A DNA stretch of 36,782 nucleotides from Bdellovibrionales bacterium (GTDB lineage Bacteria; Bdellovibrionota; Bacteriovoracia; Bacteriovoracales; Bacteriovoracaceae), in NCBI GenBank assembly GCA_023250815.1, contig JAHEZZ010000006.1:1-36782 (forward strand). Direction: 5' to 3'. Below are positions 1 through 36,782 of this stretch, one piece after another. Both the position numbers and the translations under genes were made by a program. Numbering within the stretch: the first letter of the stretch is position 1; the number at the start of each line of letters is the position of its first letter. The notes under the pieces were generated by a model that did not search any database, was not told the DNA's origin, and worked only from the letters and a program-made list of their open reading frames with translations.

Positions 1-1073
1 ACGGGATCACTTTGAGTGTCGGGTTCTGAACAGTAACAGCTTCGCTCAGTGATAGGATTACAATTTCCATTTTTAGTTCTAAAATTTTTAAGAATATCCT
101 CTATTTTATTTGCGTATTTCTCATGGGCAATAACTTGAGCAATGGCAAAGGTGAGAAATACACCTGAGGCAACTGTTTTAACTATTAAAGATGTGACATT
201 GCCTCCTGCTGAGAATCCTCCAGAGGCAGCAGCATAACTAAGAGTTGCGATATAACAAACAGAAGTTGCACCCCAACCATAGGCTTGAATCTTGGCCGTT
301 TTAGATCTTTCCACATGGCTGAGTTTTGCTTTTTCTAATTGGGCAATTTGTTTATGTTCCCCAGGAGAAGCGGCAGTAGCTTGTAAATTATTTTGCGCAG
401 ACATTTGTTGGAACATGGCAATTGCCTCAGTCCCAACCGCAATATATTTGCAATAATCTTTTCTTTCGCCCTTATCATCAGGATTGTTGGGGTCCTTCGC
501 AACGTTGTAAGTATCTCCTATTCCACCAAGGCCAACCACCATGACATAGGCCTTAGAAATCATACCCATGGTCTTGGAACTTATTCCCAGAACATCCCCG
601 TCTGCTTCTTGTCCCGCACAAGCTTTTTGCTTATCGAGATCAGTAGTCTTTATACATTCTGCTTCGTATTCTCTTTGCGCTTTTCCCTCATGATGTTGTT
701 TGCTGATGCCATATTCTCTATCTGTGAGGTTTCCTTTGTTTGGATCGTAGTCTATGGCGGCATTGTCTTGGCGGGAATAATCTCGTTGTGCTCCTGGGCC
801 ACCTTTATGGTTACCGCCTTTGGGGTCATCCGGATTGCCCTGTGCTTGTCCGGGAGTTACCCCCATTGTTGGGGGACTGGAGGGCTTTTGTCCTTCGCCC
901 GGAAGAGCTGTCGGTTGATACCCACCAGTAGGGTTTGTTGTTCCACCACTTGAGGGTTGCCCCGGAAGCGGTGGTGTTTGCTGTCCACCATTGCTTCCAC
1001 CTGGTGGAATTTGGGCAAAGGCCAATTGCTGTATAAATAAAATAATTAAAATTATTTTTTCTAGAGTTTTCAT
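1..1073 (-). CDS. Secreted protein of unknown function, truncated by window start (N-terminal signal peptide, Pro/Gly-rich linker, later hydrophobic segments)
   Basis: Reading the minus strand from ATG at 1073 gives an open frame MKTLEKIILIILFIQQLAFAQIPPGGSNGGQQTPPLPGQPSSGG... through to base 1 with no stop (...CNPITERSCYCSEPDTQSDPV). It is absent from the ORF track because it runs off the window. Confidence 0.85.
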   Translation of the reverse strand, partial: MKTLEKIILIILFIQQLAFAQIPPGGSNGGQQTPPLPGQPSSGGTTNPTGGYQPTALPGEGQKPSSPPTMGVTPGQAQGNPDDPKGGNHKGGPGAQRDYSRQDNAAIDYDPNKGNLTDREYGISKQHHEGKAQREYEAECIKTTDLDKQKACAGQEADGDVLGISSKTMGMISKAYVMVVGLGGIGDTYNVAKDPNNPDDKGERKDYCKYIAVGTEAIAMFQQMSAQNNLQATAASPGEHKQIAQLEKAKLSHVERSKTAKIQAYGWGATSVCYIATLSYAAASGGFSAGGNVTSLIVKTVASGVFLTFAIAQVIAHEKYANKIEDILKNFRTKNGNCNPITERSCYCSEPDTQSDP

Positions 1074-1282
1074 GAATATCTATCCCTAAATTACCGCTTA
1101 CTTAAATTTTAACACTGTCGATCGTGAGTTTTTTAAACTTCGGGTAATAATTGATTTATTTGCCCGTCTCTACGTAATTTCAAAATCTTGGATATGGTTG
1201 CCCAATTTATTCCAATGATTTTTGCGGGCATAAATAGTTGCCGTTTGACACTTGCTAAAGGCCATTGCTAAATGCCCTTCTT

Positions 1283-1852
1283 ATGATTTTTCAAGAAAAA
1301 AAATGGCACGACTCTGATGATCTTTCTCATTCTATGGTCCATTATCTTTTGGCCATCCATAAATTGAAGGATACTAGAGGCTTCGCTCGGGTAACGGATA
1401 TTGCTCGGGAGTTAAAGCTTACGAAAGGCAGTGTTTCAACTGCTCTGAATAATCTGAAAAAGAAAAATTTGATTAAAGAAGAGGATGATTGCAAGTTTTT
1501 GCTTTTAACTGAAAAGGGCCATGAGGAAGTTCATCGTATTTTATCTTCCCGTACTTTGCTTTTTTATTTCCTGAGAGATTTTGTTGGAGTTTCAGAAGAA
1601 ACAGCGCTTAAAGATTCTTGTTCAATGGAACATTTAATGAGTTCCGAAACGAGTGAAAAATTTTTTGAATTCATGAAGGATTTGGCCTGTACTTGTGAGA
1701 AAATGGAAGCGAGCAGTAACCCTTTAAACTATAAGTTTAGGACGACTCTAGATTTATGTCATTACCCTTCAATCTCGCAGTTTTTAGAAAAACAAGTTGG
1801 CGATGGGCCTATGATTACCGGGGGAGATTTTCATCCCCATGCCGAAAAATAA
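1283..1852 (+). CDS. DtxR/MntR-family metal-dependent transcriptional regulator
   Basis: Winged-helix N-terminus (YLLAIHKLKDTRGFARVTDIARELKLTKGSVSTALNNLKKKNLI) followed by a DtxR-like dimerisation segment (CSMEHLMSSETSEKFFEFM). The track start at 1265 is TTG; ATG 1283 is more likely. Confidence 0.8.
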   Translation: MIFQEKKWHDSDDLSHSMVHYLLAIHKLKDTRGFARVTDIARELKLTKGSVSTALNNLKKKNLIKEEDDCKFLLLTEKGHEEVHRILSSRTLLFYFLRDFVGVSEETALKDSCSMEHLMSSETSEKFFEFMKDLACTCEKMEASSNPLNYKFRTTLDLCHYPSISQFLEKQVGDGPMITGGDFHPHAEK

Positions 1853-1869
1853 TTTTTTTATTTTTTATA

Positions 1870-2598
1870 ATGATTCTTGGCACTAGCGCCTTCTCTCAAG
1901 AAATGAATAATTGGTATTTTTGTTTTAGAAAAGAAACCTCTCTTCAAGAAGTGCAGGCTTACCTTAGTCCCTATCTGCTTTTAAAAGATAAAATTTATGA
2001 AAATACCGATGACAATTGCTTGCAGATTAATTTATCGGATTATCGCAAAGAGCTTTTTGAAAAACAACTACGTCGAAATTTTTTTATAAAAGACATATAC
2101 AAAGAAACAAATTCTAAAATCACCGTCGATTCACCCGGGGCCATGGGGCAATGTTCATTAGAGTTTACAATAAAAGGCAAGTCGGCGAATCAAAGTAGCG
2201 AGACATCTGCACATGTTGATAATGATGCAGTCTTAACGGCTTCAAAAAAAGAAACAAATAATGTAGTTATTAGCAACAGTCAAATTTTAGTTTTAAGTGG
2301 AAAATCGGCAAGCATTCAATGGGAAGGTAAAAATATTTTTGTCACTTGTATTACAAAAGGTCAAAATCAAGCGGAATTGAGTTTTGCTCTCAATGATTCC
2401 AAAATAAAAAATAGCAAGTCCATTTCTTCTTCAGTCAATATTTATGAAGGACAAGAGTTGAATGTGGGAAGTGTACTTGCTGATATTAATGGCACTGATT
2501 CTAAAATATCTACTGATGTAGGTATCGATATAGTTAAATCTCAAGAGAATCAGAACTTGTCCTATTTCATTATTCTTAAAAAAATTATTTGGAATTGA
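1870..2598 (+). CDS. Exported protein of unknown function; 5' end uncertain
   Basis: In-frame ORF 1756..2598 with signal-peptide-like FLFFIMILGTSAFSQ. No plausible start gives a normal signal peptide in this frame (see finding). Confidence 0.55.
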   Translation: MILGTSAFSQEMNNWYFCFRKETSLQEVQAYLSPYLLLKDKIYENTDDNCLQINLSDYRKELFEKQLRRNFFIKDIYKETNSKITVDSPGAMGQCSLEFTIKGKSANQSSETSAHVDNDAVLTASKKETNNVVISNSQILVLSGKSASIQWEGKNIFVTCITKGQNQAELSFALNDSKIKNSKSISSSVNIYEGQELNVGSVLADINGTDSKISTDVGIDIVKSQENQNLSYFIILKKIIWN

Positions 2599-4339
2599 TA
2601 TTAATTTTACTATAAAGTGCGATATCTTTGGCCCCAGTATCGCTCCATGGATTTTGCGTTAGGGCGTAATTAATCCAATTAAGAAGGCTTAGTTTTTCAT
2701 AGTCTGGTAACCACCAATGTCTCATCGGCACAATAATTTTTTGATATCTTGTAGAAAGTGAAAGATCTAATTCTTCGTTTGGTAAATCACTTAAAATATA
2801 ATCAAAACTGGTCAGCTCTTTGTGGCCCAACATAAAAGAATAATTGGGTTCATTAAAAAAGAAATAGCTGGTGGGCCAAACGGTTTCACCCAGGCTTAAC
2901 AATTTGGGTTGTTTTTGGATGGGAAAATCAATTTCATTTTTAATTTTGAATAAAATATTTTCAAAGATATCTGTTGTGTGAACCTGTGAAATAAGTTGAT
3001 TGCTAAAACCTGCTTCAGAAAAATTGCATTTTAGCGCTACCCGGAGAGTGAAAATAAAAGTGATTATTAAAAAATAGCGAAATTTATTTGTTTTAATTAA
3101 TTTTAAATCATTTAAATAAAATGCCACAAAGAACAAACCAAAAAAGAGTGGGTAGATTGCCAGCCAAGGAACTCTTTCACCTAAAAAACTGTATGTGAAG
3201 AGAAATGCCCAAAATGAATAATTTAAAAATGCCAAGATTTTTAGCCGTTTTCTAATTAGCAAAATTGAGGATATTACTCCGTTTATAAAAATTAATATAA
3301 AAAAATAAATGTCTGCGGGTATTTTAAATTTACTCCATTGCCAAAAAGATCCACTGGAAAAATTAAAACTTTTTACCAATGGATAACACAAGGCCATCAA
3401 AGCAAGAGAGCTTATCCAAAACCATTTTAATTTCTTATTAGGGCCCAAATAGAGATGAATGCTACAAGATAGAATTGTTATAAAAAAAACAAAATCATAA
3501 GAGCTCAAAATTAATGTTTGGAAGATAAATGGCCCTGGAATTCTTTCTTTTTGATGTTGAGCGAACCAATAAGTAAATCCGCTGGTAAACATATTTTGAT
3601 AAAGTCCATCGGCCCATCGCAGGCCTCCTGTGTACAGATAGATAAATAACATAATATTTAGACAGGTTGCTAAGATAGCTCCTAACTTGCCATGGATAAA
3701 TATATTTTTGATTTGAATAAAAAATGATTCGGATTTATTTGATTCAAATAAATAGTCAATAAAAATAAAGGCAAAAAATAGCACGGGGTGAATGTAGGCA
3801 CTTTCTTTTATTGTAAAGGGTAAAAGTAATAAGTTGGTGATGGCAAATGCCTTAGTGCTTTCTTTTTTTCCAATAAAGGCAAGGACGCCAATCAGGAATG
3901 TGAGAATCATTAATCCATCTTCTCTCAAAAAACGGCCCCAATAAATCAAAGAAGGAGAGAGCGAGAGAAAAGTTAATAATAGCAAGAAGGCCCGGGGATT
4001 TAAATGACGATAAAAACTAAAAGGGAAAAAAAGGAGAAGGGTAGAAAGGGTTGCTGGCAACATTCTGGCGGCAAATTTGCTTATGCCAAATAATTCGTAG
4101 AAAAAGGGGATGAGATGATAAAGAAGAGGGCCGTGTAACATGGGATCATATTTATAAAATAGAATTTGCGGATTTTGAAACATATGTTTTCCATATAGGG
4201 CATGGAGGGATTCATCATGATGAAAAGGTCTGATGTCGAGCTGTAACCAGCGAAGAAGAAGCCCGCATAAAAGCAAAATAAATATAAATACTAACTGGTT
4301 TTTAGTAAAATATGTTTTAAAGTCATTAATCCAAGTCAT
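2585..4339 (-). CDS. Multi-pass membrane glycosyltransferase-like protein, TIGR03663/Agl23 (GT39-like) family
   Basis: Motif RPFHHDESLHALYGKHMFQNPQILFYKYDPMLHGPLLYHLIPFFYELFGISKFAARMLPA plus many TM segments. Confidence 0.75.
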   Translation of the reverse strand: MTWINDFKTYFTKNQLVFIFILLLCGLLLRWLQLDIRPFHHDESLHALYGKHMFQNPQILFYKYDPMLHGPLLYHLIPFFYELFGISKFAARMLPATLSTLLLFFPFSFYRHLNPRAFLLLLTFLSLSPSLIYWGRFLREDGLMILTFLIGVLAFIGKKESTKAFAITNLLLLPFTIKESAYIHPVLFFAFIFIDYLFESNKSESFFIQIKNIFIHGKLGAILATCLNIMLFIYLYTGGLRWADGLYQNMFTSGFTYWFAQHQKERIPGPFIFQTLILSSYDFVFFITILSCSIHLYLGPNKKLKWFWISSLALMALCYPLVKSFNFSSGSFWQWSKFKIPADIYFFILIFINGVISSILLIRKRLKILAFLNYSFWAFLFTYSFLGERVPWLAIYPLFFGLFFVAFYLNDLKLIKTNKFRYFLIITFIFTLRVALKCNFSEAGFSNQLISQVHTTDIFENILFKIKNEIDFPIQKQPKLLSLGETVWPTSYFFFNEPNYSFMLGHKELTSFDYILSDLPNEELDLSLSTRYQKIIVPMRHWWLPDYEKLSLLNWINYALTQNPWSDTGAKDIALYSKININSK

Positions 4340-5708
4340 GGCGTTTTATCCTTAAAATTGTTTCTTCTTTTTTATTTAAAATAAAATCGGCCCACTCTAC
4401 TCCTTGCATAAAAGAGTGGTCTTGATTACTGACTTCATATTTCCAGCCGCCAAATCTTCCCCTTGAATAGATATTCATTTTTTCCAGAGAAGAAATGATT
4501 AGATTTAGTGTATTATCTCGATCAGTACTTGGAGTAGGATAGCCATATTTGGCAGTGTACATCCAAGTTGAAACAATATTTTTTAGATCTTCTTGCTTTA
4601 GAATTTTGCTATTTATCAACCCATTAATGACTTCTTCAACCAGCATAGTTGAATCAATCTTTTTGAGTGTCGAAGAACTTGTTTCTGTCATAAGGGAAAA
4701 ATATTTTTTAATATCAGGAACATTATATTGGCTGTAATTTGAAAAAACCGTGACGCGGTAAAAAGGAGAATTGGATTCAGGAAAATACATCCAGCATTTA
4801 TCGGCAAGTGATTTTGGAGTAAATCCTTTTAATCCTATACCTACAATATGAGAAGAAGAATATAATAACTTTTGTGATTCATCGACAATCGTTTGATTTA
4901 TTGGTGTAACTATTTTTCCAAGCTCACTGACTGGCATAGTGCTAAGGATTTGATCGTAAGAAAAATTTCCGTGATTCGTTTTTAGTAATTTATTATGATG
5001 ATCAATTTCATATATTTTTGTATTTAATTTAATTTTTTGATATCCCACGAGCGCTGCCACATTCTTCCATATGGCGCCAGTCCCGCCTTTTAGGGGAAAT
5101 TGAAAGGTATTATTGGGGCCCCAGGAAATATCATCACGCATAAGTTTAATGTTTTCTTTGATGCGCTCAATGTTTACGCTTGCAACTCGTTCGCTTACCC
5201 AAGAATAATTTAACATTTTTGGTGGATAGGCCCAGACTTTAAAGTTGTAGGGAAAGAAAAAATGTTTTGCCATTCCTTCTCCAAAACTTTTTAAAATCCA
5301 ATCCTCAAAATTATTAATGGGATTTGAACAAGTATCAAGATTTTCAAGCCCTCTTAAGCATTCATCACGAACAATTTTTGGAAGTCGGTGAATATTATTT
5401 TGCAAAGGATAAGGAACAAAAAGGTCATTCATCCAAACCCAAGAGCTTCTTTCATGTGATAACCAATTTTCTTTTGAGATTGCCTTTAACATTACATTAT
5501 CGAAATAAGGATAATGTGAAAATTGAACATGTCCGCCAACATCCCAAGTAAAACCTTTTTCATCTAGAAAACTGGTAGCAAGTCCGCCGTAATAATTTTC
5601 TTTTTCTAGGATTATAAAGTCGTGGCAATTATTTTCTTTTAAAAAATAGGCGGCACCAAGACCAGTAGGGCCACTTCCTATAATTATTTTTGAAAACTTA
5701 TGGGCCAT
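4326..5708 (-). CDS. FAD-dependent oxidoreductase (protoporphyrinogen oxidase / UDP-galactopyranose mutase-like)
   Basis: N-terminal Rossmann motif IIIGSGPTGLGAAYFLKEN...ILEKENYYGGLATSF and WDVGGHVQF. Confidence 0.8.
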   Translation of the reverse strand: MAHKFSKIIIGSGPTGLGAAYFLKENNCHDFIILEKENYYGGLATSFLDEKGFTWDVGGHVQFSHYPYFDNVMLKAISKENWLSHERSSWVWMNDLFVPYPLQNNIHRLPKIVRDECLRGLENLDTCSNPINNFEDWILKSFGEGMAKHFFFPYNFKVWAYPPKMLNYSWVSERVASVNIERIKENIKLMRDDISWGPNNTFQFPLKGGTGAIWKNVAALVGYQKIKLNTKIYEIDHHNKLLKTNHGNFSYDQILSTMPVSELGKIVTPINQTIVDESQKLLYSSSHIVGIGLKGFTPKSLADKCWMYFPESNSPFYRVTVFSNYSQYNVPDIKKYFSLMTETSSSTLKKIDSTMLVEEVINGLINSKILKQEDLKNIVSTWMYTAKYGYPTPSTDRDNTLNLIISSLEKMNIYSRGRFGGWKYEVSNQDHSFMQGVEWADFILNKKEETILRIKRHDLD

Positions 5709-6479
5709 TTATTCACTCGATATAAATTTAAAATGGATTAATTGTTTTAAACTTTTAAAACAAACTTTTAAAAGCTTGAAGTTCATGATTGACACTTTTC
5801 CCGTGGCCCTTCTTTTATGAGTAACTACAATTCCCTGCTTACATTTCTCTGGAAATTTTGAAAGTGCAAGAATTGTAATAAAAATATTAGGGGCAAATAA
5901 TGTTGACGGTAAATGTTTTAGGATTTTTTTAAGGGCATTAATTTCCATAAGGCGAAAAGGAATGTTAGGGTCGAATGTATTTAAATTGAAAAAAATTTTA
6001 ATAAGTATTCTCATAATGCTTGAAATAATTAATCTATTTGGAGCATCGTGCCTGACTTGGCGATGGCCAAAAATGAAATGATAGTCATTGCAGAATGGCC
6101 ATAATTTAAAAAAGTCTTGAGATATGAACTGGTCATCGCTGTCGATCTGAAAAATAAATGATCTCTGTTTTTCATCATTTAGAAGAATGGCCTTTTGAAT
6201 GCCTGTCATGATGGCCGCCCCATGACCTCCGTTTTTTACATTGAGTATAATTAATTTAATAGAGGAATTTTTTTGCTCTTCTTCTAAGTTTTTTAATATC
6301 TGAGACGTTTGATCTGTTGAGCCATCGTTGATTATTATAAAACTAATTTTGATATTGAGAGGAGATAGTGCTGTCATCCAATCAATTAGTACTTTTTTAA
6401 TACAATCTTGTTCGTTATAAACTGGCATGACCAAAAATAGTTGAGAAACTGATTGAGTAAAATGCATTTCGACCGACAA
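5709..6479 (-). CDS. Glycosyltransferase family 2
   Basis: LFLVMPVYNEQDCIKKVLIDW, IINDGSTDQTSQIL, NGGHGAAIMTGI, FQIDSDDQF motifs. Confidence 0.85.
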   Translation of the reverse strand: MSVEMHFTQSVSQLFLVMPVYNEQDCIKKVLIDWMTALSPLNIKISFIIINDGSTDQTSQILKNLEEEQKNSSIKLIILNVKNGGHGAAIMTGIQKAILLNDEKQRSFIFQIDSDDQFISQDFFKLWPFCNDYHFIFGHRQVRHDAPNRLIISSIMRILIKIFFNLNTFDPNIPFRLMEINALKKILKHLPSTLFAPNIFITILALSKFPEKCKQGIVVTHKRRATGKVSIMNFKLLKVCFKSLKQLIHFKFISSE

Positions 6480-6517
6480 AAAAATCGTCCTTTTAGCAGT
6501 TATGAGCTAAATTATTT

Positions 6518-6574
6518 TATACCCTTCGTAGTACTGAGTTTTTCGTACCGGAAAACTCAAATGTGATGAGTATA
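6518..6574 (+). repeat. Intergenic structured repeat, copy A (half-length)
   Basis: TATACCC...GAGTTTTTCG-TAC-CGGAAAACTC...GAGTATA. 10-bp stem at 6536-6558. Aligns with the 3' half of copy B at 18201-18258. Confidence 0.7.
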
Positions 6575-6576
6575 AC

Positions 6577-6609
6577 ATGTTTTTTTTAATCTTAAGGATA
6601 ATTAAATGA
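6577..6609 (+). other. Putative leader ORF (MFFLILRIIK*) overlapping the M3 peptidase start by 4 nt (ATGA)
   Basis: ATG TTT TTT TTA ATC TTA AGG ATA ATT AAA TGA. Preceded by GATGAG of repeat copy A. Stop overlaps ATG 6606. Confidence 0.35.
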
Positions 6610-8630
6610 GTATACTTTTGGCCGATAAATTTCATACCCCATTTGAAACCATTCCTTTTAATCTAATAAAAAATGACATGTATTTACCTGCAATAAAAGA
6701 GGCCATTTTAAATGCTAAAAAAAATATAGAAAAAATAAAAAGCAATCTTGATCGCCCAACTTTTAAAAATACTTTTGAGGCATTAGATGAATGTTCTTCT
6801 CAGATTGATTTAATTTCCGGTCTTTTTTTTAATTTGCATAATGCAGAAAGTTCACCAGAACTACAAAATATTGCTAAAGATTTTTCTCCCCTTTTGACGG
6901 AGTTTTCCAATGATGTAACTTTGGATGCTTTATTATTTCAAAAAATTAAAACAGCTTTTGATCAAGGAGTTGCCCATTTGGGATCAGAAGAAAAAATGTT
7001 GGCGGAAACAAAATACAAGGGGTTTATACGAAATGGTGCTCTTCTTAATGATACTGACAAAAATAAATTAAGAGAAATTGACAACAAATTAAGTAAATTA
7101 GTTTTAGAATTTGGGGATCATGTTTTAGAAGAGACTAATGAATATGTTATGTGGATCGAGAAGAAAGAAGACTTAGAAGGTTTGCCAGCTTCGGTTATTG
7201 AAGCAGCAAGTACAACGGCAAAAGAAAAAAATAGGCCAGGCGCTTATGCATTTACATTACAACATCCTAGCTATTTGCCTTTTATGACTTATTCCAAAGT
7301 GAGAGAGCTTAGAGAGCAGCTTTTTATTGCCAATGCTACACGTGCTTGCAAGGGCGATAAAAATGACAATAAAAATATTATAAAAGAAATTGTTTTCTTA
7401 AGAAATGCACGTGCAAATTTGCTTGGCCATAAAAATCATGCTCAATTTGTCCTTGAAGAGCGTATGGCCTCTTCTCCTGAAAAGGTTGATAGTTTCCTAA
7501 AAGAAATTTTTAATTATGCTTATTCAGTTGCTCTGAAACAATTTGATGAAATGAAGGCCTACGCAAAAAAAATCGATGGCATTACCAATTTTAAACGATC
7601 TGATACGGCCTACTATTCGGAAATGTTAAAAAAAGAATTGTATAATATCGACAATGAAATCTTGCGGCCTTATTTTAAATTAGAGAAAGTTATATCTGGA
7701 GTTTTTTTAGTCGCTAAAAAACTTTATAATTTGGATTTTAAGGAAAATAAATCTATTTCTGTTTACCATTCTGATGTCAAAGCTTACACCGTCGAAAGAG
7801 AGGGCAAGCACGTTGCCATATTTTATGCAGATTTTTTTCCTCGGGAAGGCAAAAGAGCGGGTGCGTGGATGACTTCTTTTAGGGGACAGAAAAATATCAA
7901 TGGAAAAGAATTCAGACCTCATATCTCAATAGTTTGTAATTTTACAAAACCTACAAAAGAATTGCCCTCGTTGTTAACTCTGGAAGAGGTACTTACTTTG
8001 TTTCATGAGTTCGGCCATGCATTACACGGGATACTCGCTAACACAAAATATGAAAGCCTTTCAGGGACTAATGTTTATTGGGATTTTGTAGAATTGCCTT
8101 CTCAGATTTTAGAAAATTGGGTTTATGAAAAAGAATGTTTAGATTTATTCGCCGAACATTATCAAACAAAAGAAAAAATTTCCCAAGACTTAATTGAGAA
8201 AATTAGAAACAGTTCAAATTTTCAAGAAGGCATTGCTACGATTAGACAAATAACTTTAGCGACACTCGATATGGCATGGCATACTGGGCCCCATGATGAT
8301 GCTAGGGTTGAGGATTTTGAAGATAGTGTGATTAAAAACTTTCAATTTCTTCCACTGATACCAGGAACAAATATTAGCTGTTCGTTTTCCCATATTTTTA
8401 ACGGTGGTTATTCTGCTGGCTATTACAGCTACAAATGGGCGGAAGTTTTAGATGCCGATGCCTTTGAGTATTTCAAAGAAAAAGGTGTTTTTAATAAAGA
8501 GGTTGCTAAATCATTCCAAGACCACATTCTTTCAAAAGGAGGTAGTGAGCATCCAATGGATCTCTATCGTAGATTTCGCGGCAAAGATCCTTCGCCATCT
8601 GCTTTGTTAAAGAGGGCCGGGTTGTTATAA
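6606..8630 (+). CDS. M3 family oligopeptidase (PrlC/OpdA-type zinc metallopeptidase)
   Basis: HEFGHALHG zinc motif (TLFHEFGHALHGILA), SGTNVYWDFVELPSQILENW, full-length M3 layout. Confidence 0.93.
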   Translation: MSILLADKFHTPFETIPFNLIKNDMYLPAIKEAILNAKKNIEKIKSNLDRPTFKNTFEALDECSSQIDLISGLFFNLHNAESSPELQNIAKDFSPLLTEFSNDVTLDALLFQKIKTAFDQGVAHLGSEEKMLAETKYKGFIRNGALLNDTDKNKLREIDNKLSKLVLEFGDHVLEETNEYVMWIEKKEDLEGLPASVIEAASTTAKEKNRPGAYAFTLQHPSYLPFMTYSKVRELREQLFIANATRACKGDKNDNKNIIKEIVFLRNARANLLGHKNHAQFVLEERMASSPEKVDSFLKEIFNYAYSVALKQFDEMKAYAKKIDGITNFKRSDTAYYSEMLKKELYNIDNEILRPYFKLEKVISGVFLVAKKLYNLDFKENKSISVYHSDVKAYTVEREGKHVAIFYADFFPREGKRAGAWMTSFRGQKNINGKEFRPHISIVCNFTKPTKELPSLLTLEEVLTLFHEFGHALHGILANTKYESLSGTNVYWDFVELPSQILENWVYEKECLDLFAEHYQTKEKISQDLIEKIRNSSNFQEGIATIRQITLATLDMAWHTGPHDDARVEDFEDSVIKNFQFLPLIPGTNISCSFSHIFNGGYSAGYYSYKWAEVLDADAFEYFKEKGVFNKEVAKSFQDHILSKGGSEHPMDLYRRFRGKDPSPSALLKRAGLL

Positions 8631-9617
8631 AACTTTTAAGTCCAATTCTTTTTTTGCCAAAACAAACTCTTCAATCATAAGGTCAACCACTTTTTTTACT
8701 GAACTAATTTCTTTAGTAAATTCGATAGAAGGGCCAGCACACCAGACAGTTTTATAAGAAGCACTAAATGCCGCCTTTTCCATGAGCTTCATGCCCTTAT
8801 AAGAAGTAAGCATTTTTGCATATTTTTTTAGTTGCTTATTTTTATTTAAATAACGTTCTAAAAAATTTTGTTCAGTTCCAATACTTTTTACGTAGGGAGT
8901 ATTAATGACAGAGCAAGGAGTTCCTGAAATCTTTGTGGTAAAAACAATATCCCCTGCGCCGTAGTCCACGCAAGCTTGTTTATATTCTTTGTTTACCGGG
9001 CTTTCCTTTGTTGCAATAAAAGGGCTTCCGACTGAAATTCCATCCGCTCCGAGCGATAAAATCGACAAAAGCCCGGCGCCGTTACCGACACTTCCAGCAG
9101 AAATAACCGGCAACTTGCAATTGAGTTTTAAGAGAGGAATCAAGATACCGGCCGGGATATCGCCTGCATGTCCGCCAGCTCCTGAATTTACGGCGATTAA
9201 AGCATCGGCACCCATCTCTTCAACTTTTTTGGAATAAGAAAGATCGACCACGTCACAGAAAATTTTAATTCCCAGCGGTTTTAATTTTGCAATGACGTCT
9301 TTGGGACTGCCAAGTGAAGTAATAATAAAGTTGGGTTTTTCTTCGGCGCAAATATCAATTTGTTTTTTGAGATAAATGTTTGACTTGTTTACTATGAGAT
9401 TTACCCCCCAAGCTCCAGTCGAATTTTTTTTAAAATTTCTTGCTGCCGCTTGAAACTCTTCAGGATTTCTAAAATTGAGTGCAGGAAGACAGCCCATAAT
9501 GCCTGCCTCAGAGGCGGCCTTCATCATTTCAAAATTAGAAATAAGAAACATTGGGGCTAAAATAATGGGATATTTAATTTTAAATTCATCTGTCATCCAG
9601 GTTTTAAACATCATCAA
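8625..9617 (-). CDS. Nitronate monooxygenase (2-nitropropane dioxygenase-like) flavoprotein
   Basis: YPIILAPMFLISN, NSGAGGHAGD, VISAGSVGNGAGLLSILSLGADGISVGSPFIAT FMN-binding TIM-barrel motifs. Confidence 0.87.
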   Translation of the reverse strand: MMMFKTWMTDEFKIKYPIILAPMFLISNFEMMKAASEAGIMGCLPALNFRNPEEFQAAARNFKKNSTGAWGVNLIVNKSNIYLKKQIDICAEEKPNFIITSLGSPKDVIAKLKPLGIKIFCDVVDLSYSKKVEEMGADALIAVNSGAGGHAGDIPAGILIPLLKLNCKLPVISAGSVGNGAGLLSILSLGADGISVGSPFIATKESPVNKEYKQACVDYGAGDIVFTTKISGTPCSVINTPYVKSIGTEQNFLERYLNKNKQLKKYAKMLTSYKGMKLMEKAAFSASYKTVWCAGPSIEFTKEISSVKKVVDLMIEEFVLAKKELDLKVL

Positions 9618-9757
9618 CTCTCATTTTAAAATGAAATTATTAGTTTATATTGTAAGTAATTATTAGAGAAAAAGAAACGCCATAAAAAAAACTTTTGGAG
9701 TAAGCTTATAAAATACTTGGTCACGGATGATTAGTATTGCCAACGGAGGGCAGATTT

Positions 9758-10933
9758 ATGAAAAAGATTTTTAGCTTTGTTCTTTTCCTAATTTTAAATA
9801 ATCAAATTTTTGCTAAGGAAGTTTGGGTTTCGGTTGGCTCAGATTTGGTTTCAAAGAGTGAAAAAAATTTCAAATCGGCCTTTAGGGAAAATCAAAATTT
9901 TGGGGATATTACTATTTTAAAAATTGAAGAAGAGTTTTTGCCTTTTCTTTCAAAATTTGCGCATCAAGATTTCCACCGGTGTGGTGGGTTTATCTATCAT
10001 GATTCAAAAGAAGATGCGCTTAAATTGGTAACGGACCTAGAGTCACAAGATTTTGCTAAAAAATTTTCTTTCGTCGATTATCAAATTAGTCACCAAGATA
10101 TGGTTAATCCAATGATAGAATCTGTAGATGCACTTCGTATTGCCGCCAACATTAGAACGATGGCGGCATTTCAAAATCGTTATTACACTGCACCTACTGG
10201 CGTACAATCTCAAGCTTGGGTGAAAGCAACTTGGGAAAAACTGGCGGCCGGTCGTTCAGATGCAACTGTAAGTTATTTCAAGCATCCAAATTGGTCACAG
10301 CCTTCAGTCATTTTAAAAATTCAAGGGAAAAGCAATGAGATCATCGTGGTTGGTGGTCACGCAGATTCTATATCTGGATACTTTGGCGGTGCTGCCGCCA
10401 GGGCACCGGGCGCTGATGATAATGCTTCCGGTATATCTTCGATTACAGAAATAATTCGTATTCTCATGGAGCATTCTTATCAACCAGAAAAAACTTTAAT
10501 GTTCATGGCCTATTCAGCTGAAGAGGTTGGCCTTAGAGGTTCAAAAGAAATCGCTACTCAAATGAAATCTCAAAATGCGCCGGTAATTGGAGTAATGCAA
10601 TTTGATATGACCAATTTTAAAGGATCTGATAATAGCATTGTACTCATGACTGATTATACCAATGAAGCTCAAAATAATTTTGTCGGTAAACTCATCGATA
10701 CTTATGTAAAAGTTAAATGGGGACAGGATAAGTGTGGCTATGCTTGCTCTGACCATGCTTCATGGCATATGAATGGTTATCCTGCCTCGATGCCATTTGA
10801 AGCACAAATGAGTGAGATGAATCATCAGATACACACTCCAAATGATACAATTTCACACTCTGGAGATAATGCTGATCATGCGTCAAAATTTGCTAGACTA
10901 GGACTATCTTATATTATAGAGCTAGATCAGTAA
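9758..10933 (+). CDS. Secreted M28-family leucyl aminopeptidase
   Basis: Signal peptide MKKIFSFVLFLILNNQIFA. GGHADSISG...APGADDNASGISSITEIIRIL...FMAYSAEEVGLRGSKEIA and IHTPNDT zinc ligands. SD GGAGGG before ATG 9758 (track start 9737 is TTG). Confidence 0.92.
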   Translation: MKKIFSFVLFLILNNQIFAKEVWVSVGSDLVSKSEKNFKSAFRENQNFGDITILKIEEEFLPFLSKFAHQDFHRCGGFIYHDSKEDALKLVTDLESQDFAKKFSFVDYQISHQDMVNPMIESVDALRIAANIRTMAAFQNRYYTAPTGVQSQAWVKATWEKLAAGRSDATVSYFKHPNWSQPSVILKIQGKSNEIIVVGGHADSISGYFGGAAARAPGADDNASGISSITEIIRILMEHSYQPEKTLMFMAYSAEEVGLRGSKEIATQMKSQNAPVIGVMQFDMTNFKGSDNSIVLMTDYTNEAQNNFVGKLIDTYVKVKWGQDKCGYACSDHASWHMNGYPASMPFEAQMSEMNHQIHTPNDTISHSGDNADHASKFARLGLSYIIELDQ

Positions 10934-10975
10934 TATTAAATAAGTGTACGACAGAAAATCTAGGAAAATGAATTA

Positions 10976-13816
10976 GTGATATTCAAAGAAATTGGCCTCT
11001 CAAAAGGCGCGAATGAAAAAGACTTACTTCTAATAGAAAGAACGGCAATTTTAAAAGCACATCAAGAATTTGGTGAAGAATTTGTCAGACCTCTTGAAGA
11101 AGCAGAAGTTATTTTAGATCTCTTTCGATATATTTATATAAATCTCTATTTGATAGTTCAGAATTATCCCTCGATTCAAAATTTATTTGATACTGAATTT
11201 ACTAATTGGAATAATTTTTTTGCAAGGGAATCAGTTTTCGATATTATTTATATCGATGATTTTTTAATTCCAGAAAAAGAAATGTTTTCTTTGATTCAAG
11301 AAAACAATGCTCCAAGGCTAGACAATCAAAAAATCCAGCTGATCAAAGACTATTTTTCAAAATGGGGAACAAACAAAAAAGATAATCACGAAAAGACTCA
11401 AGCAATTCTTAAAAACAGCTTCAATCTAGAAACAAAAAGTAGCGATTTAGCATGCGCCTGTGTCCAATGTTTGGCAGACCATAGAACGAGAATTAGAGAG
11501 GCCATTTTTGATGATCTCTTAACGATAATTGAAAAAGCAAAAACCGATATCATTTCGGCCCAAGAAAGAAATGACGATGCCAGTGAGATCTATGGAATCA
11601 TGCAAAGAGATTTAGAACAGAATTTATTTAAATCAAGAAGTAGGCTGAAAAAATCATCTCTCAATCGTCTTGAATCTCAAATTAAGCATAAAATAAAAGA
11701 GTATTTCGATTATCCTTCGGCAATGTGCTTAAAGCACACTGAAAAAATAAAACCATTTATTACTCAAATGTTAAGGCAAGAAGGATTGCGCCCAGATTTT
11801 TTAAATGATGATGAACTTGGCAAATTTTATTATCTAATGGGCACTAATGTTTGGAGGTCGGAAAGGTTTTTAGAAAAAGAATTCAAAAAATTTATTAAAA
11901 GTGCCATGGTTTTAAAGAGAAAAGATATTTCTGCTTCAATTTTAAAAGAATATTTAGGTGAATTTTGGGTTCATTCTCGTGCTAGACGACTCAACCGAAA
12001 AATTATTTATCACATGGGGCCAACGAATTCGGGAAAAACTTATCATGCCATAAACGCACTTTGCCAGGCAAAAAAAGGCTGCTATCTCGCACCACTTCGG
12101 TTATTGGCCGCTGAACTATACGACACTATGAATTCTCGAGGCGTAAAGACCACACTTTTAACAGGCGAGGAAGTTGTTGAGGTTGAAGGTGCAACTCATT
12201 TTTCTTCAACTATTGAGATGGCGCGCTTTCAAGAAGATTTTGATAGTGCAGTTATAGATGAAATACAGATGATCACAGATCCACAAAGGGGTTGGGCGTG
12301 GACCAGGGGTTTGGTAAATATATGTGCCAGAGAAGTACATTTATGCGGGGATCAGAGTGTTCTTAGTTTAGTTGAAGAGATTGTAAAGCTTTGTGGAGAT
12401 ACTTTAGAAATTAAACGCTATGAAAGAATGACTGAATTGAAAATTGAAACCAAACCGCTAGTGGTGGGGGATTTGCAAAGATCAGATGCTTTAATTGTTT
12501 TTTCCAGAAGAAATGCACTTAAGTATAAATACGATTTAGAGCAGTTGGGTTTTAAAGTCTCAATTGTTTATGGAAGACTTAGTCCAGAAGTAAGACGTGA
12601 GCAAGCACGGAAATTTGACGTTGGTGAAACGGATGTGATTGTCAGCACTGATGCTATTGCCATGGGAATGAATCTGCCAATTCAGCGAATTATTTTTTCT
12701 ACACTTACTAAAAATATTGATGATGAAGAAATAGCGATATCTATTAGTGAAATTAAACAGATTTCAGGAAGAGCTGGACGGTTTAATCGTTTTCCTATTG
12801 GTCACGTTTCTTGCTTAACAAAGGTGAAGGGTGGGATTGATCAAATTCGCGAGGCCCTAAATATGCCACTTGGCCAACAATCAAGAGGTATGGTTGGCCC
12901 TGATTTAGATATTTTTAATCAAGTTAATAATGCTTTAAAAATAAATTCTTTACCGGCATTGCAACTTTCTGAGTTTTTAAGGCTTTTTAATACCATGATC
13001 TTTAAACATCCTTTTTACTGTGTAGATTTAAAGGAAATGATTGAGCTTACAGAAATAGTAGAAGAAGCCGATCATAAGCATAATTTAAGTTCGGCCGAGG
13101 TTTTTGGATTTGCCTGTGCTCCTGTGAATATCGGCTTAATTGAACATGTTGAATATTACGTGTGGATCTTAAATCAATTTGTAAATTCTATTCCGATTAA
13201 GTGTGATACGATTGACTCTATTGCCAGCGATATTGACTATCTAGAAACATCTATAAAATGTGTAGAACTTTACCAGTGGTTATCCAGACATTTTAATAAT
13301 AAGAATTTTATTTTTGATGAATTTGAACTTTTGCATAATAAACAAAAAGCTGTAGATAGGTTAAACGAACTTTTGTCTGATAAAATTGTCCCAACCTGCT
13401 CGAGCTGTGGGTGTCAACTTCCAAAAGACGCAAAATTTTCAATTTGTGAAAATTGTTTTAGATCAAGAAGATTTCAAAGGAGAGGGAATAGTGGACGTCA
13501 ACAAGGCAGATATAATGGGAGTGATAGTTCGAGAAAAGATAACGACGTTTATCGCCCTGCTAAGAATAATGATGTCTATCGTCCTAAAGTCAATCGCCCT
13601 GCAGTGAATGATTCCCCATCTATAGCTTCTGAAAAACTTGTATCTGACCTGGGGGAAATTAGGGCGCCCAAAGATTATAAACCAGTTAAAAAAATAAAAT
13701 TTTGGTCTAAAACAAATAATCCTTTTAAAAAAAACAAAACAGAATTCGATAAGGACTCTAAAAATAAACCTGAAAAGAAAAAACTTTTTAGTTTTTCTAA
13801 GCGCAAACCTCGCTAA
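10976..13816 (+). CDS. SUV3-like DEAD/DExH RNA helicase with C-terminal zinc finger and basic tail
   Basis: HMGPTNSGKTYHA (motif I), VIDEIQMITDPQRGWAWTR (motif II), YGRLSPEVRREQARKFD, DAIAMGMNLPIQRIIF, QISGRAGRF. C-terminal CSSCGCQLPKDAKFSICENCF. GTG start. Confidence 0.9.
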   Translation: MIFKEIGLSKGANEKDLLLIERTAILKAHQEFGEEFVRPLEEAEVILDLFRYIYINLYLIVQNYPSIQNLFDTEFTNWNNFFARESVFDIIYIDDFLIPEKEMFSLIQENNAPRLDNQKIQLIKDYFSKWGTNKKDNHEKTQAILKNSFNLETKSSDLACACVQCLADHRTRIREAIFDDLLTIIEKAKTDIISAQERNDDASEIYGIMQRDLEQNLFKSRSRLKKSSLNRLESQIKHKIKEYFDYPSAMCLKHTEKIKPFITQMLRQEGLRPDFLNDDELGKFYYLMGTNVWRSERFLEKEFKKFIKSAMVLKRKDISASILKEYLGEFWVHSRARRLNRKIIYHMGPTNSGKTYHAINALCQAKKGCYLAPLRLLAAELYDTMNSRGVKTTLLTGEEVVEVEGATHFSSTIEMARFQEDFDSAVIDEIQMITDPQRGWAWTRGLVNICAREVHLCGDQSVLSLVEEIVKLCGDTLEIKRYERMTELKIETKPLVVGDLQRSDALIVFSRRNALKYKYDLEQLGFKVSIVYGRLSPEVRREQARKFDVGETDVIVSTDAIAMGMNLPIQRIIFSTLTKNIDDEEIAISISEIKQISGRAGRFNRFPIGHVSCLTKVKGGIDQIREALNMPLGQQSRGMVGPDLDIFNQVNNALKINSLPALQLSEFLRLFNTMIFKHPFYCVDLKEMIELTEIVEEADHKHNLSSAEVFGFACAPVNIGLIEHVEYYVWILNQFVNSIPIKCDTIDSIASDIDYLETSIKCVELYQWLSRHFNNKNFIFDEFELLHNKQKAVDRLNELLSDKIVPTCSSCGCQLPKDAKFSICENCFRSRRFQRRGNSGRQQGRYNGSDSSRKDNDVYRPAKNNDVYRPKVNRPAVNDSPSIASEKLVSDLGEIRAPKDYKPVKKIKFWSKTNNPFKKNKTEFDKDSKNKPEKKKLFSFSKRKPR

Positions 13817-13827
13817 TCTTTATGAAT

Positions 13828-13929
13828 GTATACCCTTCGCATTTTACTTCTCAAGCAAATTGTTGCGGGTATACTGCTCTTGATATTGCGCTCTCCTGTC
13901 GAAAGACTCAAGCATGATAAATATAAATG
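13828..13929 (+). repeat. Intergenic structured repeat, copy C (full-length, diverged)
   Basis: Collinear with copy B over ~98 bp. GTATACCC (13828-13835) / GGGTATAC (13867-13874) perfect outer stem. Extends into the start region of the DUF455 gene. Confidence 0.65.
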
Positions 13930-14762
13930 AATTTGCCCTGGAAATTTTGAAAGGTACTTCATTGTCTCAAAAGCTACTGAGGCCTGATCAAGATCTAGAT
14001 TTTTCGGCAAAAGATCTGTTTTTTACAATTAATAAACCAGCGAGATCTGAAAAAATTAAGTTTGGTGGGCAAGCAAAATTTCCACATCAATCGGCGCTTC
14101 GATTAAGCTCAGAAAGAGCGCGGGCGATTCATTTTTTTGCCAATCACGAATTGTTGGCAATTGAAATGATGGCCTATTTTATTTTAACGCTAAAGGAGTC
14201 GACACTAGATAATCAAATTTTAAGGCGTCGTGTTTATGAAACGCTTCGAGATGAGCAGAAACATCTCGAACTATATGTAAGTCGTATTAATTCATTAGGT
14301 GTTGAGTTTGGTGATTTTCCACTCAATGATTTTCTTTGGAGGCAAACAGTTTTTTTTACCGACCCTCAAAAATATTTTGCTATTATGGCCCTTACTTTTG
14401 AATGTGCAAATTTGGATTTTTCAAAATATTATAGCGAATTATTTTTAAATTATGGTGATCAAGAGAGTTCAAAAATATTAGAGATTGTTTATAATGATGA
14501 GATTGCCCATGTTGCTCTTGGGGTAAGCTATCTGGAAAAGGGAAGAAATAATTTAGCTCTTTGGGATTACTATCGTCAGTTGCTTCCTGATCGCCTTGGG
14601 CCGGCCCGGAGCAAAGGCAATCAATTTGACGAATATGCCAGATCCAAAGCTGGTCTTGATAAACAATTTATTGAGACTCAAAAATTGTTTGTTGATCCTT
14701 ACAAAACGATTAATAGAAAAAGCTGGAAAACAAAAGATGATGACATTTATAGTAAATCTTGA
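13914..14762 (+). CDS. DUF455 family ferritin-like (putative diiron) protein
   Basis: Four-helix ferritin-like pattern NHELLAIEMMAYFIL...LRDEQKHLELYVSRI...GDFPLNDFLW...TFECANLDFSKYY...IVYNDEIAHVALGVSYLE; EXXH-type ligands. Confidence 0.85.
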   Translation: MININEFALEILKGTSLSQKLLRPDQDLDFSAKDLFFTINKPARSEKIKFGGQAKFPHQSALRLSSERARAIHFFANHELLAIEMMAYFILTLKESTLDNQILRRRVYETLRDEQKHLELYVSRINSLGVEFGDFPLNDFLWRQTVFFTDPQKYFAIMALTFECANLDFSKYYSELFLNYGDQESSKILEIVYNDEIAHVALGVSYLEKGRNNLALWDYYRQLLPDRLGPARSKGNQFDEYARSKAGLDKQFIETQKLFVDPYKTINRKSWKTKDDDIYSKS

Positions 14763-15873
14763 TTATGAATGGGTGCTCTTTGGTAAAACAGTTCCAGAAG
14801 GACGACTTCATAGAATTCAAAAAGAATTTGAATTTATTTTTTTATTTGTTGAAGAGTCAAAGTCGCAATTATATTCTAATTTTATTTATCCCGATGATTA
14901 TTTAAATTCAGTACGTAATTATGTTACACACCTTAACGATATTACGAATTTAAAAAAAAACTTAACAAATTGGTGGGGAAAGCTTGAAAAATTAAAAGAA
15001 GAAAAAAAAATTAACTCAAAAATATCTGCTCTTGAAATTTCAAGAAAAATTAATTTGCTGCCTGAGGGCGTAATGGTTGTGAATTCTGTTGAAGAGTTTC
15101 TTCAACATTTAGATTCGTTTTCTATCGTTGAAGAATTTATTCTTAAAGATCCAAACTCGATGGGTGGGCAAGGTAATTTTATTTTCAGAAAAAGGGAACT
15201 AGGTCGCAGTATTTTGAAAATTAAATCGATGATAAACTCTGGCCCAGTTATTTTCTCTCCCTTTTTTAATAGAACATATGATTTGGGGACGTTGATCAAT
15301 CTTGAAAGTAATAGTTTATCTACCCATTTAAATTTTAATACAAAATTTGGTATTTTCAGAGGTGGCCGTGTGGCCCCAAAAGAATTATTGCCTGATAATT
15401 TTGTTGTAAAAACAATTTCAATTATCAATGAATATAAAAGTATTGGAGCAACTCATCAACTGCAGATTGACTCATTCTTATATCAAGATACGAATGGTGA
15501 ACATAAATTTTATCACTTACTAGAAGCGAACTATCGTAAAACGATGGGATATTTTATTCGCAGTATTTGTCATCATTTTAAAAACAAAATAGAGAATCCT
15601 TCGCTTCTCATCATTTATCGATCTGATCTTACTGTAGATTTGTTTCACTCTGAACAACAAAAAATTCTTTTGGATAATGGCATGGTAATTGTTTCTCCAG
15701 ATTTTTTAATTGATAGTTTAACTCGGGAAAAACAATATCTAGAAAATATATTTTTAGTTATTCCCTCTGAAGTTCTAAGAAAAAACAACTCTTTACTATT
15801 TTTTAAAATATTAAAACCAAATTCGTCAACTTCTATTTTGCTAAATGACATTCAGGGCCTAAATCTTAATTAA
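14740..15873 (+). CDS. ATP-grasp-like protein, translationally coupled to DUF455 gene
   Basis: EFILKDPNSMGGQGNFIFRK (ATP-grasp phosphate-loop-like), IDSFLYQDTNGEHKFYHLLEANYRKTMGYF (EANxR-type metal site). ATG 14737/14740 overlaps the DUF455 3' end; track start 14596 is too far upstream. Confidence 0.65.
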   Translation: MTFIVNLDYEWVLFGKTVPEGRLHRIQKEFEFIFLFVEESKSQLYSNFIYPDDYLNSVRNYVTHLNDITNLKKNLTNWWGKLEKLKEEKKINSKISALEISRKINLLPEGVMVVNSVEEFLQHLDSFSIVEEFILKDPNSMGGQGNFIFRKRELGRSILKIKSMINSGPVIFSPFFNRTYDLGTLINLESNSLSTHLNFNTKFGIFRGGRVAPKELLPDNFVVKTISIINEYKSIGATHQLQIDSFLYQDTNGEHKFYHLLEANYRKTMGYFIRSICHHFKNKIENPSLLIIYRSDLTVDLFHSEQQKILLDNGMVIVSPDFLIDSLTREKQYLENIFLVIPSEVLRKNNSLLFFKILKPNSSTSILLNDIQGLNLN

Positions 15874-15940
15874 TTATTTCCCCAATTAAGTCGAAAAGTG
15901 AATCGATCGAGACCTTTATCCTTGTGTTCGGGTATTAGAA

Positions 15941-17221
15941 ATGTTGGATAAACTGAAAGCACAATTAGAAGAACAGCTAAAGGGCATAATGCCCAAGATT
16001 GAGGAATTGAGATCAAAAATTCCTTTAAGTTTTCTTAAGAAAAAAGTGGCGAATGAAGAATTAGTTGAAGATCAAGTAGATAAAACAGAACAATCGGTTA
16101 GTGCGGCTTCCGCCGATAAAACATCCCAAGTAAGTGAAGGTGAAGTTGAAGAAGCAAAGGCTGAAGCAGAATCAGCAGAAGAAGGGCCAAAGGAAAAGGC
16201 CGCCATTTCAGAAAAAGAATTAAAAAAGAAAAAAATTATTAAAATCGCCGTTGTTGTCGGGCTTGTTTATTTGGGCGCAGATACTTTTTTAAATGATGAT
16301 CAAAAAAACACCTCTGGAATAAGTGAAGAGATTGCGGCAAACAAAGAAACAAAAACAAAGACAAAAAAAGAAATACAGGATACTGGCAAAACAGAAAAAG
16401 AAGCAGAAGTGCCACAAGTTTCTACAAATAAAGAGACTGTCATTTCTTCAGATCAAACAATTCCTGATTCTGTTTCTAATACAGCTGCACCTGATAAAAT
16501 TGTTGATATAACAACTCCCAAAGTTGATGTGCCCGCTGTCGAAACAAATGTTCCCGTTGCTGTGGCAGAGACACCAGCGGTTGAAAATAAAATAGCTCCT
16601 TTAACTCCCGAGGTCGCTCAAAATCCGGTAACCCCCTCAAATCCTCCATCAGTGGTAGTTGAGGTGGCGAAGGGGCAACCAACCAGCTCGGAACCTTTAA
16701 AAGACTCTATTAAAACAACTGAGGTCGCCGTTCCTTCGACTATTTCTGCTCAGGCAAGCAGTGAAACATTGGCGCCATCCCCAAGTTCAATAAGTCCCGC
16801 TAATAATTTGCTTCAAGATCAACCCTTGTCAGTTGCCTCAGTTCCTCAAAGTGAAACTAAATCTGAGCAAGATTTAAGCAAATTGCCGGCAGAGTTAGGT
16901 TTGGGTGAGGTTCAAAAAAAAGAAACAAGTCCTACTACTGACAACAGCATGGAATCTAAAATTCTTGATTCTGAGAAAGAATATATAATTCCCGAATATA
17001 ATCAGTTGGGGCGAGGCTTAGTTTATAATTGCAAGGGGAAACATTGGGCCTGTGTTAATAGAGAGAATTATTTTAAATGCCGTGATAATGAGAAATGGGT
17101 TGGAACAAATAATAAATCTAAAGAATGTAAACCTGTAGATGTTTATGCTTCTGATACAGACTGTAAATTAGTTCAGATTAACAATATTAATATCCGCAAA
17201 GAAACTAGTTTTTGCAATTAA
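15941..17221 (+). CDS. Membrane-anchored protein of unknown function with Pro/Thr/Ser-rich linker and C-terminal Cys-containing domain
   Basis: Charged N-terminus, single TM (IIKIAVVVGLVYLGADTFL), low-complexity linker, C-terminal YNCKGKHWACVNRENYFKCRDN...CKPV...DCKLV...SFC. Confidence 0.75.
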   Translation: MLDKLKAQLEEQLKGIMPKIEELRSKIPLSFLKKKVANEELVEDQVDKTEQSVSAASADKTSQVSEGEVEEAKAEAESAEEGPKEKAAISEKELKKKKIIKIAVVVGLVYLGADTFLNDDQKNTSGISEEIAANKETKTKTKKEIQDTGKTEKEAEVPQVSTNKETVISSDQTIPDSVSNTAAPDKIVDITTPKVDVPAVETNVPVAVAETPAVENKIAPLTPEVAQNPVTPSNPPSVVVEVAKGQPTSSEPLKDSIKTTEVAVPSTISAQASSETLAPSPSSISPANNLLQDQPLSVASVPQSETKSEQDLSKLPAELGLGEVQKKETSPTTDNSMESKILDSEKEYIIPEYNQLGRGLVYNCKGKHWACVNRENYFKCRDNEKWVGTNNKSKECKPVDVYASDTDCKLVQINNINIRKETSFCN

Positions 17222-17251
17222 TTAAGGAACCATAAAAAATTATTATTTTGC

Positions 17252-17989
17252 TTATGCTGCTTCTTTTTTGTAGTTTTCGCCCATGATTTCCAAGCGAAAA
17301 GTATCTTCATGCTTGCTTTGATCTTTTTTCATGGCATTTATAAATGACTCTACCAGCACGGGATCAAATTGTGATCCTGAAAACTCAAGAAGCTCACTGT
17401 AGGCAACTTCGTAAGGAAGGCCCTTTCTATAAGGTCTAGTTGATGTCATTGCATCGAAAGTATCAGCAATAAGAATAATTCGTGAAAATAGGGGTATACT
17501 ATCTCCCTTCAACCCACCTGGATACCCTCGACCGTCGTATCTTTCATGATGGTGTTTGGCAAACTTTCCAATAAGTTCTAGTTCAGAAAAATTTTTTAAA
17601 ATTTCATAAGAATGTTCAGGATGAAGCTTCATTTTAGAAAATTCTGAATCATCCAGACGTGTCGGTTTCAAGAGAACAGAGTCTGGGACACCAATTTTGC
17701 CAATATCATGAAATAGCGCTGACATTTCCAGAGTGTAGAGTTCATTTTCTGCAAGTTCAATTTCATGTCCAAGTAGCAAAGAATAAAATGCAACTCTCAT
17801 ACTATGGCCAAAAGTATAATGATCTTTAAGGTCGAGTGCCTTTAATAATATTTTTGTAGTTTTTTCGATAAGAATTTTCTTTTCTTTCTCAACATTGGTG
17901 AATACTAAAGAGCGATTCTTATGAGAATCATTTACATGGGGCAAAAGCAGAATATTGTCATTCTTCTTGGTCATTATTATTCCCGGCAT
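17252..17989 (-). CDS. HD-GYP domain phosphodiesterase (cyclic di-GMP type)
   Basis: HDIGKIGVPDSVLLKP, HHERYDGRGYPGGLKGDSIPLFSRIILIADTFDAMTSTRPYRKGL canonical motifs. Confidence 0.93.
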   Translation of the reverse strand: MPGIIMTKKNDNILLLPHVNDSHKNRSLVFTNVEKEKKILIEKTTKILLKALDLKDHYTFGHSMRVAFYSLLLGHEIELAENELYTLEMSALFHDIGKIGVPDSVLLKPTRLDDSEFSKMKLHPEHSYEILKNFSELELIGKFAKHHHERYDGRGYPGGLKGDSIPLFSRIILIADTFDAMTSTRPYRKGLPYEVAYSELLEFSGSQFDPVLVESFINAMKKDQSKHEDTFRLEIMGENYKKEAA

Positions 17990-18069
17990 CTTAAATAATT
18001 GCCTTTATTGCTTTTTTTAAGAGGCCATACTCTGCTTCATCGGAAATTTTTAATTAAACTTTAGGAAGA

Positions 18070-18098
18070 TTGTCAAAATTTGGGAAAAATCCTAGTAT
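18070..18098 (+). promoter_or_regulatory. Possible sigma70-like promoter for the 18260 gene
   Basis: TTGTCA (18070-18075), 17-nt spacer, TAGTAT (18093-18098). Would place repeat copy B inside the 5' UTR. Confidence 0.3.
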
Positions 18099-18160
18099 AT
18101 AATCCTAATGTCCAATTTGATAAATTGACCTAATCTTTTGATGGCCACTAAAAGTGAGTG

Positions 18161-18262
18161 CTATACCTCTACCAGTTTACTTTTCAAGTAAACTGTCCGG
18201 GCATACCACTCGTAATATTGAGTTTTCCAAGCTGGAAAACTCAAACGTGAGGAGTATAAATG
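18161..18262 (+). repeat. Intergenic structured repeat, copy B (full-length, two hairpins, ends in SD + ATG)
   Basis: AGTTTACTT-TTC-AAGTAAACT (18174-18194, 9-bp stem) and GAGTTTTCCA-AGC-TGGAAAACTC (18220-18242, 10-bp stem), then GTGAGGAGTATAAATG into the CDS. Confidence 0.75.
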
Positions 18263-19423
18263 ACGAAAATTCTATGTCTTTTAACGAGTGAATTAGATAA
18301 GGTTTTTTTTAGTAAAATTGAACGATGTTTAAACCTTGATGGAATTAATACTGAATCTTACTTTAGTAATACAACTATTGCTGACCAGATTGATGAGTCT
18401 TACAATCATGGCAATGTATTTTTTTTTATTAGTATTGATCACCCTTTGCTTTTAAATATTAGTGGTAACAGTAATATTTTTATACAAAAATTTTTCAAAG
18501 CAAATTGGATTGTTATAATGGATTCCAGTGAATTGATCAAAGCATCAAACTTGTCGATTGATTTTAGAGCAATAAAATATCTTTTGAATAAAGAAATGCC
18601 ACCACAACTTCATCTTCCCGTTTTAAGAAGTCTTATCGCTAGTCAAAAAAATATGGAGACAAAATTTACTCTCAGTGACATGGCAAAAAAATTAAACAAA
18701 TTTTTATCCAATAATTTACATCAAATTGAAAAAATTAAAAAGATACATAAAAGACTAGTTAAATTTAGATCAGAAATAATTAGGCCTTTTGAACTCAATA
18801 GTCGCTATGCTCCAGGTTCCGCTTCAGGGGGGGAGTTTTACGATATTTTTAAGGGGGAACACGAAATTCTTTTAGTCATGACTTCTTCTAATAACTATCA
18901 AACTTCTTCAAGCGTAATATCGATTATTCAAATGATCAAATCGGCCCCCAATCTTTCTTCAAATATTGAACAGGGCCATCGTTCTCTTCTTGACTCCTTT
19001 AAAAAATTAGTGGAGTCCGATGTTGATTTTAACTACTTGTTAATGAGGGGTAGTCTTGCCAGTGCTAAAATTTCTGTTATTTCTAAGGGTAATTTTATCT
19101 TAGTTTCTAATAAGCCTTTGAATGAAAAAAATAAGAAGTCGCTACTTCTTGATTTTTTTCATGTAGATAATTTAACTTCTGTTTTAGACAGAGGTGATCG
19201 TATTGTCTTTCTTTCTCCTGGCATTAAAAGAAATATAAATGAACGATTGATTGGGGGCCTGTCGTTGGATAAATTTATTGAAAGCAAAATAGATATTGAT
19301 TTGAAGGACTTAGTTAATGAGGTCTTTTTTCAGATAAAAAATATTTCGAAAAACCGTTTTTTGGAGTACGATGCTACTTTAATTACATTGGAAATTGAAA
19401 AAAATGCTATTTTAAAAATTTAA
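18260..19423 (+). CDS. Degenerate PP2C/SpoIIE-like regulatory protein with N-terminal receiver-like domain
   Basis: SRYAPGSASGGEFYDIFKGEHEILLVMTSSNNYQTSSSVISIIQMIK resembles the SpoIIE phosphatase signature (VGGDFYD...GDVSGHG) with key Asp residues replaced. Confidence 0.6.
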   Translation: MTKILCLLTSELDKVFFSKIERCLNLDGINTESYFSNTTIADQIDESYNHGNVFFFISIDHPLLLNISGNSNIFIQKFFKANWIVIMDSSELIKASNLSIDFRAIKYLLNKEMPPQLHLPVLRSLIASQKNMETKFTLSDMAKKLNKFLSNNLHQIEKIKKIHKRLVKFRSEIIRPFELNSRYAPGSASGGEFYDIFKGEHEILLVMTSSNNYQTSSSVISIIQMIKSAPNLSSNIEQGHRSLLDSFKKLVESDVDFNYLLMRGSLASAKISVISKGNFILVSNKPLNEKNKKSLLLDFFHVDNLTSVLDRGDRIVFLSPGIKRNINERLIGGLSLDKFIESKIDIDLKDLVNEVFFQIKNISKNRFLEYDATLITLEIEKNAILKI

Positions 19424-19436
19424 AATCGAGATTTGT

Positions 19437-20066
19437 ATGTATTTGTTGCCCTTTTTTCTTATTTTTTTGTCTGTCAATGTGAATGCCACCTTTAATGATA
19501 TGGACTGTCTGAATATTAATTATAAAACAACAGTAATCCATAAGGGCCCTCCACTTGGATTAACTGAAAATATATTAAAGATTCATAAATCACTTTGTGT
19601 TATTACAGTTGAGCATGAAAAATTAAAATTTTTTAATAAAAAATGGGAAATAGATGTTTGTCGTGAGCCGGTTCATATAAAATCTGGCACTAAAGATATT
19701 GAAGTTATAAAACGTCCAGCAAATTGCGTAGGGGAAAGTAAAGGTCATGAGTTTTGTACTACTATGCAAGATGTTTTCAATCTTGTTCAGGATGATGGAC
19801 TTATTTTTGCTAACGGTGAAAAAGAGGATCTCAATTCTGATCACGGAAAGGTTTATTGTGGATTTTTATTAATGAAAAAATATTTGGAAGAAGGCTTTGT
19901 TCTTTCTAGGTTTAGTTTTTATGAAAATTTTATTGTCAAAGGATTAAACCCTAATTACGGAAAATCACCGGTGGCATCAACTTCCAATGGTATTGAACCA
20001 TCCCCATCTCCGACCCCGCAACTCTCAACAGATCATAATCAAGCTCCGGAGAAATATCAGCAGTAA
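19437..20066 (+). CDS. Secreted protein of unknown function
   Basis: Signal peptide MYLLPFFLIFLSVNVNA, several Cys, Pro/Ser-rich C-terminus. Starts 13 nt after the preceding gene. Confidence 0.65.
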   Translation: MYLLPFFLIFLSVNVNATFNDMDCLNINYKTTVIHKGPPLGLTENILKIHKSLCVITVEHEKLKFFNKKWEIDVCREPVHIKSGTKDIEVIKRPANCVGESKGHEFCTTMQDVFNLVQDDGLIFANGEKEDLNSDHGKVYCGFLLMKKYLEEGFVLSRFSFYENFIVKGLNPNYGKSPVASTSNGIEPSPSPTPQLSTDHNQAPEKYQQ

Positions 20067-20068
20067 AA

Positions 20069-20647
20069 TTATTCGCCATCAAATTCTAAAATATTAAAAA
20101 CTTTTATTCCATGATCAAGAAGTCTTTTTTTTCCCTTCAGTTCTGGCAGGTCAACGACAAATAATGCTTCTTGAATATTTGCTCCAATTTGCATTAAAAG
20201 TTCTACAGCTGCAATTGCTGTTCCACCGGTGGCAATTAAATCATCTACAAGTAATATCTTATCACCACTTATAAGTGCATCATCATGAATCTCAATGCTG
20301 TCTATTCCGTATTCCAATTGATAAGATTTGCTGATGGTTTTTCCCGGAAGTTTTCCCTTTTTTCTTATTGGCACAAACCCTATTCCAAGTTCATAAGCTA
20401 AGGCCGATCCTAAAATAAATCCCCTAGCTTCAATTCCAACAATCTGTTCGATTTTATTTTTGCTATGTCTTTTTGCAAAAATTTTGATGACATTTTTTAA
20501 TCCTTTGCCATCTTTTAAAAGGGTCGTAATATCTCTGAACATTATTCCAGGCTTGGGAAAGTTAGGGATAGTTCTAATTTGAGATTTTATGTACTCAATT
20601 TCTTTTTGCATATCATTCCTGTTTTTATTGGCAATTTTTAAAAGCAT
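20069..20647 (-). CDS. apt: Adenine phosphoribosyltransferase
   Basis: IRTIPNFPKPGIMFRDITTLLKD, GIEARGFILGSALAYELGIGFVPIRKKGKLP, ILLVDDLIATGGTAIAAVELL PRPP motif. Confidence 0.95.
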   Translation of the reverse strand: MLLKIANKNRNDMQKEIEYIKSQIRTIPNFPKPGIMFRDITTLLKDGKGLKNVIKIFAKRHSKNKIEQIVGIEARGFILGSALAYELGIGFVPIRKKGKLPGKTISKSYQLEYGIDSIEIHDDALISGDKILLVDDLIATGGTAIAAVELLMQIGANIQEALFVVDLPELKGKKRLLDHGIKVFNILEFDGE

Positions 20648-21812
20648 TTTTCAGGTCGGAAATTAAATCGTCGCAATCTTCGATCCCGACAGACAACCGG
20701 ATTAGATTGTTGCTGATTCCTAGTTTTGTACGAACTTTTTCTGGGATCGATGCGTGAGTCATAATCGCCGGATGTTCAATGAGGCTTTCAACTCCTCCCA
20801 AACTTTCTGCCAGAGAAAAAATTTGCACTGATTCCAAAAACTTTCGTGATTCTTTTATTCCGCCCCTTAAAAAGAAAGTAATCATCCCACCAAACCCCGA
20901 CATTTGTTTTTTTGCCACACTATGCTGAGGGTGACTTTCAAGCCCTGGATAAATAACTCGCTCAACTTTTTTATTTTTTTCTAAAAAATTTGCAATCTTT
21001 ATGGCATTTTCTTGATGTCGCTGCATTCTGACTGCAAGTGTTTTTATTCCGCGAAGAACAAGCCATGAATCAAATGGTGAGGCACATGGGCCAATGGAAT
21101 TTTGTAGTCTGAAAAGTTCCTTGTGAATTTTTTGGTCATTCACAATGAGAGCTCCTCCGACGACATCACTATGGCCATTTATATATTTAGTCATTGAATG
21201 TAAAATTATATCTGCACCAAATTTTAATGGGTTTTGAAAATAGGGACTCATAAATGTGTTATCAACTAAAACTAAAGCATTATATTTTTTTGCTTCAGTA
21301 ATTGCAAATTCTAAATCGGTGATTTTAAGAAGAGGGTTAGTTGGAGTTTCAATCCAAAGCAGTGCCGGTTGATATTTTTTTAGTTCCTGTTTTAGAATTT
21401 TTTGATCTGTGGTATTTACAAATATAAATTTGTGAAGTGAATTAAAAATAGTATTAAATATTCTATAGGTACCACCGTAGACATCGTCTCCCACCAAGAT
21501 AGTTGAGTTCGCAGGAAGGGCATGCATAATCAGCATTGTTGCCGAGAGACCTGATGCCGTGACTGTTGCATACTTGCCATTTTCCGCTGAGGCCAAGCAT
21601 TCTTCTAATCTGGTTCGGGTAGGGTTATGGGTTCTAGTATATTCGTAGCCACTATGAATCCCTGGTGATTTTTGGACATAAGTTGAAGTTTGAAAGATTG
21701 GAGGCATGATTGCCCCAGTAGCTTGGTCCGGTTCCCCGCCGACATGTATTACTCTTGTATTTAAGGATTTTTTTGACCAATTGATTGAATAAGATAAATC
21801 TTTTTTTTTCAT
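20625..21812 (-). CDS. Cystathionine gamma-synthase/gamma-lyase (PLP-dependent Cys/Met metabolism enzyme)
   Basis: NTRVIHVGGEPDQATGAIMPPIFQTSTY, EYTRTHNPTRTRLEECLASAE, HSMTKYINGHSDVVGG (PLP lysine), SLGGVESLIEHPA. Confidence 0.93.
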   Translation of the reverse strand: MKKKDLSYSINWSKKSLNTRVIHVGGEPDQATGAIMPPIFQTSTYVQKSPGIHSGYEYTRTHNPTRTRLEECLASAENGKYATVTASGLSATMLIMHALPANSTILVGDDVYGGTYRIFNTIFNSLHKFIFVNTTDQKILKQELKKYQPALLWIETPTNPLLKITDLEFAITEAKKYNALVLVDNTFMSPYFQNPLKFGADIILHSMTKYINGHSDVVGGALIVNDQKIHKELFRLQNSIGPCASPFDSWLVLRGIKTLAVRMQRHQENAIKIANFLEKNKKVERVIYPGLESHPQHSVAKKQMSGFGGMITFFLRGGIKESRKFLESVQIFSLAESLGGVESLIEHPAIMTHASIPEKVRTKLGISNNLIRLSVGIEDCDDLISDLKNAFKNCQ

Positions 21813-21820
21813 AAATAGGC

Positions 21821-23203
21821 CTATAAGTTCTGAGATTGAATAAAATGAAGAACATCGATGTCGGTTAAAATGGCAAAGGGTTTATTGTGATCAGTTACGA
21901 TCACTGTTTCTTTATTTAAAAGTGCATTGGCCACCGCTGACAAAAATTGATGTTGATCAATTGTTGTATATTTATTTGAAGTGGCAACTGAAATAGAGTC
22001 AGCAAGAGAAAAATCCCCTTGGAAAACAGGTTTTAATAGAGATTTTTCAGAAACAATTCCTTTTATGACTCCCGCTTTTCCAATGACTGGAATTTGTGAA
22101 ATACCATTGTTATCCATAAGCTTAATGGCATCACCGACCGTTGCGGTATCACTAATTGTAATAAGTTCTTGTTTGCTTTTTCCTAATTGCTCAAGGACTT
22201 CCTCTACCAAAACATTAAATGATGAATCGAGGTATCCATTGCTACTCATCCATTCATCGTTGTAAATTTTTGAGGTATATCTATTTCCAGAGTCGGGTAG
22301 GAGTACTAAAATCTTTTTTGCAGTTTTTAGAGTTTTAGCATATTTGATAGCGCCGGCAACTGCAAAGCCCGAACTTCCCCCAGCGTAAATACCTTCATGC
22401 TTAAGTAGTGCTCTCGTCATTAAAAAACTTTCTTTATCTCCGCATACGACCCAGTCATCAATTGCTTTAAAGTCGTAATTGCCAGGGATAAAATCTTCTC
22501 CGACTCCCTCAAGAACATAAGGCTTTGCAATTCCGATTTTGCCAGTTTTGGCAAAATCAGCAACAATTGAACCTTCAATGTCGATTCCGATGATTGATAC
22601 TTTTGGCATAACTTTTTTGAGGTATCGGCCAATTCCTGAAATCGTTCCACCCGTACCAACACCTGCCATAAAAATATCAAAGTCTCCCTGGGTCTGATTA
22701 AAAATTTCAGGGCCAGTAGTCTCTTCGTGGGTTTCTCTATTCCAAAGATTGTCATACTGATTAACGTAGTAAGAATTTGGTATGGTTTCAGAAAGTCGTT
22801 TTGAGACACTGTAGTATGAACGAGGGTCCTCGGGCATAACGTTGGTGGGACAAACAATAACTTTTGCTCCAAAGGCCCTTAAATTATTAATTTTTTCTGG
22901 AGATTGTTTGTCAGCGAGGACAAAAATACATTTGTATCCATGTACTGCCGCAAATAGCGCCAGTCCCACACCTGTATTTCCAGATGTCCCCTCGATAATT
23001 GTTCCTCCGGGGTTTAATTTTCCCGCTTTAATCGCTTTTTCCATAATATAAGCGCCGATGCGGTCTTTGGTTGATCCGCCGGGATTTAAATATTCAAGCT
23101 TCACATAAATTTCCGAAGACACGCCAGTAGCAACTTTGTTCAATTTAATTATTGGAGTTTTTCCAATGGCATCTATTATATTTTTTCCCGAACCTTTCAT
23201 CAT
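21821..23203 (-). CDS. Cystathionine beta-synthase (PLP domain plus C-terminal CBS pair)
   Basis: NPGGSTKDRIGAYIMEKA, EGTSGNTGVGLALFAAVHGYK, GVGTGGTISGIGRYLKK; C-terminal CBS domains (TVGDAIKLMDNNGISQIPVI...AILTDIDVLHFI). Confidence 0.9.
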   Translation of the reverse strand: MMKGSGKNIIDAIGKTPIIKLNKVATGVSSEIYVKLEYLNPGGSTKDRIGAYIMEKAIKAGKLNPGGTIIEGTSGNTGVGLALFAAVHGYKCIFVLADKQSPEKINNLRAFGAKVIVCPTNVMPEDPRSYYSVSKRLSETIPNSYYVNQYDNLWNRETHEETTGPEIFNQTQGDFDIFMAGVGTGGTISGIGRYLKKVMPKVSIIGIDIEGSIVADFAKTGKIGIAKPYVLEGVGEDFIPGNYDFKAIDDWVVCGDKESFLMTRALLKHEGIYAGGSSGFAVAGAIKYAKTLKTAKKILVLLPDSGNRYTSKIYNDEWMSSNGYLDSSFNVLVEEVLEQLGKSKQELITISDTATVGDAIKLMDNNGISQIPVIGKAGVIKGIVSEKSLLKPVFQGDFSLADSISVATSNKYTTIDQHQFLSAVANALLNKETVIVTDHNKPFAILTDIDVLHFIQSQNL

Positions 23204-24438
23204 AGGGCCATCCTTTTTTCTTTAAATTCTTTAATTTCATAACAGCTTGCGAGTGTTGCTAATCTTGCGATGACAGAATAGGTACACTCATGACATTTGT
23301 GATCCTGTCCCTGTTGTAATTCACTCATGCAGTATTTTATAAAAATCATTCCTTTGCTATTGAGATTAGAATTGGCGTCTTTTTCTGGATTGGCCCTCAT
23401 AAATCCACCAACACATTTGCCACCAATTAAATACATCGTAATTTCTGCGGGCATATCATCATATTTAAGTACTGTTTCCACTCCTTCTTGTATTAACACG
23501 GAAGTAAATTTAATTTTATTTTTACCAATATCCATTTTGTTTCTTTCTTTGCGATTGATGTTGATAATGTCTTCGCCATTTTCAACAACCATAATACCCA
23601 TGCCATATGTTCCCTTGCTGGCCTTTACAAAAATCTTAGAAGAATCATTTAATTCTTTTTTTAGATCATCGACCGATAGGGCAAGATGATCAAGGCCCTC
23701 CTTGGAGGAAAAATCAATATTTTGAGCAGTTCTGAATTTGGCCATCATAAGATCGGGATCAATTGAATAAAGTGCGGAAAATTCTTCCACTACTTTTTTG
23801 TAATAATTAAAGTGCTTATTTTTCTCTCTGTTATACCACCCCATAAAGTAAGGAGGAACAACTGGAGTTACAATTGAAGGCCAATCTACATTTAGAGGAT
23901 TGGATTGATCGTGATTTAAAATAACCATATCGACAATAAAAGAATCATTTTCTAAAATGACCTTACCGGCCGATACTCGGGCCTGATAAATTTCTATTTG
24001 ATTTCCAGAATGAGTGAGTAATGAAATTTTTCCTTCACTGGCAAATAAGGCCTGGTCAAAGCTAATAAATTTAACTTCAAAACCGGCACTGATAAGTAGT
24101 TTTTGGAGTCCAAAAATATTTTCAAGGTAAAGTGTATTTTTAGTATGCGATTCTGGGTGTATTGCTAATCGAGTGATGCTGTTGCCATATTTTTTTATAG
24201 TTTCTTTCAAAATTTGGACACTGGCATTGAGATCAATAGTACAAATATTATTGAAGCCTGCTGGGTATATATTATGGTCTATTGGTGCGAACTTATTTTT
24301 GCCTTCACGAATATCTACGCTGCTATAAAATGGGACTTCAAAATTGGCCATTATGGCATCAATCTTCTGATGAATTTCATTGAGATTGCTTATTAAAAAT
24401 TTTTCTAATTCCTCTTTCGATTTAATTTTATATGTCAT
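23200..24438 (-). CDS. gshA: Glutamate-cysteine ligase, GshA type (TIGR02049-like)
   Basis: VDIREGKNKFAPIDHNIYPAGFNNIC, FVKASKGTYGMGIMVVENGEDI, GGFMRANPEKDANSNLNSKGMIF. ATGA overlap with the CBS gene. Confidence 0.8.
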   Translation of the reverse strand: MTYKIKSKEELEKFLISNLNEIHQKIDAIMANFEVPFYSSVDIREGKNKFAPIDHNIYPAGFNNICTIDLNASVQILKETIKKYGNSITRLAIHPESHTKNTLYLENIFGLQKLLISAGFEVKFISFDQALFASEGKISLLTHSGNQIEIYQARVSAGKVILENDSFIVDMVILNHDQSNPLNVDWPSIVTPVVPPYFMGWYNREKNKHFNYYKKVVEEFSALYSIDPDLMMAKFRTAQNIDFSSKEGLDHLALSVDDLKKELNDSSKIFVKASKGTYGMGIMVVENGEDIININRKERNKMDIGKNKIKFTSVLIQEGVETVLKYDDMPAEITMYLIGGKCVGGFMRANPEKDANSNLNSKGMIFIKYCMSELQQGQDHKCHECTYSVIARLATLASCYEIKEFKEKRMAL

Positions 24439-24447
24439 GGGGAGAGT

Positions 24448-25506
24448 CTAATCTTTTTTCCAAACTTCGGCCAACTCAGCAACATGCTCTTGAGGAGAAA
24501 TACCTAAAACTTCGGGGAACTCAAAAATTGATTCGAATTGATCTTGGATACAATTTCTTATGCTTTGTTCCCTTTTTATCAGAGAGTTTTTGATTATTGT
24601 TAAGTCGTTCGAATTTGTGGCATCCCAATCTAAGAGTAGTGGCATTAAGCTTTTGTTGATGAGTAAAAAATTATCTTTGTGCATTAGTTTTACAGCGAGA
24701 GAGTGTAATTCTTCTGCCTCTTCTCCTTTATGCTGTTGCGCAGAGGTGACCAAAAACCAATTTGATTTTTTTTCATTTTGTAAAATTTCTTCTAGCTTTA
24801 AGGCATCTGTGAAGGCCTCTTGTGCCAAATAAAGTGAGTGAATCGCCTCGGTAAAGTTTTTTACAAACTCCGGCCCAGTAACAATTTCAAGATAGCTGAT
24901 AAGTTTTTTTATCCCTGTTGTGACTAATAATTTTATGATCCCGATCTCTTTATCTTTATTAGAATTTTTGAGAGACTTTCCTAGGTAGCTAAAAATTTCG
25001 ATAAAACTTTTATCAAAAAAATTATTAATTTTTTTTGCTGATTCTAAAAAATCTATAAAATGTTTTCCTGGAGGAGTATCTAAAATAATGACATCGTATT
25101 TGTTTAAATTATAAAAATGATGCACGTCCACCATGCCCATTATTTCATTCATTCCTCCATAGGGACGAACGAGTGTCTGAATAATTGTATTATTAAAATC
25201 TGTTTTGATTTTAGTTTTTTGTTCAATTCTTTTTAGGCTGGCGTATGGAGACATTAGTATGGCATCAAATGTGGCATTTTGAAATTTCTCACCAAAAATA
25301 TTCCCTTTAACTGATTGGGCCTCGCCGCCTGTTTCATCTTTTATATTTAAAACTTCTTTAAGCCTTTTAGCAGGGTCAATTGTTATTATTAAAACTTTTT
25401 TTGAAAGGTTGGCAAGAAAGAGAGCGCGAGAGGTTGCGAGGGTTGTTTTTCCAACTCCCCCTGTTCCACAAAAAATTTCAATCTGCTTAATATCCGGATG
25501 CTTCAT
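24448..25506 (-). CDS. ArsA/Get3-fold ATPase (subunit 1)
   Basis: IEIFCGTGGVGKTTLATSRALFLANLSKKVLIITIDPAKRLKEVL deviant Walker A; VIILDTPPGKHFIDFL. Confidence 0.85.
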   Translation of the reverse strand: MKHPDIKQIEIFCGTGGVGKTTLATSRALFLANLSKKVLIITIDPAKRLKEVLNIKDETGGEAQSVKGNIFGEKFQNATFDAILMSPYASLKRIEQKTKIKTDFNNTIIQTLVRPYGGMNEIMGMVDVHHFYNLNKYDVIILDTPPGKHFIDFLESAKKINNFFDKSFIEIFSYLGKSLKNSNKDKEIGIIKLLVTTGIKKLISYLEIVTGPEFVKNFTEAIHSLYLAQEAFTDALKLEEILQNEKKSNWFLVTSAQQHKGEEAEELHSLAVKLMHKDNFLLINKSLMPLLLDWDATNSNDLTIIKNSLIKREQSIRNCIQDQFESIFEFPEVLGISPQEHVAELAEVWKKD

Positions 25507-26302
25507 TTAGAAAACTTATATTCTCTGCCAAATTAATGATAATCTGCTCAGAAGAATCTTTAAAAATATAAGGCAAGACATTTGTGACATGTTCATTGAA
25601 TAATCTTAAAACTTCAGTTTCATTTTCAATTTTTTTCTTCAAAAAAAACGGCAAATCGGTATAAGTTTTTTGCATTAGATCGTTGTGATTTAAGCTTTCG
25701 TTGAGGACAATGGAGATATCTTTTATTCCTTTCTCTTGAAAGAAATTTTTTAGATCTAATGATTCATTCATCGCCATATTTGTCGGCAATGAGCTGATAA
25801 TTATTTCTACTTTCTTTTGATTGTAAATAAAGTTTTCCATTCGATTAATATCTTTTACCAAAATGCCACTATGAAATATATTTTTAAAGTTCTGCATACT
25901 GTCCAGCATGGTCATTGCATGTCCAGAAGAAGGGGAGTCTAGCACAATTATTAGGTCGGGATCCTTTTCTAGTAAGTCAATGATGTGTCCCAAGAGTATC
26001 ATTTGACCTAACCCGGGAATCATAGAGAAGGTTGATTTAAAAAAAGGTGCTTTCAATACCATAGAAGCTATAGTGTCAGAGTGCAGTTTGCGTCCGACAT
26101 AAATTTTCATGCTCTCTTCAACTGCGAGGTCGAGGATTGGAATTTGAAGCTGATTTGAAATTTGAGGAAATTGCGCTTGATCAAAACAGTGATACTTTAT
26201 TTTTTTTCCCTGCCTGAGAAGTATGAGTGAAAGGGCAAGAGACAGAGTTGTTTTTCCTGCGCCGCCTTTTCCTGTTACGATATAAAGTTGTTTCGACTTC
26301 AA
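25487..26302 (-). CDS. ArsA/Get3-fold ATPase (subunit 2)
   Basis: LYIVTGKGGAGKTTLSLALSLILLRQGKKIKYHCFDQAQ; DLIIVLDSPSSGHAMTMLDS. Confidence 0.82.
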   Translation of the reverse strand: MKSKQLYIVTGKGGAGKTTLSLALSLILLRQGKKIKYHCFDQAQFPQISNQLQIPILDLAVEESMKIYVGRKLHSDTIASMVLKAPFFKSTFSMIPGLGQMILLGHIIDLLEKDPDLIIVLDSPSSGHAMTMLDSMQNFKNIFHSGILVKDINRMENFIYNQKKVEIIISSLPTNMAMNESLDLKNFFQEKGIKDISIVLNESLNHNDLMQKTYTDLPFFLKKKIENETEVLRLFNEHVTNVLPYIFKDSSEQIIINLAENISFLNEASGY

Positions 26303-27015
26303 AAGGAATAAAAGCTAGTTAACATAAGTTTTTGATATGATCCTTCAACATCGCTGCCATTTTCTTGTTTAACATCAAAGGGATTGTGAAAATGCAGCAA
26401 TAATCCGACAGTAATTTTTTCATTGAGTTTTAAGTCTGCACCTGTTCCAAAATGGTAGCCAAATACCCATTTGCTTTCTGATTCTGTTAAGTTGTTATTT
26501 TGAAATCTTTTCACCAGCGGGTTATAAAAACCAAGCCCGCCGATGGCGTAGGGGGTAAAATTGTCAAATTGATAAAATTTCCCTTTAATTCCAGGAGCAA
26601 TCCCTAGGGTACGAACTTCTGTACTATTTTTTGTTTGTGTCCAGTAATGCAAATTTGCCATAAAATCAAACGAATAGCTTGCGCTGTAATTATAGTATAA
26701 ATCGCCGGTAATTGAGCTGTTGGCAAGATTGTTGAAATCGCCATTTAAAAAGGTTTGTCCAACTCCTACCCCTATCGAATGAACGTTGAGTTCCGATGGT
26801 TGTGTGTTTCCATAAGAATTGCTATGCGCTGGTGCTGAAGGAGGTTCAGTTTGTTTTTCCAGTTGATCTGCCATTTGATCAGCAGTCGTTGGATTTGTGA
26901 TCCTGCCGATCTTTGTATTTTGTGAACTGGCATTTTGAGTAAAAAGAAAAAACCCCATCGCAAATAATGCAACAGGGTTTTTTGATTTTGAGCATTTGTC
27001 TAAATTAATACCCAT
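26299..27015 (-). CDS. Outer-membrane beta-barrel protein
   Basis: Signal sequence, alternating aromatic/polar strands, GIAPGIKGKFYQFDNFTPYAIGGLGFY, C-terminal ...MLTSFYSF. Confidence 0.7.
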   Translation of the reverse strand: MGINLDKCSKSKNPVALFAMGFFLFTQNASSQNTKIGRITNPTTADQMADQLEKQTEPPSAPAHSNSYGNTQPSELNVHSIGVGVGQTFLNGDFNNLANSSITGDLYYNYSASYSFDFMANLHYWTQTKNSTEVRTLGIAPGIKGKFYQFDNFTPYAIGGLGFYNPLVKRFQNNNLTESESKWVFGYHFGTGADLKLNEKITVGLLLHFHNPFDVKQENGSDVEGSYQKLMLTSFYSF

Positions 27016-27042
27016 AAAACCTTTCGAAATTAAAAAAATTAA

Positions 27043-27405
27043 TTAGTTAAGAGTGCTAGACGTTTCCATGCTAGAAAGTTCAGCAGGAACAAACGGCCGG
27101 TACTCCGCTCCACCTAATTTGGCCTCAAGAGACCGAATATGGCCAGTAAAAGTTCCTTCTTCAGAGCGAATAACTCGCTTGAGGAGTTCAACATCTCCTG
27201 CTCTTGTAGACTTTCTTTCTTGGTCAAATAGCAGTTGAATTTGAGTCATGTAAGTGATGTCATTTTTTGTCTTATTATCAATTACCTGAATTTCATGTCC
27301 TTCGCGGATAATTTGTGCGATCTCTTCCAATGTGACGTAGCAGCTTTGGTGAGTGTCATACAGTTTGCGATTTTGGTAACGTTTAATAATTCTTACTTCA
27401 TTCAT
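27043..27405 (-). CDS. PHA synthesis regulator (PhaR) DNA-binding-domain-like protein
   Basis: MNEVRIIKRYQNRKLYDTHQSCYVTLEEIAQIIREGHEIQVIDNKTKNDITYMTQIQLLFDQER is the PhaR N-terminal domain pattern. ATG 27405 is preferred over the track start 27483. Confidence 0.85.
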   Translation of the reverse strand: MNEVRIIKRYQNRKLYDTHQSCYVTLEEIAQIIREGHEIQVIDNKTKNDITYMTQIQLLFDQERKSTRAGDVELLKRVIRSEEGTFTGHIRSLEAKLGGAEYRPFVPAELSSMETSSTLN

Positions 27406-27445
27406 TTTCCTTCCCCTGTTTGTAGTGACTATCTTTATTAATTCT

Positions 27446-27472
27446 AAAGCTATACGCAGTGTGTATAGCTTT
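27446..27472. promoter_or_regulatory. Perfect 10-bp-arm inverted repeat upstream of PhaR-like gene
   Basis: AAAGCTATAC-GCAGTGT-GTATAGCTTT. Confidence 0.6.
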
Positions 27473-27891
27473 GATTTAAACAAATTTTAAGGCTTGTGAA
27501 TAAATTTCACCGCCATGCATTCATTGTTCTGATCCGTCGCCCCTATCGCTAGATAAATCAATAGATTAGGAGCTTTGTTTAAGGTCGCTTCAAATAATGC
27601 TTTGTGCTTAAAAACTTGGAGATGAAATAACAGGAAACTTTTACGCCTGTCAACACGATTTCTAAAATAAAAATCTTACATTATGCACTCGATGCACGTA
27701 ACCTTTGGATGATATTCGCCTATTCCTTTTTAAATTCAATTTGTTGAAATGGGCTTTAATTACGCAGCTTACGCTAGGCAAAGAATTCCAAAAGTAAGAA
27801 TATAAACTTTTAAGCTTAAATAATCAGAAATTTAAACGAAGAGAAAATGAATTTCTAGTTAGGATGACTAGAATTGGCCAGGCAGACAAAA

Positions 27892-29820
27892 ATGGTTACA
27901 AATAATTTTATAAAAATGGTTTTAGTTTGGACTTTTGTTTCGCTGATGGCACTCGGATGTTCGTCAAGTTTAGTAAAATCAAATAAAGCAAAAAAAGTAG
28001 TGAAGAATGAAGAGATTGCAGAGTTAAATCAATTTGTATTGAAAAAAAACTTTAAAAAAGAAGAATTGAGTGAGGCACAACAAGAGGCCGATAAAAAAAT
28101 TGAGGAACTCATTTTAGATGCACAAAAATCAGGAAAAGAAGGTGTTCAATATTTGGCCAGCGATCTTTATTTTAAAGCGACTGATGCTTCAATACGGGGG
28201 GATTCACAGTCAGCGGCATTTATTTATAAGTATGTGGCCAAGCTTTATCCAGAAGACATCTATGTGCAAAAGAAATACGCTATTGAATTAATTCGACAGG
28301 GAGATTTAGGCGAGGCAGAGAAAATCTTGTTGGCCATTTTTGAAAATAAAAAGATAAAAAGAGAAGAAGATATTGGCTTAGTTTTGGGGGGGCTCTATGC
28401 GGCCATGGAGCAACCGGATAAAGCACGTTTTATTTACAGTAAAATTTTAGTTGAATTTCCAAAGAGTGAAGAAGCTTGTGTTTTTCTTTCTAAATCTTTG
28501 GCGCTAGAAAAGAAAATTAAAGAAGCTTACAGTAATTTAGATCGTTGCCAAAAAAAATCAGCGAAGGCCGGAATATTTTCTTATTATAAGGGCAAAATTG
28601 CTCTTTCGGAAAATAATAAAAATGAGGCGGCAAAATATTTTCAGGAAGCTTTGAATTTAGAACCAAGTTATTACCAAGCAGCTTTGGGATTAGGTTTAAT
28701 TTATGAAGAGAAAGAAAAATACACCGAAGCGGTTAAAATATATAAGAGCTATTTAAAAAAGAATACTCAGCAATATGCTATTTTATCTCGTCTTGTTCAG
28801 GTTCTTTTTGCCACGGGAAAATTTCAAGAAGTACTTCCTTACGCAGAGTCACTGTCAAACTTAGATAGCAGCGATCTTAATTTAAAAGTGCGTTTAGGTA
28901 TTCTTTATTCTGACAGTAAAAGATATAGCGAGGCCAAAAGATTATTTACAGAAATATTAAACAGTGTACCTGATTCAGATAAAATTTTATATTATATGGC
29001 GGCACTCGAGCAACAAACTGGCAACATTGAAAATGCTATTGGAAATTACAACAAAATAAATGAACAAAGCCCACTGTATGGGGATGCCCAAGTACAAGTT
29101 GCAACTCTAATGTCTATTTTAGCGTTAGACTCTGAGGAGAATGATAAAAAAATTGTCATTGAAAAACGGCTGGTAAGTTTTATAAATTCTAAATCAGACT
29201 TAGCTAACAAGGTAGAGCTTTATGCTGTTTTAGCGAACTACTATGAAAGTGAAAATCGCATTGGTGAAGCGGTCCAAACGTTAATAAATCTAAAGAGTGA
29301 AAAAGCTTATCTTGAAGAGCATGATTATTATTTGGCGACACTTTACGAAAAACTTGGAGATTATAAATCAAGCCGTCAAATTGTCTCTCAAATTGTGGAA
29401 AAAAATCCGGAAAATCCCCACGCACTTAATTTTCTTGGTTACTCTTATATTGAATCAGGAGAAAATTTGGATCAAGCTTTCGGATTAATTTCGAAGGCCG
29501 TTAAATTGCGACCAGAGGATGCTTACATTAGGGATTCGTTAGGTTGGTACCATTACAAGACTGGAAATATAAAAAAGGCTTTGGTTGAGATTAAAAAGGC
29601 TTTTGGGTCAGTTAAAAACGATGTCGTTATAACGAAACATCTTGCTATAATATACGGCGAGCTGAAAAATTATGAGCTGGCAAAAAAATATTTTTTAGAG
29701 GCTTTAAAAAATTGCAAACTAGATTCAGAGAGAAACGAGGTTATCACTGCTATTCAAAAATTCGAACCGCTTCGATTGCCGGCCTCGCTATTACAAGAAA
29801 TTGGTTTGGAAAAGAAATAG
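27892..29820 (+). CDS. TPR-repeat lipoprotein
   Basis: Lipobox FVSLMALGCSSS. Multiple TPR motifs (e.g. AAKYFQEALNLEPSYYQAALGLGLIYEEKEKYTEAVKIYKSYLKKN). ATG 27892 preferred over TTG 27874. Confidence 0.88.
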   Translation: MVTNNFIKMVLVWTFVSLMALGCSSSLVKSNKAKKVVKNEEIAELNQFVLKKNFKKEELSEAQQEADKKIEELILDAQKSGKEGVQYLASDLYFKATDASIRGDSQSAAFIYKYVAKLYPEDIYVQKKYAIELIRQGDLGEAEKILLAIFENKKIKREEDIGLVLGGLYAAMEQPDKARFIYSKILVEFPKSEEACVFLSKSLALEKKIKEAYSNLDRCQKKSAKAGIFSYYKGKIALSENNKNEAAKYFQEALNLEPSYYQAALGLGLIYEEKEKYTEAVKIYKSYLKKNTQQYAILSRLVQVLFATGKFQEVLPYAESLSNLDSSDLNLKVRLGILYSDSKRYSEAKRLFTEILNSVPDSDKILYYMAALEQQTGNIENAIGNYNKINEQSPLYGDAQVQVATLMSILALDSEENDKKIVIEKRLVSFINSKSDLANKVELYAVLANYYESENRIGEAVQTLINLKSEKAYLEEHDYYLATLYEKLGDYKSSRQIVSQIVEKNPENPHALNFLGYSYIESGENLDQAFGLISKAVKLRPEDAYIRDSLGWYHYKTGNIKKALVEIKKAFGSVKNDVVITKHLAIIYGELKNYELAKKYFLEALKNCKLDSERNEVITAIQKFEPLRLPASLLQEIGLEKK

Positions 29821-30449
29821 TAGGTATATTCGCACTATTTTTGTGTTCGTGCGCACACTTTGCGTCGGATCGCGACAGATTATCAAAAGACATAAAAGAA
29901 CAATTTTGCTGGAGCGGAGAAGGCCTGGGTCGAATTGAAATTGGCCAACAGAAAGGGCCATTTTCTTTTGTTATGTCTATGAGTGACAAAGAATTATGGA
30001 CTTTTGAAATGAGTGCGCCTCTCTTTGGAGAAAAAGAGGTGCAATTCGATTTGAAGCAGGAATTTCTAACTCTTAAAGAAAATGCTTTTTTAATTGAAAT
30101 TTTAAAAGGGCAACATTTTGGAACTCCAGAATTGCAATTTAATTTGGCCTTTGCTTTTAAACAAATTTTGCGAAAAATGAGAAATCCAAGATGCGGCGCA
30201 AATTTTTGGAATTGTGTCCCAGAGGGCAATAAAATAATTATTGATGATCAAGGCAACCTTGCAAATACATCGCAGAAAGTTAAAACTCAAATTGAGTTAC
30301 TTGGGCGTGGCGAAAAATATTTTGACCGCATGATTTTTACCTTGTCTGAAGAAGCTGAGGGCCAAGAAGATACCAAATTTAAAAAAATAAAACTGATAAT
30401 GAAAATTCAGAGTTGCGACATTGTAAGGAATCAAAAAAAATTCAATTAA
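29712..30449 (+). CDS. Putative lipoprotein (possibly LolB-like); true start uncertain
   Basis: IVGIFALFLCSCAHFASD lipoprotein-like signal, beta-rich body. Overlaps the TPR gene; the only canonical in-frame start upstream of the signal is TTG 29712. Confidence 0.6.
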   Translation: MQTRFREKRGYHCYSKIRTASIAGLAITRNWFGKEIVGIFALFLCSCAHFASDRDRLSKDIKEQFCWSGEGLGRIEIGQQKGPFSFVMSMSDKELWTFEMSAPLFGEKEVQFDLKQEFLTLKENAFLIEILKGQHFGTPELQFNLAFAFKQILRKMRNPRCGANFWNCVPEGNKIIIDDQGNLANTSQKVKTQIELLGRGEKYFDRMIFTLSEEAEGQEDTKFKKIKLIMKIQSCDIVRNQKKFN

Positions 30450-30589
30450 ATCAAGTTAAATAATGTAAGAGCAAACAGACCTGCATTTTTTGCTGTGGTA
30501 AACTAACGCTTTTTTTTATATAGTTCTTGCGGTTAATCGTTTAAAAAAACAAAATTTTAAAATCTAAAAAAATTAAGAGGAAATAGATT

Positions 30590-32347
30590 ATGAAAAATTT
30601 AGCCCTGATGTTATTTGTAATTTCTTTGATTGGTGGGACTTTCACAAGTTGTAGTAAAAAAGAAATTGAAAAGGTCAAAACGCTTCATTTGTATGTGAGT
30701 ACTCAAGTTAAAGGAATGGATCCAATTTTTGCAGATGATCGTTATTCTAGCAATGAAGTAGGCAGAGTTTATGAAGGGCTACTTGAATATCATTACCTCA
30801 TGCGCCCTTATACTTTAGTGCCCAATCTTGCTGAAAAATTACCAGAAGTCTCAAAAGATGGGTTGACCTATACTTTCTCAATTAAGAAGGGAGTTCTATT
30901 TCACGATGATAAATGTTTTCCAAATGGAACCGGTCGCGAACTAATAGCAGAGGATTTTGTCTATTCATTAAAAAGATTGGCCGATCCTAAGCTTCAATCA
31001 TCTGGTTGGTGGATTCTCGATGGAAAGATTAAGGGCTTGAATGAGTGGCGGGAAAAAAATACTGGTAAACCGAGTGTAGATTACGCTGAAGAGGTTGAAG
31101 GCTTAAAAGCTCTAGATAGATACAATTTGCAATTTAAACTGACTCGACCATATCCCCAGTTTTTGTACGCTTTAGCGATGTCTTTTGCATTTGCTGTCCC
31201 CAGAGAAGCTGTTGAACATTACGGTCCAGCTTTTTTAAATCATCCGGTTGGAACAGGGGCATTTATTCTTCCTGAATTTAAGCAAACCAATAAAATTGTT
31301 TATGTGAAAAATACAAAATTTAGAAATAAAACTTATCCAACAGATGCCTCTGATGAATTAAAAAACTTATTAGAAGATGCCGGAAAACCTTTGCCACTTG
31401 TGGATAAAATTGAAGTTGAAATTGTCATTGAATCACAACCTGCTTGGCTTAATTTTCAAAAAGGAAACTCCGATTATATGGGTGTTCCAAAAGATAATTT
31501 TGCCAGCGCAATTCAAGGCAATACGCTATCGGATGACTTAAAAGCAAAAGGCATTGAGCTTATTGTTGAGCCATCACTCGATGTTACTTATGTTGCTTTT
31601 AATCATGATTCTGAATTATTTAAAAATAAAAAATTAAGACAAGCGATGTACTTGGCCCAAGATATTGTGAAGCAGAATGAATTGTTTTATAACAATACGG
31701 GATTACCGGCGGAATCTATTGTTCCTCCAGGAATTTCTGGACACATTAAGATGTATAAAAATCCTTTTAGGGGGCCAGATCTTGAAAAAGCAAAAAAACT
31801 TTTAGCTGAAGCTGGTTATCCCGAAGGAAAAGGGCTCCCCGAAATTACTTATGACTGTCCTTCTTCAACTGTTTCACGTCAGATTGGGGAGCATTTTAAA
31901 CAAGAGATGGCAAAAGTTGGTATCAATATAAAAGTTGTGCAAAACCCTTGGCCAGAGTTGCAAAGTAAAGTGCAAAAAAGAACAATTATGACTTATGGAA
32001 TGGCGTGGGGAGCAGATTATCCAGATGCAGAAAATTTTTTACAACTTCTTTACGGGCCAAATCGTTCACCCGGGCCAAACGGTTCTGGATATAATAATCC
32101 TGAATTTAATCAACTTTATAAATCTTCTTCTATGATGCAGGATTCTCCTGAGAGAACTGCGCTTTATGAAAAGATGTATAGAATTGCCGCAGAAGATGTC
32201 CCCATGATGTATGGAGTTCATCGTCAGTCTTATGTTGTTAAACATGGCTGGCTTAGAAACTATATCTCTACCGATTTTGAAGTTGGTCAAGCACAGTATT
32301 TAAATGTCGATCAAGAAAAGAAAAAATCACTTATAGGTAAACTTTAA
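30590..32347 (+). CDS. oppA: Oligopeptide ABC transporter substrate-binding lipoprotein
   Basis: Lipobox SLIGGTFTSC; SBP family 5 pattern (PIFADDRYSSNEVGRVYEGLLEY...LTYTFSIKKGVLFHDD). Confidence 0.93.
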   Translation: MKNLALMLFVISLIGGTFTSCSKKEIEKVKTLHLYVSTQVKGMDPIFADDRYSSNEVGRVYEGLLEYHYLMRPYTLVPNLAEKLPEVSKDGLTYTFSIKKGVLFHDDKCFPNGTGRELIAEDFVYSLKRLADPKLQSSGWWILDGKIKGLNEWREKNTGKPSVDYAEEVEGLKALDRYNLQFKLTRPYPQFLYALAMSFAFAVPREAVEHYGPAFLNHPVGTGAFILPEFKQTNKIVYVKNTKFRNKTYPTDASDELKNLLEDAGKPLPLVDKIEVEIVIESQPAWLNFQKGNSDYMGVPKDNFASAIQGNTLSDDLKAKGIELIVEPSLDVTYVAFNHDSELFKNKKLRQAMYLAQDIVKQNELFYNNTGLPAESIVPPGISGHIKMYKNPFRGPDLEKAKKLLAEAGYPEGKGLPEITYDCPSSTVSRQIGEHFKQEMAKVGINIKVVQNPWPELQSKVQKRTIMTYGMAWGADYPDAENFLQLLYGPNRSPGPNGSGYNNPEFNQLYKSSSMMQDSPERTALYEKMYRIAAEDVPMMYGVHRQSYVVKHGWLRNYISTDFEVGQAQYLNVDQEKKKSLIGKL

Positions 32348-32353
32348 AAATTT

Positions 32354-33295
32354 ATGAATATTTATTTTTATATTATTCGAAGAATGGCCTACATGATTCC
32401 TATTTTGCTTGGGGTTTGTTTGGTGATTTTTTTTCTTTTTAATGTAGTGGCGCCAGATCCTGCGATGATTATGTTGGGCAAACATGCTACCGCAAAGCAG
32501 ATTTTAGAAGTTCGAAAAGAGCTTGGTTTAGATCGGCCGTGGTTTAGTCAGTACCTAGACATTGTAAAATCGTCGTTTACTTTTGATTTTGGCCGGTCAT
32601 GGTCTACCAAGCAAGAAATAGTTGATATGATTAAAAACGGTGCAATCCCTTCTCTAACGGTTGCCATTCCTGCTTTTATCATTGCCACTATTTTATCTAT
32701 TGTCATTTCAATGTTCGTGGCATTTTATCGAGGTTCACTCTTAGATAAAATGACTGTTTTTGTATGTGTTGCTCTGATGAGTCTATCTAGTTTAGCTTAT
32801 ATCCTATTTGGACAATGGTTTTTTGCTTTTAAATTGGGCTGGTTTGAAATTTCTGGTTATGAACCAGTTTTTCCGCAGATTATTTCTTATGTCGCCTTAC
32901 CTGTAATTATTTGGGTTATTTTAGAGGTTGGCCCAGATGTTCGTTTTTATCGCACAGTTGTCTTGGATGAAGTCTATCAAGATTATGTGCGAACTGCCAG
33001 ATCTAAAGGTCTCTCTGAGAAAGTGATTCTTTTTAAACATATTCTTAAGAATGCCATGATTCCAATTATAACAAGTATTATTATACAGATTCCATTTTTA
33101 ATTCTTGGGGCCCTACTTCTAGAAAGTTTTTTTGGAATTCCTGGCCTTGGAGGAATTACCTTAAATGCAATCAATTCTTCTGACTTTCCCGTTATTAAAG
33201 CAATGACTGTTTTATCTGCAGTTGCATTTATTATTTTTAGCGTAATCACTGATGTGATGTACACACTAGTCGACCCTCGCATTAGATTAAAGTAG
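32354..33295 (+). CDS. oppB: Oligopeptide ABC transporter permease
   Basis: MNIYFYIIRRMAYMIPILLGVCLVIFFLF...GLDRPWFSQYL...DYVRTARSKGLSEKVILFKHILKNAMIPI EAA-type loop. Confidence 0.95.
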   Translation: MNIYFYIIRRMAYMIPILLGVCLVIFFLFNVVAPDPAMIMLGKHATAKQILEVRKELGLDRPWFSQYLDIVKSSFTFDFGRSWSTKQEIVDMIKNGAIPSLTVAIPAFIIATILSIVISMFVAFYRGSLLDKMTVFVCVALMSLSSLAYILFGQWFFAFKLGWFEISGYEPVFPQIISYVALPVIIWVILEVGPDVRFYRTVVLDEVYQDYVRTARSKGLSEKVILFKHILKNAMIPIITSIIIQIPFLILGALLLESFFGIPGLGGITLNAINSSDFPVIKAMTVLSAVAFIIFSVITDVMYTLVDPRIRLK

Positions 33296-33304
33296 GTGGG
33301 TAAT

Positions 33305-34207
33305 ATGGAAAATGTACAAACTTCCACAAATATTAATTTTACCCCAAGGATCACTCCAAAATCTAAATCTTTATGGCAACACGCTTGGACGCAGCTAAAA
33401 AAAGATAAACTTGCGATGCTTGCCTTGACTGTAGTCACTCTCTATTCATTGATTGCAATTTTGTCGGCGTTAGGAGTAATTGCAACTGGGTTTGACAAAG
33501 AAGTAGGTGCCTCTTATATGGCCCCAAATCTTGAGCATATTTTAGGAACAGATATTTTTGGTAGAAGTGTCTGGGATAAAATGATTAAAAGTACTGAAGT
33601 CGCTATGTCAGTTGGACTGGTCACTGCAGTTATTTCTATTTTTATTGGTGTGCTACTGGGGTCAATCGCCGGATATTTTGGTGGATTATTGGATGAGTTG
33701 ATTGTTTGGTTTTACACCACAGTATCTTCCATTCCTGGAATTATGCTTCTAGTGGCGATTACATTTATTATGGGGAAAGGGCTTTTTGCAATGTATCTTG
33801 CCTTGGGTTTAACAAGTTGGGTGAGTCTATGTCGCTTAATCAGAGGCGAAGTTATGCGGCACAAAGACCGTGAATATGTTCAGGCCGCTTCGTCTGTTGG
33901 TTGTGGTGATTTTCGAAAACTTTTTGTCCATATTTTACCCAACGTTCTTCATATTGTGATTATTAATTTTTCTTTGCAATTTCAGGTGGCAATTAAATCT
34001 GAAGTTATCTTGTCTTATTTGGGATTAGGAGTTCAGGGGCGACCAAGTTGGGGAACAATGATTGATGATTCTAAATTAGAATTGGCCAGAGGTGTTTGGT
34101 GGCAACTCTTTGCTGCTTCTATTGCCATGTTTATTGTTGTTTTGGCCTTTAGTATATTAGGCGATGCTTTACGGGATGCACTTGATCCAAAATTAAAAGG
34201 CAAGTAG
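33305..34207 (+). CDS. oppC: Oligopeptide ABC transporter permease
   Basis: [57 protein letters not shown] 33305 after SD AGGTGGG. Confidence 0.95.
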
Positions 34208-34226
34208 GGAGCTTAGGGGAATATTG

Positions 34227-35219
34227 ATGAGTGAAAGAATTCTAGAAGTTAAAGATTTAGTAGTTGAATTTAACACTGACAGAGGAAGAATTACTGCAGT
34301 TGATGGCGTTTCACTAGAGCTTAATAAAGGTGAAACTTTGGGAATTGTCGGTGAGTCTGGTTCTGGTAAATCTGTAACGGCTTTAGCTATTATGCGATTA
34401 ATTGCTTCACCTCCAGGACATATTTCTAAGGGCGAAATTAAATTTAAAGATAAAGATCTATTAAAACTTTCGATTGAAGAAATGAGAAAAATTAGAGGCA
34501 ATAAAGTTGCGATGATTTTTCAGGAGCCTATGACTTCGCTAAATCCAGTTTATACGATCGGAAATCAAATTGAAGAAGTTGTGGAATTACATCAACCCCA
34601 TTTGGCAAAAAATGCTCGGCATCTTAAGGCGATAGAACTTTTGAAATTAGTAGGCATCCCTTCTCCCGAAAAACGGATTATTGAGTACCCTCATCAACTT
34701 TCCGGCGGAATGAGACAGAGAGTGATGATTGCAATGTCTCTTGCTTGTGAGCCTGATATTTTAATTGCCGATGAGCCGACAACCGCTCTTGATGTGACTA
34801 TTCAAGCACAAATATTAGACTTAATGAGAAAGCTTCAAAAAGAACTTGGAATGGGAATTATTTTTATTACCCATGACTTAGGCGTTGTTGCTGAAATGTG
34901 CAACCAGGTTGCAGTCATGTACTGCGGTCAGATTGTCGAAAAAGCCGATGTCAAAACTTTATTTGCTAATCCAAAACATCCTTATACAAAAGGTCTTATT
35001 CATTCCATTCCTTCATTTGATTCAACAAGTGGAATGAAAAAAGAAAAATTACCGACGATTGAAGGGATGGTACCGTCACTATTTGATTTACCTCCTGGCT
35101 GTAGTTTCCAAGATCGCTGCAAATATGCGACAGAGACTTGTCGTGGCATGAATGGTCGCCCCAAATTAGAAATGGTGGGTAGTGATCACTTGGTGAGTTG
35201 TTTTAATCCGATTAATTAA
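34227..35219 (+). CDS. oppD: Oligopeptide ABC transporter ATPase
   Basis: [51 protein letters not shown]. Confidence 0.95.
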
Positions 35220-35228
35220 TGAGGTCAT

Positions 35229-36203
35229 ATGTCTAGTGAAATACTTCTTGATGTTCAAAATTTAACAAAAAGTTTTCCTATTAAAGGCGGACTATTTGGA
35301 AAGAGAGTTGGTCAAGTTAGTGCCGTAAATAATGTTAACTTAAAAATTAAACGAGGCGAGACATTAGGACTTGTTGGAGAATCAGGTTGTGGTAAAACCA
35401 CATTAGGTCGATCGATATTGAGATTAATTGAACCTACGTCAGGGAAAATTATTTTTGACGGAAAGGACATCACTCATATTTCTTCTGAAGAGATTCGCGC
35501 CTATCGACGTCGTATGCAAATTATTTTTCAAGACCCTTATGCTTCACTCAATCCGCGTATGACCGTTTCTACTATTTTATCCGAACCGCTCGAGATTCAT
35601 AAATTGCATGAAGGCAAAGAAGCAAGAACTAAAAGACTTTATCAATTATTAGATTATGTTCAATTGCCAAAAGATGCTTTAAATAAATACCCTCACGAAT
35701 TTTCTGGTGGCCAAAGACAAAGAATATGTATTGCAAGGGCCTTGGCAGTGGAACCTGATTTTATAGTTTGTGATGAACCAGTTTCTGCTTTAGATGTTTC
35801 TGTGCAGGCACAAGTTGTAAATTTATTGATGGATTTACAAAAAGAATTAAAATTGACTTATCTTTTTATCGCCCACGATTTGAAAGTTGTTGAATATATT
35901 TCTTCTCGTGTTTCGGTTATGTATTTGGGTAATGTTGTTGAAACGGCAGAATCGCATGAGCTTTATGGCCATGCTAAGCATCCCTATACGAAGGCCCTCT
36001 TTTCCGCTATTCCAGTTCCTAATCCCACAAAACATCATGAAAGAATTATTTTAGAAGGAGATATTCCTAGTCCTGTAAATCCTCCATCTGGTTGTCATTT
36101 TCATCCAAGATGTTGGAAGGCCAATCAGCAGTGCAGAGAGACTTATCCATCAGTAACTAGTTTTACAAAAACACACGAATTTCGTTGTTATAATCCTGTT
36201 TAA
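35229..36203 (+). CDS. oppF: Oligopeptide ABC transporter ATPase
   Basis: [51 protein letters not shown]. Confidence 0.95.
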
Positions 36204-36277
36204 AATCTAATTAATTTTATTTTTATATTCTTGTCAAAGTCTTGCAGCTTAAAGTAAAAATTAAAGCCTGACATAAT

Positions 36278-36361
36278 GCCCAGCTGGTGAAATGGCAGAC
36301 ACACCAGGCTTAGGACCTGGCGCCGCGAGGCATAGGGGTTCAAGTCCCTTGCTGGGCACCA
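36278..36361 (+). tRNA. tRNA-Leu (anticodon UAG), CCA encoded
   Basis: GCCCAGC acceptor pairs with GCTGGGC; anticodon arm CCAGG-CTTAGGA-CCTGG; GGGTTCAAGTCCC T-arm; long variable arm; ACCA end. Confidence 0.95.
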
Positions 36362-36395
36362 ATGCAGAATAAACACCTGAAATTAAAAAGAAAAG

Positions 36396-36417
36396 ACACC
36401 GATTCGAAAATCGGTGT
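36396..36417. terminator. Hairpin downstream of tRNA-Leu (possible terminator, no clear U-tract)
   Basis: ACACCGAT-TCGAAA-ATCGGTGT, 8-bp perfect stem. Confidence 0.4.
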
Positions 36418-36469
36418 ACTAAAAGTGTACTATCACAAAATATTCTGTGCATTAATCACCACTTTATTC

Positions 36470-36577
36470 TCAGCTAAAATTAACACTTGAAGCGACTTTC
36501 TTTAAAAAATCGTTATGCAAATGTGCGTAGCGCTTCACAGTCATATCGACGGTTGAATGCCCTAAAATTTTAGAGAG
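36470..36577 (-). pseudogene. C-terminal remnant of a tyrosine recombinase/phage integrase
   Basis: Minus-strand frame ending TGA at 36470-36472 encodes LSKILGHSTVDMTVKRYAHLHNDFLKKVASSVNFS*, the LGHS...T..RYAHL catalytic-box II region. An in-frame TGA lies just upstream, so only a fragment remains. Confidence 0.8.
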
Positions 36578-36669
36578 CGATCAAGTACAAATCATATTAT
36601 TAGATCACACGGTGGGAAAATTATTTACCGTCCATCCCTTTTGGGAGGGGCCTGTTTTGAGGTTCAAAT

Positions 36670-36753
36670 ATGAGTAGAGAATTAATTTTATTAGTTGATG
36701 ATGACATCGACATTTTAGAAAGCTACAAATTTCTTTTGCAAGGACTGTCCTAG
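36670..36753 (+). pseudogene. Truncated response-regulator receiver N-terminus
   Basis: MSRELILLVDDDIDILESYKFLLQGLS* : receiver beta1/Asp-triad start, then a premature TAG after 27 aa. Confidence 0.65.
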
Positions 36754-36782
36754 TTTGACAGTGGATAGAGTAAAAAATCACA

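Follow-up and report, generated by a model that had tools for sequence, protein, structure and literature searches.

The repeat at 18161-18262 of the window, by which we mean the whole stretch of 36,782 nucleotides that was analysed, is very probably not a leader RNA: Its core, copy B, belongs to a mobile DNA element that is scattered over about 84 places in the genome. This element is a bacterial MITE of the RUP, Correia and ERIC kind, a kind that is already known, and the family itself looks new as judged by the descriptions of these three elements. Taken as a whole, the explanation that we regard as highly probable is that of a non-autonomous palindromic MITE, of which the feature represents one copy. 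This MITE inserts at TA and duplicates the dinucleotide, and it is found as a 97-98-bp two-hairpin form, in single-unit forms of 55-57 bp and, in other genera of the Bacteriovoracia, as related elements with TATA ends. Since the element carries no gene, it must be moved by a transposase in trans, and a resident transposase of the IS630 family (DDE_3) with partly similar ends may mobilise it. The 3' end of a copy could act as a translation-initiation region if the copy is suitably oriented and located within a gene start or just before it; copy A, which interrupts the third codon of a DUF455 gene, would supply a new ATG overlapping the stop at which the truncated original frame now ends.

Anatomy and distribution of the element

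A BLAST search with positions 18140-18275 against the genome that carries the window (G000; 2.69 Mb in 254 contigs, 86% complete) gave 43 matches on both strands, most of them with the same two boundaries. Copy B proper thus comprises 18162-18258, i. e. 97 bp that read TATACC...GAGTATA and are directly followed by AATG. Nearly all copies have the form TATACC...GTATA with 5'-TA-3' at both termini. The two-hairpin form is 97-98 bp long and non-coding, and its perfect terminal repeat is short (TATAC/GTATA); in a related element of G003, the terminal inverted repeat reaches about 29 bp. The original prediction had described a layout of about 98 bp that recurs around 13828-13929 and whose 3' half recurs at 6518-6574, and both repeats were found: Copy A, at 13829-13925, shares 71% with copy B over 99 bp (E 5e-6), and 6518-6574 shares 81% with the 3' half of copy B over 57 bp (E 9e-10). 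In the consensus of subfamily F1 (TATACCCTTCGCACTTTGCTTTTCAAGCAAACCGCTGCGGGTATACCACTCGTAATACTGAGTTTTCCATACTGGAAAACTCAAACGTGATGAGTATA), a central TATA is common to both palindromes. The F2 copies, to which copy B belongs, are 97 bp long and end in GTGAGGAGTATA on the 3' side; GAGGAG is typical of these B-type copies and of the G023 subfamilies, and GATGAG is present in most G000 copies. The units also occur singly: Unit 2 alone forms a 55-bp palindrome at L185, and a solo unit-1 form adjoins the full copy of L008. The features of the window are compiled in Table 1.

Table 1. Element copies and adjoining features in the window
Feature	Position	Strand	Basis
Copy B, 97 bp, of subfamily F2	18162-18258	+	Common BLAST and model boundaries; model score 110.6 bits
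TA at the left end of copy B, a presumed target-site duplicate	18162-18163		Analogy with copy A, L146 and L150
TA at the right end of copy B, a presumed target-site duplicate	18257-18258		Analogy with copy A, L146 and L150
Unit 1 hairpin of copy B, CAGTTTACTT-TTC-AAGTAAACTG	18173-18195	+	Predicted fold; covarying stem
Unit 2 hairpin of copy B, TTGAGTTTTCCA-AGC-TGGAAAACTCAA	18218-18244	+	Predicted fold; pairing kept, sequence varies by subfamily
GAGGAG, Shine-Dalgarno-like, 5 nt upstream of ATG	18249-18254	+	Sequence; unpaired in predicted fold
Gene with ATG 1 bp past copy B; no Pfam match	18260-19423	+	ORF; weak orthologues at syntenic loci
Copy A, a degenerate F1 element of 97 bp within DUF455 codon 3	13829-13925	+	Sequence comparison and frame restoration
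Original DUF455 start ATGAATG, cut off by copy A	13822-13828	+	Removal with one TA kept restores MNVNEFALE
DUF455 (PF04305) gene, now from ATG within copy A	13914-14762	+	ORF; Pfam E 7e-44; element 3' end encodes first codons
57-bp single-unit form (unit 2 and unit-1-like left end)	6518-6574	+	Same form at L036, L177, L178, L184 and L190

The genome-wide search that the original prediction had proposed for further copies returned them in numbers far beyond chance. A covariance model built from 31 copies gave at least 96 matches in G000 at E<=0.01 and at least 85 at E<=1e-3, the latter at no fewer than about 84 places; these counts are lower bounds as 150 of 1540 candidates were scored, and the structure string of the model (R1) was shifted by one column over part of the outer stem of unit 1, with a slight effect on scores. 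The same model and threshold gave no match in 55 of the 59 genomes searched, so false matches of the model are rare. Diverged two-unit subfamilies are present in three other genera (G022, G023 and G042), and in G003 and G023 there are additional palindromes that have TATA ends and carry the terminal sequence TATACCC(T/A)TCGCA. The element ends are wholly absent from G090 and G091, which belong to the genus of G023. No match to the element consensus was obtained among viral contigs, plasmid records and phage records, and a protein of the window has its nearest named relatives in Bdellovibrionales and Bacteriovorax MAGs.

Some further observations concern the copies themselves. Some contigs end within copies (G000:C127:5452-5546 and G000:C197:4012-4070), so that the repeat probably breaks the assembly and the copies are probably undercounted. 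The G003 elements (L228-L237) have long terminal repeats in common, and small internal palindromes such as CCAAACCTTTGGTTTGG have been gained or lost between them. In the F1 consensus copies L011 and L012, one frame is open through the whole 98-bp consensus; as the net insertion is 96 bp or 32 codons with a 2-bp duplication, in-frame insertions are possible.

Insertion sites, candidate mobiliser and known relatives

The gene order around the two full copies of the window (helicase, DUF455, ATP-grasp-like, hypothetical, HD, and the gene behind copy B) is partly conserved in relatives, and the model detected the element at none of 16 loci from these relatives, most of which have the same gene order. 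In several of them, only a few bases separate the helicase stop from the DUF455 start. The copies had been described as lying upstream of unrelated genes: The neighbours are indeed unrelated, but copy A interrupts the DUF455 gene in its third codon. The native start of this gene is the ATG at 13822, and copy A begins at 13829. If copy A is deleted and one TA is kept, the sequence reads ATGAATGTAAATGAATTTGCC and the start MNVNEFALE is restored, in register with MHYREYA... of the orthologues, whereas an early stop results if no TA or TATA (4 bp) is retained. Thus, copy A entered codon 3 at its TA, and 2 bp were duplicated.

The same duplication was read from two further sites in G023. At L146 (G023:C47:11982-12106), a gene for an NfnA/glutamate-synthase-like enzyme contains a related 125-bp element in frame, and the long open reading frame is open through the insertion site solely with a 2-bp duplication. 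In the comparison with NfnA from the PDB (9n5u), residues 145-360 of this protein align with 106-321 and residues 402-586 with 322-506, so that the element adds exactly 41 residues, with none missing, just before the second nucleotide-binding motif; this is a concrete testable case of a related element that extends an enzyme. A batch test of frame restoration, for which many of the matches used were half-elements, was informative for L146 only. At L150, G023 has CTTGG[element]AATCA where G091 has CCTGG-TA-GAC. At the batA-like site L145 insertion is evident, and the duplication is not readable because the flanking bases differ. For copy B, the relatives are distant, and the TA duplication is presumed from the cases of copy A, L146 and L150.

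The best candidate for the mobiliser is a resident transposase of the IS630 family (DDE_3 and HTH_33), to which the ends of the element point. The corresponding insertion sequence of G000 lies on contig C124 (L255 1383-2531), with two further fragments on C142 and C178, and its ends are ATACCAATCGCAAAAATTAATT and ATACCATTTGCATAAATTAATT. The terminal segments ATACCAATCGCA and ATACCATTTGCA each agree with the element sequence ATACCCTTCGCA in 10 of 12 positions. The left end starts from ATACC in three copies or fragments (ATAGC in one). The likeness to the element ends after these 12 bases, and the base that precedes ATACC varies between the IS630 copies; the link is therefore suggestive and not proof. 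G023 and G042 contain elements and gave no DDE_3 match, and no autonomous element with the full terminal inverted repeat was found in any carrier genome. Other candidates were discarded: A pair of ends 1.5 kb apart (G000:C30) encloses ordinary genes, as does a pair 3.3 kb apart (G003:C28), where the genes are syntenic to the window, and the IS630 element of G003 has ends (TATAGATCG) that do not match the MITE of this genome.

Bacterial MITEs are defined as non-coding elements of less than 200 bp with terminal inverted repeats, 5'-TA-3' termini and target duplication (Delihas, PMC2229807), and for the element described here the size, dispersed copies, TA termini, target duplication and terminal inverted repeat all agree with the TA type (PMC2229807). 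The repeat unit of pneumococcus, RUP, is similar in several respects: It has about 107 bp, is intergenic, uses a TA target, is present in about a hundred copies and has been proposed to be mobilised in trans by a transposase of the IS630 family that has similar ends (PMC2229807). However, RUP resides in another host phylum, the present element consists of two palindromic units that also occur singly, and its link to IS630 is, unlike that of RUP, a similarity of 12 bp at the ends. The Correia/NEMIS elements of Neisseria share with it short and long forms, 5'-TA-3' termini, target duplication, the formation of hairpins and a location near genes (PMC2229807); this likeness is one of description only, and the 24-bp terminal inverted repeat and the promoter and IHF motifs are Correia features. 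ERIC/RU-1 of enterobacteria is likewise intergenic and palindromic with TA termini and target duplication (PMC2229807), but differs in size and host. The palindromic elements of Rickettsia lie in frame inside genes (PMC10969869, PMC2229807), comparable to the 41 codons at L146; here, in contrast, most copies are intergenic, and the TA duplication, which is uncertain for the Rickettsia elements, was observed. Among the papers searched, none mentions Bdellovibrio together with MITEs. Our work adds a clearly bounded, high-copy family of TA-type MITEs to the Bdellovibrionota.

Hairpins, covariation and the RNA and REP readings

Both hairpins described in the original prediction are present in copy B, which folds far better than shuffled sequences (z -4.1). 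When the stems were compared copy by copy, both held their pairing while the sequence varied: In unit 1, pair 4 is A-T in 16 copies and G-C in 15, and pair 5 is T-A in 27 copies and C-G in nine; in unit 2, the arm reads GAGTTTTCC, ATTTTCAC, GTTTTAATTTTCC or GAATTTTTCA with matching partners. The compensatory change TTCG..CGGA versus TCCA..TGGA that had been reported between copies A and B does exist, but it distinguishes copy B from the half copy at 6518. In copy A, hairpin 2 has decayed to a best stem of 3 bp, and the fold is no better than that of shuffled sequences (z -0.19). The covariation that had been expected from RNA structure was thus confirmed for both hairpins, but a DNA palindrome also yields covariation, so that covarying stems alone are no sign of selection on RNA. 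Selection on a sense RNA should make G-U wobbles more frequent than A-C mismatches. In the stems, however, G-U wobbles (21) are not more common than A-C (23), and selection on the RNA strand was therefore not seen. We conclude that the hairpins owe their conservation to being palindromes in the element DNA, a conclusion that shares the high probability of the MITE explanation as a whole. For any short genomic repeat, covariation should not be taken as an indication of a regulatory RNA without such a strand test.

These findings bear on the idea that the repeats form a family of cis-regulatory RNAs, such as a switch sequestering the Shine-Dalgarno sequence, in which the hairpins would be selected as RNA and control translation of the downstream gene. 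The strong fold of copy B, the covarying stems and the location of some copies directly before start codons would fit such a family. However, the syntenic leaders of the relatives lack the element, the downstream genes are unrelated without any fixed association, most copies are not beside a start codon, the mismatches show no strand bias, and copy A has lost hairpin 2. Moreover, the pairing of the Shine-Dalgarno sequence with the upstream TACCACTC, on which the proposed switch was based, does not form in the predicted fold of copy B, where GAGGAG is unpaired with a probability of 0.55-0.79. We therefore consider an RNA family extremely unlikely. The Rfam scan of the window detected only a tRNA and no score of the element above a gathering threshold. 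A second possibility, a REP/BIME-type element moved through single-stranded hairpins by a Y1 transposase (RAYT, IS200/IS605-like), would account for the modular hairpin units in solo and paired forms, as they are known from REP/BIME, and single Y1 transposases are encoded in G003, G022, G023 and G042. Yet no Y1 transposase (PF01797) was found in G000 at its completeness of 86%, no element ends lie near the Y1 genes of the other genomes, and insertion by Y1 enzymes is not known to make a target duplication, which stands against the 2-bp TA duplication at copy A, L146 and L150. The REP variant of a mobile element, which the original prediction had also named, is thus very unlikely.

Gene starts next to element copies

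The repeat had been credited with its own Shine-Dalgarno sequence and start codon. GAGGAG lies within copy B, but the ATG at 18260, to which GTGAGGAGTATAAATG leads, belongs to the flanking DNA. The geometry GAGGAG-TATAA-ATG makes copy B the likely ribosome-binding site of the gene at 18260, and copy B thus appears to provide the GAGGAG before this ATG. At copy A, the native DUF455 frame now extends 31 codons into the element, and its TGA overlaps the ATG at 13914 (ATGA). Given the divergence of copy A and the intact DUF455 frame behind it, a start within or downstream of the element seems to be used; in the simplest reading of the sequence, DUF455 would be initiated at the element-derived ATG 13914, perhaps by restart. 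The overlap of stop and start within 13822-13917 is a possible termination-restart arrangement.

At the element ends, we scored an ATG that opens a reading frame of at least 60 amino acids at -1 to +8 of the element end, a crude ORF rule with distance windows picked after seeing the data. In G000, 17 of 74 3' ends lie next to such a start as compared to 5.5% of the intergenic TA(A/T) sites (p 4e-7), and the same holds for 4 of 17 3' ends in other genomes (p 0.012). Of the 5' ends, 3 of 37 in G000 and none of 17 in the other genomes are adjacent to a start, and the pooled comparison of the two ends gives p 0.0055. With an earlier window (0 to +8, G000 only), the values were 15 of 74 versus 3 of 37 (Fisher p 0.17), and the end-specific part of the enrichment is therefore moderate.

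How far the element affects translation can be judged from these numbers. There is close to an even chance that it is a plain MITE without any effect on translation, and that the adjacency to starts reflects the survival of insertions in AT-rich gene-start regions: 57 of the 74 G000 copies have no adjoining downstream start codon, and the Shine-Dalgarno sequence is not significantly enriched in the start-adjacent copies (p 0.12). This explanation is at odds with the specificity of the enrichment for the 3' end and with copy A, which severs the native DUF455 start, is diverged and is followed by an intact frame, so that a start in or after the element is implied. More tentatively, the element may be a portable cassette for translation initiation, the 3' end of which (GTGAGGAGTATA or GTGATGAGTATA) would give adjoining genes a new Shine-Dalgarno sequence or start and would have rewired several of them in different genera of the Bacteriovoracia, including the restart at copy A after loss of the native start. 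As to the suggestion of a mobile MITE that donates initiation sites, its mobility is thus borne out by copy number, TA duplication and absence from orthologous sites, and the donation is supported indirectly by the 3'-end enrichment and by copies A and B, which are testable cases of a mobile element capturing translation initiation. The creation of promoters was considered as well and discarded, as TATAAT at the 3' junction (14 of 74 copies) is about as frequent as the base frequencies of the flanks predict. Finally, the start of the M3 peptidase gene (6597-6614; ATGAGTATA), 31 bp downstream of the half copy at 6518, resembles the 3' end of the element (GATGAGTATA), and this may be a remnant or due to chance.
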